DNA from: an uncultured Brachyspira sp.
GTDB lineage: Bacteria; Spirochaetota; Brachyspiria; Brachyspirales; Brachyspiraceae
Assembly: GCF_944393015.1 (NCBI RefSeq)
Contig: NZ_CALXYQ010000003.1
Location: 62,001 to 126,000, forward strand
DNA: 64,000 nucleotides
Direction of reading: 5' to 3'
In this document: positions 1-64,000 of the stretch, piece after piece
Numbering within the stretch: position 1 is the stretch's first letter
Layout of the letters: every line of letters begins with the position of its first letter
Position numbers and translations under genes: made by a program
The notes under the pieces: generated by a model
Seen by the model: the letters and a program-made list of their open reading frames with translations, nothing else
The model's database searches: none
What the model was told of the DNA's origin: nothing

Positions 1-381
1 TCCTGCATGAGTAAGATTATTGATATTTGTAAAGCCTAATTTATACATACGCATACAAGCTGTACCGGAACGGCTTCCGCTTGCACAATAAACTATATAC
101 TCTTTGTTTTTATCTAATTTTGACATTTTCTCATTGAATTTAGAATCATCTAAAGGAATATTGACACTGTTTTTTATGTATCCGCTTTGCTGAACTTCCA
201 TATAACTTCTTACATCTATTAAGCCTATATCTTTATTATTTTTATAAATAGAAACAGCATCATTTACATTTATGTTTTTAAATTTACCTTTGCTTCTTAT
301 ATTAAAGATGATTTTTCTTAAGGCACTTAATATTATAAAAGTTAATATAAGACCTATTATCAAAGTTAAAGTATTATTCAT
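1..381 (-). CDS. Rhodanese-like domain protein (partial, C-terminus outside window)
   Basis: The reading frame starts at an ATG at 379-381, about 9 bases downstream of an AGGGGGT ribosome-binding site, and runs off the left edge after 127 codons. The N-terminus is one hydrophobic segment (about residues 2-20) followed by a rhodanese fold with the active-site loop YCASGSRS, whose Cys would carry persulfide sulfur. Family knowledge: single-domain rhodaneses move sulfane sulfur, and a membrane-anchored form probably works at the inner membrane. The substrate cannot be read. It lies 88 bases downstream of tenA on the same strand and may be in its transcript, but its strong ribosome-binding site would also suit an independent gene. 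Confidence 0.85.
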   Translation of the reverse strand, partial: MNNTLTLIIGLILTFIILSALRKIIFNIRSKGKFKNINVNDAVSIYKNNKDIGLIDVRSYMEVQQSGYIKNSVNIPLDDSKFNEKMSKLDKNKEYIVYCASGSRSGTACMRMYKLGFTNINNLTHAG

Positions 382-469
382 TTTGTAAATACCCCCTGTA
401 TGTATAAAATATTATAACATACAGAGAAGTAAATTGCAATTAATTTATTTAAACTTATAAAAATAAATT

Positions 470-1129
470 TTATACATTATGGAAATCATCTAAATTATAA
501 GCATCATTCCAAAATCTATATTCCCATATAAATGCTATATCAAAAACAGCTGCCATTTTTTCTTTTACAGCATCAGAGGCATTATCATATAAATTATCAA
601 GTATTTTAATCATATATTCGGTTGCTTTAGAGAACTCTTCATCAGCATAAGTATCAATCCATTTTTTATAGGGGTTATTTTCAACTTCTGCATTTGCTTT
701 TATGTATTTACCCAATTCATTATATATCCAAAAACAAGGAAGTATAGATGCAGCAGCAGTTTCAAAAGCTTCAGTATGAGCAGTATTAATAAGAAAGCTT
801 GTATATCCTAAATTAGCGGTTGTTATTTTATTTGTATTTTCAAATTTAAAAGTATCTCTAAAATATTTATGCACAATTTCTTCTTCTACTATATAAGAGT
901 TTATAGATGATTTTAAAAATACTAATGCATAATCAACATTGTGTATTTTTGAAGAAATTATAGCTAAAGCTTTAGAATAATATTTCAAATATAAACTATC
1001 TTGTTCTATATAGTATGCAAATTTTTTCTTGTCTAAACTTCCATTCATAAGTTCTTTATTAAAATTTGTATTTATTATTTTATTGTACAAGTCTTGATTT
1101 CTTTTCCACACTATTTCTGAAAATTTCAT
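470..1129 (-). CDS. tenA: TenA-family aminopyrimidine aminohydrolase / thiaminase II
   Basis: The 219-residue protein is full length for TenA. TenA hydrolyses base-degraded thiamin pyrimidines (aminomethyl-HMP) to HMP so they can re-enter thiamin synthesis, in the cytoplasm. Key residues are in place: Asp44 in QDSLYL, the nucleophile Cys132 in LPCFW, and Glu203 in the C-terminal WEYRFW helix, matching Asp44, Cys135 and Glu205 of the B. subtilis enzyme. It is 78 bases behind an OppA-type lipoprotein gene, and a TPP riboswitch precedes both, so repression by thiamin pyrophosphate is expected. That context supports salvage rather than a degradative thiaminase role. Confidence 0.92.
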   Translation of the reverse strand: MKFSEIVWKRNQDLYNKIINTNFNKELMNGSLDKKKFAYYIEQDSLYLKYYSKALAIISSKIHNVDYALVFLKSSINSYIVEEEIVHKYFRDTFKFENTNKITTANLGYTSFLINTAHTEAFETAAASILPCFWIYNELGKYIKANAEVENNPYKKWIDTYADEEFSKATEYMIKILDNLYDNASDAVKEKMAAVFDIAFIWEYRFWNDAYNLDDFHNV

Positions 1130-1207
1130 TTTATTCTCCTCTCATCATTATGAAATATTTATTATTAAATGTTAATATTTTATCATTTAAATATTATTTT
1201 TTAAATA

Positions 1208-2815
1208 TCATTCTTCTAAATAAGCATAATTAAATTTATATCTTCCCAAAGGCTCGTCAATATAATTTTTTAATTTAGGATTCACTATTAAAAAATCTGT
1301 TCTATATATAAATGGTATAATAGGAACTTCATCAAAAAGTATTGCCTCAGCTTCTTTTAAAGCTTCCATTCTTTTTTGTGCATTTGTGGCAGTAGCGGCA
1401 AACTCTATCAAAGAATCATATCTTGCATTTGAAAAGCCTCCGTAATTTATATCACTGTAGCTGGTCATAATTTGAAGCATTGTAAGCGGATCATTATAAT
1501 CACCTGTCCAGCTTGTTCTAGCCATTTGATAATTTCCGGACTCTCTGAAAGGCAAAGTAATTTTGGATTCTTCTGTTCTAACTATTACGTCAATATTGAG
1601 AGTATTTTTCCACATCTGTTGAATAGCTTCCAAAACTGTAGTATAAAAACCAGATGAAACTTTTACCTCAAGCATAGGAAAATTTTCTCCGTTTGGGTAT
1701 CCTGCTTCAGCTAATAATCTTTTTGCTTCTTCTACATTATTACTATAATTATTTGCTATTATATAATTGCTGCTTTCTTCTCTGAAAGATTTTTCAAGTC
1801 CTTTTACTACAGGAGGAACGAAGGCTTCAGCTGGTATTAATTTGCCGTATCCTATATTTGATACTATATAATTTCTATCTATAGCAAGTGATAATGCTTT
1901 TCTTACTCTTTTATCTGATAATGCTTTATCTTTATTGTTTAAATCCAAATAATAAACTCCTATAATATCGCTTACAGCCATTAAGTTTTCTTTTATCAAA
2001 TTTTCTATCTCACCAATAGGAGGTGCATTTATAGAAAAATCAACATCTCCTGTTCTTACAGCATTAAGTGATATATATTCATCAGCAATTAAAACAAAAT
2101 TAATTTTTTTAGCCACTTGATTGGTATAATTCCAATAATTAGTATTTATTTCAAAAGCAAGAAGTTCATCAGGCTTTCTTTCTACCATTTTGTATGCACC
2201 GTTTCCAATATAAGTTTCAGGATTCCAAGTCCAATCATCACCGTATTTTTCTATTATATCTTTTCTTACTGGCATATAAACTCCTCCGGAAGCTAATATA
2301 TCAGTAAAGTATAGGGTAGGTGCTTCAAGTTCTATTGTGAGAGTATTTTCATCTATAGCATTTACTCCAAGATTTTCTACTAGCTGTTTTCCTCTTATTA
2401 TATCTTTAGCATTTTTTATATATTCCATTAAATAGCTTAAAGGTGATGCTGTTTTCGGATCAACTGATCTTCTATAGGAATATACAAAATCATCGGCTGT
2501 AACTTTTTTTCCGTCGCTCCATTTTGCATCATCTCTTAAATGAAATGTATATGTAAGGCTGTCATCGCTTATTTCCCATTTATCAGCAACGCCTCCTACA
2601 ATGTTTCCGTTTATATCTTTATTTAGCAGTCCCTCGAATGCATGATTAATATAAATATATCCATAAGTTTCATCATTCAAAGCGGGGTCTATAGTATTAA
2701 GTTCATAGCCCAAATTCACAGTGATTTCATCTTTGATATTTTTTGTTTGTTTTTTACATGATATAAAAAATACAAATAAAATTAATAGAATAATAAATTT
2801 TTGTTTTGAAGTCAT
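1208..2815 (-). CDS. OppA/DppA-family solute-binding lipoprotein under TPP riboswitch
   Basis: A 535-residue SBP_bac_5-type extracytoplasmic binding protein. The N-terminus has a lipoprotein signal with the lipobox around FISC (Cys20). The mature protein has the usual cluster-C features, such as NTIDPALN near the N-terminus, HLRDDAKWSDG and RVRKALSLAIDR. It resembles the OppA encoded at 37761-39365 throughout. Start: ATG with GGAGC about 6 bases upstream. No permease or ATPase lies beside it, so it may feed the OppBCDF transporter encoded at 27-31 kb or another. Because a TPP riboswitch precedes it and tenA follows, its ligand may be a thiamin-related compound or a peptide linked to thiamin metabolism; this is inference. 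Confidence 0.88.
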   Translation of the reverse strand: MTSKQKFIILLILFVFFISCKKQTKNIKDEITVNLGYELNTIDPALNDETYGYIYINHAFEGLLNKDINGNIVGGVADKWEISDDSLTYTFHLRDDAKWSDGKKVTADDFVYSYRRSVDPKTASPLSYLMEYIKNAKDIIRGKQLVENLGVNAIDENTLTIELEAPTLYFTDILASGGVYMPVRKDIIEKYGDDWTWNPETYIGNGAYKMVERKPDELLAFEINTNYWNYTNQVAKKINFVLIADEYISLNAVRTGDVDFSINAPPIGEIENLIKENLMAVSDIIGVYYLDLNNKDKALSDKRVRKALSLAIDRNYIVSNIGYGKLIPAEAFVPPVVKGLEKSFREESSNYIIANNYSNNVEEAKRLLAEAGYPNGENFPMLEVKVSSGFYTTVLEAIQQMWKNTLNIDVIVRTEESKITLPFRESGNYQMARTSWTGDYNDPLTMLQIMTSYSDINYGGFSNARYDSLIEFAATATNAQKRMEALKEAEAILFDEVPIIPFIYRTDFLIVNPKLKNYIDEPLGRYKFNYAYLEE

Positions 2816-2868
2816 AAAAAGCTCCTTAAATTATTAAATATAAAAGCGAGATTTTTATAACGCCGTTT

Positions 2869-2970
2869 GTCTTGTTTTATTGAATTGTATTTTAGTCTTG
2901 TTTATTTATTTTATATAATATAATTTAATAAAACAAGACCAACTTTAGAAAAGGTCTCATTTTATTAAAT
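2869..2970 (-). promoter_or_regulatory. Candidate riboswitch expression platform: competing hairpins
   Basis: Between the TPP aptamer and the lipoprotein gene, read leftward, lie two arms of an 18-base imperfect inverted repeat (2953-2970 with 2923-2940, 12-base loop). The inner arm, GTCTTGTTTTATT in transcript sense, is also complementary to two later segments at 2895-2906 and 2869-2881. It can therefore pair upstream, as a terminator-like stem followed by an A/U-rich stretch, or downstream with either copy. This is the geometry of a terminator/antiterminator switch. The pairing is visible; the regulatory role is inferred. Confidence 0.55.
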
Positions 2971-2992
2971 GTATAAAGAAAATAATAAAAGA

Positions 2993-3103
2993 GATAATTC
3001 CCTACGCTGGCATTACCCAAACAGGTTATAAGGGTCGAAGTTTAATAATAAAAAATTATGTAAACTTCCTCTCAGCCTTTTCAAGCTCCCCGATTGTGAG
3101 AAA
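2993..3103 (-). promoter_or_regulatory. TPP (thiamin pyrophosphate) riboswitch
   Basis: Read on the minus strand, the region has the THI-box signatures in order: GGGGAGC, then GGCTGAGAGG, a variable P3 stem-loop (AAGTTTA paired with TAAACTT), then GACCCTTATAACCTG, and finally GGTAATGCCAGCGTAGGGA. CTGAGA and the ACC-CTG-TAATGCCAGCG core bind the pyrimidine and pyrophosphate halves of TPP. The aptamer ends about 180 bases before the OppA-type lipoprotein gene, which is followed by tenA. High TPP should lower expression of both. Confidence 0.95.
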
Positions 3104-3131
3104 TGATATAATATTTTTATTTTTATATCAA
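3103..3131 (-). promoter_or_regulatory. Sigma70-type promoter of the TPP-riboswitch transcript
   Basis: On the minus strand a TTGATA -35 element (3126-3131) is separated by 17 bases from a TATCAT -10 element (3103-3108). Transcription would begin near 3096, at the 5' edge of the aptamer, which is the expected position. Not experimentally supported. Confidence 0.55.
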
Positions 3132-3236
3132 GAACTTGACTATGTAATTTTTTAAAAAGTTATATTATTGAAATTATATTGATATGAAAATTTAAATATT
3201 TTTTAATTGCATAAAATATAATGATAAAAATAAGCA

Positions 3237-3266
3237 AATGGGTATTAAATAAATAATACCCATTTT
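3237..3266 (-). terminator. Terminator of the PTS operon
   Basis: A perfect 10-base stem, AATGGGTATT with AATACCCATT and a 7-base loop, lies about 25 bases beyond the EIIA stop codon. It has a T-run on one side and a weaker T-rich stretch on the other, so it could work in both directions. Confidence 0.7.
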
Positions 3267-3288
3267 TAATTAGTTTGAGAATAAAAAT

Positions 3289-3615
3289 TTATTTATGGTT
3301 CATTTTCAATATGTCAATAATCTCATTTATTAAATTTTTTTCACTTATAGCAGTCATTAAATGATCCTGAGCATGTATAAAAAGTAAGTTTATTACAAAA
3401 CTTTCACCATTAGCTTCTTTTGATATCAAATCGGTTTGGTATTGATGAGACTCTAGTAATAATTTATCAGCTTCCTGCATTTTTTTATCGGATTCTTCAA
3501 ATTTATTTTCTTTAGCAAGTCTTAAAGCCTCATAAGCTAAACTTTTACTCTCTCCAGCTAATGCTATAATAGGAAATACATTTTCTTCCATAAATGTTTC
3601 ATAATCTTGTGTCAT
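3289..3615 (-). CDS. PTS lactose/cellobiose-family EIIA component
   Basis: The 108-residue all-helical protein is the usual length for the EIIA(Lac/Chb) family. The C-terminal helix has the signature HAQDHLM; His81 would accept phosphate from HPr and pass it to EIIB Cys8 encoded at 7479-7784. It is the last gene of a leftward operon, 21 bases after the MupG-type gene, and a terminator follows. It acts in the cytoplasm as a trimer in characterised homologues. Identity of the sugar is not fixed by EIIA. Confidence 0.93.
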   Translation of the reverse strand: MTQDYETFMEENVFPIIALAGESKSLAYEALRLAKENKFEESDKKMQEADKLLLESHQYQTDLISKEANGESFVINLLFIHAQDHLMTAISEKNLINEIIDILKMNHK

Positions 3616-3636
3616 AAGTAATAAACTCCATAAAAA

Positions 3637-4719
3637 TTATTCTCTTATAATAAATCTTTTAGCCGGACTTATATAATCGAGCAGAAATAAATATTCATCT
3701 TTAATTTTTCCTACTATATTAGTTCTTCCGGTGTTTTTTAAATCTTTCAAAGCTATTTGCATTTCTCCGGTATAACTTCCGTATTCTGATGAATCTATTA
3801 ATATATCGCCTCTTTTTATATCAGAAACTGCATTAAATATTTTGAAATTATGTCCCTTATATTTTGCTCTTGTATCTGAAGATCTTATAACATCAGCAGA
3901 AGCATCTAATCTGTTTTGATGAAGCATATCCAATACTATACTCTTTTCTTCTTTAGGAATCGAATCAACTAATTCTGCTTTAAAAGTTATTAATCTCTTA
4001 TCCATATTATATAATGTTTTCAAAGTATTTTCATCTGCATAACAGTTAGCAATAAATACACAATCAACACCAAGAGCAAATAATTCCATAGCCTGTACAT
4101 CTATAGGCATATTTCTATGTTCTTCTAATGTGCAAATGCCATCGCTTACAGGCCAAGGTCCGAAAGCAGCTTCTTTGGCATTAACAAATGCTGATGAACT
4201 TATAGAATATTTTTTAAAACGTTTCATACTGCTTTTGAAAAGTGTTCTGTCAAGTCCTGTGTATGCATGAGGATAGAAATTATAACAGCCTATTAAATTA
4301 TCAGTATTAGGATAATATTTCATTATATTATCAAGATAATTTGTATCATTGCTCATATTTAATTCTATTTTTAAATCGTATTCATTGTATGTCATTAAAC
4401 TTTCTTCATTACCTGTAAAGCCTAAATCTAATCTTACAGCCCAAGCTCCCAATTTATGAAAAAAGTCAAGATTTTTATAATCTATATCCAAATGTTTGAA
4501 TACAGCCGGAGATATATCCAAAGTAGTTCTTATGCCTTTTTCTTTAGCATAATTTATAATAGCTGAGAATTCATTTATTATTTCATCTTTGGATCTATCA
4601 ACTGAAAGCAGACACATAAAACATCTAGTAAATCCATATTTAGAAGCCAAATCTATATATGATTTATTATCTTCCATTTTTGAGTGAAAGGGGTAAATAG
4701 ATATTCCTAACTCTTTCAT
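3637..4719 (-). CDS. mupG: MupG-like 6-phospho-N-acetylmuramidase (DUF871 family)
   Basis: A 360-residue protein matching the DUF871 family, whose S. aureus member MupG (GH170) cleaves MurNAc-6-phosphate-GlcNAc taken up by a PTS. An N-terminal TIM-barrel-like part begins LGISIYPFHS and contains TTLDISPAV and the conserved run AAFGPWPVSDGICTLEEHR; a smaller C-terminal domain follows. It sits between the second EIIC gene and EIIA, so its substrate is presumably the phosphorylated disaccharide imported by this PTS. No murQ etherase is nearby to process the released MurNAc-6-phosphate. Family assignment is firm; exact substrate is inferred. Confidence 0.85.
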   Translation of the reverse strand: MKELGISIYPFHSKMEDNKSYIDLASKYGFTRCFMCLLSVDRSKDEIINEFSAIINYAKEKGIRTTLDISPAVFKHLDIDYKNLDFFHKLGAWAVRLDLGFTGNEESLMTYNEYDLKIELNMSNDTNYLDNIMKYYPNTDNLIGCYNFYPHAYTGLDRTLFKSSMKRFKKYSISSSAFVNAKEAAFGPWPVSDGICTLEEHRNMPIDVQAMELFALGVDCVFIANCYADENTLKTLYNMDKRLITFKAELVDSIPKEEKSIVLDMLHQNRLDASADVIRSSDTRAKYKGHNFKIFNAVSDIKRGDILIDSSEYGSYTGEMQIALKDLKNTGRTNIVGKIKDEYLFLLDYISPAKRFIIRE

Positions 4720-4775
4720 CTATAATATTCTCCTGTTTTTTTATGTTATTATTATTTTGCAATCATTTATTAATT

Positions 4776-6101
4776 TTATTCGTTATCTGGTAAAGTTTTA
4801 GCATAAGCATTGATGAAAGGAGTATATATCAAGTATGATAAGAATACTAAACATAAACTCAAAATCATAGCAGGAACACTCAAATTAGTAGATAAGAAAG
4901 CTCCCAATGGACCAGGAGTTGTCCAAGGTACTAAAGAAACAATTTTTCCAACGATACCTATTTTTAAAACTGTATAAGCTATTATAGCATTAATTATTGG
5001 TACACCTATAAAAGGTATAAATAGTATAGGGTTCATAACAACAGGAGTACCGAACATAATAGGTTCATTTATATTGAATAATCCCGGTATAACTGAAAGT
5101 CTTCCTATAGATTTAAGATGTGAGTTTTTACTTAATGCCATAGCTATTGCTAAACCTAATGTAGCACCTGCTCCTCCTATATATACATAAACATTGAAGA
5201 ACTCTCCTGCTACTACTTTTGGTAAAGCTTCTCCTGCCTGTAAAGCTGCTTGATTCAAAGCTAAATTTGATAATGTTATTGTAGTAATTACAGCATTAAC
5301 AACATTAGCACCATGTATACCTACAAACCATAATATATGTATAACTAAAAGAAGTATTATTACAGATGGCAAACTATCTGATATTGACAATAAAGGAGAG
5401 ATTATTTTCATTATCAAGTTAGGTACAAGTATCATCATTTTTTTCTGTATTATTATATTTATTATTTGGAATAATACGCCTACAACGGCTATAGGTATAA
5501 TTATTTCAAATGATTTTGCTATTGCAGGAGGTACAGAATCAGGAAGTTTTATAGTCATTTTTTTGCTTACTAAGAATCTGTAAATTTCTATAGATATTAT
5601 ACCGCCTATTATAGCAGAGAATATTCCTTTAGCATCTAAAAATCTAGCATCTAATACATTTATATTGCTTCCGGCTTCTACTAAGAATATGCTTGCAAAA
5701 TCTTCAGCAACAGATAAAGCATTTACTTTAGCAGCTATTAGGAAAAATGCAAATAAAGATAAGAATCCTCCTGTAACACTGCTTAAATTATAAGAACCAG
5801 CCAAAGAATATCCTATACCATAAGCAACGAATACTGACAATATACCCATACTTACATTGAATATTTGAATGAAATCGCCTGTAAAAGTTCTTGAGAAATT
5901 GTCATACCAACCCATATACAAGAAATTGCTTTTATCTGTGAAAGGTAAGTTAAATATTAAAAGTACAAAAGATCCAACTATTAAAAAAGGCATAGTATAT
6001 ATAAATGCATCTTTAATAGCATTCAAGTATCTGTTACTAGCTAATTTAGCTGCCACTGGTGTTATTTTATTTTCTATAAAATTAATAATTTTATCGTTCA
6101 T
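4776..6101 (-). CDS. PTS lactose/cellobiose-family EIIC permease (copy 2)
   Basis: A 441-residue inner-membrane protein with about ten hydrophobic segments. It has the hallmarks of EIIC of the lactose/cellobiose/diacetylchitobiose family, such as HILWFVGIHGANV and the substrate-site region NINEPIMFGTPVVMNP. It would import and phosphorylate a beta-linked sugar. It is strongly similar along its whole length to the EIIC encoded just upstream (6120-7442), with a central stretch from about residues 145 to 205 nearly identical, indicating tandem duplication or gene conversion. The two genes are 18 bases apart. Confidence 0.93.
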   Translation of the reverse strand: MNDKIINFIENKITPVAAKLASNRYLNAIKDAFIYTMPFLIVGSFVLLIFNLPFTDKSNFLYMGWYDNFSRTFTGDFIQIFNVSMGILSVFVAYGIGYSLAGSYNLSSVTGGFLSLFAFFLIAAKVNALSVAEDFASIFLVEAGSNINVLDARFLDAKGIFSAIIGGIISIEIYRFLVSKKMTIKLPDSVPPAIAKSFEIIIPIAVVGVLFQIINIIIQKKMMILVPNLIMKIISPLLSISDSLPSVIILLLVIHILWFVGIHGANVVNAVITTITLSNLALNQAALQAGEALPKVVAGEFFNVYVYIGGAGATLGLAIAMALSKNSHLKSIGRLSVIPGLFNINEPIMFGTPVVMNPILFIPFIGVPIINAIIAYTVLKIGIVGKIVSLVPWTTPGPLGAFLSTNLSVPAMILSLCLVFLSYLIYTPFINAYAKTLPDNE

Positions 6102-6119
6102 ATTTTATCCTTATATTTT

Positions 6120-7442
6120 TTAATTATTTTGTAAAGTTTTAGCATAAGCATTGATGAAAGGAGTATATATTAAGTATGATAAGAATACTAAACATAAACT
6201 CAAAATCATAGCAAAAATATTGAAATTGGAAGCTATCAAAGCACCTAATGGTCCTGGGGTTGTCCAAATTACAAGGGCTACAATTTTTCCTACTATACCT
6301 ATTTTTAAAACTGTATAAGCTATTACAGCATTTATTATTGGCACACCTATAAAAGGGATAAAAAGTATAGGATTCATTATAATAGGAGTACCAAACATAA
6401 TAGGTTCATTGATATTGAATAATCCCGGTATTATAGAAATTCTTCCTATAGATTTTAAATGTTCATTTTTACTTAATGCCATAGCTATTGCTAAACCTAA
6501 TGTAGCACCTGCTCCTCCTATATATACATAAACATTGAAGAACTCTCCTGCTACTACTTTAGGCAAAGCCTCTCCAGCCTGTAAAGCTGCCTGATTCAAA
6601 GACAAATTTGATAATGTTATTATGCTTATTATTGCATTGATTACATTAGCACCATGTATACCTACAAACCATAATATATGTATAATTAAAAGAATTATTA
6701 TTACTAATATTAAACTATCTGACCTTGATAATAAAGGAGACATTATATTATCTATCAAATTAGAAGTTAACATAGTCATATTTTTCTGTATTATTATATT
6801 TATGATTTGGAATAATATCCCTACAACAGCTATAGGTATAATTATTTCAAATGATTTTGCTATTGCAGGAGGCACAGAATCAGGAAGTTTTATAGTCATT
6901 TTTTTGCTTACTAAGAATCTGTAAATTTCTATTGATATTATACCGCCTATTATAGCAGAGAATATTCCTTTAGCATCTAAAAATCTAGCATCTAATACAT
7001 TTATATTACTTCCTGCTTCTGCTAAAAATATATTAGCAAAATCTCCAGAAATAGATAATGTATTTGTTTGTACCGATATAAGTAAAAAAGCAAATAATGA
7101 TAAGAAACCGCCTGTAACACCGCTTAAACTATAAGAGCTAGCTAAAGAATATCCAATACCATAAGCGACAAATAATGATAATAAGCCCATACTTACATTG
7201 AATATTTGAATGAAATGTCCTGAAAATTCAGCAGTAAAATTATCATACCAAGCCATATATAAAAAGCTATTTTCATTTTTAAGAGGTAAGTTAAATATCA
7301 AAAGTATGAAAGAACCTACTATTAAAAATGGTGTAATATAATCAAATGCATTTTTTATTGATGTAAGATATCTATTATTTGATAATTTAGCTGCAATAGG
7401 AGCTATTTTATTTTCTATATAACTAATAATTTTCTCATTCAT
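6120..7442 (-). CDS. PTS lactose/cellobiose-family EIIC permease (copy 1)
   Basis: A 440-residue EIIC of the same family as its downstream neighbour, with the same HILWFVGIHGANV and NINEPIMFGTP motifs and ten or so membrane segments. It lies 36 bases behind the single EIIB gene, so one EIIB/EIIA pair probably serves both permeases. Differences cluster in two places. One is the loop around residues 50-65. The other is the stretch at about residues 222-250. The copies may therefore differ in sugar choice, or form a mixed dimer. Which is true cannot be read from sequence. Confidence 0.93.
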   Translation of the reverse strand: MNEKIISYIENKIAPIAAKLSNNRYLTSIKNAFDYITPFLIVGSFILLIFNLPLKNENSFLYMAWYDNFTAEFSGHFIQIFNVSMGLLSLFVAYGIGYSLASSYSLSGVTGGFLSLFAFLLISVQTNTLSISGDFANIFLAEAGSNINVLDARFLDAKGIFSAIIGGIISIEIYRFLVSKKMTIKLPDSVPPAIAKSFEIIIPIAVVGILFQIINIIIQKNMTMLTSNLIDNIMSPLLSRSDSLILVIIILLIIHILWFVGIHGANVINAIISIITLSNLSLNQAALQAGEALPKVVAGEFFNVYVYIGGAGATLGLAIAMALSKNEHLKSIGRISIIPGLFNINEPIMFGTPIIMNPILFIPFIGVPIINAVIAYTVLKIGIVGKIVALVIWTTPGPLGALIASNFNIFAMILSLCLVFLSYLIYTPFINAYAKTLQNN

Positions 7443-7478
7443 AATATTTTTTAAGTATGATAGCCTATTAATAATAGA

Positions 7479-7784
7479 TTATAATGTTAAATTCAAAGCA
7501 AAATCTAATATTTTAGCTCCGTCCATTTTTCCATAATCTTTAAAATCTATGACATCTAAAGGTTTTCCTTTAGCATTAGCTTTTTTAGCTAGTTCATCTT
7601 TAAGATATTTAACCTGAGGCCCTAATAGAAAAATATCGTAACTATCTGCTAATTCTTCAAATCTTGAAACACTTGCAGCTTCTATTTCAGCATCAATATT
7701 ATCTGCTTTAGCTTTATCCTGCATCTTTTTTACTATCATACTGGTAGACATACCAGCAGAGCATAAAAGTAAAATCTTTTTCAT
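7479..7784 (-). CDS. PTS lactose/cellobiose-family EIIB component
   Basis: The 101-residue protein begins KKILLLCSAGMSTS; Cys8 with the following P-loop-like turn is the phosphocysteine site of cytoplasmic EIIB(Chb/Cel) proteins. LLGPQVKYL is another family marker. It is the first gene of the leftward PTS operon, with an AAGGAG ribosome-binding site, and is divergent from the regulator gene 154 bases away. It takes phosphate from EIIA His81 and passes it to the sugar bound by EIIC. Confidence 0.94.
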   Translation of the reverse strand: MKKILLLCSAGMSTSMIVKKMQDKAKADNIDAEIEAASVSRFEELADSYDIFLLGPQVKYLKDELAKKANAKGKPLDVIDFKDYGKMDGAKILDFALNLTL

Positions 7785-7938
7785 TTTTTACTCCTTTTCT
7801 ATTTTTATGTTAAAGATAATGTTTTTAAAAAATAACTCAAACAATAAAATTGCAGTATTAATATGGTAATTTATTAGCTTTTTCTTTTTATGAAAAAGTA
7901 TATAATAAAAACAAAAATGACAAACAAAAGTTATATTT

Positions 7939-9801
7939 ATGAATGTTAAGTATATAAAAGAAATATTATCATCGTTGTCGGCCGATTCATATATAACTGC
8001 TGAAGCCTTATCAAAACAATTAAATGTCAGCGAAAAAACAATCAGAACAAAAGTTAAAGAAATTAATTATGAATTGCAGAAATTTAATATAAAAATAGAA
8101 TCTAAACCAAGATACGGATATAAATTAATATGCGATAATTATGATAGTTTTAAATCTATAGATTTGATATCAAATATTAATAATGATATGGATTATAGAA
8201 TTAGAATAATTTTCAAATATTTAATAGAATTAGACAGCGGATATATAAAATCTGATGATATATGTGATTCTTTGGATATATCTAAAACTACTTTAACAAA
8301 TATATTAAAGATTATGGAATATAATTTAAAATATCATAATCTTAAACTAGAGAGAAGACCTAATTATGGAATTAAATTGATAGGCAATGAATTTGATATA
8401 AGAAATTTTATAATATGCAATTATTTCAATGACTTCTTATATGAAAATAATATAGATGAAAAGATAATAGAGATAATCATAAATTTTCTTAATAAATACG
8501 AAATAAAATTTTCAGAAATTAATTTAGAAAATTTTATTCAATATATAAATGTTTCAATCAATAGAATAAAAAATAATAAATTTATATGCGATTATGAAAA
8601 AGATATTATTAAAGATATAGCTGAAGAGATAAAATTATCAGAAGAATTAATAAAGCAGATACAAAATGAAATTGATATAGAGTTTAATGATACAGAAGTT
8701 CTATTCATAGCCATACATATAGCTTCTAAAAATTTATTCTCTATTAATAAAAATTATAACTCGGTGATACAGGATAAATTTTCAGATATAATTGATAAAA
8801 TGCTTGATATGGTATATAAAAATTTAAAAATAGATTTAAGAAATAATTTCAATTTGATACTTCTTTTAAATCAGCATATGATACCTTTGGATATAAGAAT
8901 AAAATATAATATATTTCAAAAAAATCCTATGCTTAATGATATAAAAAATAATTATAGTCTTTCATTTTTATTAGCTTCTGAAAGTGCGGCAATATTGAAA
9001 GATTATTATAATAAAGATATATCAGAAGATGAAATAGGATATTTAGCATTATTGTTTCAAATAGGTTTGGAAGAAACAGTAGACAATATAAATAAAATAA
9101 ATATATTAATAGTTTGCGGAAGCGGAAAAACAACTTCAAATTTATTAGTTACAAGATATAGAAAAGAATTCAATGATTATATAGATAATATTTATGCAGC
9201 GGATTTGATAGGATTAAAAGATTTTGATTTTTCTAAAGTAGATTATGTTTTTTCTACTGTTCCTATTAATTTGAAACTGCCTATTCCAATAGTTTATATA
9301 AGTAATTTTTTAAAAAGTGATGATATTATCAATGTAAAAAATACATTTGAATCTTTAAATAGAAATATTATTTTAGACTATTATAAAGAAGAAATGTTTA
9401 CGACTGATATAAAAGGCGATACTAAAGAAGAAGTCATAAAAAATATATGTGAAGAGATAAAAAAATATAAAAGTATACCTGATAATTTTTATGAATTGGT
9501 TATGAAAAGGGAGCAGTTAGCAGAAACTGATATTGGTAATTTAGTAGCAATACCTCACCCTATAGAGGTTGTTACAAAAGATACATTTGTTTATGTTGCT
9601 GTATTGGATAAGCCTATATTATGGCAGAAGAATAATGTTCAGGTGGTATTTTTGATTTCTGTATCGAATAACAATGATGATTTGAAAAATTTTTATGAAT
9701 ATACTATTAATTTTCTTCTCAATGAAAACAGTGTAAAAAAGTTAATAGATAATAAAACTTTTGACAATCTAATTTTTCTTATTAAAAGTAATTCAGAATA
9801 A
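7939..9801 (+). CDS. PRD-containing PTS transcriptional regulator (LicR/MtlR/BglG type)
   Basis: A 620-residue multidomain regulator. It has two N-terminal helix-turn-helix domains (about residues 10-60 and 85-150), two PRD modules (about 180-280 and 290-385), an EIIB(Gat)-like domain with Cys393 in IVCGSGKTTS, and a C-terminal EIIA(Fru/Mtl)-like domain with His540 in AIPHPIE. Family knowledge: such proteins are DNA-binding activators switched by phosphorylation of PRD and EII-like sites. His260 (PRD1) and His313 (PRD2) are present, while some other usual PRD histidines seem replaced. It is divergent from the PTS operon, which it presumably activates, and is followed by an HPr-like gene after 12 bases. 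Confidence 0.9.
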   Translation: MNVKYIKEILSSLSADSYITAEALSKQLNVSEKTIRTKVKEINYELQKFNIKIESKPRYGYKLICDNYDSFKSIDLISNINNDMDYRIRIIFKYLIELDSGYIKSDDICDSLDISKTTLTNILKIMEYNLKYHNLKLERRPNYGIKLIGNEFDIRNFIICNYFNDFLYENNIDEKIIEIIINFLNKYEIKFSEINLENFIQYINVSINRIKNNKFICDYEKDIIKDIAEEIKLSEELIKQIQNEIDIEFNDTEVLFIAIHIASKNLFSINKNYNSVIQDKFSDIIDKMLDMVYKNLKIDLRNNFNLILLLNQHMIPLDIRIKYNIFQKNPMLNDIKNNYSLSFLLASESAAILKDYYNKDISEDEIGYLALLFQIGLEETVDNINKINILIVCGSGKTTSNLLVTRYRKEFNDYIDNIYAADLIGLKDFDFSKVDYVFSTVPINLKLPIPIVYISNFLKSDDIINVKNTFESLNRNIILDYYKEEMFTTDIKGDTKEEVIKNICEEIKKYKSIPDNFYELVMKREQLAETDIGNLVAIPHPIEVVTKDTFVYVAVLDKPILWQKNNVQVVFLISVSNNNDDLKNFYEYTINFLLNENSVKKLIDNKTFDNLIFLIKSNSE

Positions 9802-9813
9802 AACGAGGTTTTT

Positions 9814-10080
9814 ATGACAGAGTTTAAATATACTATCAATAATATAAGCAATATACATGCAAGACCTTTAAGCGAACTTGCAAAAATAGCTAAAGACAGT
9901 AATTGTGAAGTATCAGTAAAAAAAGGTGATAATTTGAAGGATTTAAAAAAGATTATAGGACTTATACAGTTAAAACTAAAGGTAGGCGATGAGGTGGATA
10001 TTATTATAAATGGTAATAATGATGATTTGGAGAATACTGCAAAAGAAAATATATATAATTTTTTTAAGCTGAATTTTTGA
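9814..10080 (+). CDS. HPr-like phosphocarrier lacking the regulatory serine
   Basis: The 88-residue protein has the HPr length and the active-site motif IHARP with His15, which would receive phosphate from enzyme I. At the position of the regulatory Ser46 (KSIMG in classical HPr) it reads KKIIG, so residue 46 is Lys. HPr kinase could not phosphorylate it there, unlike canonical HPr of firmicutes. This is the mirror image of Crh, which keeps Ser46 and loses His15. It is co-transcribed with the regulator and may be a dedicated phosphate donor for this PTS or its regulator; that is inference. No terminator is obvious after it. Confidence 0.85.
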   Translation: MTEFKYTINNISNIHARPLSELAKIAKDSNCEVSVKKGDNLKDLKKIIGLIQLKLKVGDEVDIIINGNNDDLENTAKENIYNFFKLNF

Positions 10081-10195
10081 TTAAATCCTATTTTTATATT
10101 ATATCAAATTTTAATACTAACTTTTTTATGTAATTCATATTACAATTAGTAGTTTTATAAGTTATAAATGTATATTTTATTATGAGTTATGTTAA

Positions 10196-11671
10196 ATGCT
10201 ATTTAATTCTAGAGATTTTTTAATATTTTTTCCTATAACATTAATTTTGTATTGGATATTTCCAAAAAAATTAAGATATATTTGTCTTTTTATAGCAAGT
10301 TATATATTTTATATGTTTTGGAATCCTAAATATGCATTATTAATGGGTACTTCTACTGTTGTAACTTTTTTAAGCGGCATATTAATAGAAAAATTAAAAT
10401 ATAAAAGAATAGTAGTGGCTTTCAGTTTTATAATAAATATTGCTATACTTGTATTTTTTAAATATTTTGATTTTCTTCTATTAAATATAAATATGCTTTT
10501 ATCAGCATTAAATATACAATTAATAGAGAAGCCTTTTGATATTATTTTGCCAGTAGGAATATCATTTTATACATTTCAGGCATTAAGCTATACTATAGAT
10601 GTTTACAGAGGTGAAATAAAGTCGGAAAAGAATATAATTAAATATGCTTTATTTGTATCATTCTTTCCGCAGTTAGTTGCAGGCCCAATAGAACGTTCAA
10701 AACATTTGCTAGGTCAAATACAGAACATGGATAAAATAAAAAGATTCGATTATCATAGAATAACTGAAGGGCTTATTTTAATGCTTTTCGGTTATTTTCA
10801 GAAAATGGTAATAGCGGATAGGGCTTCTATATTGGTAGATACTGTATTTAATAGATATTATATTTATAACACTACAGAATTAGCATTGTCAGCTATTCTT
10901 TTTGCAGTACAGATATACTGTGATTTTGCAAGCTATTCTCTTATAGCAATAGGAACGGCAAAAGTTATGGGTATAGATTTAATGGAGAACTTCAATACTC
11001 CATATTTTGCAAGAAGCATAAAAGAGTTTTGGGGCAGATGGCATATATCATTATCAACTTGGTTTAGAGATTATCTTTATATACCTTTGGGCGGAAATAG
11101 ATGTTCAAAGATTAGAAGAAGTTTTAATATATTAGTAACATTTTTAGTAAGCGGACTTTGGCATGGAGCTAATTTTACTTTTATAGCTTGGGGTGCTATT
11201 CATGGGATATGCTATTTAATAGAAGATATTACATCAAAATTCAGAAATAATGTTTTAAATAAATTGGGTGTAAAAGTACAAAGTTTTAGTTTTAAATTTC
11301 TTGAAGTTATTATTACATTTATAATAGTAGATTTAGCTTGGATATTTTTCAGAGCAGAAACTATACATGATGCTTTTTACTATATACAGAGAATGTTCAC
11401 TAAAATAGATTTATGGCGTTTATTTGACGGTTCATTGTACAAATTAGGATTGGACAATTTTGAAATGAATATACTTATAATATCTTTGATAGTGCTTTTT
11501 TTAGTTGATTTGATAAAATATATAAAGAAAGAAACTATTTATGAATTTTTAAAAAATCAATGTCTATATTTTAGATGGGCTGTAATATTTTTCTTATTGT
11601 TCTTCATTATAATATATGGAAAATACGGTGCAGGTTTTGATCCTAAACAATTTATATATTTCCAATTTTAG
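10196..11671 (+). CDS. MBOAT-family O-acyltransferase (AlgI-like)
   Basis: A 491-residue polytopic membrane protein with the AlgI/DltB fold. It starts with the typical MLFNSRDFLIFF, carries FWGRWHISLSTWFRDYLYIPLGG in the middle (about residues 280-302), and has the catalytic-type His in LWHGANF (about 322-328) and a second one in AIHG. MBOAT proteins of this group carry acetyl or other acyl groups across the inner membrane for attachment to a polysaccharide. The SGNH-like protein encoded at 13121-14551 is the likely extracytoplasmic partner, as AlgX/AlgJ is for AlgI. The target polymer is unknown. Confidence 0.92.
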   Translation: MLFNSRDFLIFFPITLILYWIFPKKLRYICLFIASYIFYMFWNPKYALLMGTSTVVTFLSGILIEKLKYKRIVVAFSFIINIAILVFFKYFDFLLLNINMLLSALNIQLIEKPFDIILPVGISFYTFQALSYTIDVYRGEIKSEKNIIKYALFVSFFPQLVAGPIERSKHLLGQIQNMDKIKRFDYHRITEGLILMLFGYFQKMVIADRASILVDTVFNRYYIYNTTELALSAILFAVQIYCDFASYSLIAIGTAKVMGIDLMENFNTPYFARSIKEFWGRWHISLSTWFRDYLYIPLGGNRCSKIRRSFNILVTFLVSGLWHGANFTFIAWGAIHGICYLIEDITSKFRNNVLNKLGVKVQSFSFKFLEVIITFIIVDLAWIFFRAETIHDAFYYIQRMFTKIDLWRLFDGSLYKLGLDNFEMNILIISLIVLFLVDLIKYIKKETIYEFLKNQCLYFRWAVIFFLLFFIIIYGKYGAGFDPKQFIYFQF

Positions 11672-11682
11672 GAGCTATAAAA

Positions 11683-12438
11683 ATGAGTGAAGTTAGAAAA
11701 AATTATTACGGCAGTCTTTGTACTGAAATGTATGAGATACTGCATGAAAAAGCACCTGAAGATGAATTAAACTTTTATCTATCTTATGCTGAAAAAGGTA
11801 AAAAGATTTTAGAACCTTTATGCGGAAGCGGAAGATTTCTAATTCCATTTATAGAAAGAGGGTTTGACATAACAGGAATAGATATGTCTAATGAAATGCT
11901 GGAAAAACTAAAATTAAAATTTCCTGATGCCAAAACTGTTCATACTGATATAATGAAATATGATCCGAAAGAAAAATTTGATTATATATTTATTAGTTCA
12001 GGTTCAGTATCATTGTTTACAAATATTGATATTTGCAAACAAATTCTAATAAGAATAAAGAACTGGCTTTTAAAAACAGGTAAATTTGTTTTTGCAGTTG
12101 ATACAATAAAAAATAGATGTATAGATGATAATGATTATAATATTGCTGTATCAGTTAAAACAAAAGAAAATTTTGAAATAGTGCTTAAATCAAAAAATTA
12201 TTATGAAGAAAAAACTCAAACTCAGTTCTCGCCATCAATTTATGAAATGTATAATAATACAGAATTGATTCAAAGTGAGTTTATGAATTTTCAGACGCAT
12301 CTTTATAAATATGGTGAAATGGAGCAGTATTTAAAAGAAGTTGGATTTACTCAAGTTAAAACTTATTCTTCTTTTGAAAAGGAAATTGCAGTTAATGATG
12401 AATGTGATATGTTTTTATTTGAATGCAGTTTTTTATGA
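11683..12438 (+). CDS. Class I SAM-dependent methyltransferase
   Basis: A 251-residue Rossmann-type methyltransferase. The glycine-rich SAM motif is EPLCGSGRF (about residues 46-54), the acidic residue after beta 2 is in GIDMSNEML, and motif II-like YIFISSGSVSLF follows near residue 105. It starts 11 bases after the AlgI-like gene with a GGAGCT ribosome-binding site, so it is probably translated from the same transcript. The substrate cannot be inferred, although the context allows modification of a sugar or lipid. Confidence 0.87.
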   Translation: MSEVRKNYYGSLCTEMYEILHEKAPEDELNFYLSYAEKGKKILEPLCGSGRFLIPFIERGFDITGIDMSNEMLEKLKLKFPDAKTVHTDIMKYDPKEKFDYIFISSGSVSLFTNIDICKQILIRIKNWLLKTGKFVFAVDTIKNRCIDDNDYNIAVSVKTKENFEIVLKSKNYYEEKTQTQFSPSIYEMYNNTELIQSEFMNFQTHLYKYGEMEQYLKEVGFTQVKTYSSFEKEIAVNDECDMFLFECSFL

Positions 12439-12495
12439 TGTATAATATGGTTGATTATTTTATAAATAAATATTTTTTGTTTTGTGAAGAAAATT

Positions 12496-13050
12496 ATGAA
12501 GCATAAAGGAACAATACAATTAGAAAGTGAAAGATTATTATTAAGAAGATTTAAAATAGAAGATGCAAAAGACATGTATAATAATTGGACTAGTGATGAT
12601 GAAGTTACAAAGTATTTAATATGGCAGACTCATGACAGTATTGATAAAACAAAAATCATTTTAACTGAATGGACTAATCAATATTGTTATAAAGATTTTT
12701 ATCAATGGGCTATTGTATTAAAAGAAAATAATTTTTTGGTTGGAAGCATATCCGTTGTTGATATGAATGATAGTATAGATATGATTAGTATTGGTTACTG
12801 CATATCTAAAAAATATTGGCATAAAGGCATTACATCGGAGGCTTTATCGATATTAATAAAATTCTTTTTTGAAGATATAGAAGTTAATAGAATAGAAGCC
12901 AAACATAATATTAATAATCCTAATTCTGGAAAAGTAATGCTTAAATGCGGATTGAAAAAAGAAGGAGTACTAAGAAGCATTTATAAAGATAATACAGGAC
13001 TTGCTGATGCTGCAATTTACTCCATATTAAAAAATGAGTATTTTAATTAA
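12496..13050 (+). CDS. GNAT N-acetyltransferase (RimJ/RimL-like)
   Basis: About 184 residues with the Acetyltransf_3 layout: N-terminal ESERLLLRRF, a central beta sheet with WAIVLKENNFLVGSISV, the acetyl-CoA loop around KKYWHKGITSEAL, and a C-terminal KCGLKKEGVLR. The nearest ATG is at 12496. A GTG four codons upstream (12484) is possible, but neither has a strong ribosome-binding site, and homologues usually begin just before the ESERL strand. The substrate is unknown; family members acetylate ribosomal-protein N-termini, antibiotics or sugar amines. Confidence 0.85.
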   Translation: MKHKGTIQLESERLLLRRFKIEDAKDMYNNWTSDDEVTKYLIWQTHDSIDKTKIILTEWTNQYCYKDFYQWAIVLKENNFLVGSISVVDMNDSIDMISIGYCISKKYWHKGITSEALSILIKFFFEDIEVNRIEAKHNINNPNSGKVMLKCGLKKEGVLRSIYKDNTGLADAAIYSILKNEYFN

Positions 13051-13120
13051 AAAAGAGTTAAGAAAAAAGTTAAATTTTTAGTTTACATAATTTTATATAA
13101 AAATAATAGGCTTTTAGAAT

Positions 13121-14551
13121 ATGATAAGAAACACAATAAAAATTATTTGCTTTATAGCTATATTTATTACATTGCTTTGGTTCTCAAGCAGAGTTTTAAG
13201 ATTCAAAAATGATAATGGTATATATCAGGGCGACAGTTTTTATGAACAAAGAACTAACAGCATAGATGTCATGTTTATGGGAAGCAGCCATGTTCATTAT
13301 AATGTTAATCCTGCTATACTTTACAATGAATATGGTATTGCAGCTTATAATTTTACCTCAGGAAGCCAGCCTATTTGGAGTACTTATCATTATTTAGTGG
13401 AAGTATTAAAATATCAGAAGCCTAAATTAATTGCATTAGAATCTTATATTGTTGCAGCGAGCAGAACTAATGTTGTAGATTATCAGATTGTAGCAGCCAC
13501 TTATGCATTAAAATGGTCAAAGAATAGAGTTGAATCTTTAAAAGTAACAGCAGCAGAGAGATTTGATGAGTTTATAAATCCTATGTACAGATATCATAAC
13601 AGATATAAAGATTTAAAAGATGAAGATTTTCTGCCTTATGCTAATAACTATAATCATTATAAATATTTTAAAGGCTATTCTTTTCATAATAAAACATTCC
13701 CAGTACAAAGACCGGATATAGAAAATATTAAAGATACTTTACCTTTGCTTGAAGAGCAGGAAACTTATTATAGAAAAATATTGGAATTAGCAAAGACAAA
13801 TAATATACCTATTGTTGTAATAGCTTCGCCTTTTCCTATGACTGATGATGAGGCAAGACATTTTAATAGAGTAGGTGAGATTGCAAAAGAATATGATGTT
13901 CCTTTTATGAATTTCAATCATTATTATGATGATTATGATTTGGATTTTTGGACAGATTATAATGATGCAGGACATTTGAATTATAAAGGCGTTCAGAAAT
14001 ATACTTCTTTTTTGGGTAAATATTTAAAAGATAATTTTGATTTGCCTGACAGAAGAGGCGATACAAATTATGACACTTGGGAGAAAAATGCTTTATATGA
14101 GTATAATAAAGTTTATGATATGGGATTAAGAGATATAGAAAATATTAATGATTATATGACAAAGATAACTAATCTTAACGACTATACTATAGTTATTAAT
14201 ATGCTTGGAGAATATTCTACAAATGATAATATTGTAAAAGGATTATATTCTAATTTTAATATAACCAATGAAATGTATACTAATAATGTTTCTTATGTTA
14301 TAGATAAAAATAAATTAGTATTTTCTTCAATGGGGGCAACTAATTATCTTTATCATAAAGAGCTTAATAAATATAATGATTTAGTAATTGACAGCGGAAG
14401 CAGAATAATGATAAGCAGAAGCAACTTAAGAAAAACTACCAATGGAGTTAACATAGTAGTATATGATAATATAACTTCTGAAGTTGTTGATTTCTTTGAT
14501 TTGCCTTATACTAATGATGCTATAAGCGAAGCAATAGAAAGAGATTATTAA
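13121..14551 (+). CDS. SGNH/AlgX-like exported protein, partner of the MBOAT acyltransferase
   Basis: A 476-residue protein with one N-terminal membrane anchor (about residues 7-24) and an SGNH-hydrolase-like periplasmic region. The nucleophile block is FMGSSHVHYN (Gly54-His57) and the Asp-His pair is in DAGHLNYKG (Asp282, His285). That catalytic arrangement is found in AlgJ/AlgX and PatB-like O-acetyltransferases, which transfer acyl groups delivered by an MBOAT channel. It lies in the same direction as the AlgI-like gene, separated by methyltransferase and GNAT genes. A C-terminal 120-residue part has no family I recognise. Confidence 0.82.
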   Translation: MIRNTIKIICFIAIFITLLWFSSRVLRFKNDNGIYQGDSFYEQRTNSIDVMFMGSSHVHYNVNPAILYNEYGIAAYNFTSGSQPIWSTYHYLVEVLKYQKPKLIALESYIVAASRTNVVDYQIVAATYALKWSKNRVESLKVTAAERFDEFINPMYRYHNRYKDLKDEDFLPYANNYNHYKYFKGYSFHNKTFPVQRPDIENIKDTLPLLEEQETYYRKILELAKTNNIPIVVIASPFPMTDDEARHFNRVGEIAKEYDVPFMNFNHYYDDYDLDFWTDYNDAGHLNYKGVQKYTSFLGKYLKDNFDLPDRRGDTNYDTWEKNALYEYNKVYDMGLRDIENINDYMTKITNLNDYTIVINMLGEYSTNDNIVKGLYSNFNITNEMYTNNVSYVIDKNKLVFSSMGATNYLYHKELNKYNDLVIDSGSRIMISRSNLRKTTNGVNIVVYDNITSEVVDFFDLPYTNDAISEAIERDY

Positions 14552-14676
14552 TATTTGAAAGCACTTTTAATTTATAAATTTAATTAATTTTTTTAATATT
14601 AAAAAGAATTAAAAAATATTAGATTGTTTACTTTTTTGTAATTTTTATTATCATTATAAATAGAGAGAAAAATAAT

Positions 14677-15606
14677 ATGAAGAAAAAATATATATTAATA
14701 TTTATGTTAGCATTGATATTTGTATCCTGTTCGGCAGTGATAATGTCTCCTAATAATAATACAGAAATTACTGATCCAATGGATCCTTCTAAACCTATAG
14801 ATCCTCCAGAACCAGATTATCCCCCTTGGACTGAAATACAGCCGCCTTTGCCCGTCTTAGATGATGATGCAATTAAATACGGAATAGATATTTCTCAAGA
14901 AGATAATCTAATAAAAGAGCAAATAAAAATAAAATTAAAAGAATATAGAAACGACAAAGGTCAATATAAAGTAATATTTACAGGAAAGCCAAAAGATGAT
15001 TATTTAGTTTCAGCATCTCTTACAAAATTAACATTAGAAGTTGCAAGAGATTTATCAATTAGTGAGGCAATAATAGATGTTAGTAATGTTTATTTTAATG
15101 AGAGAAAGATAAAATCTAGAATGTTTCGAGGAGGAGTTTCTTTAGGTTATTTTAATTTGAGTTTTATATTGCCTGAAAATATTATAAGGGTCATAGAAGG
15201 CAATGCTTTTTCATTTTTAAATAATTATTTGAGAGAGATAACAATACCGGATTCTGTTATTGGTATTGATGCTGCTGCTTTTTAGTTATCTGAGGTGCTT
15301 AACAAAATAACATTTAGTGAAAAAAGTAAGCTTGAATATATAGGTGAATTAGCTTTTTCTTATTCAACAGTAAAGGAAATAGTAATACCAGCATCTGTAA
15401 AATCAATAGGAAGAAAACCATTTGGAAGTTCTTTAACCACTGTTACTTATTTGGGAACTAAGCCTAATACTATAATGAATAATAAAAATGTATTTGATGA
15501 CTGTGTTAATCTTAAAACTTTATTAATTCCTAATGCTGAAGATCCGGATGATCCTGCTTGGAAAACTTTTTTGGGACATAATTTTACTGATATAAGAAAA
15601 CAGTGA
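14677..15606 (+). pseudogene. BspA-like LRR lipoprotein gene interrupted by an amber codon
   Basis: A lipoprotein signal (lipobox IFVSC) is followed by a proline-rich linker, an N-terminal domain shared with the next two genes (starting YGIDISQED), and LRR_5/BspA-type leucine-rich repeats (TIPDSVIGID). At 15283-15285 the frame meets TAG, and after it the same frame continues without interruption to 15606 with further repeats and the family C-terminus ending GHNFTDIRKQ. A single base change (CAG to TAG, for example) explains it. The truncated 202-residue product lacks most repeats. BspA-like proteins are surface adhesins in other anaerobes. Confidence 0.8.
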
Positions 15607-15713
15607 TTTTTTATTGAAAAGTATATAGTAAGCTAAATAATTTTAAATATTTTACTTTTTAAAATTTTTTCTTATGTTTAAAGCAATATTTATATTTAAG
15701 GATGGAAAGAGTG

Positions 15714-16642
15714 ATGATTAAAAAAAATTTTATTAGTATTTGTATCAGTGTTGGTATTTGTTTCATGTTCAAATAATACTACATCGCCTAATGGCAGTAA
15801 TAATTCAGGAGTTACGCCTCCTACTGTAGATAAGGAAGAGGAAGAATTAATAAAAAAATACGGTATAGATATAAGTCAGGAAGATGCAGTAATAAGTCAG
15901 CAAATAGAACAAAATTTAAAAGCTTATTTTGCTGAAAAGAATTCATATAGAGTAATATTAACAGGAACTCCTAAAGATGGAGCAGAGTCTTTGTATGCTT
16001 TAACTTTAAAAGCAGCATTAAAAGTTAGTTCTTCTATGAATATAGAGTTGGATATAAAAAATATTAATTTTCAAGATGGCTCTGTAAAAACAGGTATGTT
16101 TTCTGGAGAAGTTATTGAGAATTCTGAAAATATAGTTATTAGTTTTGCTTTTCCAACAGATAAAATAAAAACTATAGAAATGATGTCTTTTGATCAACTA
16201 TCTAATACAAAAGAAATAACACTTCCTGATTCTGTAATTACAATAAAAGAAATGGCATTTCAGAATTCTCAAAGTATAGAAAAATTAACTTTGGGTAAAA
16301 ATGTTCAAACTATAGGAGATCAGGCTTTTTTTACTTTGGAATTTTTGAAAGAATTAATAATACCAGATTCTGTAAAATCAATAGGTATGGCTGCATTTGC
16401 TCAAGGTGAAACAATAGAAACCTGCTTCATTAACATCAGTAGGAATGGGAGCATTTTCAAGCTGTCCTAATTTAACTACAGTAATTTACTATGGAACTTC
16501 TCCAAGCAGTATAAATAATAATGATGCTTTAATGTATTGCAATAAACTTAAAACTTTAATACTACCTAATGCGGACACTTTGGATGCTGGAGTTTGGTCA
16601 AGTTTCTTAGGCGGTAATTTTACTGATATAAGAAAACAATGA
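15714..16642 (+). pseudogene. BspA-like LRR lipoprotein gene with poly-A frameshift and a second lesion
   Basis: The natural start is the ATG at 15714, after a GGAAAGAGTG stretch. An A8 run (15720-15727) right after codon 2 throws the signal peptide out of frame; with seven A's it would read MIKKILLVFVSVLVFVSCSN, a perfect lipoprotein signal like that of the third paralog. The main frame is then open from 15748 to 16470. A second frameshift near 16422, where about one base is extra or a short segment is lost, separates the last repeats and the DIRKQ terminus (to 16642). The sequence is otherwise close to its neighbours. Confidence 0.78.
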
Positions 16643-16775
16643 TATTTTTATATATCTTTATTATATTTTCCGTATTATTTTATGATAAATTAAAAAATAT
16701 ATGATCAATAACTTTACTTTTTTTAATTTATTATTTACTATTATAAATAGCTTTGGTATTTTATGGAGTAAATTG

Positions 16776-17627
16776 ATGATTAAAAAAAGTTTATTAATAT
16801 TAATATCATTATTTATATTGCTGTCATGTTCTAATAAGGTTATAGCTCCATTAGAAAGTGAAGAAGTATTAATAGAAAAATATGGTATAGATATAAGTCA
16901 GAAAGATATTGAAATAAGCAAGCAATTAGAACAAAATTTAAAAGCTTATTTTCAGGAAAAAGGTTCATATAGAGTAATATTTACTGGAACTCCTAAAGAT
17001 TATGGTACTGAACAAAGCGGTAATAAATCTTTATATGTTTTAACTTTAGAAGCAGCATCAAAACTTAATATTGCTATGAATATAGAGCTGGATTTAAAAA
17101 ATATTAATTTTCAAGACGGCACTATAAAAGCTTTTATGTTTTCTAGCTTTGTTGATAAATATAAAAATATAGTTATAAATTTTTCATTTCCAGAAAATAA
17201 AATAAGGACTATAGAAAAGAGTGCTTTTAATGCACTATGTAATACAAAAGAAATAACACTTCCTGATTCTGTAATTGCAATAAAAGAAGGTGCATTTACG
17301 TATTCTCCGAGTATAGAAAGAGTAACATTAGGAAATGGCTTACAAGAAATAGGGGCATTGGCATTTATGGGTATTGATAACTTAAAAGAAATAACAATAC
17401 CAGACTCTGTAAAATCAATAGGAACGCAGGCATTTGGATATTCTCCGCAATTGACTACTCTCACTTATTTAGGTACAAGCCCTAATAATATAAATTATGA
17501 ACAGGATGTATTTTTACTTAGTACTAAACTTACAACTTTAATAGTACCTAATGCTATAAATGAGTATGATTCTACTTGGAAAACTTTTTTGGGCGGTAAG
17601 TTTACTACAGTAACAAAAGGGTTATAA
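16776..17627 (+). CDS. BspA-like leucine-rich-repeat lipoprotein
   Basis: The only intact member of the three-gene family. The best start is the ATG at 16776, preceded by GGAG at a proper distance; an in-frame ATG at 16701 would put 25 odd residues before the signal peptide. The product (283 residues) has lipobox ILLSC, an N-terminal domain of about 110 residues beginning YGIDISQKD with VIFTGTPKD, then LRR_5 repeats of the TIPDSVKSIGTQAF type. It is expected on the outer surface, tethered by lipid. Family knowledge links such repeats to host-protein binding; nothing here shows the ligand. Confidence 0.87.
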   Translation: MIKKSLLILISLFILLSCSNKVIAPLESEEVLIEKYGIDISQKDIEISKQLEQNLKAYFQEKGSYRVIFTGTPKDYGTEQSGNKSLYVLTLEAASKLNIAMNIELDLKNINFQDGTIKAFMFSSFVDKYKNIVINFSFPENKIRTIEKSAFNALCNTKEITLPDSVIAIKEGAFTYSPSIERVTLGNGLQEIGALAFMGIDNLKEITIPDSVKSIGTQAFGYSPQLTTLTYLGTSPNNINYEQDVFLLSTKLTTLIVPNAINEYDSTWKTFLGGKFTTVTKGL

Positions 17628-17662
17628 TTTAATAATATAGATTATTAATTATTAAAAACTGT

Positions 17663-17707
17663 TAATATCAAACATATATTATAGTGTTTTATATATGTTT
17701 GGTATTA
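17663..17707 (+). terminator. Hairpin after the LRR lipoprotein gene
   Basis: The arms TAATATCAAACATATAT and ATATATGTTTGGTATTA pair over 17 positions with one G-U-type mismatch and an 11-base loop. It lies about 35 bases after the stop codon. No clean T-run follows, so it may stabilise the mRNA or act together with the stronger hairpin just downstream. Confidence 0.5.
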
Positions 17708-17719
17708 TATAAAATAAAT

Positions 17720-17763
17720 AAACTCAATATAAAGAGCAAGTACTCTTGTATATTGAGTTTTTT
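17720..17763 (+). terminator. Bidirectional terminator between convergent genes
   Basis: AAACTCAATATA pairs with TATATTGAGTTT, extended by an inner AAGAG/CTCTT stem, and a T-run follows on the plus strand. It separates the rightward LRR gene from the leftward FMN dehydrogenase gene and can serve both. Confidence 0.8.
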
Positions 17764-17790
17764 AATTATAAAAAGTTATAGTAAATAAAA

Positions 17791-18804
17791 TTAAAGTCTT
17801 ACTACATATCTAGTTATTTCTTTTAAACTATGGACACCGCACATAGTCATAGCATCTTCAAGTTCTGCACCTAATTGAGCAGCATAAGATTTAACTCCTT
17901 CTTCTCCTCCGCCGTAAGCAGCTATTACAAATGTTCTTGCTATAACAACACCGTCAGCACCTAAAGCAATAGCCTTTAATATATCAGTACCATTTCTAAT
18001 ACCGCCGTCTACTAATATTTTGATTTTGCCTTTAACAGCATCAGCGATTTCAGGCAAAACTTCAGCAGTAGAAGGACATTGATCAAGTACGCGTCCGCCA
18101 TGATTTGATACTATTATTGCATCAGCTCCAGCTTCAACAGCTTTTTTAGCCCCTTTTACAGTCATTATTCCTTTTATAATGAATGGTCTTTGAGCAATTT
18201 CTTTTATTTGTTTTAATTCATCTACTGTTTTGCTTCCTGCTTTTGGAGTAAGATTTTTTAAGAAAGGAAGTCCTGCAGCATCAACGTCCATAGCAACAGC
18301 AAAAGCATTTGAATCTGCAACTAATTTCATTTTTTCTTTTATAACATCTATATTCCAAGGTTTAACTGTCGGCACTCCTATTCCGTTTTGTTTTTTTATC
18401 ATGGTAGTTGCTGCTATCATTACATTAGGATTAGTACCGTCGCCAGTGAAAGCTGCAATTCCTGCTTCAGCACAAGATTTTACTAATATATCATTGTATT
18501 CTTCTTCTGTATATTTATTGCCGTAATGAAGCTGAACAGCACCTACAGGACCAGCAAATATAGGGTATTTAAATTTTTTACCGAATAACTCAAAAGAAGT
18601 ATCAATATCTTCATTAGAACATATTGTGTCCATATTGAGTCTTATTTCTCTCCATTTATCATAATTTCTAATGGCAACATCTCCTATTCCTTTAGCTCCG
18701 GGTCCTGGCATACTATTTTTACATACTTTACCATTACATATTGGGCATGCCTTACAAAATCCCATACAGTCTTTGGCAACTTCTATAATTTCTTTATAAG
18801 TCAT
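17791..18804 (-). CDS. FMN-dependent alpha-hydroxy-acid dehydrogenase with N-terminal Cys cluster
   Basis: A 337-residue TIM-barrel flavoprotein. FMN and catalytic motifs of the lactate-oxidase/LldD family are present: VAMDVDAAGLP, IIKGI with Lys211, the catalytic His235 in SNHGGR, and VDGGIRNGTD. The family oxidises 2-hydroxy acids such as lactate to 2-oxo acids. Unlike the usual oxidases, the first 30 residues hold five cysteines (13, 17, 20, 23, 28), suggesting a metal or iron-sulfur site and an electron acceptor other than oxygen, in keeping with an anaerobe. It stands alone between a convergent terminator and the divergent TPR gene. Confidence 0.85.
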   Translation of the reverse strand: MTYKEIIEVAKDCMGFCKACPICNGKVCKNSMPGPGAKGIGDVAIRNYDKWREIRLNMDTICSNEDIDTSFELFGKKFKYPIFAGPVGAVQLHYGNKYTEEEYNDILVKSCAEAGIAAFTGDGTNPNVMIAATTMIKKQNGIGVPTVKPWNIDVIKEKMKLVADSNAFAVAMDVDAAGLPFLKNLTPKAGSKTVDELKQIKEIAQRPFIIKGIMTVKGAKKAVEAGADAIIVSNHGGRVLDQCPSTAEVLPEIADAVKGKIKILVDGGIRNGTDILKAIALGADGVVIARTFVIAAYGGGEEGVKSYAAQLGAELEDAMTMCGVHSLKEITRYVVRL

Positions 18805-19003
18805 AAAATTCCTCCGATATAACTAAACGTATAATAATGCACAACAATAATACTAGATATAAAAAATAAAACAAGTAAATTTATTAATATGTTTGATTTT
18901 TTAATAGATATATTTGATATACAAATTAAGATGTTATAATTAGTTGAAAATATAAAAAAATCAATTATTATGTATTTTATGATAAAATTATAGGGGGAAA
19001 ACA

Positions 19004-20689
19004 ATGTCATCATCTAAAGAATATTATGAAGAAGCCATTAATTATTGTAAAGAAGGTCAATTCCAAAAGGCATTAGAAGTATTAAAAAAAGTAATAGAAT
19101 TGGATAAAGATAATTTAGATGCGTATTTATTATCTGGTGATATTAATTTTGAGTTAAATGAAAATGAAGAAGCTATTGAATGCTATAATAAAGCTATAGA
19201 GTTGGATAATAATAACAGCTATGCTTATAATAGCAGAGGACTTGCTAAATATAATTTGAGGTTATATGAAGAAGCTATTGAGGATTTTGATAAGGCTATA
19301 GAATTAGAGCCTAATAATAGCAATTATTATCGTTACAGAGGGAATGCTAAATATGATTCAGGCTTATATCCTAAGCCTGTCAGATTAGGAGATTATGACA
19401 GTGAAGCTTCAAAAAAAGAATCAATGAGATTATATAAAGAGGCGGTTAAAGATTATAATAAAGCTATAGAATTAGACCCTAATAATATTTATTCATACAA
19501 TAAAAGAGGAGATGCTAAATATGATTTGGGCTTATATGAGGAAGCCATTAAAGATTATGATAAAGTCATAGAATTGGATTCTGATTATTCTTATATGTAT
19601 TACTGCAGAGGAAATGCCAAAAATAATTTGGGCTTGTATAAAGAAGCGGTTAAAGATTATGATAAAGCTGTAGAGTTAGATCCTGATAATACTGATTATT
19701 ATATTAAAAGAGGAGAATCTAAAAAGGATTTAGGCTTATATAAAGAAGCGGTTAGAGATTATCTTAAAGCTATAGAGTTGGAGTCTGATAATACTAAAGC
19801 TTATGAAAGTATAATTGAGGTTTATGATAAAGTTATAGGATTATACCCTAATAATATTAAATTTTATAAGAGAAGAGGAAAAATTAAACTTTATTTGGGG
19901 CAGTATGCAGGTGCAATTATGGATTTTAATAAAATTATAGAATTAGATTCCAATGATATTGATTCTTATAATAAGAGGGGAGTATCTAAAAGGAATTTAG
20001 GTTTACATAAAGAAGCTATGAAAGATTTTAATAAAATTATAGATTTAGATGCTAATTATAGTGATGTTTATAAAAATATAGGAAATATTAAAACTGATTT
20101 AGGATTATATAAAGAAGCTATGGAATATTTTAAAAGAGCTTTTGAGATTAATCATGATAAAACTTATATTCGTTTTATAGAAGCTATGCAGTGTAATATA
20201 GATTTATTGGAAAGAGATATTAATGAATATAATGAAGCTGTCAAATTAAATCCGAATGATATTGATATTTATATTAATAGAGCGGGTGCTGAAAATAGTT
20301 TAGGATTATATAAAGAAGCTATTGAAGATTATGACAAGGCTATAGAATTAAATCCTAATAACAGCGTTGTTTATATTAAGAGAGGAGATATTAAAAATTA
20401 TTTGGGTTTATATAAAGAGGCTATAGAAGATTATAACAAATCTATAGAATTAAATTCTGATTACAGCGATGCTTACAGAAAAAGAGGCGAATCTAAAAAT
20501 AGCTTGGGATTATATAAAGAAGCTATTGAGGATTATGACAAAGCTATAGAGTTAAACTGCTATAACGGTAATGCTTACAGCGGAAGAGGAGAAGCTAAAG
20601 AGAATTTAGGTATGCATGAATATGCTGTAAAAGATTATGATAAGGCTATAGAATTGAATTCTAATATCGATTATTTAGATGCTGTATAG
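19004..20689 (+). CDS. TPR-repeat protein (first of four)
   Basis: A 561-residue protein made almost wholly of 34-residue tetratricopeptide repeats of the class (Y/N)NRG-AK-LGLYEEAI-DYDKAIEL-PN. A roughly 20-residue insert (around residues 124-144, including YPKPVRLGDYDSEASKK) lengthens one repeat, and a few central repeats are degenerate. There is no signal peptide or membrane segment, so it is probably cytoplasmic. A strong AGGGGG ribosome-binding site precedes the ATG. TPR arrays are protein-binding scaffolds; no partner or enzymatic domain is visible. Confidence 0.92.
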   Translation: MSSSKEYYEEAINYCKEGQFQKALEVLKKVIELDKDNLDAYLLSGDINFELNENEEAIECYNKAIELDNNNSYAYNSRGLAKYNLRLYEEAIEDFDKAIELEPNNSNYYRYRGNAKYDSGLYPKPVRLGDYDSEASKKESMRLYKEAVKDYNKAIELDPNNIYSYNKRGDAKYDLGLYEEAIKDYDKVIELDSDYSYMYYCRGNAKNNLGLYKEAVKDYDKAVELDPDNTDYYIKRGESKKDLGLYKEAVRDYLKAIELESDNTKAYESIIEVYDKVIGLYPNNIKFYKRRGKIKLYLGQYAGAIMDFNKIIELDSNDIDSYNKRGVSKRNLGLHKEAMKDFNKIIDLDANYSDVYKNIGNIKTDLGLYKEAMEYFKRAFEINHDKTYIRFIEAMQCNIDLLERDINEYNEAVKLNPNDIDIYINRAGAENSLGLYKEAIEDYDKAIELNPNNSVVYIKRGDIKNYLGLYKEAIEDYNKSIELNSDYSDAYRKRGESKNSLGLYKEAIEDYDKAIELNCYNGNAYSGRGEAKENLGMHEYAVKDYDKAIELNSNIDYLDAV

Positions 20690-20778
20690 TTTTTAAAATT
20701 TAAATTTATATATTTAATTCTAGTATTAAGTAATTTTTGTATTATAATATTGATTAATAATCAATATAGGAACTATAA

Positions 20779-22635
20779 ATGACAAAATTAATTAATTATT
20801 TCTTTAACAAACATATAAAGCTATGTAAAATAGAATTAAAAGGTTTTGAAAACGGAGAAGCTGAAGATTTAAGAAAAGATTTAAAAATAGAGGCAAAAAA
20901 ATGTATAGAAGATGCTAATAATTTTTTAAATAGTATTGATGCAGAAAATTATTCTGATTTTGATGATTTTAACAGAAAGGCAGAAAAATTTAATGATGAG
21001 TTAAATAGAATACTTGAAATATTTTATATAAAAGACCCTGAAGAAGAAATTTATACTTATAAAAAATTTATTGATTATTTTCATTATGATAAAACTATGT
21101 TTAATGATGAAAGTGATGAAATAGATATTAGTTATTTCGATACTTTGGATGAATATTTAGATTATAACACTAGGGGAGTTGTTAAAAACAATTTAAAAGA
21201 GTATCAGGATGCTATAGTATGTTATAATAAAGCTATAGACTTGATTGATAATTATGCATTAGCTTATTATAATAGGGGGGTATCTAAAAGCAATTTGGGA
21301 TTTTTTAAGAAAGCTATAAAGGATTATGACAAAGCTATAGAATTAAGTAAAAATTATAAAGATGCTTATTATAATAGAGGGTTTGCTAAAAATAATGCTG
21401 GATTGCACAAAGAAGCTATTGAAGATTATAATAAGGTTATAGAGTTAGACAATAAAAATATAGATGCATATAATAATAGAGGAGTTTCCAAAAATTATTT
21501 ACAGCTTTTTGATGAGGCTATGAAAGATTTTAATAAGATTTTAGAGTTAGAGCCTAATAATTATTGTGCCTATAGCAACAGAGGCAATTCTAAAAATGAT
21601 TTAGGACTTTATAAAGAAGCTATTGAAGATTATAACAAAGCTTTAAAGATTAATCCTAATTTTGCAGATGCTTATTATAATAGAGGAAATTCAAAAAAAG
21701 AGTTAGGTTTATTTAAAGAAGCTATTGAAGATTATGATAATGCTATAAAATGGAAACCTAATGATATAAATTCCTATATGAATAGAGGAAATGTTAAATA
21801 TGATTTAGAATTATATGAAGAATCTATAAAAGATTATGACAAAATTATAAAATTGGATCATAATTATGTAGATGCTTATTATAACAGGGCAAATGCAAAA
21901 AGAGAGCTGGGTTTATATAAGGAATCTATAAAAGATTATGATAAAGCTATATATTTAAATCCTAATTATAGTGATGCATATAATAATAGAGGGCTTGCTA
22001 AAAGTGAGTTAGGAATGTATGAAGAAGCTATAAAAGATTATGAAGAATCTATAGATTTATGTGCGGATAATCCAGAAGCCTATTATAATATAGGAAGTGC
22101 TAAATATGATTTGGATCTTTTAAAAGAATCAATTAAATATTATGATAAGGCTATAGAATTAAGACCGACTTATAGTGAGGCATATAATAACAGGGGACTT
22201 TCTAAAAATGATTTGGGACTTTATAAAGAAGCCATAAAAGATTATGATAAATCTATAGAATTAAACCCTAATGACAGCAATACTTATAATAATAGAGGAC
22301 TTACTAAATATACTTTAGGCTTGTATAAAGAAGCTATCAAAGATTATACTAAGGCTATAGAATTGACTCCTAATTATACAAATGCTTACGGCAATAGAGG
22401 AAGTGCTAAAGATGAATTAGGACAGTATCAAGAAGCTATAAAGGATTATGATAAAGCTATAGAATTGGAACCAAATACTGCTTATTTATATAATGATAGA
22501 GGATGGGTTAAGAAAAATGCAGGACTATATAAAGAGGCTTTAAAAGATTATAAAAAGGCTTTAGAATTAGATCCTAATAATGAATATGCAAAGAGCAATA
22601 TTGCAAATCTTAAAAAAGAACATGGCTTGAAATAA
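20779..22635 (+). CDS. TPR-repeat protein (second of four)
   Basis: 618 residues: an N-terminal helical, probably coiled-coil region of about 130 residues, then about fourteen consecutive 34-residue TPR units. The N-terminal region has the motif DAENYSDFDDFNRKAEKFN, which recurs in the fourth TPR protein (25535-26797) but not in the first or third, so the two form a subfamily. A proper AGGA ribosome-binding site precedes the ATG. No signal peptide is seen. It is 89 bases after the previous TPR gene and 25 before the next, so it probably shares a transcript with the latter. Confidence 0.92.
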   Translation: MTKLINYFFNKHIKLCKIELKGFENGEAEDLRKDLKIEAKKCIEDANNFLNSIDAENYSDFDDFNRKAEKFNDELNRILEIFYIKDPEEEIYTYKKFIDYFHYDKTMFNDESDEIDISYFDTLDEYLDYNTRGVVKNNLKEYQDAIVCYNKAIDLIDNYALAYYNRGVSKSNLGFFKKAIKDYDKAIELSKNYKDAYYNRGFAKNNAGLHKEAIEDYNKVIELDNKNIDAYNNRGVSKNYLQLFDEAMKDFNKILELEPNNYCAYSNRGNSKNDLGLYKEAIEDYNKALKINPNFADAYYNRGNSKKELGLFKEAIEDYDNAIKWKPNDINSYMNRGNVKYDLELYEESIKDYDKIIKLDHNYVDAYYNRANAKRELGLYKESIKDYDKAIYLNPNYSDAYNNRGLAKSELGMYEEAIKDYEESIDLCADNPEAYYNIGSAKYDLDLLKESIKYYDKAIELRPTYSEAYNNRGLSKNDLGLYKEAIKDYDKSIELNPNDSNTYNNRGLTKYTLGLYKEAIKDYTKAIELTPNYTNAYGNRGSAKDELGQYQEAIKDYDKAIELEPNTAYLYNDRGWVKKNAGLYKEALKDYKKALELDPNNEYAKSNIANLKKEHGLK

Positions 22636-22660
22636 AATTAGTTTTATAGGAAATTGTACT

Positions 22661-25114
22661 ATGAATGACAATATTAAAGAATTGCTAGATAAAGCTAAAG
22701 AAGCTTATGAAAATAAAGAGTATGAAAAGTCAATTGAATATATTGATAAGGTTATATTTTATAATGGCGATTCTTATGATCTTTATCATAATAGGGGATT
22801 ATCAAAATTAAATTTGGGTTTATATGAAGAAGCTATAAAAGATTTTGAGAGAGCCATCGAATTGGGTGATGATGGTGAAGCTGTATATTATGATAGAGGT
22901 TTGGCAAAATTATATTTAGGTAATTATGAAGAAGCTATAGAAGATTTTAACAGAGTTTTGCAAATAAATAATAATGATATTGATTCTTATATTAATATAG
23001 GATTATGTTATCTTTATATGAAAAAATATAAAGAAGCTATAAATATTTATGATGAAGTAATAGCAGATTTTCCTGATAATATTAGTTCTTATAATAATAG
23101 GGGATTATGTAAGTTTTATTTATCTCAATTTGAAGAAGCTATAAATGATTTTAATAAAGTTATAGAATTAGATAAAAATGATACAGCAAGTTCGGCATAT
23201 AATACTATTGGTTTATGTAAATACAATTTGAATGAATTTGATGAAGCTTTGAAATGTTATGAGAAGGCCATAGAGATAAATCCTAATTTAATTAATGCCT
23301 ATCATAATATTGCTTTGATAAAACATTCTGTGGGATTAGATGATGAGGCTTTATCATATTTGAATAAGGCTTTAGAAATAGATCCTAGCAATATTGAAAC
23401 ATATTTAAAAATTTATTCTATAAAATTAGGTTTAGGTTTAGAGCATGAAGCTAATGAATATTTAAATAAAATTATAGAAATGCATCCTGATGATATTTAT
23501 GTTTATGATAGAATAGGAAATATAAAAATTGATGCCGGATATATGGAGGAATCTTTAGAATATTTAAAAAAAGCATTAGAAATAAATCCTAATTTTATTG
23601 ATGCATATTATGATATTGCTTTTGCTTTGCATAAATTAGATTTAAATAATGAGGCTTTGGAATATTTAGAAAAAGCACTTCAAATTTATCCTAATAGTGC
23701 AGATACTTATTTCAAAATGTTTTTAATTAAAAGAGCTTTAAGAGATTATGACGGAGCTTTATATTGTTTAAATAAAATACTTGAAATAGATAATACTGAT
23801 GTTGTTATTTATAATGAAATTGCTTTGATCAAAATAGAATTAGAATTATATGATGAGGCTTTATCATATTTAAATAAGGGTTTAGAAATAGATGATCATA
23901 ATGCTGAAATATATAATAGTATTGGATTAGTATATCATTATAAAAAAGATTATGAAGAAGCTATTAAAAATTTTAATAAGGCTATAGAATTAAATACTTC
24001 TATGGCTAGTGCTTATTATAATATTGGTTTGGCATATTATGAAATGCATGATTATAAAAACTCAATTCGATATTATAATAAGGCATTAGAGATAAATCCT
24101 CAGTATGCATCTGCCTATATTAATTTAGGACTTATTAAACATAATTTAGGAAACTATAAAGAAGCTATTGACTATTATAAAAAAGCATTAGAAATAAATC
24201 CTGATTATAGTTTGGCTTATTATAATATAGCTCTTGCTGAAATGAGTTTAGAAGATTATAAAAATTCTTTGGAAGATTTTAATAAATCATTAGAATTAGG
24301 CTATAATGAAGCAGACATTTATATTAATATAGGACTTATATATTCAAGACAATCTATATATGATAAAGCTATAGAGTATTATAATAAAGTGTTAGAGATA
24401 AATCCTAATAAAGTTAATGCTTATTATAATATTGCTTTTTGTTTATCTAACATGGATAAATATGAAGAAGCTTTAGAAATATATGATAAAGTTATAAGAA
24501 TGTATCCCGGTAATTTTGATGTTTATTATGAAAGAGGATATACTAAATACAGGGCATTGAAGTATGAGGAGGCTATAAGAGATTTTGATATTATTATAAA
24601 TGTGAATTCCAAACATTATAATGCTTATTATTATAGAGGCTGTTCTAAAAAATATTTAAAGAATTATGATGAAGCAATAAATGATTTGAATAAGGCTATA
24701 GAATATGATCCGAATAATCCTAACTATTACAGTGAAAAGGCTTCTTGCTATGATTCTTTAAATAAGTATAGAGAAAGTATTGAAAATTATGATAAAGCTA
24801 TTGAATTAAAAGATGATGATTGGTTTTTATATATTTTAAGAGCTAAAGAGAAATTTCTTTTATCAAAGGAAACTAATTCAGAAAATAAAACAAATGATAA
24901 GAAATCGTTTTTTAATAAAATTATATCAAAAATTGCTTTATCTAAAAATTACACTGATTTAGAAAAGTCAGCATTAAATGATTTAGAAAAATCTTATAAG
25001 TTAGCTTTAGAAGATGAATTTTATCTTATGGTATTTAAAGATATTATAAAAGATGAATTTAGCAATATAGATTTGGCAGCTGAATTTTGTAAAGATAAGA
25101 ATATTACTTTATAA
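22661..25114 (+). CDS. Large TPR-repeat protein (third of four)
   Basis: The largest of the set, 817 residues, with about 21 TPR units that are more diverged than in its neighbours (for example EALSYLNKALEIDPSN and EAIDYYKKALEINPDY). The last roughly 110 residues leave the repeat pattern, with a charged linker (ETNSENKTNDKKSFFNK) and a helical tail. The N-terminus starts directly with repeats, without signal peptide. It follows the second TPR gene by 25 bases. Role unknown beyond a scaffold for protein binding. Confidence 0.91.
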   Translation: MNDNIKELLDKAKEAYENKEYEKSIEYIDKVIFYNGDSYDLYHNRGLSKLNLGLYEEAIKDFERAIELGDDGEAVYYDRGLAKLYLGNYEEAIEDFNRVLQINNNDIDSYINIGLCYLYMKKYKEAINIYDEVIADFPDNISSYNNRGLCKFYLSQFEEAINDFNKVIELDKNDTASSAYNTIGLCKYNLNEFDEALKCYEKAIEINPNLINAYHNIALIKHSVGLDDEALSYLNKALEIDPSNIETYLKIYSIKLGLGLEHEANEYLNKIIEMHPDDIYVYDRIGNIKIDAGYMEESLEYLKKALEINPNFIDAYYDIAFALHKLDLNNEALEYLEKALQIYPNSADTYFKMFLIKRALRDYDGALYCLNKILEIDNTDVVIYNEIALIKIELELYDEALSYLNKGLEIDDHNAEIYNSIGLVYHYKKDYEEAIKNFNKAIELNTSMASAYYNIGLAYYEMHDYKNSIRYYNKALEINPQYASAYINLGLIKHNLGNYKEAIDYYKKALEINPDYSLAYYNIALAEMSLEDYKNSLEDFNKSLELGYNEADIYINIGLIYSRQSIYDKAIEYYNKVLEINPNKVNAYYNIAFCLSNMDKYEEALEIYDKVIRMYPGNFDVYYERGYTKYRALKYEEAIRDFDIIINVNSKHYNAYYYRGCSKKYLKNYDEAINDLNKAIEYDPNNPNYYSEKASCYDSLNKYRESIENYDKAIELKDDDWFLYILRAKEKFLLSKETNSENKTNDKKSFFNKIISKIALSKNYTDLEKSALNDLEKSYKLALEDEFYLMVFKDIIKDEFSNIDLAAEFCKDKNITL

Positions 25115-25159
25115 ATTATAATATTAGCAGCTGTTTTATTTTTGGAAAAATAACAATAA

Positions 25160-25440
25160 AAAATTAACAAACTTAAAAAGTTTTAGTATATACTGAAAAT
25201 TTTTCAATTTGTCAACTGATGGACTTTATATAAAATTATCTACTTTTTTGCCGCACAAAAAAGCAGCAAAAAACGCAATTGCTATAATTTTATATTTTAA
25301 GAATATTTATCAAATATGGTGTAATACCCTAATTTTAGGTTAAAAATGCAGTTGTTTTGGTTCTTTTATACCAATAAAAGAACTGGGGTATGGGGCAAAG
25401 CCCCATATATTAAAAAGAAACTATAGTTTTATTTTTTACA
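25160..25440 (-). repeat. Intergenic repeat family, copy A (inverted orientation)
   Basis: This stretch fills the 420-base gap between two TPR genes and has no coding potential. It starts with the family boundary motif AACTTAAAAAGTTTTAGTATA. It also holds a stem ATGGGGC-AAA-GCCCCAT with an adjoining AAGAACTGGGG block. Read on the minus strand, the stem and block match copy C at 62455-62766 (GCAGGGCTTTGCCCCGC, then CCCCAGTTCTTTT). It lacks the TCGGATACGCTTCGCG segment of copies B and C. The function is unknown. Confidence 0.6.
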
Positions 25441-25534
25441 AAATATCGTTGTTTAAATGTATACTATGATATAATTGTATAATATACAAAATTGTAACTT
25501 GTATGTTAATAATAAATAGTTATAGGAGTTAAAA

Positions 25535-26797
25535 ATGGCAACAATGACTAATTTTCTATTCGGACAACATTTAGAAGAATCTAAAAATAAATTAGAGAAT
25601 TTGCAAAAAGAATTAAATAAATGTTTAGATGAATTTAATGATTTTTTAAATAATATTGATGCAGAAAATTATTCTGATTTTGATGATTTCAATGACAAAG
25701 CAAAAACTTTTAATGAAGAATTAAATAAAATAATGTCAGATAAACAAAATTTTATAGTCAGTTTTACAAATATAGTTGACAATAAGAAAGAAGTTGATAT
25801 TGATCGTTTAAACAATCTTACTGATTATCATGATTTTAATTCTAAAGGTATTTATAAAAGTGCTAATGGAGAATATGCAGAAGCTATAAAATATTATGAT
25901 GAGGCTATAAAGTTAAACCCTAATATGGCAAATGCTTATTATAACAAAGCTATTGCCAAAACTAAACTTGGACTTTTAAAAGAAGTTATAGAAGAATATG
26001 ATAAGGCTATAGAGTTAAGAGCTGATTATACTTATGCTTATTATAACAGAGGACTTCTTAAAAGTGATTTAGGACTTTTAGAAGAAGCTATAAAAGATTT
26101 TGATAAAGCTTTATCAATAGATCCTAATTTATTTGATGCTTATAATAATAAAGGATTATTAGAAGATGAGTTGGGATTTTCTAAAGAAGCTATAAAAGAT
26201 TTTAACAAAGCTATAAAATTAAATCCTAATTATGCTCTTGCATATAATAATAGGGGAAATGCCAAAGATAATTTAGGACTTTATGAAGAAGCTATTAAAG
26301 ATTATGATAAAGCTATAAAATTAAATCCTAATTATGCTCTTGCATATAATAATAGGGGAAATGCCAAAGATAATTTAGGACTTTATGAAGAAGCTATTAA
26401 AGATTATGATAAAGCTATAAAATTAAATCCTGATGATACAGATGCTTATAATAACAGAGGTAATGCCAAATATAATTTAGAGCTTTATGAAGAAGCTATT
26501 AAAGATTATGATAAAGCTATAAAATTAAATCCTAATTATGCTTTTGCATATAATAATAGGGGAAATGCTAAAGATAATTTAGGACTTTATGAAGAAGCTA
26601 TAGAAGATTTTGATAAGGCTATAAAATTAAATCCTGATTATGCAGATGCTTATAATAACAGAGGTCTTACTAAGGAAAATTTAGGTCTTTATGAAGATGC
26701 ATTAAAAGATTATAAGAAGGCTTTAAAATTGGATCCTAATAATGAATGTGCCAGAGAAAATGTAAAACGTATTAAAGAAGAATATGGTTTGAAATGA
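25535..26797 (+). CDS. TPR-repeat protein (fourth of four)
   Basis: 420 residues with an N-terminal helical domain (about residues 1-105, motif DAENYSDFDDFNDKAKTFN as in the second TPR protein) and eight TPR units. Units around residues 225-330 are nearly identical, and two are exact copies at DNA level, a sign of recent internal expansion. It has a good AGGAG ribosome-binding site and no signal peptide. It is flanked on both sides by members of the intergenic repeat family, so it may be a mobile or recombined addition to the TPR series. Confidence 0.92.
   Translation: MATMTNFLFGQHLEESKNKLENLQKELNKCLDEFNDFLNNIDAENYSDFDDFNDKAKTFNEELNKIMSDKQNFIVSFTNIVDNKKEVDIDRLNNLTDYHDFNSKGIYKSANGEYAEAIKYYDEAIKLNPNMANAYYNKAIAKTKLGLLKEVIEEYDKAIELRADYTYAYYNRGLLKSDLGLLEEAIKDFDKALSIDPNLFDAYNNKGLLEDELGFSKEAIKDFNKAIKLNPNYALAYNNRGNAKDNLGLYEEAIKDYDKAIKLNPNYALAYNNRGNAKDNLGLYEEAIKDYDKAIKLNPDDTDAYNNRGNAKYNLELYEEAIKDYDKAIKLNPNYAFAYNNRGNAKDNLGLYEEAIEDFDKAIKLNPDYADAYNNRGLTKENLGLYEDALKDYKKALKLDPNNECARENVKRIKEEYGLK
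26207..26410 (+). repeat. Perfect tandem duplication of a 102-bp TPR unit
   Basis: Two adjacent 102-base units, one TPR each, are identical (compare AAATCCTAATTATGCTCTTG at 26221 and 26323). The flanking units at 26425 and 26527 have the same spacing but differ at several bases. Exact identity over 102 bases in such drifting repeats indicates a recent duplication and a site where repeat number can change without shifting frame. Confidence 0.9.
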
Positions 26798-26825
26798 AGT
26801 TGTAATATAACCAAACGACTATATT

Positions 26826-27160
26826 TTGTCGAAAATTATTTTATTATTTTTATTATTTGTGGGGACTAGCCCCACCGCTCTGCGTACTCGTAACCCCCCA
26901 CTTCTTTTGCCGACGCTCTGCGTGCCGTAGGCAAGGCACCTACTCGGTGGTGCCCCAAAGAAGCTATATCCTCGACAAGCTCGGATACGCTTCGCGAAAG
27001 GTTACATTTGGGATTTAATTTAATAAATTATCTTACATGTGAGACAATTTTAGTATGATTTAGTACTAATTCTATCCTTGCACTTTTTGGTTCTTTTTGT
27101 GGCGGGAAAAAGAACAATATGAAAATTGATAGACTTAAAAATTTTTAGTATATATTAATA
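26826..27160 (+). repeat. Intergenic repeat family, copy B
   Basis: A non-coding, locally GC-rich element between the fourth TPR gene and oppB. It contains the stem GTGGGG-ACTA-GCCCCAC, and a block CTATATCCTCGACAAGCTCG followed by GATACGCTTCGCGAAAGG. Next come TTAGTATGATTTAGTACTAA, which can fold back on itself, and GTGGCGGGAAAAAG. It ends at the boundary motif GACTTAAAAATTTTTAGTATA. The last 200 bases are close to copy C at 62584-62766. An extra insert (26880-26950) with two CTCTGCGT segments is not in copy C. Confidence 0.75.
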
Positions 27161-27279
27161 ATTAAGCATATACAGATTTTTTTTATTATTTCTGTATATG
27201 CTCTTACTATTAATATGTAATTTTTCATTATAAATAGTTTAGTTTATAATTTTGATATTAAATTTGGTTTATTTAAAGT

Positions 27280-27308
27280 TTGACAAAAGTTAATTTTTAT
27301 TAGATAAT
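27280..27308 (+). promoter_or_regulatory. Promoter of the oppBCDF operon
   Basis: TTGACA (27280-27285) and GATAAT (27303-27308) are separated by exactly 17 bases, near-ideal for the main sigma factor. The start site would be about 40 bases before the oppB ATG. Just upstream is copy B of the intergenic repeat family. Confidence 0.75.
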
Positions 27309-27355
27309 ATGATGTCAATAAAAATTTGTCAAAAAATTAATTAAAGGTATTGTGT

Positions 27356-28276
27356 ATGTTTTCTTATGTTGTTAAAAGATTATTAGTCTCACTTTTAACC
27401 CTTTTTGTTATAGTAACAATAACATTCTTTTTAATGCATACAGTACCGGGCGGACCTTTTGTAGGTGAAAAACCGCTTAGTAAAGTAGCATTGGAAAACT
27501 TAAATAGAAAATACGGACTTGATAAGCCCTTAATAGTTCAGTATGGTAATTATTTAAATAATGCTATTAAAGGAGATTTGGGTACTTCTCTTACTAAAAT
27601 AGGACAATCAGTTTCCGGTACAATAGTAAGGGCATTCCCTGTATCTTTCAGACTTGGAATATTCAGTATGTTTATTTCTACTACTATAGGAGTTTTATTT
27701 GGAATAGTTGCGGCATTAAGGCATGGTAAGTTTGTAGATAGGGCTGTTATGGTGGCGGCTACTTTAGGTATAGCAGTACCTAGTTTCGTTGTAGCTACTG
27801 TTTCTATTATTATATTTTCCGTAAAATTAAAACTGCTTCCTGCTTATGGATTCGATTCTTTTTCTCAATATATAATGCCGGGATTTGCTTTATCTTTTAG
27901 TTCTTTAAGTTTTATGGCAAGACTTATGAGAAGTTCAATGCTTGATGTTATACACCAAGATTATATAAAAACAGCCAGAGCAAAAGGTATATCAAGAAGC
28001 ATAATCATATTTAAGCATGCTTTAAGAAATGCTATCATACCAATAGTTACATATATAGGACCTCTTGCTGCAGGTATTCTTACAGGTTCATTCGTTGTAG
28101 AAAAGATATTCAATATACCGGGGCTTGGAAGATATTTCGTTGAAAGCATCACTCAAAGAGATTATCCTACAATATTAGGAGTTACAATATTCTACGGAGC
28201 TTTTTTGATAGCTATGAATTTCTTGGTTGACTTATCCTATGGTATTATAGACCCTAGAATAAAAATACAGGAATAA
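27356..28276 (+). CDS. oppB: Oligopeptide ABC transporter permease OppB
   Basis: 306 residues from the ATG at 27356, which has AAAGG about 9 bases upstream; a TTG two codons earlier is less likely. The protein starts MFSYVVKRLLVSLLTLF and has VPGGPF after the first membrane helix, both typical of OppB/DppB. The BPD_transp_1 domain with the coupling loop (RTARAKG-like TARAKGIS) lies at about residues 200-230. It forms the inner-membrane channel with OppC and is the first gene of the operon. Confidence 0.95.
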   Translation: MFSYVVKRLLVSLLTLFVIVTITFFLMHTVPGGPFVGEKPLSKVALENLNRKYGLDKPLIVQYGNYLNNAIKGDLGTSLTKIGQSVSGTIVRAFPVSFRLGIFSMFISTTIGVLFGIVAALRHGKFVDRAVMVAATLGIAVPSFVVATVSIIIFSVKLKLLPAYGFDSFSQYIMPGFALSFSSLSFMARLMRSSMLDVIHQDYIKTARAKGISRSIIIFKHALRNAIIPIVTYIGPLAAGILTGSFVVEKIFNIPGLGRYFVESITQRDYPTILGVTIFYGAFLIAMNFLVDLSYGIIDPRIKIQE

Positions 28277-28311
28277 TTTTTTATAATTTTTATAAAGGCG
28301 GAAATTAACTA

Positions 28312-29295
28312 ATGGAAAATAGTTTAGATAAATCATTATTTGTAAAAGCAACGGATGAAGAAAAAGCTTCAGCTGAAGTAAAAAGAGAAAGTGTCACCTA
28401 TTGGCAGGATGCATATAGAAGATTCAAAAAAAATAGAGTTGCTTTGGTTTCTATTATAGTTATAGCTATTATAGCCATTCTTTCTATTATAATACCTATG
28501 ATTTCTGAGTATGGATATGCTCAAATAAATAGAGGAGTTGAAAACAGCCTTCCTACATTGGAACATCCATTCGGAACAGATACTTTGGGCAGAGATTTGC
28601 TTGTAAGATGTATGATAGGTGCTAGAATATCGCTTTTAATTGGTATTGTATCTGCTACTTTAGTTGTAATAATAGGTATAGTTTATGGTTCTATATCAGG
28701 ATATTTCGGAGGACTTACCGACAGCATTATGATGCGTATCGTTGATATAATAAGTGCAGTACCTACACTTTTAGTAGTTGTATTATTATCAGTTGTTCTT
28801 AAAGCTCCTATGGATAAGTTATTTTTACAAAATGAATCTTTAAGAGGAATAGGACTTTTAGGGCCTGGACTTTTCAGTATATTTATAGTTATATCTTTGC
28901 TTTATTGGACTAATATGGCTAGAATGACAAGAGGACAGATTTTAGCATTAAAAGGACAGGAATTTGTAACTGCAGCTAGAGCTTTAGGTACTCCTCATAG
29001 CAGAATAATTTTTAAACATTTAATACCTAATGCAATGGGGGCAATAATAGTATCAGCAATGGTTCAGATACCTAATGCTATATTCGTTGAGGCATTTTTA
29101 AGTTTCTTGGGATTGGGAGTTAGTGCTCCTATGGTTTCGCTTGGTTCTTTAACTTCAAATGCTGTAAGCGGAGTTTATTCTTATCCTTATCAGCTGCTTT
29201 TTCCTGCTGCTTTGATAAGTATTATAATACTTTGCTTTAATTTGGTTGGTGATGGTTTAAGGGATGCATTAGACCCAAGAATGAAGAACAGATAA
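28312..29295 (+). CDS. oppC: Oligopeptide ABC transporter permease OppC
   Basis: 327 residues: a cytoplasmic N-terminal tail, a first membrane helix near residues 45-65, the OppC-typical EHPFGTDTLGRDLLVR, and the permease domain with the ATPase-contact loop FVTAARALGTPHSRII. It ends with GDGLRDALDPRMKNR, characteristic of OppC/DppC. It follows oppB by 35 bases. It is separated from oppD by 271 bases filled with three tandem structured repeats, unusual inside this operon type. Confidence 0.95.
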   Translation: MENSLDKSLFVKATDEEKASAEVKRESVTYWQDAYRRFKKNRVALVSIIVIAIIAILSIIIPMISEYGYAQINRGVENSLPTLEHPFGTDTLGRDLLVRCMIGARISLLIGIVSATLVVIIGIVYGSISGYFGGLTDSIMMRIVDIISAVPTLLVVVLLSVVLKAPMDKLFLQNESLRGIGLLGPGLFSIFIVISLLYWTNMARMTRGQILALKGQEFVTAARALGTPHSRIIFKHLIPNAMGAIIVSAMVQIPNAIFVEAFLSFLGLGVSAPMVSLGSLTSNAVSGVYSYPYQLLFPAALISIIILCFNLVGDGLRDALDPRMKNR

Positions 29296-29299
29296 ATAT

Positions 29300-29555
29300 A
29301 TAAAAATTGTGAGCATCCGATAAGTTTACTTGTCGGACACTATTGCCGAAGGCATGCAAGCAGGCGAACAATTTTTATTAGCAATAACATTATAAAAATT
29401 GAGAGGGTTCTATAAGTTTACTTGTCGTACCCTATTGCCGAAGGCATGCAGAGCAGGCGAACAATTTTTATTAGCAATAACATTATGAAAATTGTGAGCG
29501 TCCGATAAGTTTACTTGTCGGACACTATTAGCGAACAATTTTTATTAGCAATAAT
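29300..29555 (+). repeat. Three tandem structured repeats between oppC and oppD
   Basis: Copies at about 29300-29391, 29392-29484 and 29485-29555. Each opens with AAAATTG(T/A)GAG and closes with GCGAACAATTTTTATTAGCAATAA, so AAAATTGT can pair with ACAATTTT. Inside is a hairpin with constant loop AAGTTTACTT, and in copies 1 and 2 a GCCGAAGGC hairpin. The inner stems differ but stay paired: TCCGA/TCGGA in copies 1 and 3, AGGGT/ACCCT in copy 2. Copy 3 has lost the GCCGAAGGC part. The last copy ends just before the oppD ribosome-binding site. Function unknown. Confidence 0.85.
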
Positions 29556-29566
29556 AAGGATTGAAT

Positions 29567-30544
29567 ATGGAAAATGGTCATTTGTTAGAAGTAAAAAATT
29601 TAAGCGTATCTTTCTTTACTCCTCTTGGAGAAGTTAAAGCAGTTAATAATATATCGTATAAATTAGATAAATCAAAAGTATTGGGTATAGTAGGAGAATC
29701 CGGAAGCGGTAAAAGTGTATCAGCATACTCTATTATGGGACTCATTGAAGAACCCGGAAAGATTATGAATGGAGAAATACTTTTTGAAGGCACTGATTTA
29801 ATTAAACTTTCAGAGCATGAGAAAAAGAAAATCAGAGGCGATTCAATATCAATGATATTCCAAGACCCTATGACTTGTCTTAATCCTGTATACACAATAG
29901 GCAATCAGTTAATGGAAGCATTGACTACGCATCAAAAAATAAGCAAAACAGATGCTATAGAGAGAATAGTTGAGCTTTTAACTTTAGTGGGTATTAATGA
30001 ACCTAGAAGAAGAATAAAACAGTATCCGCATGAACTTTCAGGCGGTATGCGTCAGCGTATAATGATAGCTATGGCACTTGCAGGAGATCCTAAAATACTT
30101 ATAGCCGATGAGCCTACAACTGCATTAGATGTTACTATACAGGCACAGATACTTGAGCTTATAAAAGATATACAGAAAAAAATAAATATGGCTGTTATAC
30201 TTATTACGCATGACTTCGGTATAGTAGCCGATATGGCTGATGATATTATAGTTATGTACGGCGGCGGTATTGTTGAGAGAGGAACAGTATTCGATATATT
30301 TGAACGTCCTAAACATCCTTATACTTTAGGTCTTTTGAAATCACTTCCTCGTATTGATATAAAGCAGGACAGACTCATTCCTATAGAAGGAACACCAATA
30401 GACTTGCTTAATATGAAAGCAGGATGTCCTTTCAGTACAAGATGCGAAGAATGTATGAAGGTATGTATTGATAATAAGCCGCCTATAACAGAATTTGAGA
30501 AAGGGCATTTTTCAGCTTGCTGGCTTCATCAAATGCCTAATTAA
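29567..30544 (+). CDS. oppD: Oligopeptide ABC transporter ATPase OppD
   Basis: 325 residues from the ATG at 29567, which has AAGGA six bases upstream; an in-frame TTG at 29561 overlaps the spacing and is less likely. Walker A GESGSGKS (about residues 43-50), Q-loop in IFQDPMTCLNPVYTIG, ABC signature LSGGMRQR, and Walker B ILIADEPTTALD are all intact. The C-terminal oligo_HPY region carries the cysteines CPFSTRCEECMKVC found in OppD/OppF. It powers peptide import with OppF at the inner membrane. Confidence 0.95.
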   Translation: MENGHLLEVKNLSVSFFTPLGEVKAVNNISYKLDKSKVLGIVGESGSGKSVSAYSIMGLIEEPGKIMNGEILFEGTDLIKLSEHEKKKIRGDSISMIFQDPMTCLNPVYTIGNQLMEALTTHQKISKTDAIERIVELLTLVGINEPRRRIKQYPHELSGGMRQRIMIAMALAGDPKILIADEPTTALDVTIQAQILELIKDIQKKINMAVILITHDFGIVADMADDIIVMYGGGIVERGTVFDIFERPKHPYTLGLLKSLPRIDIKQDRLIPIEGTPIDLLNMKAGCPFSTRCEECMKVCIDNKPPITEFEKGHFSACWLHQMPN

Positions 30545-30607
30545 TTTTAATACTTTACTTAATTAATAAGAAGAAATAAAAAATAGCGTTGTATAAAGAG
30601 AGTTTTT

Positions 30608-31570
30608 ATGGCACCTTTAATAGAAATACAAGATTTGAAACAACATTTTAAGATAAAAGGCGGATTCTTCGGAAGAAATATACAGACTGTTAAAGCTGTT
30701 GACGGAGTAAGTTTTACTATAAATAAAGGAGAAACTTTCGGGCTTGTTGGAGAATCCGGAAGCGGTAAAACTACATTAGGAAGAACTTTGCTTCATTTGT
30801 ATAAACCTACCAGCGGAAAAATATTTTTTAATGGAGAAGAAGTTAATAAAGAAAATTATAGAAATTATGCTAAGAAAATGCAGATAATTTTCCAAGACCC
30901 TTATGCATCACTTAATCCGCGTATGACAGTAGAAGATATAATAGGCGAGGCATTAGATGTTCATAAACTTTATTCTACAAAAGATGAGAGAAGAGAAAAA
31001 ATAATAAATCTTCTTAAACTTGTAGGACTTAATGCTGAACAGGCACAGAGATATCCTCATGAATTTTCAGGCGGACAAAGACAGCGTATCGGTATAGCCA
31101 GAGCTTTGGCAGTTAATCCGGAGTTTATAGTATGCGATGAGCCGGTATCTGCATTAGATGTATCCATTCAGGCTCAAATTATCAATATGCTTTATGATAT
31201 GCAGCATGATATGGGACTTACTTATTTATTCATAGCACATGATTTAGCAGTTGTTCGTCAGATATCAAAAAGAATAGGTGTTATGTATTTGGGCAATATT
31301 GTTGAACTTACTGATAGTGAATCATTATACACAAAATCACTTCACCCTTATACTCAATCTTTGATTTCAGCAATACCAATATCAGAGCCTTCAATTGCAA
31401 AGACTAAGCAGAGAATAATACTTTCAGGTGAGATACCTTCTCCAATAAATCCTCCTTCAGGATGTAAATTTAGAACTAGATGTCCTAAAGCCGAAGCTGT
31501 TTGTGCAGAGAAAGTTCCAGAATTTAGAGAGGTTGAAAACGGACATTATTGTGCTTGCCATTTAGTTTGA
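30608..31570 (+). CDS. oppF: Oligopeptide ABC transporter ATPase OppF
   Basis: 320 residues with Walker A GESGSGKT, Q-loop IIFQDPYASLNPRMTV, signature FSGGQRQR, Walker B FIVCDEPVSALD, and the C-terminal oligo_HPY cysteines GCKFRTRCPKAEAVC. The split OppD/OppF pair is the normal arrangement. It is the last transporter gene here; the next gene starts 19 bases later and is unrelated in function. OppA is encoded over 6 kb downstream with its own promoter. Confidence 0.95.
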   Translation: MAPLIEIQDLKQHFKIKGGFFGRNIQTVKAVDGVSFTINKGETFGLVGESGSGKTTLGRTLLHLYKPTSGKIFFNGEEVNKENYRNYAKKMQIIFQDPYASLNPRMTVEDIIGEALDVHKLYSTKDERREKIINLLKLVGLNAEQAQRYPHEFSGGQRQRIGIARALAVNPEFIVCDEPVSALDVSIQAQIINMLYDMQHDMGLTYLFIAHDLAVVRQISKRIGVMYLGNIVELTDSESLYTKSLHPYTQSLISAIPISEPSIAKTKQRIILSGEIPSPINPPSGCKFRTRCPKAEAVCAEKVPEFREVENGHYCACHLV

Positions 31571-31589
31571 TATATCAAAAAGGAAACGT

Positions 31590-34355
31590 ATGAATATTTT
31601 TTACAACATTTTTATATATCCGATTCAATTTTTTATAGAAATTATATTTTATATATTAAAAGTACATACTGAAAGCTCTAATACAGTTAGTATTATATTA
31701 CTGAGTATATTTGTTAATATTATTTCTTTGCCTCTTTATAATATAGCAGAAAAATGGCAGAAAAGAGAAAGGGATATACAAAATAAAATGAAGCCTATGA
31801 TAGACAATATTAAGTCTGTTTATAAGGGAGATCAAAGATTCTTACTTATAAGGGCTTGTTATCGTATAAATGGTTATAAAACTATATACGCTTTCAGAGG
31901 CACATTAGGATTATTGATACAAATTCCTTTTTTTATAGCTGCTTATAATTTTATCAGCAATATACCCGGTTTAGAATTAGAAAAATTTTGGTTTATTAAT
32001 GATTTGTCAAAACCAGATGCTCTTTTAAAACTAGGAAATTACAGCATAAATATACTTCCTTTTATAATGACTTTATTTAGTTTGCTTTCAGGTCTTGTAT
32101 ATGCTAAAAAATTAACACTAAAGGAGCAGATTCCTTTATACGCTATTAGTTTAATATTTTTGTTTGTATTATATAATTCTCCATCAGCTTTACTTATTTA
32201 TTGGACTGTGAATTGTATATTTTCTTTTGTAAAAAATATAATACTTGAAACTAAAAATGGTGTATTAGTAAAATATATAGGAAAAGGATTTAGAATTTTA
32301 TATTATGCCTATTTTGTATGTTTCATTTTTATTACATTTTTATTTTTATTTAGATCTAATATAATAAAATTGGCTAAGAAATATGATTTCTTAAATAATT
32401 TTGTGTTGTATGTAAAATCATATTATGATATGCTTTCTATATGGATTATATTAACTTTATGTATGGCTGTTTATTTTTATATAAAAAAGTCAAAAGATAT
32501 AATTATTACAAAAAATAAATTTTTATTATTCATATTTTCCATTATTTCTTTAGCTATTTTAGCAGGATTATTTATACCTTCAGCTTTGATTGGAAGTTCA
32601 GGTCAGGAATTTGATTTGCCATTTTTATTAATTGGAAGTAATTTTTCAAAGTTTATAGGATTTTTTGTAATTTATCCTATTGGTATTTATTTTTTATTTT
32701 CTGATAAAATAAAAAATTTATTGATATACTTATATAGTTTTATATCTTTTTATTCTATAATAAATACATTTTTAATGGTTGGTAATTACGGAAATATAAA
32801 TACTGATTTTAAATTTGAATTGGAATATTTACTTGTAGCTTCTTCTTTACAAACTATTATTAGTGTAATTATAAGTTTATTATTAATATTAATAATTTAT
32901 TTTATATTGAAAAAGAGAAAAGAAATATTTCTGATTAATATTAATTTATTGTTTATAATTGTACTTGTAATATTATCTGTTTCAAATTTATTTATAATTA
33001 ATCGTGAGCAAGAAATTTTGAAAAATATTAATGCTTCTTCCGGCACAAAAGTGTACAATAATAAAGTATTTAATATATCAACTACCGGAACTAATGTATT
33101 TATAATGATTTTTGATAGAGCAGCACCTCAATATTATACTATTGCATTTGATAGATTTCCGGAACTTGAAGAACAAATGGATGGTTTTTTATGGTATACT
33201 AATAATGTATCTTTTTATGATTATACTGTATCTAGCATACAAAGTTTATATGGAGGTTATGAATATACGCCTTATGAACTTACAACAAATAATTATGTAC
33301 TTGTAGAAAAACATAATGAAGCATTGCTTATGCTTCCTCAATTATTTTATAATAATGGATATACTTCTGTAATGTTTGAACCAATATATGCTAATTTTTC
33401 TCAGGTTACAGATTTATCCTTATTTGCTAAGCACACTAATATTAATGCTTATAAGGCTGATTTTTCTCTTGTTCAAGATTATATTGATACATTGATAGAT
33501 AAAGAAAATATGAACAGAGAAACAAAAATCACTATTAATAATAGTGAAGAAGAAATTATGAGTACTAAGATGTCTAAAAATTTTAGATTTTCTATTTTTA
33601 GAATGCTTCCTATATACAGCAGAAATTCTTTCTATAAAAAAAATTGGCTTTTATTTGATTCAAGTCAATATACTAAAAGTTTTAACACAAGTATAAAAGA
33701 ATACTCTTTTTTGACATCTTTAAGTAATTTAACTACCATTAATTCTAATGGTAACTATTTTAACTTTTTCTATAACGCAGCAACACATGAACCTTATAAT
33801 ATAAATAGTGATTTTGAACCTCATTTTGATAATATGGAGATACCTAAAGAAGATTTAGATTTTTTTGTAACAGAGTTTAATACTAGGTCTTATTATGTTA
33901 ATGTCGCTTCAATAAAACAAGTAATAAAATTTTGTGATTTTTTAAAAAGTATTAATGCTTATGATAATACAAAAATAATAATAGTTTCTGATCACTCATA
34001 TTTTTACACTCCTTCTTTAATGATTGATTTAGGTATGGAACAATATAATGGATATTGGGCATTGTTATTGATGAAAGATTTTAATTCTAGAGGGAAATTA
34101 AAAAGAAGCGGAGAATTTATGACAACAGCTGAAACTGCATATCTTGCCAGCAGACATTTGACTAATAGAGTAAATCCTTATACTGGTAAAATTATTACAA
34201 ATGATTATAAAAATCATGGAGCTTTTTTAGTTGATAATGTCAGTTGGAGATTGGAAGATAAGCAAATGAGAAGTTTTAATTTCGATTCTTACTATATTGT
34301 AAAAGATAATATATTTGAAAAGACTAATTGGCAAAAATTCAATTATGAAAAATAA
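31590..34355 (+). CDS. YidC/Oxa1-like membrane domain fused to a sulfatase-like transferase domain
   Basis: 921 residues in three parts. Residues about 1-215 look like the YidC/Oxa1 insertase core: SLPLYNIAEKWQKRERDIQ, the following cytoplasmic hairpin, and LLIYWTVNCIFSFVKN. Residues about 225-475 are further membrane helices. Residues about 490-920 form an extracytoplasmic alkaline-phosphatase-superfamily domain like LtaS/EptA enzymes: Asp509 (IFDRA), Thr546 nucleophile region (TVSS), His733 (THEPY) and Asp801-His802 (SDHS). LtaS-type enzymes move phosphoglycerol or phosphoethanolamine onto surface glycans or lipids. It starts 19 bases after oppF and precedes two GT-C-like genes, which suggests envelope glycan modification. 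Confidence 0.78.
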   Translation: MNIFYNIFIYPIQFFIEIIFYILKVHTESSNTVSIILLSIFVNIISLPLYNIAEKWQKRERDIQNKMKPMIDNIKSVYKGDQRFLLIRACYRINGYKTIYAFRGTLGLLIQIPFFIAAYNFISNIPGLELEKFWFINDLSKPDALLKLGNYSINILPFIMTLFSLLSGLVYAKKLTLKEQIPLYAISLIFLFVLYNSPSALLIYWTVNCIFSFVKNIILETKNGVLVKYIGKGFRILYYAYFVCFIFITFLFLFRSNIIKLAKKYDFLNNFVLYVKSYYDMLSIWIILTLCMAVYFYIKKSKDIIITKNKFLLFIFSIISLAILAGLFIPSALIGSSGQEFDLPFLLIGSNFSKFIGFFVIYPIGIYFLFSDKIKNLLIYLYSFISFYSIINTFLMVGNYGNINTDFKFELEYLLVASSLQTIISVIISLLLILIIYFILKKRKEIFLININLLFIIVLVILSVSNLFIINREQEILKNINASSGTKVYNNKVFNISTTGTNVFIMIFDRAAPQYYTIAFDRFPELEEQMDGFLWYTNNVSFYDYTVSSIQSLYGGYEYTPYELTTNNYVLVEKHNEALLMLPQLFYNNGYTSVMFEPIYANFSQVTDLSLFAKHTNINAYKADFSLVQDYIDTLIDKENMNRETKITINNSEEEIMSTKMSKNFRFSIFRMLPIYSRNSFYKKNWLLFDSSQYTKSFNTSIKEYSFLTSLSNLTTINSNGNYFNFFYNAATHEPYNINSDFEPHFDNMEIPKEDLDFFVTEFNTRSYYVNVASIKQVIKFCDFLKSINAYDNTKIIIVSDHSYFYTPSLMIDLGMEQYNGYWALLLMKDFNSRGKLKRSGEFMTTAETAYLASRHLTNRVNPYTGKIITNDYKNHGAFLVDNVSWRLEDKQMRSFNFDSYYIVKDNIFEKTNWQKFNYEK

Positions 34356-34374
34356 TTTATAATTTGGAGTAAAA

Positions 34375-35997
34375 ATGAAATCATTGAATATAAATATAAT
34401 ATTATGCTCTATTTTATTAGTAACTTCTTTTATTGTTAACATAGCTTTAGATATATATATAGTTCCAAGAAGATTTGTAAGGACAGATCAGGAACAGCAT
34501 TACTATGATATGAAAAGATGGTATGAAAGTAAAAAATTTCCTGTTACAAGTGCCAGATTTACAAATAGTCATACTATAGATAATGAGTTTGAGACAGGAA
34601 GAGTTCCGGGAGGAGCTTATTATGTATTTTATATATTATTTTATAAATTGGCTTCAGAAAGTTTATTAGGTGCTAAAATAATTAATTTAATATTCAGTCT
34701 TTTAATATTATTTGTATTTTTGTTTTGGTTTTATAAGAAATACGGATTGACAATTACATCTTTTTTAGGGGCATTATTATTAATTAATCCTTATTTTATA
34801 ATGTCATCAACTGATTTTTGGAATCCAAATTCGGCTTTGATTTTTAGCTTTTTATTATTCATTTTTTTATACGAATATATAAATAGTAAAAATGAAAATA
34901 TTGTTAAATTCTCAGCAGTTATTATATTTCCAATAGTAGCAATTATTGCTCAGTTTCATTTCTTTACTTTTTTTTCTATAGTACCTACTATTATTGTTTA
35001 TCTAATAATTAGATTTAAACGTACTAAAAAATATTTTATATTTTGGGTAATAGGTGTATTTTTATCTTTTTTAGAATATGTTCCATATTTAGTAAATGAA
35101 TTACAAAATGATTTTTTTAATATGAAAATGATTTTTTCTACTAAATCTGGTTTTTCATCTTTTCCTTTTCCGCAAATTCATTCAATTATTTTGTTAACTA
35201 CAAATGAAATGTCAATATACCATTCTAGCAATATGGAAGGTATAGTGAATTTCTGGAAAAGTATTCCTTATTCTCCATTTATTATAACATTCTTATTTTT
35301 GACTATACTATTTTCAGCTTTCTGCTTTATAAGAAGTATTTATATTTTCTTTTCTAAAAAATATGATAAAAATTCACCTAATGAAAATACTCTTATTGAG
35401 ATGATATTTATTATTTTGATATATATTCCAGTAACAATATTTTTTAATATTGTATTTGTTTCAAAAGTTGGAGCTTTCCACTACTTTTTTTCTTTTTTTA
35501 TTATGTTCTATGTTCCTATTATATTATTTTTAGTACAAAAAATAAAACTATTAGAATCAAAAAATAAAATACGTTTAATATTTTTTATAATTTTTATGTT
35601 AAATATTTTGGCTAATGTACTTCAATTAAGTTTCTATATAAAAAATTATGAAGAGCCAATGAATGTTGCTAATATAAAAAATATAATTAAATCTATTTAT
35701 GATGATTCTAAGGGCATAGATGTAAATTTAATTTCTATATATGGGGAAAGAACTAGTACATATTGTGATATATCAAAGATTTATTTTCCTGAATACACAT
35801 TGAATTGTAATAATGGTACAAATTTATATGTACTTATTGATTTTATAAAGTTAAAAAATTCAGATGATCCAGCTTATCCTAAATATATAAATTATTTAGC
35901 TACTAATTCTAAAACAATTTATACAAATAAATATATATTAGTTTATAAATTTAATCATGATACTAATGAATTATTAAATTTAGAACATTTCAAATAA
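34375..35997 (+). CDS. GT-C-fold membrane glycosyltransferase (PMT/ArnT-like)
   Basis: 540 residues with about eleven hydrophobic segments and the GT-C layout. After the first helix an acidic luminal loop, RTDQEQHYYD (Asp38 region), takes the catalytic position, and a second loop has DFWNPNSA. Such enzymes use polyprenyl-phosphate sugars to glycosylate proteins or lipids outside the inner membrane. It has a GGAG ribosome-binding site and starts 19 bases after the fusion gene. The C-terminal 150 residues are soluble and of unknown family. The donor and acceptor cannot be read. Confidence 0.75.
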   Translation: MKSLNINIILCSILLVTSFIVNIALDIYIVPRRFVRTDQEQHYYDMKRWYESKKFPVTSARFTNSHTIDNEFETGRVPGGAYYVFYILFYKLASESLLGAKIINLIFSLLILFVFLFWFYKKYGLTITSFLGALLLINPYFIMSSTDFWNPNSALIFSFLLFIFLYEYINSKNENIVKFSAVIIFPIVAIIAQFHFFTFFSIVPTIIVYLIIRFKRTKKYFIFWVIGVFLSFLEYVPYLVNELQNDFFNMKMIFSTKSGFSSFPFPQIHSIILLTTNEMSIYHSSNMEGIVNFWKSIPYSPFIITFLFLTILFSAFCFIRSIYIFFSKKYDKNSPNENTLIEMIFIILIYIPVTIFFNIVFVSKVGAFHYFFSFFIMFYVPIILFLVQKIKLLESKNKIRLIFFIIFMLNILANVLQLSFYIKNYEEPMNVANIKNIIKSIYDDSKGIDVNLISIYGERTSTYCDISKIYFPEYTLNCNNGTNLYVLIDFIKLKNSDDPAYPKYINYLATNSKTIYTNKYILVYKFNHDTNELLNLEHFK

Positions 35998-36028
35998 ATA
36001 TTTGTAAATTATGGATTAGGAATGAATT

Positions 36029-37672
36029 ATGGAAAAAAAGATTAATTATGTTTTATTAATATTAATTATATGTGCTATTATTATAAGTGTAATTTCTAAT
36101 TTTTACTTTCAAAGAAATTCTTTTTTATCTACAGATAATGAACAGCATTTTTATGATATGAGAAAAGCTTATGATGAAAAATATATACCTCATACAGGAG
36201 CAAGACTAGTTACGAACGGACTTTTAGTTAGTGATGATATAGCGAGAGTTCCAGGAGCAGGATTTTATTCAAAATTTTTATTATTATTTAATTTAGGCGG
36301 AGAAAATTATTATACAGCTAGAATTATTGATGTTAGTTTGTATTTATTAGTTTTATTTATATTTCTAGTTTGGATTTATTTTAGATTTGGAATAGTATCT
36401 GCTGCTATTATGACTTCTTTTATAGCTGTAAGCTGCATTTTATTTGAGGCTACTACTTCTTTTACTAATCCTAATCCTGTTGTTATGTTTTCATTTCTAT
36501 TTTGTATATTTTTTGTATAGTATTTGAGAGATGAAAAATATTCAAAAGTTTTTGCTGCACTTTTATTTCCGATTTTAGCTATTATGGGACAATTTCATTT
36601 TGCTGTATATTATGGTATTGTTCCTACGCTTTTAGTTTATTTAATCATTAAAAGAGATTACTCTAAAAAATATTTAAAATATTTAGCTTTAGGAGTATTT
36701 ATATCATTTTTATTATATTTACCATATCTAATAGTGGAAATTCAAAATGGATTTAATAATTCTTTGAAAATGATTAATTTATCAAAAAGTTATACCGTTC
36801 CATTTTATAAACGTTTCCCTCAAATATATGCCCAAATAATATTTCCTACTTTTACATTAAATAAATTTGATGTAAAAACAGCATTAACTTATTGGGGTAT
36901 ATTTAGTCCTATAGTGATAATTACAATAATAATTTCTCATGTTATAGTAATTGCTTCTTTTATATATTCTATTATGTTTTTATGTAAGAAAGATTTATTT
37001 AAATGTAAAAGATTTAAAAATGATACAATATTAAAAGAAGTATTATTCTTTTATTTTTTGTATATACCTGTTGCTATACTTTGTCCTATGATTTTAAAAG
37101 GTAAAGGAGGAGGATATGTTTATCATTTTTCAATGTTTGCATTATCTTTCTTTACTATTTTACTATTTACAAATTATTTATATTATGAAAAAAATAAATT
37201 ATTTATGTTTTTAATAATATTTATGTTTATTCATATATTTGCTGTTCCTTGGCATTATTATAAACAGACTTATAAATATTCTTTAGTTGGTAAAAAACAA
37301 AGACTTACTTATGATGCTGTAAAAAATATGGCTAAAGATGCTAATGGAGAACCATATAAGTTATATTCAAGGGATATATTTAATTATGCTCAAAATTTAT
37401 TTTTAACAGAGAAAGAAAACTCTTCATCTGTTTCTAATTATAAAATAGAATATTTAATAACAGAAAACACTAATTCAGCACTTTATAGATATAATGATGA
37501 TGATAGAGCTAAAGAAAAAGAACCTGATAGAGCTTTAACATTATATTATTGGTATAGTACTGCTAATAGACAAAATTTTGATGATAATAGTGGACAATTT
37601 GTATTTGATAGTAATTCGGTATTAATTTATACAAATGAATTGTTTAATTTGTATAGAAATAAATTGAATTAA
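36029..37672 (+). pseudogene. GT-C-like glycosyltransferase gene split by an in-frame amber codon
   Basis: A paralog of the preceding gene (STDNEQHFYDMRKAY matches RTDQEQHYYDMKRWY; IMGQFHF matches IIAQFHF). The frame is open from the ATG at 36029 to a TAG at 36518-36520 (codon 164) and continues in the same frame without any other stop to 37672. The TAG aligns with a Glu codon in the paralog (FLYEY against FFV-stop-Y), so one substitution (GAG to TAG) is enough. Either half alone would lack a complete GT-C core. Start is supported by an AGGA motif. It could be a recent inactivation or a base-call error. Confidence 0.8.
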
Positions 37673-37697
37673 TTTTTGTTTATTGAAATATTTTTTC

Positions 37698-37725
37698 TTG
37701 ACAATACTTTATTATGAAATATAAT
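37698..37725 (+). promoter_or_regulatory. Promoter of the downstream oppA gene
   Basis: TTGACA (37698-37703), a 16-base spacer and a perfect TATAAT (37720-37725) lie about 35 bases before the oppA ATG. The binding protein can therefore be made independently, and at higher level, than the permease operon. Confidence 0.78.
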
Positions 37726-37760
37726 TCCAATAAATAAATAACATACTAAGGTTAGGTACA

Positions 37761-39365
37761 ATGAAAAAGTATTTTTATTTAGTTTTTATTATTTCTGTTT
37801 TTATATTTTCATGCTCAAATAAGTCTAATATTGAAGATAATGCGGTATATGTAAATTTAGGTGCTGAACCTAAAACTATAGACCCTGCTTTGAATATAAC
37901 ATTGCAAGGCTCTACTTATGTAACTCATTTATTTGAATGTTTAACTACTAAGTATAAAGATATTGCTATTCAGCCTGGAGCTGCAGAGAGTTGGGATATA
38001 TCTGAAGACGGACTTACATATATATTTCATTTAAGAACTAATGGAAAATGGTCTGACGGAAAGCCTTTAACTGCTCATGATTTTGAATACTCTTGGAAAA
38101 GGGTAGTTGATCCTGATACTGCAAGCGAGCCTAGTTATTTATTTGAGCCTATACTTAATTTCTCTAATGTTAATGGCGGATATATGCCTGTTGATGAATT
38201 TGGCATAAAAGCTATAGATGATTATACTTTAGAAGTGAAATTAGAATATCCTACAGCTTATTTTTTGGAGCTTGTTAACTTACCTGTATTTTCACCAGTA
38301 AGAAAGGATATGGTTGAAAAAGATCCTGATAATTGGACTAGAAACCCTAAAACTTGTATAGGTAATGGAGCTTTTGCTTTGTATGAAAGAAAACCTGATC
38401 AAAGTATTACAGTTGTAAAAAATACTAATTATTGGGCAGCTGATACTATAGTTGCTGAAAAAATTAAATTTGTTCTTATGGATAATCCTAATTCTGCAGT
38501 TGCTGGAGTCAAAGAAGGTTCTTTACATTTTTCAGATCAATTTCCTTATCAGGATATAGATACTTTGAAAGAGGAAGGATATATTGATATTGCAACAAGA
38601 ATAGGTACTCAGTATTATGCTTTGAATACAACTAATGAAACTTTAAAAGATAAAAGGGTAAGAAAAGCATTATCTCTTGCAATAGATAGAAACTATATAG
38701 TTGAAAATGTTTTAAAGTCTGGTAAGCCTGCAGGATCATTAGTTCCTTGGGGTGTTACAGATGTTGAAGGATATTTCAGGGATAATGCTGGTGAATATAT
38801 AAGCACTAATAAAGAAGATTATAAAAAGAATGTAGAAGAAGCTCAGAGATTAATGGCTGAAGCAGGTTATCCTAATGGCGAAGGTTTTCCTGTATTAGAA
38901 TTTTTCCTTACTTTCAGCAATGATATACCTATGTTTGAAGCTGTTCAGAATATGTGGAAAGTTAATCTTGGAATAGATGTTAAACTTACTCAAATGGAAT
39001 TTGCTCCATTTATACATGCATTTAGGACAGAAAGAAATTATACTATGGCTGCAGCAAGCTGGACAGGAAGTTATAATGACCCTACTACTTTTTTAGGTAT
39101 GTTTGTAAGCTATTCATATAAAAATCACTCTCTATTTACTAATAAAGCATTTGATGATGCTATAATTGCAGCTTCAAAAACTATAGATCAGAATATTAGA
39201 ATGAGGGAATTGCATAAAGCTGAAAAAATATTGATAGAGGATGAGGCAGTTATAATACCTATAGCATATTTTGAGCCTGCTGTATTAAAAAGTCCGAATT
39301 TGAAAGATGTATTTTATATACCTTTTGCTCAGTATAAATTTTCATATTCTTATTTAGAAAAATAA
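37761..39365 (+). CDS. oppA: Oligopeptide-binding lipoprotein OppA
   Basis: 534 residues, SBP_bac_5 family. The signal peptide ends in the lipobox FSC (Cys18). The protein has EPKTIDPALN, HLRTNGKWSDGKPLTAHDF, and RVRKALSLAIDRNYIV, and the C-terminal PIAYFEPAVLKSPNL segment typical of OppA/MppA. It probably delivers peptides to OppBCDF encoded from 27356 to 31570, from which it is separated by surface-glycan genes. Start by ATG with AGG-rich upstream sequence. It is paralogous to the TPP-regulated lipoprotein at 1208-2815. Confidence 0.92.
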   Translation: MKKYFYLVFIISVFIFSCSNKSNIEDNAVYVNLGAEPKTIDPALNITLQGSTYVTHLFECLTTKYKDIAIQPGAAESWDISEDGLTYIFHLRTNGKWSDGKPLTAHDFEYSWKRVVDPDTASEPSYLFEPILNFSNVNGGYMPVDEFGIKAIDDYTLEVKLEYPTAYFLELVNLPVFSPVRKDMVEKDPDNWTRNPKTCIGNGAFALYERKPDQSITVVKNTNYWAADTIVAEKIKFVLMDNPNSAVAGVKEGSLHFSDQFPYQDIDTLKEEGYIDIATRIGTQYYALNTTNETLKDKRVRKALSLAIDRNYIVENVLKSGKPAGSLVPWGVTDVEGYFRDNAGEYISTNKEDYKKNVEEAQRLMAEAGYPNGEGFPVLEFFLTFSNDIPMFEAVQNMWKVNLGIDVKLTQMEFAPFIHAFRTERNYTMAAASWTGSYNDPTTFLGMFVSYSYKNHSLFTNKAFDDAIIAASKTIDQNIRMRELHKAEKILIEDEAVIIPIAYFEPAVLKSPNLKDVFYIPFAQYKFSYSYLEK

Positions 39366-39393
39366 ATATTGATTTATGATAAAAAATGTATAT

Positions 39394-39406
39394 CATATAG
39401 TATATG
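39394..39406. promoter_or_regulatory. Palindrome upstream of marR (candidate operator)
   Basis: CATATA-G-TATATG is a perfect 6-base inverted repeat around one base, 31 bases before the MarR-type ATG. MarR proteins bind such short palindromes in their own promoters. In A/T-rich sequence chance occurrence is possible. Confidence 0.35.
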
Positions 39407-39437
39407 TGGAAATTGAATTGCTGAGGAAGAATTTATT

Positions 39438-39881
39438 ATGGAAGACATTTTTATAGGAAAATTAATTAAAGAACTGCATACAACTTTAGATAATAGATTT
39501 AATAGATTTTTAGATAAGCATAAACTTACATCTTCACAGATGGATATACTGATGTTTCTTTATCATAATGAAGAAAAAGTTATAAATCAAAGAGATATAG
39601 AAAATTTTTTGGGTTTAAGCAATCCTACAATAGCAGGTACTTTATATCGTCTCGAAAAAAAGGGGTTTATAAAAAGAAAAGTAAGCTTGGAAGATAAAAG
39701 GTATAAGGAAATTTATCTTACTCAAAAAAGTAAAAAATTGAAAGAAATTGTATTTGAAGACATAAGAAAAAATAATGAAGTTATGTTTTCCAATATGTCC
39801 GATGAGGAAAAAGAAACTTTAGTTTTTATAATACAAAAACTTCTTAGTAATATACAAGATAAAGATAATACTTTTAACTAG
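39438..39881 (+). CDS. MarR-family transcriptional regulator
   Basis: 147 residues, typical MarR length. The winged helix is at about residues 30-100 with the recognition helix NFLGLSNPTIAGTLYRLEKKGFI and the wing KRKVSLEDKRYKEIYLT, followed by a C-terminal dimerisation helix. It binds DNA as a dimer, commonly released by small aromatic or oxidative signals. The next gene (39912) starts 30 bases later and may be in the same transcript. The regulon is not evident. Confidence 0.92.
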   Translation: MEDIFIGKLIKELHTTLDNRFNRFLDKHKLTSSQMDILMFLYHNEEKVINQRDIENFLGLSNPTIAGTLYRLEKKGFIKRKVSLEDKRYKEIYLTQKSKKLKEIVFEDIRKNNEVMFSNMSDEEKETLVFIIQKLLSNIQDKDNTFN

Positions 39882-39911
39882 CTTTATATGAGGTAAATAC
39901 AAATAAGAGTT

Positions 39912-40715
39912 ATGCATTCTATTGAAGTTGATAAAAAAGCTAAAAAAATATTATTCAATTATTTCTGGAAAAACGGCTGGATAGATGATAGTAAAATGCA
40001 TATAAATGAAGAAGATTTTTTATATGCAAAAGAAAAAGGCTTGATGTTTGACTTTTCAAAAGAAATTATTAAATATGATGATCTTATAAAAAATATATAT
40101 ATTCTAATAAAAGAAATTGATTTTAATAATACAGTCAAAGCCTTTTTATGCAGTTTATCATCTAGGGCTATTCATTTAAGAAGTTTCATATCTAGTTATT
40201 ATTTATCTAAAAAAATGATGTCTTATGATTTTTCAAACACTGAAAATATAGAAAAAGAATTTTATAATAAATACAATATTATGATAGATGATTTTCATTT
40301 AGAATATCAGAATGTTTATAATTTTGAGAAGTATAAATGGGGCGGAGTGAGACTTGAACAATTATCTTATATTTATTTTGATTTAAGAGAGTTTAGTAAA
40401 ATTGATTTTGAGTTCAATCCTACAAAAGAAGATATAAATATTTTTAATGCTATATTAGAAAGAATAGATTCTTATAATATAAAAAATGATTCTGCAAATA
40501 AAATGCAAAATATATTAAAGGATATATTGAAATCATCAAAAGCTGAAAGAATTATTCTTTTGGAAATACTTGCATATTTAGATATTTTAGAAGCCAAAGA
40601 AGAAAGAGACTATAGATATACAGAATTATCAGAAAAGCTAATGAATTGGAGAGGGGGAGACTCCTATAATAAAGTTAATGCTAAAAATATATTCGGAAAT
40701 TATTTACATATTTAA
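39912..40715 (+). CDS. Protein of unknown function
   Basis: 267 residues, no signal peptide, no membrane segment, and no family I recognise. It is acidic and mostly helical in appearance, with a central YKWGGVRLEQLSYIYFDLREF and a C-terminal YRYTELSEKLMNWRGGDSYN. It follows marR by 30 bases with an AGAG-type ribosome-binding site. Its stop codon overlaps the stop of the convergent membrane-protein gene by four bases. Confidence 0.75.
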   Translation: MHSIEVDKKAKKILFNYFWKNGWIDDSKMHINEEDFLYAKEKGLMFDFSKEIIKYDDLIKNIYILIKEIDFNNTVKAFLCSLSSRAIHLRSFISSYYLSKKMMSYDFSNTENIEKEFYNKYNIMIDDFHLEYQNVYNFEKYKWGGVRLEQLSYIYFDLREFSKIDFEFNPTKEDINIFNAILERIDSYNIKNDSANKMQNILKDILKSSKAERIILLEILAYLDILEAKEERDYRYTELSEKLMNWRGGDSYNKVNAKNIFGNYLHI

Positions 40716-41911
40716 TTTATATACATTATTGGCATAACAAAACATACAAATACAGAAAATACCAAATATACATATACAAACATTATAGGTTTATTATCTA
40801 TAACTATATTTAATGTATTATTATCCTCTCTGTTTTGAAATGAACTTATAAAAGATTTAATAGTATTTATAGAAATCAATATTAAATGTATGAAAAATAT
40901 TATATTCAAAATGATTAATGTTAATTTATTCGGGGTGAGTCCGTAATTTACTATTCTATATATAGTTGCTGTGATAGTTAATATATCGAAAAGTAATGCA
41001 AATATTGGAACTATAAGATACATTGCTTTTATAAATATATTCGATTTTTTTTCCATTCTTGTAAACATTAAATTAATTATAGTTAATGATAGAATTATAT
41101 TATATAATATGTATACAAATCTATTATCATATGGTCTTGATTCATAAGGAAGTATAAGAAACATCATTATAAATATAGTGAATAGATTAATCACTAAAAT
41201 GAATCTTGAAATATACATTGATATTATAGATTTAGTATTATTATATATTTTATATGCTATAAACGGTACGAATCCATACAAAAATATTATAAGACATATA
41301 ACAATTTTTGCTATTGTAAATCCAATATCTGTTGATGATGAAAATAATGCTGCTATAGAAAATCCAACAATAAAAAGTCCGTAAAATAATATAGCCAAAA
41401 TTGTACTGCTTCCTGTATTAAGTATTAAAAACCAGGTAAAAGTATCTCCGAATGAAGTAAAAAAGTCAGATATAGAATCAGTATCCATTACATTAAATGA
41501 ATTGTATGAAAGCATCATTATTACGAAAAAGATAATATTAAAAAATATAATTCTATTTGCTAATATTTGAAAGTCTGGAGTATCGAAAGGAGGCATATAA
41601 ACATAATTAAAAAATATATTAGAAAAACTTGCAATCAAAGATATAAATAAAAATGATAAGAATGTAATTAAAATAAGTTTTTTATTTAAATTATTTAAAT
41701 GAAAAACTATAGTAAAACAAAATATATAAAAACTAATAAAGAAATGTATATTTAAAAATATTGGAAGTATATAGTTTTCATCTATATTTTTTAATGTAAT
41801 TATATAAATACATGTAGGAATAGTTGATATTGCTGCTATTAATATATATTGTAATGTTTTTAAATAATTTTTCTTCTTTGTATTATTTTGAGTAGTTAAA
41901 TTATTATTCAT
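40712..41911 (-). CDS. Polytopic membrane protein of unknown function
   Basis: 399 residues with about ten to eleven hydrophobic helices and short polar loops, and no sign of a transporter or enzyme motif I can name. The N-terminal 15 residues are polar (NNNLTTQNNTKKKN), then membrane segments begin. A GGGAG ribosome-binding site lies upstream of the ATG. It overlaps the convergent gene at 39912-40715 by four bases and is divergent from the HAD gene at 42060. Confidence 0.8.
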   Translation of the reverse strand: MNNNLTTQNNTKKKNYLKTLQYILIAAISTIPTCIYIITLKNIDENYILPIFLNIHFFISFYIFCFTIVFHLNNLNKKLILITFLSFLFISLIASFSNIFFNYVYMPPFDTPDFQILANRIIFFNIIFFVIMMLSYNSFNVMDTDSISDFFTSFGDTFTWFLILNTGSSTILAILFYGLFIVGFSIAALFSSSTDIGFTIAKIVICLIIFLYGFVPFIAYKIYNNTKSIISMYISRFILVINLFTIFIMMFLILPYESRPYDNRFVYILYNIILSLTIINLMFTRMEKKSNIFIKAMYLIVPIFALLFDILTITATIYRIVNYGLTPNKLTLIILNIIFFIHLILISINTIKSFISSFQNREDNNTLNIVIDNKPIMFVYVYLVFSVFVCFVMPIMYIN

Positions 41912-42059
41912 TTCATAAACTCCCTAATTTGACTAATAATATATATCATAAACAAAAAAAATCAATGTAAATAATACAATCCTTTTTATTGAAAAAACTC
42001 TTTTTTTATATTAAACTTGAATAATTATAAATCATATCAAAAATATTAGGATTTGAAAT

Positions 42060-42917
42060 ATGTATAATAATATAGAAAATTATTTTTATGAGTTTTATAA
42101 AAAGTTGGAGAAAGATTCTGTATTAATGGCATTAGATTTTAATATGGATAATACATCATCAGAGAATTGTAAATTATATACTATAGATAAAAGTTATAAA
42201 GTAATAAAAAATGATATAACAAATATTTTATCAGGATATTCATTCAATAATAATTTATTAGTTCATAATGGAAAATTGTATAATAAATCAGAAATTGATG
42301 ATAATAAAGATCATATAAATAAATTGATAAATGAAGCATTCAATAAAAATATATTGTATGGTATACCTTCATATTTTATAGATAATACTAAAAAAATTAA
42401 TAAGGCTTTATTTTTAGATAGAGACGGTGTTTTAATTGAAGATGTTGGATATATAGGAACTACCGACAGAGTAAAAATAAATTCAGATTTTATTGATATA
42501 GTTAAACATGCAAATGATAAAGGATATATCACAATAGTAACAACAAATCAGGCAGGAGTATCATACAATTATTATACTAATGAAGATGTGAATAATGTTC
42601 ATAGATATATATACGATGAATATAAAAATAAAGGTGCGATTATAGATGATTTTTATTATTGTCCTTATCATATTAAAGGTCATGTAGAACCTTATAATAT
42701 AGTTTCTATGCTAAGAAAACCTGAATGCGGGATGCATTTGCTTGCTTCAAAGAAATATAATATAGATTTATTTAATTCTTTTATGATAGGAGACAGAGAT
42801 ACTGATATTGTAAAAATACCTTATCTTCGTACATTATTAGTTGCAACTGATGTTTATGATATAGAAAATAAAGAAAATATAGTAAAAGTAAATGATATAT
42901 ATAATATTATTAAATGA
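42060..42917 (+). CDS. HAD-family phosphatase, GmhB/HisB-like, with extra N-terminal domain
   Basis: 285 residues. Residues about 115-285 are a HAD-IIIA phosphatase: nucleophile and acid Asp120/Asp122 in LFLDRDGVL, TTNQAG (motif II region), CPYH and RKPECGMH like the zinc loop of GmhB, and IGDRDTD. GmhB removes a phosphate from heptose bisphosphate in lipopolysaccharide or S-layer sugar synthesis. One of the usual zinc Cys pairs (CxC) is missing, so the zinc site may be incomplete. The first 110 residues match no family I know. AGGA ribosome-binding site; monocistronic, terminated by a hairpin. Confidence 0.85.
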   Translation: MYNNIENYFYEFYKKLEKDSVLMALDFNMDNTSSENCKLYTIDKSYKVIKNDITNILSGYSFNNNLLVHNGKLYNKSEIDDNKDHINKLINEAFNKNILYGIPSYFIDNTKKINKALFLDRDGVLIEDVGYIGTTDRVKINSDFIDIVKHANDKGYITIVTTNQAGVSYNYYTNEDVNNVHRYIYDEYKNKGAIIDDFYYCPYHIKGHVEPYNIVSMLRKPECGMHLLASKKYNIDLFNSFMIGDRDTDIVKIPYLRTLLVATDVYDIENKENIVKVNDIYNIIK

Positions 42918-42936
42918 ATATCATTTATATAAAAAT

Positions 42937-42985
42937 GGACTTATTTAAAAACTGCTTAAAAAATTATTAGTTTTTAAATAAGTCT
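42937..42985. terminator. Bidirectional terminator between the HAD gene and cheA
   Basis: GGACTTATTTAAAAACT and AGTTTTTAAATAAGTCT form a 16-base nearly perfect stem around an A/T-rich loop, placed just after both convergent stop codons. T-rich stretches follow on both strands. Confidence 0.8.
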
Positions 42986-43003
42986 ATTATATTTCAAGCA
43001 AAT

Positions 43004-45400
43004 TTATTGCTGTATTTCAGGTATTTCATTATTTTTTAATCTTTCAATAAAGCTTCTCAAATCGTTTTTATTACCTTGATTATTATTAACCTTTCCTCTT
43101 TCAATGATTCTCTTAGTACCAAGACTTACTATTGTTTGTATATCTAAAATGAAGCTTACAGTACCATCTCCCAAAACAGTAGCACCAGCCAAACCTTCTG
43201 ATTTTGTAATATTATCTTTAAGAGTTTTAATAACTATATCTTGTTCACCTATTAAGTTATTTACAAGTAATGCTACCTTTTTACCTTCAGAAGAAAGTAT
43301 AACAGCATAGTAAGATTTTATATTATTGTATCTTGAAGGAAGTCTGAATAATTCTTTAATACTTAATACGTTGATAACATCATCTCTAACTTTAATAACT
43401 TCTATTCCTTCCAATTCCTGAATATCTTTAACATCTATTTTTACAGTTTCTAATATACTGTTAATAGGAACCGCATAATATTCTTTTTCAGCATCAACTA
43501 TAAGAGCCTGAATAATTGCAACAGTAAGAGGGATTCTTAGGAAGAAAGTAGAACCTTTTCCCCATTCTGTTTCTATACCTACAGTACCATTGATTTTCTC
43601 CAAACTTTTCTTAACAACGTCCATACCAACACCCCTTCCGGATACATTGGTAATTTTAGCAGCAGTAGAGAAACCAGGAGCAAATATATATTCAAGCATT
43701 TGTCTTTCTGAAAGTTTAGCATCAGCAGATACAAGTCCTTTTTTAACGGCACTTTCAAATATTTTCTGAGGTATCATTCCTTTACCATCATCAGATATTT
43801 TTATGATGATCAAGTTACCTTCATGCGAAGCACTCAAAACAACAGTACCTGTTCTAGGCTTTCCAGCTTTTTCTCTATCTTCAGGAAGTTCTATACCATG
43901 GTCCATAGCATTTCTTATGATGTGTACTAATGGGTCAACTAATACTTCAATAACGGATTTATCTAATTCAGTTTCCTCTCCGTACATTTCTAATTTTACT
44001 TCTTTACCTAAATCTCTTGATAAATCTCTTATAAGACGTGGGAATCTGTTGAAAGTTTGAGCTATAGGGAGCATCCTGATTTTCATTACAGTTTCTTGGA
44101 GTTCATTTGTTACCCTTGTAAGAAGCTGATAAGAGTTTCTAAACCTGTCTAAAGTATTTTTAAACTCTTCTTCCATTTTTACAAATTCATTTAATTTATT
44201 ATTGAATCCGTCAATATATGTATTTCTGATTTCTTTAGCTTCTTTTTTCTGTAAATGCTCTTCAAATTTTCTAAGTATCTGAACAATACTATCTCTATAA
44301 TATCTTTTTACTTCATTTATACCAGTACCTATAATTTTTTGATATGAAGTAAGATCATCGTCATACTGTACATAAGAACTTTTATTTGTTACAAGCTCTC
44401 CAACTTGGTTCATCATAGCATCAATTCTGTCACTTTCTACCCTTAAGAATGAGCTTTGTCTTTCTACTTTATGATCTTTACCGCCTTTACCAGCATCAGG
44501 TTTTTTAGCGGCACCTGAAGGAGCAGAAGCTTCTTTTGCTTTTTGGGCTTCTTCCTTCTGTTTTTTCTCTTGAAGGAATTTCTCATATTCTTCAAGTATT
44601 ATTTCTTCTATTGATATTTCTTTAGTAACATCTGGTAAAGTAATAGCATCTATTATTGTTTGATCTTCTTTAATAGCTGCTAGTATATAAGTTACATGTT
44701 CATAAAACTCATCGCCTTCCAAAGCTTCAAGAGGAGGTATGCTTCCCATTATTTCGCCTACATCTTTTAATGCAACGAATACTTGAACCCCGCCTACAGT
44801 TCTCATAGGGCTTTCAGGATCGAAACTTACATGAACTAATTTTGTTTTAACATTTTCTTCTACATTATCCCTTATTATTCCTAATAAATCACTGTCATTT
44901 GGAAGAAGTTCATATTTATTTATCTTTTTTTCAGCTTCAGGGGCAGCGGCAACAGGAGCATTTCCAGACGGAGCAGCATCATCTCCAGAAGATGGGGCAG
45001 GACCTTGTCCTAATTTCATATTTTTGAAATCTTCTAATTTTTTGATTTCAGCTTCTATATCTCCGGAATATTCGCTTTCTTCGCTTGCAGTATTAATAAG
45101 GTCTTTTAATATATCTATACCTTTTAAAAGTACATCTATAGTAGCATCATCTACTTCTATTTTATTATTTCTTATTAAATCTAATAAGTCCTCAAATCTA
45201 TGGGCATATTTTTGTGTTTCAACTAGTTCTACAGCACCGGCACTTCCTTTTAAAGTATGAACGGCCCTAAATATTTCCTGTATTGCATCAACATTGTTTC
45301 TTTCATTATCCAAAATAAGAATATTTTGTTCAAGTCTATCCAGCATTTCAAATGCTTCTTCAAAGAAATCTTTAAGCAGACTTTTTATATAATCATCCAT
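43004..45400 (-). CDS. cheA: Chemotaxis histidine kinase CheA
   Basis: 798 residues with the full CheA layout. The P1 Hpt domain has phospho-acceptor His48 in AVHTLKGSAG. Linker and P2 region (about 105-320) are rich in Ala/Pro and charged residues. A dimerisation domain follows (about 325-475). The ATPase domain has N-box HIIRNAMDHG, G1 DDGKGM, and G2 GRGVGMDVV. A C-terminal CheW-like domain ends the protein (about 640-770). It autophosphorylates and signals to CheY to steer the periplasmic flagella. No cheW, cheY or receptor gene is adjacent. The stretch between P1 and dimerisation domain is longer than in E. coli CheA. Confidence 0.96.
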   Translation of the reverse strand: MDDYIKSLLKDFFEEAFEMLDRLEQNILILDNERNNVDAIQEIFRAVHTLKGSAGAVELVETQKYAHRFEDLLDLIRNNKIEVDDATIDVLLKGIDILKDLINTASEESEYSGDIEAEIKKLEDFKNMKLGQGPAPSSGDDAAPSGNAPVAAAPEAEKKINKYELLPNDSDLLGIIRDNVEENVKTKLVHVSFDPESPMRTVGGVQVFVALKDVGEIMGSIPPLEALEGDEFYEHVTYILAAIKEDQTIIDAITLPDVTKEISIEEIILEEYEKFLQEKKQKEEAQKAKEASAPSGAAKKPDAGKGGKDHKVERQSSFLRVESDRIDAMMNQVGELVTNKSSYVQYDDDLTSYQKIIGTGINEVKRYYRDSIVQILRKFEEHLQKKEAKEIRNTYIDGFNNKLNEFVKMEEEFKNTLDRFRNSYQLLTRVTNELQETVMKIRMLPIAQTFNRFPRLIRDLSRDLGKEVKLEMYGEETELDKSVIEVLVDPLVHIIRNAMDHGIELPEDREKAGKPRTGTVVLSASHEGNLIIIKISDDGKGMIPQKIFESAVKKGLVSADAKLSERQMLEYIFAPGFSTAAKITNVSGRGVGMDVVKKSLEKINGTVGIETEWGKGSTFFLRIPLTVAIIQALIVDAEKEYYAVPINSILETVKIDVKDIQELEGIEVIKVRDDVINVLSIKELFRLPSRYNNIKSYYAVILSSEGKKVALLVNNLIGEQDIVIKTLKDNITKSEGLAGATVLGDGTVSFILDIQTIVSLGTKRIIERGKVNNNQGNKNDLRSFIERLKNNEIPEIQQ

Positions 45401-45553
45401 TTATACGCCCCATAAAATTGAAAATCTTATTATATATTATCGTAAAAACCTAAAAATATCTATAGCAAATAATATTTTACTTGAAAATATTCTATTTTAT
45501 TATATGATAAAAACAGTTAAATGTCTACTTTTTTATTTTAAAGGAGTTGGAAG

Positions 45554-46861
45554 ATGAAAATATGTATAATAGGTACAGGTTATGTAGGACTTATTACAGG
45601 TGCTTGTTTAGCAGAAATGGGTAATTATGTTATATGTGTTGATAATGATGAAGAAAAATTAAAAAAACTTAAAAATGGTATTACCCCATTATATGAACCA
45701 GGTTTGGAAGAACTTATAGTTGCTAATGTTTCTGAAGGAAGATTGGAATTTACAGATGATTTAGATTATGCTGTGAAGCAGTCTATAGCTTGCTTTATTG
45801 CCGTTGGTACGCCTTCTGGAGATGATGGAAGCTGTGATTTGAGTTTTGTGCTTTCTGTGGCAAATGATATTGGAAAAGCTATGAATGGATATAAGGTTAT
45901 AGTAGATAAATCAACTGTACCTGTAGGCACACATAAATTAGTAGAAGACGAAATAAAAAAACATTATAGCGGTGAATTTGATGTAGTTTCAAATCCTGAG
46001 TTTTTAAAACAAGGTGCCGCTGTTGATGACTTTTTAAAGCCTGATAGGGTAGTTATAGGCTCCAACTCTGAAAAAGCTATAGATATAATGAGAGATATTT
46101 ATAATCCTTTTACTAGAACAGGAAATCCTATAATTATAATGGATGTACGTTCTGCCGAAATGACTAAATATGCCGCTAATGCTTTTCTTGCTACTAAAAT
46201 ATCTTTTGCTAATGAAATTGCTAATATATGTGAAAAAGTAGGTGCTAATGCTGATTTAGTAAGAATCGGTATGTCTAGTGATAGGAGAATAGGAAATCAA
46301 TTTTTATTTCATGGTTTAGGATATGGCGGAAGCTGTTTTCCAAAAGATGTACAGGCTTTGATAAAAACTGCATCTGATTATGGTATAGATTCTGATTTAC
46401 TTAAAGCTACTCATCAAGTTAATGTGAATCAAAGAAAAATTTTTGTTGAAAAGATATTAAAATATTATAATAATGATATCAAGGATAAAACTTTCGCATT
46501 ATGGGGATTAGCATTCAAGCCTAGAACTAATGATATGAGAGAAGCTCCTGCCATCACTATTATAAATATGCTTTTGGAGGCTGGTGCTAAAATTATGGCC
46601 TATGATCCTAAAGCTTTTGATAATGCCAAGTATATATTTGGTGATAAAATATATTATGCTGAAAACTCTTATGATGCTTTGAAAAATGCTGATGCTTTGA
46701 TTTTAGTTACAGAATGGAATGAGTTTAGAAGACCTAGTTTTGATAAAATAAAAGAGTTATTAAAAGAGCCTGTTATATTTGATGGAAGAAATCAATATGA
46801 TAAAAAAAGAATGAAAGAAAGAGGTATTAAATACTTTTCATTAGGTGTAGCTGATAATTAA
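45554..46861 (+). CDS. ugd: UDP-glucose 6-dehydrogenase
   Basis: 435 residues, normal length for this NAD-dependent enzyme, which oxidises UDP-glucose to UDP-glucuronate. The N-terminal Rossmann motif is GTGYVGLITG, the strand STVPVGT is in place, and catalytic Cys261 is in GYGGSCFPKD. The central helix has AEMTKYAANAFLATKISFANE, and the C-terminal UDP-binding domain has FALWGLAFKPRTNDMREAP. A strong AAAGGAG ribosome-binding site precedes the ATG. It supplies uronic acid for a surface glycan, fitting the envelope genes elsewhere in the window. Two small unrelated genes follow it closely. Confidence 0.96.
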   Translation: MKICIIGTGYVGLITGACLAEMGNYVICVDNDEEKLKKLKNGITPLYEPGLEELIVANVSEGRLEFTDDLDYAVKQSIACFIAVGTPSGDDGSCDLSFVLSVANDIGKAMNGYKVIVDKSTVPVGTHKLVEDEIKKHYSGEFDVVSNPEFLKQGAAVDDFLKPDRVVIGSNSEKAIDIMRDIYNPFTRTGNPIIIMDVRSAEMTKYAANAFLATKISFANEIANICEKVGANADLVRIGMSSDRRIGNQFLFHGLGYGGSCFPKDVQALIKTASDYGIDSDLLKATHQVNVNQRKIFVEKILKYYNNDIKDKTFALWGLAFKPRTNDMREAPAITIINMLLEAGAKIMAYDPKAFDNAKYIFGDKIYYAENSYDALKNADALILVTEWNEFRRPSFDKIKELLKEPVIFDGRNQYDKKRMKERGIKYFSLGVADN

Positions 46862-46863
46862 TA

Positions 46864-47382
46864 ATGATATATTTTACTTCTGATACTCATTTTTTTTATA
46901 TGCCAGGAAGTAGGAAGAATTCATTTAATGATTATAATTCTATGCATAATTGTTTAATAAATAATTGGAATGAGAAAATAAATAAAGAAGATGATGTATA
47001 TATAGTAGGTGATTTTTCTAATGATAAAGGATATTTCAAAACTACTGAATTATTAAAATCATTAAATGGAAATAAATACCTTATAAAAGGGAATAATGAT
47101 AAATTTTTAGATAATGATAAATTTGATAGAAAATTATTTAAATTTATCAAAGATTATCATATTTTGGATATTAAAAATTATAGTAGCATTATAAAAAAAA
47201 TAGTTTTATTTCATTATCCTATATTAGAATGGGAAGGCTATTATAATAATACTATGCTTATACATGGACACTGGCATAAAGATAGAAAGTATCATCGTTT
47301 AGCATTTAATGCAGCATGTGATATTCATAATTTTAGCCCATTGTCTATTAATGAAATATTAGAAATGGTGCTAAATGGATAA
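46864..47382 (+). CDS. Calcineurin-like metallophosphoesterase
   Basis: 172 residues with the metal-binding blocks of the phosphoesterase superfamily in order: TSDTHFF, GDFS (for GDxx), GNND (for GNHD, His replaced by Asn-Asp), FHYP and HGHWH. It probably hydrolyses a phosphoester, perhaps a nucleotide or small signalling molecule, in the cytoplasm. It starts two bases after the ugd stop without a clear ribosome-binding site, so translation is probably coupled to ugd. The GNND block departs from the classic GNHE/GNHD. Confidence 0.85.
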   Translation: MIYFTSDTHFFYMPGSRKNSFNDYNSMHNCLINNWNEKINKEDDVYIVGDFSNDKGYFKTTELLKSLNGNKYLIKGNNDKFLDNDKFDRKLFKFIKDYHILDIKNYSSIIKKIVLFHYPILEWEGYYNNTMLIHGHWHKDRKYHRLAFNAACDIHNFSPLSINEILEMVLNG

Positions 47383-48550
47383 TTATAAAGATATACTATT
47401 AAATAGACTTCATACTACTATAAATCATAATAATGAAATAGAAAATGACTGCATTAGATTTTTAAGCTATGATATTACTATAGAACCTAAAATAATTCAG
47501 CTTGAAAAGAAAAAAAGTATATTATGCACAGTATATTTCTATGTAAAAGCACCTCTTTTTGATAATGTATTTTTTGAATCTTCATCAAGTATAGCTTCAG
47601 ATGAATATAAGGCTATAGAACTTTCATCTGATAATTTTGTATATTGTGCTTTGCATGGCATATTGGATTTTCTTTCAGGTATACATCATCATGAAATAGA
47701 AACTTCAATACTAGGAAATAAAAAGCTTTTCACTGTATGCGAAAGTCCTATATTAGGTCTTGGAAATATAGAAAATAGTATAAATAATAAAGAAGATTTT
47801 TATAATGATTATGTTGGCTTTGATGAAAAAAACGGATATTCTAGTTTTTTATGGAATTCTATATATAAAGAAGTTCCTTTTATACTTGCTAATAATAGAG
47901 TAAGTTTTATAAAGACTTATGCTGCTAAAATGCCTAATGATGATATTATAGTAGAATGTACAATAAATAATATTCAAAATAAGACATTAGAAAACTGCGT
48001 TCAAAATGAAATTATTAAATGGGATAATAATGGAGAGTTCTTTTCTATAAAGCAATTTTTCTTTATACTGCAGTCGGATAGTACTTATATTAAATATCCT
48101 TATACAAAAGAGGAAATTGAATATTTTGTTATGGAGTATGTACTTGAGTTTGAGAAATGCGGTTTTAATTATGATGATTTTATCAAGAATATAAAAAACG
48201 TAATATCTGATGATAGTATAAGAGAAGAAATGATGAATTTTATTCCTGAAATATGTGCAGAATATGCTTTTAAAGATGTTGTTTTTAATGATAGGGTAGA
48301 TGTTTATATAGAAAATAATCATTATAATATATTAAAAACACAATTTACAAGCTATAAATATATTGAAGATTCTCTTATAGATGGTTTTTCAAATAAGATT
48401 TTTAAAAAAGAAACTTTTAATGAATTAGTTCATATCAGTAATTCTTATCATATAATATATGAGGCTATGCAAAACGATAATAATATGAAAATGAATGATA
48501 TATTTGTTTCTGTTGCTTTTAATTTCTCTAATGAATATAAATTTATATAA
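47375..48550 (+). CDS. Protein of unknown function
   Basis: 391 residues, no signal peptide or membrane helices. The first 8 bases overlap the metallophosphoesterase gene, implying coupled translation. The N-terminal half (about residues 15-190) resembles, weakly and only by eye, proteins of the DUF6348 type; the sequence EIENDCIRFLSYDITIEP and a histidine-rich SGIHHHEIE stand out. The C-terminal half is helical and acidic. Function unknown, and the DUF assignment needs a profile search. Confidence 0.72.
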   Translation: MDNYKDILLNRLHTTINHNNEIENDCIRFLSYDITIEPKIIQLEKKKSILCTVYFYVKAPLFDNVFFESSSSIASDEYKAIELSSDNFVYCALHGILDFLSGIHHHEIETSILGNKKLFTVCESPILGLGNIENSINNKEDFYNDYVGFDEKNGYSSFLWNSIYKEVPFILANNRVSFIKTYAAKMPNDDIIVECTINNIQNKTLENCVQNEIIKWDNNGEFFSIKQFFFILQSDSTYIKYPYTKEEIEYFVMEYVLEFEKCGFNYDDFIKNIKNVISDDSIREEMMNFIPEICAEYAFKDVVFNDRVDVYIENNHYNILKTQFTSYKYIEDSLIDGFSNKIFKKETFNELVHISNSYHIIYEAMQNDNNMKMNDIFVSVAFNFSNEYKFI

Positions 48551-48553
48551 TCA

Positions 48554-50554
48554 TTATAATATATTATCTATATTATTTTTTATTGAATTGTTTATAGAAT
48601 TTATACTGTCGAAACAATTTTCCAATCTGTAAAATATATATGAATCTGTTTTTATAATGTTTCTCTTTTTTTCTTCGCTGTTATAATCATTAATTTCATT
48701 TTTGAATAATTTAGCTGTATTTTCTAATGTGTTTGATATGTTTTCGATGAAGATTAATATATTTTGTTTATCTTCCGGTCTATTATATTTTTTAATAAGA
48801 TGTATTAATTGTTCTGCTTCAACTATAAATTTTCTATTGCTTTCTATTAATGAGTCTGTTATAGGAGTACCTTTATATCTTGTTTGATTTTTTTCATGTA
48901 CGATGATGTTGTTTTTTATCATATATGTTTTTAATAGTATTTCATATAGATACTGAGATGTAGTTTCATTATTTATAGCTTTTCTAATTTGATTTATTAT
49001 TATAGTATCTATTTCTATAAGTTCGCTTATTTTATCAACCATACCTTTATGACTTTCAGTTCTTATGATAAAATGGTCAAATACCCAAACAATAGAAAGA
49101 GCCATTATTATAAATCCCACTCTTGATGAAGCTGACATTAATTTCGGCATATACGGAAATGAAGATATTAATGCAGAAATTGTTCCGTATATCTTTTTTA
49201 AAAAGTCATTAATAGAAGCAAGCGATAATATAAAGCATACTCCTATAGCAGGAATAATCATATCATAAGGTATATATCTGAAGAAAACTGAAAATATAAA
49301 TACTCCTATAAAGTTACCTAAAACATTTATTTTTAAATTATGTTTTTGTTCTTCGTAAAATGGATACAGCATTATATAAGAGAGAATAGGAAGCCAGTAA
49401 CCTCTTATAGCTATTTCATCAGGCAGAAAATATCTTATAGTAAATGATATACACATTATGATTCCCATTTTTAGCGAGAATCTGAAATGGCATTTATTGA
49501 TATTAAATTCTTTTTTCAATCTTATGAATTTTAAATTGAATAATCTTGTTATTTCAAACTCATCTTTTTTATTTTCAAACATATTGTGTAATATATTTTT
49601 CAATTTAGATATAGTATATATCCATTCATAATTACTTTTTTCATTGCTTAGAGAATAATTATCATTGAAATAATTTATAGCACTCATTACACTATTATAT
49701 TCTTTTTCATGTTTTGATATATCTTTTTTTAGCAAATTGGATATTCTATCTAAAATTTTTGAAAGCATAAAAAAATATTCTGCATCTTTATCTGTAAAAT
49801 TAATAATATTCTGATGTTCTTTATCTATTAATAAATTTATTTCTTCCAAAAATAAAACAAGCTGAAAGTGATTAATATTTCTATTATTCATAGTATTATG
49901 TCTTTTTAATGTATCTACATATATTGCAGTAGTATATCCATTAATAATAGGGAATAAATCATCTTTTTTATTTAATGAGCATGTTTTATTATATAATGAT
50001 GATATTTTTTTATTTATAGCTTCTATTCCTTTACAAGCCAAATTATTAGATAATTTATGTCTAGTTAAAAATCTATTTAATGTTAAAAATATAAACACTA
50101 TAAGTAGAGCAGTTAATATAGCTTCCATTCTTAAATGTATATCTGATATAGGTATGTTATATGCCTGCAAAAGAACATAAGCAAATCCGTATATAAAATA
50201 ATTTCTAGGTACAAAATCATCTGAAAGCAAATATACTATAGAAAAAGGAACTATAAAGTTAAGGGTTATAGTAAAAAATAGATTTTGTTCTGCTATAGTT
50301 GCTAAAAATCCTAATAAAAGTATTCTAAAAGCTACAGCAGGAAAACTTTCTATAGTAAAACTTTGACGCATTAAAGCACATATAAATATAGAAATTACAC
50401 CTATAGTGGCATTTTCTCTTCCAAATAACCTAGTAGATAATACCATTATAAAAAGCCCTACCAATACGCTAGGCAGAAAATCTATAGCTCTTTTTATGAA
50501 TGCAATTAATATTTCTTTTTGCTTTTGATAAAAAACTTTATTTGTAAAAAACAT
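48554..50554 (-). CDS. FUSC-family (aromatic-acid-exporter-like) membrane protein
   Basis: 666 residues with two blocks of about five to six membrane helices (about residues 20-160 and 370-490), joined and followed by long cytoplasmic helical regions. This is the architecture of FUSC/AaeB/YccS-type proteins, associated with efflux of aromatic acids or envelope stress. GYWLPILSYIMLYPFYEEQK is a marker in the second block. It is intact, whereas a tandem copy upstream (50823-52831) is decayed. It converges on the unknown protein at 47375-48550 with a 3-base gap and no obvious terminator. Confidence 0.75.
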   Translation of the reverse strand: MFFTNKVFYQKQKEILIAFIKRAIDFLPSVLVGLFIMVLSTRLFGRENATIGVISIFICALMRQSFTIESFPAVAFRILLLGFLATIAEQNLFFTITLNFIVPFSIVYLLSDDFVPRNYFIYGFAYVLLQAYNIPISDIHLRMEAILTALLIVFIFLTLNRFLTRHKLSNNLACKGIEAINKKISSLYNKTCSLNKKDDLFPIINGYTTAIYVDTLKRHNTMNNRNINHFQLVLFLEEINLLIDKEHQNIINFTDKDAEYFFMLSKILDRISNLLKKDISKHEKEYNSVMSAINYFNDNYSLSNEKSNYEWIYTISKLKNILHNMFENKKDEFEITRLFNLKFIRLKKEFNINKCHFRFSLKMGIIMCISFTIRYFLPDEIAIRGYWLPILSYIMLYPFYEEQKHNLKINVLGNFIGVFIFSVFFRYIPYDMIIPAIGVCFILSLASINDFLKKIYGTISALISSFPYMPKLMSASSRVGFIIMALSIVWVFDHFIIRTESHKGMVDKISELIEIDTIIINQIRKAINNETTSQYLYEILLKTYMIKNNIIVHEKNQTRYKGTPITDSLIESNRKFIVEAEQLIHLIKKYNRPEDKQNILIFIENISNTLENTAKLFKNEINDYNSEEKKRNIIKTDSYIFYRLENCFDSINSINNSIKNNIDNIL

Positions 50555-50822
50555 TGGAATTAATTTGTATTTTCTTCTTAATTATATATTATAGACTATA
50601 TTACAAATAAAAAATAGTCAATAAAGAATTATATAATTTTTTATTATTGCTAATATTAATATGAGATATAATATATTAATTTAAAGTGTATTATATAATG
50701 ATATCAGTAATTGTATGACATAAAGAATATTATTATGCATTTGTAATTTAATAGGGCATATACAGAAATGAATGATGTATTTGTGTTTTTTATTTTACAG
50801 ATTAATATGAATTATTAATTAT

Positions 50823-52831
50823 TTATCTTATATTAAGGTTATCTATATTATCTTTTATAGATACATTAATTGCATTTATACTATTTAAGCATTTCTATAA
50901 TCTATAAATTAAATATGAGTTGCTTTTTTTATTAAAATGATTATTTTGTATATCATTACTAATATCATCAATTTCATTTTTGAATATTTTTGATGTATTT
51001 TCTAATATTATTGAAATATTTTTAATAAATATACGTATATTTTGTTTATCCTCCGGTCTATTATATTTTCTTATAAGATTTATTAATTGTTCAGATTCTA
51101 CGATGAATTCTCTATGATTTTCTATTAAAGAATCTTTTATAGGAGTTCCTTTATATCTTGTTTGTTTTTTTTCATGTACAATAATATTATTTTTTATCAT
51201 ATAGGCTTTTAATAATATTTCATATAAATATTCAGATCCTATTTCATTATTCATAGCTTTTTCCATTTCCTCTATTAATATAGTATCTATTTCTATCAGT
51301 TCGCTTATTTTATCTATCAATCCTTTATAATTTTCTGTTTTTATTATAAAATTGTCAAATATCCACACTATAGATATTGCAGTTATCATAAATGTACTTC
51401 TCAATGATATGGATACTAATTTATTCATATATGGAAATTATGATATTAATGCAGAGATTGTACTGTATATTTTTTTAAAAAATTGATTCTTAGAAGCCAT
51501 AGTCAATACAATACATATTGTTATAGTTGGTATAATTGCATAATTAGGAATATATTTAAAGAAGATTGCAAATATAAATACTCCAATAAAATTACCTAAT
51601 ATATTTATTGTGAATGTTTCTTTTTGTTCCTCATAGAAAGGATGTAGTATCATATATGAGATAATAGGAAGCCAATAACCTCTAGTTGCTATTTGATCTG
51701 GAAGAAAATATTTAACGGTAAATGCTATACACATTATAATACCCATCTTCAAAGAAAATCTGAAATGACATTTATTGATACTCAATTCTTTTTTTAAATT
51801 CATTAATTTAAAATTGAATAATTTGGTTATTTCAAAATCATCTTTGTTATTTTCAAACAAACTATGTAATATATTTCGTAATTTGATTATAACATACAGC
51901 CATTCATAATAACTTCTTTCATTACTTAAAAAGTAATTACTATTAAAGTCATTTATCATTTTAATTATAATATTATATTCAGCTTCATGTTTGTATATTC
52001 CATGTTTTAATATACGTGATGTTCTTTCTAGAATTTTTGAAAGCATTATAAAATATTCTGAATCTTTTTTAGTAAATTTATATAAATTTTCATATTCTCT
52101 TTCTATTAAGATATTAATTTCTTCTAAAATTAATATAAATTTAAAATGATTTATATTTCTATTATTCATAGTATTATTTCTTTTCAATGTATCCATATAT
52201 ATTTCTGAAACATATTCATTTATAACAGAAATTATATCTTCACTTTTATTTATTGGACATGCTTTATTGTATAAAGTTAATAGTTTATCATTTATTAATT
52301 TTAGCCCCCTATATGAAAAATCATTATATTTTTTATGTTTTGTAAAAAAGTTATTGATTGATAGGTATATGAATGATATTAACAATCCTATTAATATAGC
52401 TTCTATTCTTATATGTATTCTTGACATAGGTATATTATATGATTGTAATATAACGTATGTAAAACCATATATAAAATAGTTTCTTGGTTTAAAATCATCT
52501 GAAAAAAATATACTATATAAAATGGTACTATAAAGTTAAATAATATAATACAAAATAGATTTTATTCTGCTATCGCGGCTAAAATGCCAAGTAATAATAC
52601 TCTTAAAGCTAATATTGGAAAATTATCAATAGAAAAACTTTGAGATTTTAGTCCGCATATTAATGTACAAATAGGACCTATACTAGCATTTTCTTTTCCA
52701 TAAAAATTAACAGATATTGTAGATACAAAAAAGCCTATTAATATACTAGGCAAAAAATCTATAACTCTTTTTATAAAAGATATAAAATTATCTTTTTGCT
52801 TTTGGTAAAAAAATTTATTTGTAAAAAACAT
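50823..52831 (-). pseudogene. Decayed tandem copy of the FUSC-family membrane protein
   Basis: Read leftward, this is a full-length relative of the gene at 48554-50554 with four or more lesions. A TAA at 52562-52564 sits where the intact copy has Gln (AEQN). A T-run at 52502-52508 is one base short, shifting frame before SDDF. A TAA near 51438 replaces a Ser codon after STISALIS. A TAG near 50895 replaces Glu after YRL. The remaining sequence still aligns, including YKGTPIKDSLIE and GYWLPIISYMILHPFYEEQK. The upstream 100 bases also match those of the intact copy, so promoter and gene were duplicated together. Confidence 0.85.
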
Positions 52832-52978
52832 TAGAATTAATTTATATTTTTTATTATACTTATATATAATAGACTATATTATAAATAAAAAAATAGTCAA
52901 TAAAGAATTATATAATTTTTTATTATTGCCGATATTAATAATTGAGATATCATATCTTAATTTTAAGGGGATTATACT

Positions 52979-53482
52979 ATGCCGCCAGTAATCATAGAAC
53001 ATGAAGAATATCCTTCTGTAGTAGTTATTGAATATAACAGCATATACAGAAATGAATTACAAAATTTTATACATAATATAAAAATCAAAGATAATAAAGA
53101 AGAAGTTTTCGTTGAACCTTATTTCAATAAAATTCTTCACACCAATAATACCAATATAGGACTTTTGACTATAGACGGAAGAATCAATGGATATTATTAT
53201 ATAAATAAAGATTGTGTACTTAAATATATATATATGAATTATCCATATAGAAGAAATGGTTTTGCCAAATTGCTTCTAACTCATGCAATCAAAGCTAATC
53301 CTAATATACAATTTGAGAAAAATGCCAATCAGGCTTATACTAGACTTATCAGTTCTCCTATATTTGAAGATGTACTTAAAGGCAATTCTTCAGGAGCATT
53401 TGATAATAGTTCAGGCTCAATGGATACATTTGAGGATCTTAGCGGCGGCGGAAGTAAAGAAGGGGAGCTTACTTTATTTTAA
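52979..53482 (+). CDS. GNAT-like acetyltransferase with low-complexity tail
   Basis: 167 residues. The middle holds a GNAT-like core: a hydrophobic strand NIGLLTIDGRINGYYY, then YIYMNYPYRRNGFAKLLLTHA, where RRNGFA fits the acetyl-CoA loop RxxGxG/A. The last 35 residues are Gly/Ser/Asp-rich (NSSGAFDNSSGSMDTFEDLS), apparently disordered. An AAGGGG ribosome-binding site precedes the ATG. It starts 147 bases from the divergent decayed FUSC gene. The substrate is unknown. A lipoprotein gene starts two bases after its stop. Confidence 0.68.
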   Translation: MPPVIIEHEEYPSVVVIEYNSIYRNELQNFIHNIKIKDNKEEVFVEPYFNKILHTNNTNIGLLTIDGRINGYYYINKDCVLKYIYMNYPYRRNGFAKLLLTHAIKANPNIQFEKNANQAYTRLISSPIFEDVLKGNSSGAFDNSSGSMDTFEDLSGGGSKEGELTLF

Positions 53483-53484
53483 CT

Positions 53485-53898
53485 TTGAAAAGATTTTTAT
53501 ATGCAAATATTATACTGATCATATTCTTTCTTGTATCATGTGCTCATAATGCAGTTTCAATAGCAGAAGAACCTATAATTGAAGAAAAGATTAAAGTTTA
53601 CCGTCTTATAAGTATGCATACTGCTATGAATATCACTATTAGTATAGATGATAATAAAATATATGGTAAATCTGCTATAAATGATTATTGGGCTAATTGT
53701 AAAATCGAGGGTGAAGGCATATCAATAGATATGATAAAAACCACAAGAAAAACTGATAATGCTGAAAAGAGAAGGGCAGAGGGTGATTATTTATCAATAC
53801 TTCAAACAGCATATTCAATTAAAATAGAGGGAAACAGACTTATAATATATACTAGGTTTATAGATGAACCTCTTATCTATGAAGAAATAGAAGATTAA
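53485..53898 (+). CDS. Small lipoprotein of unknown function
   Basis: 137 residues starting with TTG at 53485, since no ATG fits: the signal KRFLYANIILIIFFLVSC directly follows it, with lipobox LVSC. The mature part of about 115 residues has an alternating strand pattern (NITISIDDNKIYGKSAINDY) resembling META/HslJ-like small beta-barrel lipoproteins, but this is only an impression. It begins two bases after the GNAT-like gene, so translation is probably coupled. A strong terminator follows about 30 bases later. Confidence 0.75.
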   Translation: MKRFLYANIILIIFFLVSCAHNAVSIAEEPIIEEKIKVYRLISMHTAMNITISIDDNKIYGKSAINDYWANCKIEGEGISIDMIKTTRKTDNAEKRRAEGDYLSILQTAYSIKIEGNRLIIYTRFIDEPLIYEEIED

Positions 53899-53924
53899 AT
53901 ATAAGATTAAAGAAATGAAAAAAT

Positions 53925-53959
53925 AAAGGCTGTACTTAATAACGAGTACAGCCTTTTTT
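53925..53959. terminator. Strong bidirectional terminator
   Basis: AAAGGCTGTACT pairs perfectly with AGTACAGCCTTT around an 8-base loop, with a T6 run on the plus side and an A-rich stretch that gives a T-run on the minus side. It ends the lipoprotein transcript and also the leftward mgl operon. Confidence 0.88.
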
Positions 53960-53975
53960 GTTATATTGCTTATTG

Positions 53976-54131
53976 TTAGCTATATATTAAACTAGCAATA
54001 TATCTTACAAACTCAGCGATTAAAAAGATCATAACTATGAAACCCAAGAATATCCAAGATTTCAAAGTTCTTTTTCTAGTTTCCTTTTTATTAAATTCTC
54101 TCCTAAAAGGATCGTTATTATCATATTCCAT
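53976..54131 (-). CDS. Small single-span membrane protein at the end of the mgl operon
   Basis: A 51-residue frame with ATG at 54131 and TAA at 53976, 14 bases after the mglC stop, with a GATATAGGG ribosome-binding-like element upstream. The first 25 residues are highly charged (EYDNNDPFRREF, then KKETRKRTLK) and the rest is one membrane helix (SWIFLGFIVMIFLIAEFVRYIASLI). Positive residues before the helix predict the N-terminus inside. The position right before the operon terminator argues that it is real. It may be a small partner of the galactose transporter; no family is recognised. Confidence 0.7.
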   Translation of the reverse strand: MEYDNNDPFRREFNKKETRKRTLKSWIFLGFIVMIFLIAEFVRYIASLIYS

Positions 54132-54145
54132 AATAAAACCCTATA

Positions 54146-55168
54146 TCATACTTTTTTCAAATACTTTTGTGTATCAACTGCAACAGCAGCAATTATGATA
54201 GCACCCTTAATTATGTATTGCATATATGGTGAAATACCAACGAATGTCATACCATAGTTAATAACTTGGAATATTAATACTCCAGATACAATACCTATAA
54301 TAGAACCGATACCGCCAGAGAAAGAAACTCCTCCTACAACGCAGGCAGCAATAGCATCAAGTTCATATCCATTACCTAAGTTGTTAGTAGCAGAACCAAC
54401 ACGAGCAACCTCTAATGAACCAGCTATACCATATAAAGCACCTGCCATAGTATAAACTATCATAAGAGTAAGAGGAATGTTTACACCAGAAACAGCAGCA
54501 GCTTCAGGGTTGCCTCCAACAGCAAATATATTTTTACCTAATTTAGTTTTATTCCAAATAACCCACATTATAGCAGTTATTATGATAGCAAATATAATTA
54601 GGTATGAAATAGTATAGTTTCCTATTTTTATACCTCCCAAAGCAAGATTAGTAAATCTAGGATCAAGTCCTCCAATAGGCTGAGCACCATAAGGAGGTCT
54701 GTCAAAATAAGTACTAGTTACACCATAAAGTATAAGCTGCATACCTAAAGTGGCAATAAATGGAGTTACATAAAGTTTAGAAATAATGAATCCATTTATA
54801 AATCCGAATACCATAAGTATAAGCATAACTAAAAGTATAGGGAGTATAACCGGAAGCATAGGTAAATCAGGATACATTCTAGTAGGGTTAGAAGGAGATT
54901 GTAAAAGTGAAGCACTTACAACAGCAGCAAGTCCTACAGCTCTACCAGCACCTAAGTCGTTACCTTGAGTTACAAGAAGTGTTCCAATACCTACAGCTAT
55001 TATCATACGAGTAGAAGCCTGAGCAAATATATTTAAGAAGTTACTTAATTTGAAGAAACTAGGGTCTTTAATGATAATACCTATAAGTATTACGAGTAAT
55101 GCTGCAAATATAGCATTGTTTAATATAAATGATTTAATAGTTTTAATGTTTATTTTATTTTTATCCAT
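54146..55168 (-). CDS. mglC: Galactose/glucose ABC transporter permease MglC
   Basis: 340 residues, eight or more membrane helices, BPD_transp_2 (ribose/galactose) family. Family markers include IAVGIGTLLVTQGNDLGAGR, YVTPFIATLGMQLI, GGNPEAAAVSGVN and DAIAACVVGGVSFSGGIG. GGNPEAAAVSG contacts the ATPase. It has a good AAGGAAGG ribosome-binding site and starts 21 bases after mglA. It forms the inner-membrane channel for sugar delivered by MglB. Confidence 0.94.
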   Translation of the reverse strand: MDKNKINIKTIKSFILNNAIFAALLVILIGIIIKDPSFFKLSNFLNIFAQASTRMIIAVGIGTLLVTQGNDLGAGRAVGLAAVVSASLLQSPSNPTRMYPDLPMLPVILPILLVMLILMVFGFINGFIISKLYVTPFIATLGMQLILYGVTSTYFDRPPYGAQPIGGLDPRFTNLALGGIKIGNYTISYLIIFAIIITAIMWVIWNKTKLGKNIFAVGGNPEAAAVSGVNIPLTLMIVYTMAGALYGIAGSLEVARVGSATNNLGNGYELDAIAACVVGGVSFSGGIGSIIGIVSGVLIFQVINYGMTFVGISPYMQYIIKGAIIIAAVAVDTQKYLKKV

Positions 55169-55189
55169 GATCCTTCCTTTTGATTAAAA

Positions 55190-56695
55190 TTATAAATATT
55201 TAGCAGACAATGCCATGATTTCTTCTTGATTAGTATTTTTAGTTTCAACAATACCAGCCACTCTTCCATTACTCATAACCATGATTCTGTCAGTGATACC
55301 GAGTAATTCAGGCATTTCAGAACTAACCACTATTACAGCTTTTCCAACAGTAGCTAAATCGATAATAAGTCTGTATATATCATATTTAGCACCAACGTCA
55401 ATACCTCTTGTAGGCTCATCAAGCATAAGAATATCAGGTTTGCTTAAAAGCCATCTTCCTAATATAACTTTCTGCTGGTTTCCTCCAGATAATGTTTGTA
55501 TAGCTGTTTTTTCAGAAGGAGTTTTTACCTGCATACTGTCTATAACCCATTTTGTATCTTCCTGCATCTTTTTATTATCCAAGAATCCAAATTTATTTTT
55601 GTAATGGTCTATATTAGCTATAGTAGAATTGAAATTGATAGATAGCATACCGAATATACCTGTTTGTCTTCTTTCTTCGGTAACTAAAGCAAATCCATTT
55701 TTTATAGCTTTTCTTGTAGAAGAATTGTTAACTTCTTGAGCCATTTTAAATACATGACCTGAAGATAAAGTTCTCATACCGAATATACTTTCTAGTACTT
55801 CAGTTCTTTTTGCTCCAACAAGTCCTGCAATACCAAATACTTCTCCTTTTCTTACACTAAAGTTAACTTCTTTAAGAGAAGGCTGATAAAATGCAGTGAA
55901 ATCTTTTATTTCTAAAATATCCTCTCCAGGAACATTTGTTTTTTCAGGGAAACGATTAGTTAAATCTCTTCCTACCATCTGTTTAATAATCATATCAGTA
56001 GTTAATTCTTTAGATGGGGTAGTGGCAACATATTTACCGTCTCTCATTATAGTAACTTCATCAGATATTTGAAGTATTTCTTCCATCTTGTGAGATATGT
56101 AGATCATACCTACGCCTCTGCTTTGAAGTTTTCTAATGATTTTAAATAATTTAGCAACTTCTTTTTCAGTAAGAGAACTTGTAGGCTCATCTAACACCAA
56201 TATTTTAGAATTATAAGAAACCGCTTTTGCTATCTCTACCATTTGCATTTCAGATACAGATAATGTAGATACTTTTGTTCTAGGATCCAGAGGTATTTCC
56301 AAATCATCAAAAATTGCTTTAGTATCATCATACATCTTTTTCTCATCAATAATAACGCCGTATTTGGTAGGATATTTTCCAAGCCATATATTGTCTTGTA
56401 TATTTCTTTGTCTAACTTGGTTAAGTTCTTGGTGTACCATAGCTACACCATTATTCAAAGCTTGTTTGGGTGATATAAAATTTACTTCTTTACCATCTAG
56501 GAATATATGTCCTTCATCTTTACGGTATATACCGAATAAACATTTCATCAAAGTAGATTTTCCAGCACCATTTTCACCCATAAGAGCAACTACTTCACCC
56601 TCTCTTACGGTTAGCTGTACATCATCTAATGCTTTAACACCCGGAAAAGACTTTGAAATACCTTTCATTTCAAGAACAATTTTTTTATTATCCAT
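55190..56695 (-). CDS. mglA: Galactose/glucose ABC transporter ATPase MglA
   Basis: 501 residues from the ATG at 56695 (AAAGG seven bases upstream); a TTG at 56716 is in frame but has no such site. It has two fused ABC domains, typical of the ribose/galactose family. Domain 1 has Walker [10 protein letters not shown] and signature-like [14 protein letters not shown]. Domain 2 has a degenerate Walker A (GLVGAKRTE) and signature [14 protein letters not shown] with [16 protein letters not shown]. The degenerate second Walker A is normal for this family. It lies between mglB, with a hairpin in the gap, and mglC. Confidence 0.95.
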
Positions 56696-56758
56696 ATTAA
56701 AACCTTTATTTTTCAAACTCTGCTAATATAAAAATAAATTAGATATTAGATAATTAAG

Positions 56759-56792
56759 AAACAGGGATATTAAAAGATTAATATCCCTGTTT
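56759..56792 (-). terminator. Intercistronic hairpin after mglB
   Basis: ACAGGGATATTA and TAATATCCCTGT pair perfectly around a short loop. The hairpin follows the mglB stop by about 18 bases and is not followed by a long T-run, so it is likely a partial terminator or 3' stabiliser that makes MglB more abundant than MglA and MglC, as is common for binding proteins. Confidence 0.7.
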
Positions 56793-56808
56793 TATCACAA
56801 ATTAATTA

Positions 56809-57858
56809 TTATTTATAAGCTTCTTCAGCAACGTTTATATTATCTTTAGTTATAGGTACATAAGGAACGCGAACTGCTTTAACTTCGTCTAAAGTCCAAG
56901 TAGTACCATCTAATGGATCTTTTCCAGCAGCAACATTTAAAGTAATGTCAACTAGAGCTTGAGATTGACCAACTGGGTCATTAAGAACAGAACCTACTAT
57001 AGTTCCTTTTTTGATTTCATTGATCATATCAGGAATAGCATCAACACCTACTATAGGTATGAATTTAGTAGTATCGCCTTCTTTGTTGTATCCTAAAGCT
57101 TGTACTGACTGTAAAGCACCTAAAGCCATAGCATCATTGTTACAGAAGATATATTCAAGTTTGTCGCCATATTTCTGTATCCAAGCATCAACTATATCTT
57201 TAGCTTTTGCAGTGTCCCACATAGCTGTTTGTTCTTCTAATTTTTCTACTTTAAGACCGTTGTTAGTAACGTATAAAGTAACATGGCTAGTTCTAGCTTC
57301 AGCATCTGGGTGTCCTGGTTCGCCTTTTAATAAAGCATATTGTATAACACCGTCACCATTTTTGTCCCAAGCAGGATTAGCTTTCCAAGTATCTACAACG
57401 ATTTTACCTTGCATATCGCCTGATTCTTCTGGAGTAGTTCCTACATACCAAGTTTTATCATAGCTAGCCATAGCTTCAGCACTAGGCTGTTTGTTGAAGA
57501 ATACAACAGGTATATTTTTAGTTTTAGCTTTATCTATGATAGTTTGAGCAGCTTGAGGGTCTACCAAGTTAATAGCTAATGCTTTTGAATCTTTTTGAAT
57601 CATAACATCAACTTGGTCATTTTGCTGAGCTTGGTTGTTTTGTGAGTCATTGATTATCAAATTTGCTTTTCCGCTAATTCTAGTTTCAATGTTTCTTCTG
57701 TAGAATGACATGAAGTTATCATCATAACGATAAATTGTTACTCCGATAGTTGGGCCATCAGTAGTTGCTGTGGATGAAGAAGATCCGCCTCCGCAAGATA
57801 CCACGAAAAGTGAAGACATTATAAATAATGCCGCCATAACGATAAGTGACTTTTTCAT
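56809..57858 (-). CDS. mglB: Galactose/glucose-binding lipoprotein MglB
   Basis: 349 residues. The signal peptide ends at lipobox VVSC (Cys22), followed by a Gly/Ser linker, so it is anchored by lipid and not free in the periplasm. The Peripla_BP_4 core has IGVTIYRYDDNFMSFYRR, AINLVDPQAAQTII, FFNKQPS, GEPGHPDAEAR, EYIFCNNDAMALGALQS and IVGVDAIPD, matching galactose/glucose-binding protein residues for sugar contacts, and a calcium-loop-like DKNGDG. It is the first gene of the mglBAC operon, with a clear promoter and an inverted repeat at the start site. Confidence 0.95.
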   Translation of the reverse strand: MKKSLIVMAALFIMSSLFVVSCGGGSSSSTATTDGPTIGVTIYRYDDNFMSFYRRNIETRISGKANLIINDSQNNQAQQNDQVDVMIQKDSKALAINLVDPQAAQTIIDKAKTKNIPVVFFNKQPSAEAMASYDKTWYVGTTPEESGDMQGKIVVDTWKANPAWDKNGDGVIQYALLKGEPGHPDAEARTSHVTLYVTNNGLKVEKLEEQTAMWDTAKAKDIVDAWIQKYGDKLEYIFCNNDAMALGALQSVQALGYNKEGDTTKFIPIVGVDAIPDMINEIKKGTIVGSVLNDPVGQSQALVDITLNVAAGKDPLDGTTWTLDEVKAVRVPYVPITKDNINVAEEAYK

Positions 57859-57874
57859 ATTAGAAAACTCCTTA

Positions 57875-57929
57875 AATTAATTAATATTCTCTTAATTAAT
57901 TAGTATATAAATTTATTTTATTAAATCAA
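57875..57929 (-). promoter_or_regulatory. mglB promoter with inverted repeat at the start site
   Basis: On the minus strand TTGATT (57924-57929) and TATACT (57902-57907) are 16 bases apart. Transcription would start near 57896, inside a perfect inverted repeat with 10-base arms, AATTAATTAA and TTAATTAATT, at 57875-57901. The repeat could be an operator or a 5' mRNA hairpin. It is A/T-only, so its specificity is uncertain. Confidence 0.5.
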
Positions 57930-58284
57930 GTAAAATCACTTTTTTTGACTTTTTGATATTTATATGAACCCTAATTTTATGTTATATTCTGTATTATGAT
58001 AACTTTATTTACACTTTTTATTTGTAAATATAATTTATGATAATTAAAAAACTATATTAATTATTTTATTAACTTTTTTAAAATTATAAATAAACTGCTT
58101 ATAATTAATGAATTAAAAATAAAAAATTGAGTGTCTAGTAATTTAGATGGCTAGTTATTAGATTTTACAAATAGATTTTTTTATTATGATAAATGATATT
58201 ATTAGATTTTTATAATCAAATTTATTTCTAATAATTAATAAATTAATATTTTTTATTGTAAATAAAATTAATTTGATTATTAAA
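57930..58284. other. A/T-rich gap between mglB and its paralog, nothing recognised
   Basis: About 350 bases without any open frame of note, no family repeat, no hairpin with GC content, and no RNA signature. It separates the mglB promoter from the terminator of the upstream mglB paralog. Confidence 0.6.
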
Positions 58285-58328
58285 AAGGTAAGTTATTACT
58301 TGAATAATAATACAATAACTTACCTTTG
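58285..58328 (-). terminator. Terminator after the second mglB-type gene
   Basis: AAAGGTAAGTTATT pairs perfectly with AATAACTTACCTTT around a 16-base loop, about 30 bases after the stop codon on the minus strand, followed by a T-run. It separates this gene from the mglBAC transcript. Confidence 0.85.
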
Positions 58329-58361
58329 ATAATCAATATAGTAATTAATAATATTTACAAT

Positions 58362-59390
58362 TTATTTATAAGCCTCAGCAGCATCATTTATATTTTCTAA
58401 TGTGATAGCTCTATAAGGTACTCTTACAGCTTTTACATCATCTAATTTATATTCTGTTCCAGTTAATACATCTTTTTTATTTGCAACATTCATAACCATA
58501 TCAACTACAGCTTTAGCCTGATCTTTAGGGCTTTGTAAGACAGTGCCTACTACAGTACCTTTTTTAATTTCTTCTATGATTTCAGGAATAGCATCAACAC
58601 CAACTATAGGTATAAATTTATTACTGTCGCCTATATTATAACCTTGTTTTTGAATAGATTTTAAAGCTCCCAAAGCCATAGCATCATTATTTGAGAATAT
58701 AAACTCTATACTGTCTCCATATTTTTCTATCCAAGAGTCAGTAGCTGTTTGTGCCTGAAGTATATCCCAATTTGCTGTCTGTTCATCTAATTGTTCTATA
58801 GTTATTCCATTATTAGTTAAAACTGATTTAATTCTTTCTGTTCTAGCTTCAGCATCTGGGTGTCCTGCCTCTCCTTTTAATAAAACATATTGAATTTTTC
58901 CATCTCCATTTTTATCCCAAGCAGGATTCTCTTGCCAAGCCTTAACTACTATATCACCCTGTATATTTCCTGATTCTTCACTTAAAGTACCTACATACCA
59001 TGCCTTATCATAAAGCATCATATCTTCTTTACTAGGCTCTTTATTGAAAAATATTACCGGTATTCCTGTAGGCTTTATTTTGTTAATCATAAAACTAGCT
59101 GATGCAGGATCTACTAAGTTAATTGCCAAAGCATCAACCTCTCTTTGAATGGCAGCATCTACCTGATCATTTTGCTTAACCTGATCATTTTCTGAGTCAT
59201 TCATTATAAATTTGGCTTTTCCATTTAACATAGTTTCAATATTTCTTCTCATAAATGAAATAAAGGCATCATCATATCTGTAAATAGTAATACCAACTTC
59301 TATTTCATTATTAGCTTTTGAAGAATTACCGCAGCTTACTAATGATATAAACAATAAAATTGATGAAATAGTAACTATTGCTTTATTCAT
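58362..59390 (-). CDS. MglB paralog, galactose/glucose-binding-like lipoprotein
   Basis: 342 residues from the ATG at 59390 (GGAG upstream); a TTG at 59402 is in frame but less likely. Lipobox SLVSC (Cys20). All MglB landmarks are kept: VGITIYRYDDAFISFMRR, AINLVDPASASF, FFNKEPS, DKNGDGKIQ, GEAGHPDAEAR, FIFSNNDAMALGALKS and IVGVDAIPE. It has a promoter of its own (TTGACT at 59446-59451, TAAACT at 59423-59428, 17-base spacer) and its own terminator. It could give the MglAC channel another sugar or affinity. Confidence 0.92.
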   Translation of the reverse strand: MNKAIVTISSILLFISLVSCGNSSKANNEIEVGITIYRYDDAFISFMRRNIETMLNGKAKFIMNDSENDQVKQNDQVDAAIQREVDALAINLVDPASASFMINKIKPTGIPVIFFNKEPSKEDMMLYDKAWYVGTLSEESGNIQGDIVVKAWQENPAWDKNGDGKIQYVLLKGEAGHPDAEARTERIKSVLTNNGITIEQLDEQTANWDILQAQTATDSWIEKYGDSIEFIFSNNDAMALGALKSIQKQGYNIGDSNKFIPIVGVDAIPEIIEEIKKGTVVGTVLQSPKDQAKAVVDMVMNVANKKDVLTGTEYKLDDVKAVRVPYRAITLENINDAAEAYK

Positions 59391-59474
59391 AAAAAACTCC
59401 AATTTTTTATATAATAATATCCAGTTTATTAAAAAAAGATATATAAGTCAAATTAAATTATGAAAAAATATAAT

Positions 59475-60491
59475 TTATTTATATATTTTTATTGCAGTAT
59501 CTATATTAGATTTATTTACAGGTATATAAGGTATTACAATATATTTATCATTATAAATATTAAAATGTAAACCATCTAAAGGAGATTTTCCGCTTATTAT
59601 ATTACTTGAAACAGAGCATAAAGTTTGAGCCTGTATTTGAGGATTTTGCATAACAGTTGCAAATATTCCATAATTATTGATTTCTTCTAAGCATTCAGGT
59701 ATTCCGTCAATTCCTACTATAGGTATATAATTAAGCATTCTGCTGCTGTTATTATATCTAAATTCTCTTAAAGTATCTAATGCTCCTAATGCCATATTAT
59801 CATTATTACATATAATATACTCTATCTTTTTACCATATTTAGATATTAAAGTTTTCATTACCTTTGCAGCTTCATCTCTTCTTCCCATAGCTGAAACTTC
59901 TTCTAGCACATTTAATTTTATATTGTTAGAAGCTATGTATTTTTTCATATATTCTGTTCTTTTTATAGTGTCATTATCATTTAAATCGCATTTTAATATG
60001 ACACATTGTATTTTACCATCTTCATTTTTATCCCAATTCATTCTGTCTTTCCAGCTTTCTACTATTACTCTTCCTTGAGCACTTCCTGCCTCTTCGCTTA
60101 TTCCGCCTATATACCAAACCTTATCATAAGTTTTTACAACTTCTAGTCCAGGTTCTCTATTAAAAAATATTACAGGCTTATTGTTTATGCTTATCTTATC
60201 CAATACTTTTTGAGCTTGAGATTTATCTACCAAATTTATAGCTAGCAGGCTGACATTCTTTTGTAAGAACATATCTATTTGACCGTTTTGAGTTGATTGA
60301 CTGTTATAAGAGTCTGCCATAAGCAGAGAAGTATTCTTATTTATATTTTTTTCTATATATTGTTTTAAAAATCTCATATAACTGTCATCATATCTATAAA
60401 GTGCTACACCTATAGAGTTTGTTTTTCTCTGTGTATACAATAACACAGAAGATGATAATAATACTAATAATAAAATAATAATTTTTTTCAT
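59475..60491 (-). CDS. Diverged MglB paralog with a non-lipoprotein signal peptide
   Basis: 338 residues. The N-terminus KKIIILLLVLLSSSVLLYTQ is a signal peptide without a lipobox Cys, so the protein would be soluble in the periplasm, unlike its two paralogs. Landmarks are partly kept: VALYRYDDSYMRFLKQ, AINLVDKSQAQ, FFNREPG, DKNEDGKIQ, EYIICNNDNMALGALDT and IVGIDGIPE. The GEPGHPDAEAR sugar-side segment is replaced by CDLNDNDTIKRTEYM. Ligand specificity has therefore probably changed. It is transcribed from its own strong promoter at 60521-60548. Confidence 0.85.
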   Translation of the reverse strand: MKKIIILLLVLLSSSVLLYTQRKTNSIGVALYRYDDSYMRFLKQYIEKNINKNTSLLMADSYNSQSTQNGQIDMFLQKNVSLLAINLVDKSQAQKVLDKISINNKPVIFFNREPGLEVVKTYDKVWYIGGISEEAGSAQGRVIVESWKDRMNWDKNEDGKIQCVILKCDLNDNDTIKRTEYMKKYIASNNIKLNVLEEVSAMGRRDEAAKVMKTLISKYGKKIEYIICNNDNMALGALDTLREFRYNNSSRMLNYIPIVGIDGIPECLEEINNYGIFATVMQNPQIQAQTLCSVSSNIISGKSPLDGLHFNIYNDKYIVIPYIPVNKSNIDTAIKIYK

Positions 60492-60520
60492 TTATATATA
60501 CTCCTAATAATGACTTTTAA

Positions 60521-60548
60521 ATTATAGTAAAATAGTTTTTATTGTCAA
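60521..60548 (-). promoter_or_regulatory. Promoter of the diverged mglB paralog
   Basis: On the minus strand a perfect TTGACA (60543-60548) and a perfect TATAAT (60521-60526) are 16 bases apart, about 30 bases before the ATG. AGGAG follows as the ribosome-binding site. Confidence 0.8.
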
Positions 60549-60707
60549 GTTTATAAATATTCAAATATGATTTTTATATTATGAAAGTTTGTTTTTTATA
60601 CTAGTTTTATATAAAAAATATATGAAACTTTTTTAGTTATTATAAAATATAATTTAATGTTTTTTTATTTTTTAAAATGATTTATAATGAAAAAAATATA
60701 AAATATA

Positions 60708-61781
60708 ATGGATTTTAATGCTATGAACAAAGTAAAAGTAAAAATAAAAAATGATTCAATTATCAATTATGATATTTTAGTTCAAAAAGGATTGATAAAT
60801 GACGCTGGTAAATTAGTAAAAAATATATTAAGAGGAAAAAGAGCCTTAATAGTTACAGATGATATAGTAGATAAACTTTATACTAATATAGTAAAAGAAA
60901 GTTTGGAAAAAGAAGATATTATCACTTCTGTATGTGTTCTTCCAAATGGAGAGCCTAATAAGAATATAGAAAGCATTAATAATATATTTTCAGCATTAGC
61001 AAAGAATGAATTAAGCCGTAAGGATATAATAATTGCATTGGGAGGCGGAGTAATAGGAGATATGGCCGGATATGCTGCTGCTGTTTGGATGAGGGGTATT
61101 GATTTTGTGCAGATTCCTACTACATTACTTGCTTGTGTAGATTCTTCTGTGGGAGGAAAGACAGGTATTAATATAAAAGAAGGTAAGAATTTAGTAGGTG
61201 CTTTTCATAGTCCTAAATTAGTTATAATAGACAGCGATACTTTATTAAGCCTTCCTAAAAGGGAGTTTAATGAAGGAATGGCTGAAGTTATAAAGCATGC
61301 ATTTTTATTTGATGAGGCACTTTTGGAATTGATAGAGGCACATGTTCATAATAATACTTATTTGGATATGGATTTTGTATTAAAGAGAAACTGCGAATTG
61401 AAGGCTCATATTGTAGAAATAGATTATAAAGAGCAGAAAGAAAGAATGTTTTTAAACTTCGGACATACTATAGGGCATAGCGTTGAGAATGCTGCTGGTT
61501 ATGGTGTATTGCTTCATGGTGAGGCTGTTTCTATAGGTATGATTTTTGCTATAGAGTATGGTATTAGAAAAGGCATAACAAAAGATAAAAATATATTAGA
61601 AAGAGCCAAAAATATATTAAGTAAATTTTCTCTGCCAATATCAATACCTGATAACATGAATTTAAAAGACTCAATTAAACTCGATAAAAAAAGAAGCGAT
61701 GATAAAATCAATTTCGTATTTTTGGAATCTATTGGAAAACCTTGTATTGAAAAAGTAAGTTTGGAGGATATTTTAAAATGA
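60708..61781 (+). CDS. aroB: 3-dehydroquinate synthase
   Basis: 357 residues, the family length. It makes 3-dehydroquinate from DAHP in the shikimate pathway, using NAD and a divalent metal in the cytoplasm. Motifs: ALGGGVIGDMAGYAAAVWMRG, PTTLLACVDSSVGGKTGIN, the metal-site segments GMAEVIKHAF, FLNFGHTIGHSVE and LLHGEAVSIGM. Start is ATG at 60708; a second ATG at 60723 gives an N-terminus equally close to the family, and neither has a strong ribosome-binding site. Its stop overlaps the next start (ATGA), so the two are co-translated. Confidence 0.95.
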   Translation: MDFNAMNKVKVKIKNDSIINYDILVQKGLINDAGKLVKNILRGKRALIVTDDIVDKLYTNIVKESLEKEDIITSVCVLPNGEPNKNIESINNIFSALAKNELSRKDIIIALGGGVIGDMAGYAAAVWMRGIDFVQIPTTLLACVDSSVGGKTGINIKEGKNLVGAFHSPKLVIIDSDTLLSLPKREFNEGMAEVIKHAFLFDEALLELIEAHVHNNTYLDMDFVLKRNCELKAHIVEIDYKEQKERMFLNFGHTIGHSVENAAGYGVLLHGEAVSIGMIFAIEYGIRKGITKDKNILERAKNILSKFSLPISIPDNMNLKDSIKLDKKRSDDKINFVFLESIGKPCIEKVSLEDILK

Positions 61782-62419
61782 ATAAATTTACTTTTGCACT
61801 TATGCTTTCTATCGTTATGCTGATATTATGTGCTGCTAATACAAAATCTGATAAAAAAATAAAAGTGGCAGATACCGCTTCAGTTGATATAAAGAATAAT
61901 AGTTACAGTAATATAGATAAATATGTTATGGAAATTTTAAATGCTTACAGAGTACATGCTACAAATATAATTGATATAAGCGGAAATAAATATTATATTT
62001 CTAGTGTAGATATTCTTAATACTAATGATGAAAGTTTTGATGAAAAAAAATATAAAGAGAATTATATTTATATAAGTATATGGAAATTAAATAATAATAA
62101 AGCAAATTTTGTTTCTGGTTTTTATCCGTATACTATATCTGCTGACTGGATAGGTGATATAGTTTCAGAAGTGAGCAACAATATGCTTGAATTTGTATTA
62201 GATCGTTATTCAAAAAAATATTCTTGTCTTAATTTTTATAAATTTAATATAGTAAAAAAGAATAATACAGTTAATTTTTATCTTACTAACTTTTCAGAAA
62301 GAACTTTTAAGATAGATCCTAATACAGGAGAATTGTCAGCACCTGAATATTTCTTTGATCATGACAATGTTATGATGAATGATATTGGTAAATATTATGA
62401 GTATTACAATTTTAATTAA
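61778..62419 (+). CDS. Exported protein of unknown function coupled to aroB
   Basis: 213 residues with an N-terminal signal (KFTFALMLSIVMLILCAANT). The Cys in LILCA could be a lipobox, though the pattern is not ideal. The mature part is rich in Asn, Tyr and Lys, with a strand-like pattern (YYISSVDILN, YIYISIWKLNNNKANF) and no family I recognise. Its ATG overlaps the aroB stop as ATGA, which indicates translational coupling, but a functional link to the shikimate pathway is not evident. Confidence 0.78.
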   Translation: MNKFTFALMLSIVMLILCAANTKSDKKIKVADTASVDIKNNSYSNIDKYVMEILNAYRVHATNIIDISGNKYYISSVDILNTNDESFDEKKYKENYIYISIWKLNNNKANFVSGFYPYTISADWIGDIVSEVSNNMLEFVLDRYSKKYSCLNFYKFNIVKKNNTVNFYLTNFSERTFKIDPNTGELSAPEYFFDHDNVMMNDIGKYYEYYNFN

Positions 62420-62454
62420 AAAGTAATAAAAACTAAATTTGATTAATGAAAACA

Positions 62455-62766
62455 AAAAATTAGAAACTTAAAAATTTTTAGTATATACCTAAACAAATAT
62501 ATTTTGTCAAAATAATTTTTTTAATTTAAAATATTTGCAGGGCTTTGCCCCGCACCCCAGTTCTTTTGTTGGCACAAAGAACCTATATCCTCGACAGGCT
62601 CGGATACGCTTCGCGAAAGACTGCATTTTGGCTTTAATTTTATGAATTACCTTACATTTAAGATAATTTTAGTATGATTTAGTACTAATTTTATACTTGC
62701 ACTTTTTGCGGCGGGAAAAAGTTGAATAAAAAAATTGACAAACTTAAAAATTTTTAGTATATATCA
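62455..62766 (+). repeat. Intergenic repeat family, copy C, with flanking direct repeats
   Basis: The most complete copy. Both ends carry the same direct repeat, AACTTAAAAATTTTTAGTATA (near 62467 and 62742), as expected for an inserted or duplicated unit. Between them lie the stem GCAGGGC-TTT-GCCCCGC, the block CCCCAGTTCTTTTGTTGGCA, the segment CTATATCCTCGACAGGCTCG followed by GATACGCTTCGCGAAAG, the fold-back TTAGTATGATTTAGTACTAA, and GCGGCGGGAAAAAG. There is no open frame. It is GC-richer than its surroundings in the middle. Confidence 0.78.
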
Positions 62767-62807
62767 GAAAAATAAGAATGGATATTATAATCTTAATTAA
62801 TAATAAT

Positions 62808-62848
62808 TAAGAGGCATTAACTTTTTTATAAGCTAATGCCTCTTTTTT
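62808..62848. terminator. Bidirectional terminator between repeat C and the flavodoxin gene
   Basis: AAGAGGCATTA and TAATGCCTCTT form a perfect 11-base stem with an 18-base loop and a T6 run on the plus strand; on the minus strand it follows the flavodoxin stop by about 20 bases. Confidence 0.85.
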
Positions 62849-62869
62849 GTTTTAGGATTTATTTAAAAC

Positions 62870-63301
62870 TTATGCTTTCAATAGGGCTTCACCCAAAGAC
62901 TTACATTCATCAATGGCGTCATCGTCTGGAGTAAGATTTGTAATGAGTCCATCTTTTACCAAAGAAGCACCTGTATCTTTCACATCATCTTGCCATATTC
63001 TCATCCATTCTCCATCACCCCAATCATAAGAACCGAATAAAGCTACTTTTTTACCTGATAAACTTCCTCTTATAGAATCATAGAAAGGCTGAAATTCTGA
63101 TTCTTCCAAAACTTCGGCTCCCATAGCAGGACATCCTAAAGCCACTTTTGAATAGTTATTTATATTTGCAGTATCAAAACTAGATACAGGGAAAATATCA
63201 GCTTCTCCTCCGGCATTTTCAATACCTTTCTGTACATTCTGTGCCATAATTTCTGTATTTCCTGTACCGCTCCAATATATTATTGCTATTTTATTACTCA
63301 T
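62870..63301 (-). CDS. Flavodoxin
   Basis: 143 residues, short-chain flavodoxin. The FMN phosphate loop is YWSGTGNTE (about residues 9-17), and the isoalloxazine-binding loops are the GCPAMGAEVLEE and FGSYDWGDGEW segments, all conserved. It is a low-potential electron carrier that can replace ferredoxin when iron is scarce. It follows the DUF3793 gene by 29 bases with a GGAGG ribosome-binding site and is probably in the same transcript, whose promoter region carries two palindromes. Confidence 0.95.
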   Translation of the reverse strand: MSNKIAIIYWSGTGNTEIMAQNVQKGIENAGGEADIFPVSSFDTANINNYSKVALGCPAMGAEVLEESEFQPFYDSIRGSLSGKKVALFGSYDWGDGEWMRIWQDDVKDTGASLVKDGLITNLTPDDDAIDECKSLGEALLKA

Positions 63302-63330
63302 ATTATTACCTCCAATATATATAATAATTA

Positions 63331-63912
63331 TTAATTTTGAATATACATTTTGTAATCGTCCATTATTTCTAATATGCCCTTACCGTTTAAAAATGTATTT
63401 ATATAAAAACTTCTGCATTCATTATATCTATTGAATGTTTTTATAGCTTCATTTTTATTATGATACACTTTCCAATATCCTGTATGTAGGCTATTCTTAC
63501 CGTAATTATTTATAAAGCCGTATATGTCCATAAGAGGATAGCCTAAAAATATTCCTATCTCATGAGGAAAATCTTTATTGTTCTGCATTCTGTATTTTAG
63601 CAGTTCTATACACTTATAGACATCTTTAGCTTCATATCCGTAAAGCTCTAAAAAATAGAAAACATCATCATTCAAAATATATTCTTCAAGCCTTTTTCTA
63701 TTATAAACATAAACTATAACCTTATTATCATAGTCTTTTATTATAGATACATTTATATTACGGCTGTTTAATATTTTATTGTATGATGCTGTTTTTTTGT
63801 AAACCTCCTCTTTAGAGCCGTATTGGTATGTAAATATATTAGCTATCTTTATACCTGACAAAGCAGGGGCACAGTGATTTATAATTAACTCATCAAAACT
63901 ATATTCTTTCAT
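63331..63912 (-). CDS. DUF3793-family protein
   Basis: 193 residues with the DUF3793 opening FDELIINHCAPALSGIKIANIF, the motif IFLGYPLMDIYGFI (about residues 120-135), and a C-terminal GYWKVYHNKNEA. The role is unknown; from memory such genes often sit beside flavodoxin genes in anaerobes, as here. There are no membrane segments. The ATG at 63912 fits the family N-terminus, and the promoter elements put the start site only a few bases before it, with no ribosome-binding site, so the message may be leaderless. Confidence 0.85.
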   Translation of the reverse strand: MKEYSFDELIINHCAPALSGIKIANIFTYQYGSKEEVYKKTASYNKILNSRNINVSIIKDYDNKVIVYVYNRKRLEEYILNDDVFYFLELYGYEAKDVYKCIELLKYRMQNNKDFPHEIGIFLGYPLMDIYGFINNYGKNSLHTGYWKVYHNKNEAIKTFNRYNECRSFYINTFLNGKGILEIMDDYKMYIQN

Positions 63913-63913
63913 T

Positions 63914-63973
63914 GTTAGAGTATTCTAACATATATTTTTAGAATTGTCAATACTTTTGTTAGTATATTCTAAC
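63914..63973 (-). promoter_or_regulatory. Promoter with two palindromic operators for DUF3793-flavodoxin
   Basis: On the minus strand TTGACA (63945-63950) and TAGAAT (63922-63927) are 17 bases apart. Two near-identical 16-base palindromes, GTTAGAGTATTCTAAC (63914-63929) and GTTAGTATATTCTAAC (63958-63973), are 44 bases apart. The first covers the -10 element and the start site, and the second lies just upstream of -35. This is the layout of a dimeric repressor site. With a flavodoxin downstream, a metal-dependent repressor is a reasonable guess, but the sequence does not match the classical Fur box. Confidence 0.8.
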
Positions 63974-64000
63974 TTTTTAAAGATTTTTATTTTAATAATT

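Follow-up and report, generated by a model that had tools for sequence, protein, structure and literature searches.

What occupies the spacer between oppC and oppD in this uncultured Brachyspira, and is it a device of the opp operon or a local copy of something more widespread? The preliminary description saw three tandem units, each able to fold, whose stems had changed in pairs around a fixed loop, and proposed that their position suits control of ATPase synthesis, mRNA processing or a protein-binding array. Here "the window" means the whole 64,000-nucleotide stretch of DNA analysed, which comes from a host genome of 3.44 Mb in 111 contigs.

The array between oppC and oppD

The spacer is 271 nt long and is filled by three head-to-tail repeat units, with start-to-start distances of 92 and 93 nt and a shorter third unit; all features of the array and both neighboring genes are on the plus strand. 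Upstream lies a peptide ABC permease gene, oppC (28312..29295; NCBIfam Opp3C, 328.6 bits), and downstream a peptide ABC ATPase gene, oppD (29567..30544; NCBIfam OppD subfamily, 400.5 bits). Both best matches score under the equivalog cut-offs and thus identify the family, not the precise substrate. Farther upstream of the opp genes, window positions 19164-26744 hold long runs of 102-nt coding repeats, which correspond to large TPR-repeat proteins.

Unit 1 (29299..29380) is of the long form, scores 81.5 bits against the covariance model described below, and was also recovered by the architecture scan. It consists of an outer stem (29300-29310 with 29368-29378), G.A/A.G mismatches (29311-29312 and 29366-29367), an inner hairpin (29316-29337, with loop TTTA at 29325-29328) and an extra hairpin in the linker, GCCGAAGGC. 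Unit 2 (29391..29473; 65.6 bits) is also long, and degenerate as judged by its fold and pair counts. The short third unit (29484..29547; 88.8 bits, likewise found by the architecture scan) has its outer stem at 29485-29495 with 29535-29545, its G.A/A.G mismatches at 29496-29497 and 29533-29534, and its inner hairpin, again with a TTTA loop, at 29501-29522. A conserved 3' tail, TTAGCAATAATAAGGA (29545..29560), leads into the Shine-Dalgarno-like AAGGA of oppD (29556-29560), and the oppD ATG follows 20 nt past the end of unit 3; the same tail stands ahead of start codons at many other copies of the family.

Folding of the three units

Copies 1 and 3 fold as RNA at -25.7 kcal/mol (z -4.3) and -24.8 kcal/mol (z -5.8), respectively. 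In each, AAAATTGT and ACAATTTT make up the outer stem and AAGTTTACTT the hairpin. The complement strand folds less well than the modelled one in each case, at -24.0 kcal/mol for copy 1 and -17.7 for copy 3. Copy 2, in which an A replaces the stem-closing U, folds weakly (z -1.4), and 17 of 200 shuffles do equally well; the three units are thus present as first described, with two of them folding as claimed and the middle one folding poorly. A scan for the architecture with the stem sequences left free found two sites in the 64 kb window, both in the opp spacer, while 20 shuffled windows gave 0 or 1 each.

The exchange of TCCGA/TCGGA for AGGGT/ACCCT, which had been read as a paired change between copies, does not survive alignment. 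The first pair of segments occupies columns 18-22/35-39 and the second columns 14-18/39-43; these are non-homologous, so the exchange within the array is not compensatory. At the homologous columns, inner pairs 19-38 and 21-36 and outer pair 16-69 are broken in copy 2, which acquires replacement pairs one register out. What the opp array shows is decay and re-pairing, not clean compensation.

A dispersed repeat family in Brachyspira

A sequence search of the host genome returned 71 matches, and a covariance model built from 14 copies (threshold E <= 0.01) returned 72. Across the genus the model has matches in 24 of 26 genomes; most have 12 to 84, while eight have 0 to 2. No match was found in five genomes from elsewhere in the class. 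The covariance search suggested in the preliminary description therefore yields dozens of homologues per genome, and the absence of homologues that would have told against a real element was not what was found. In the comparison of copy number, also suggested there, the opp spacer holds 0 to 5 units depending on the genome. In 17 of the 26 genomes the spacer lacks the element, including one whose OppD is identical over 325 residues; six genomes have intact units there (1, 1, 2, 2, 3 and 5, degenerate end units being counted in two of them) and three have decayed remnants. Outside opp, arrays reach about eight units. The opp array is one site of a dispersed, often tandem, Brachyspira-specific repeat family.

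At gathering thresholds, no Rfam family (4,227 models) matches the element; the sole match in the window is a TPP riboswitch aptamer elsewhere, at 2982-3102 on the minus strand (60.7 bits, above its gathering score). Relaxed E-values brought up nothing credible in the opp spacer or at seven array loci. The open-access literature searched, B. pilosicoli genome papers included, contains no account of these repeats, a weak negative given this scope, and no structured-RNA study in the genus was found in it.

Two further observations concern the range of the family. In species that have almost no other copies, five loci (L154, L155, L156, L178 and L235) share a single copy that stands 18-19 nt ahead of the same ankyrin-like gene; the site may be ancient or may have travelled with that gene. 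At L220, L225 and L243 there is a longer repeat, with a period of about 146 nt, that has the same GA/GA core inside the flanks GTCTCGATACCC...GGAAAGCGGGAT.

Covariation and a constant core

The fold conserved in the family spans about 60-90 nt. Its outer stem has 9-13 pairs and is followed inwards by a tandem G.A/A.G mismatch, by two further pairs and by an inner hairpin whose loop is UUUA; a third hairpin is optional. Among 136 distinct copies, double changes occur at 20 of 22 stem pairs, and standard pairs fill 96.1% of cells. Doubly changed cells number 443; shuffles give 96 (sd 13), and sliding the partners gives no more than 114. The covariation table rests on an alignment fitted to the model, which is why RNAalifold and structure-free checks matter: RNAalifold, run independently on the seed alignment, gives a nearly identical structure, and the inner-stem covariation recurs among copies fetched by anchors blind to that stem. 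Compensatory changes thus support one fold, as they do in a cis-acting structured RNA. Paired change around a fixed loop, as originally proposed, is real across the family and absent among the three opp copies; the selection on structure that it was taken to indicate is supported mainly by the family, the opp array adding far less.

The unpaired GA on each side forms a tandem G·A/A·G that is constant in 118-134 of the 136 copies, and the UUUA loop is nearly constant as well. When the outer stem is left free, 74 distinct sites have the GA/GA internal loop and each of eleven other dinucleotide pairs occurs at 0 to 6, a ratio inflated by the choice of loci for having the element. Around this same core the outer stem takes very different forms (AAAATTGT, AAAATTAT, AAACTTGT, AAAAAATC, AAAATAGT and AGCGATAAAC), the last of which defines a second family that a pattern search found in 19 of 26 genomes (reversed-pattern control, 0). 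A constant GA-mismatch and UUUA core beneath such different outer stems points to a specific recogniser.

Orientation and gene context

Several features of the family distinguish one strand from the other. On the modelled strand, which is the sense strand, G·U pairs outnumber A·C pairs by 98 to 27; in the set retrieved without inner-stem pairing the counts are 49 and 17, or 23 and 13 after removal of one wobble-rich pair. Between co-directional genes, 61 arrays are sense to both neighbors and 10 antisense to both (45:9 in the first set, 16:1 in replicate genomes), and the second family, with the AGCGATAAAC outer stem, is oriented 14:2. The host genome alone, without the arrays at rpn gene tails, gives 19:6 (p = 0.015), though p-values here overstate independence because many sites are common to related genomes and are counted more than once. 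Gene contexts were drawn from sampled sites.

Position relative to start codons follows the same orientation. A start codon lies within 30 nt past the array end for 26 of 78 sense arrays, mostly at 16 to 25 nt, and for none of 28 antisense arrays. Sense arrays near start codons stop just before a Shine-Dalgarno-like run, an arrangement that the opp array fits; the sense bias also holds for copies far from start codons. Replication-strand bias was considered as the cause of the gene-sense bias and set aside, as no replichore polarity appears among the array matches listed for genomes G004 and G009. The genes directly downstream, named by reading their sequences, include TPR, ankyrin, HAD-type, aldo-keto reductase, flavodoxin-like and ribH-like genes, too diverse for a single downstream regulon.

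Movement and Rpn-type genes

Near-identical copies at different loci within one genome, together with an empty site in genome G024, indicate past movement. The G024 site lacks a 195-nt composite insert, made up of the element and another repeat and bounded by TATTATT direct repeats; in the search for a target duplication, the empty-site comparison was clean at this one site and not at a second site or at opp. The Y1 transposase associated with REP elements (PF01797) was not found in any of five Brachyspira genomes by a search that was positive in an E. coli control, and a REP/RAYT system was rejected for this reason. At L167, L168 and L273, unrelated-looking Brachyspira intergenic repeats have a common 3' end near CAATAATAA, which may be a common insertion end.

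Another candidate for mobilisation is the Rpn/PDDEXK_2 group, of which most Brachyspira genomes carry 10-39 genes. The number of elements correlates with the number of these genes (rho 0.64, uncorrected for shared ancestry). The final codons and stop of PDDEXK_2 (Rpn-type) genes are overlapped by 11 arrays, whose outer stems match those codons. At these loci (L179, L181-L183, L187, L189, L216, L218, L219, L224 and L241) the arrays start within the last rpn-type codons: ...EIKKL or ...EIKNL and the stop codon are read from the 5' arm of the outer stem, and the 3' arm is a match to these codons. The correlation is suggestive; however, genome G001, with 25 PDDEXK_2 genes and 2 elements, is a strong exception, and in several relatives the element is missing from the rpn genes, so mobilisation by these proteins was not adopted. 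Rpn proteins are described as toxin-antitoxin defence proteins and not as conventional transposases (PMC10327210). At L179, L216, L218 and other rpn loci, a strong Shine-Dalgarno sequence also precedes an ATG inside the gene (for example AAGGAGGTTATT-ATG), from which a predicted C-terminal protein of about 90-125 aa would start; it would resemble RpnS, an intragenic antitoxin described in E. coli and C. difficile (PMC10327210).

Comparison with known repeats

One close likeness is to REP/BIME elements with their RAYT (TnpA_REP) transposases: these too are short imperfect palindromes, intergenic, present in tens per genome, sometimes clustered, and transcribed with operons, and the Brachyspira element is likewise a short palindromic intergenic repeat in many copies (the 12 to 84 of most genomes). 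It differs in its larger branched fold, its constant GA/GA internal loop and UUUA loop, its freely varying outer stem, its gene-sense bias, and the missing Y1/RAYT gene in the five genomes searched. Bacterial MITEs such as the Correia/NEMIS elements and RUP are small, non-coding and dispersed, with inverted-repeat ends. Measured against this general picture, the Brachyspira element shares all of these features and has apparent insertions between relatives, but it lacks a fixed terminal inverted repeat sequence, no full-length IS was matched to it, and its ends are not cleanly defined. The BOX elements of Streptococcus are modular, structured intergenic repeats near genes, with a variable number of inner modules; by the same sort of general comparison, whole units repeat head to tail in Brachyspira, and sequence and taxon are unrelated. 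The minisatellites (VNTRs) used for MLVA in B. hyodysenteriae resemble the arrays in having tandem units whose number differs between relatives, and differ in that the units described here are dispersed genome-wide and have a conserved fold.

Competing explanations

Possibilities for what maintains the fold include one that involves no RNA function. The main rival, a substantial possibility if an unlikely one, is that the element is purely a mobile DNA palindrome, MITE- or REP-like, whose fold is maintained because a nuclease or transposase reads the single-stranded hairpin. It is favored by the high, variable number of copies, by near-identical ones at several sites per genome, by the G024 site without its TATTATT-bounded insert, by tandem arrays of up to about eight units, and by the association with PDDEXK_2 genes in both number and position. 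The orientation bias would then reflect only which insertions are tolerated, since a ribosome site can come from the 3' tail; against this, the sense bias stays for copies far from start codons, and replication-strand polarity is not seen among the matches listed for G004 and G009. Nor is the machinery easy to place: the Y1/RAYT transposase was not found in the five genomes, G001 breaks the PDDEXK_2 correlation, and the terminal inverted repeat sequence is inconsistent, as the outer stem itself varies. A quite different route to matching arms is correction of quasi-palindromes by template switching, with the fold unselected. The arms are indeed long, AT-rich and matched almost perfectly within each copy, but such correction should erase the internal G.A/A.G mismatches, which are among the most constant positions, and it predicts no bias of G.U over A.C between strands; we judge it so unlikely as to be nearly dismissible.

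Two further explanations grant the element a role in the transcript. An intrinsic terminator or attenuator would account for the U-rich run ending the 3' arm and for the many copies close behind stop codons. It is nevertheless improbable: a terminator scan did not call the element, the U-run lies within the outer stem and does not follow it, so that a GC-rich stem with a U-run after it is not what is seen, and, where the downstream gene is sense, a third of the copies stop no more than 30 nt short of the start codon, a position at which a strong terminator would shut that gene off. The riboregulator of ATPase synthesis specific to opp, as first proposed, is favored by the location of the array between the two cistrons, 20 nt short of the oppD start; with the same element at dozens of unrelated genes and with the opp spacer empty in 17 of 26 genomes, the distribution largely refutes it, and we consider it very improbable.

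A putative mRNA element

The explanation towards which we lean, with somewhat better than even confidence, is a previously uncatalogued structured repeat that putatively acts in mRNA; the folded repeat is probably read as RNA and is not specific to the opp operon. The acting molecule would be the sense transcript, whose folded core may be recognised by an RNA-binding protein or a ribonuclease. Within the opp transcript, two or three hairpins would stand in a row before the oppD ribosome site, and through them the array might have a modest influence on how stable oppDF is compared with oppBC, or on how it is processed or translated. Because relatives differ in unit number and often have none, any such effect at opp is probably optional fine tuning. 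Among the points against an mRNA role, a DNA hairpin could covary as well, and, for opp itself, the spacer is empty in most relatives.

The element behaves like known dispersed palindromic repeats in transcripts, but no Rfam family matches it and no RAYT gene was found in the five genomes searched. There is a minority chance that it represents a separate class of structured RNA. The fullest version of this idea, which we consider possible but unlikely, sees in it a new class of mRNA structure, a mobile RNA module that amplifies in tandem and keeps a constant GA/GA-plus-UUUA core while its stems covary freely. A dedicated Brachyspira protein would recognise it, copies would be placed genome-wide before ribosome sites, and unit number would be an evolvable expression dial.

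Dispersed palindromic repeats are known from many bacteria, but few so clearly show a selected fold while nearly all of the paired bases change. In these gut spirochaetes the arrays amount to natural allelic series, the one at opp running from 0 to 5 units, which makes any influence on expression directly testable between related strains.
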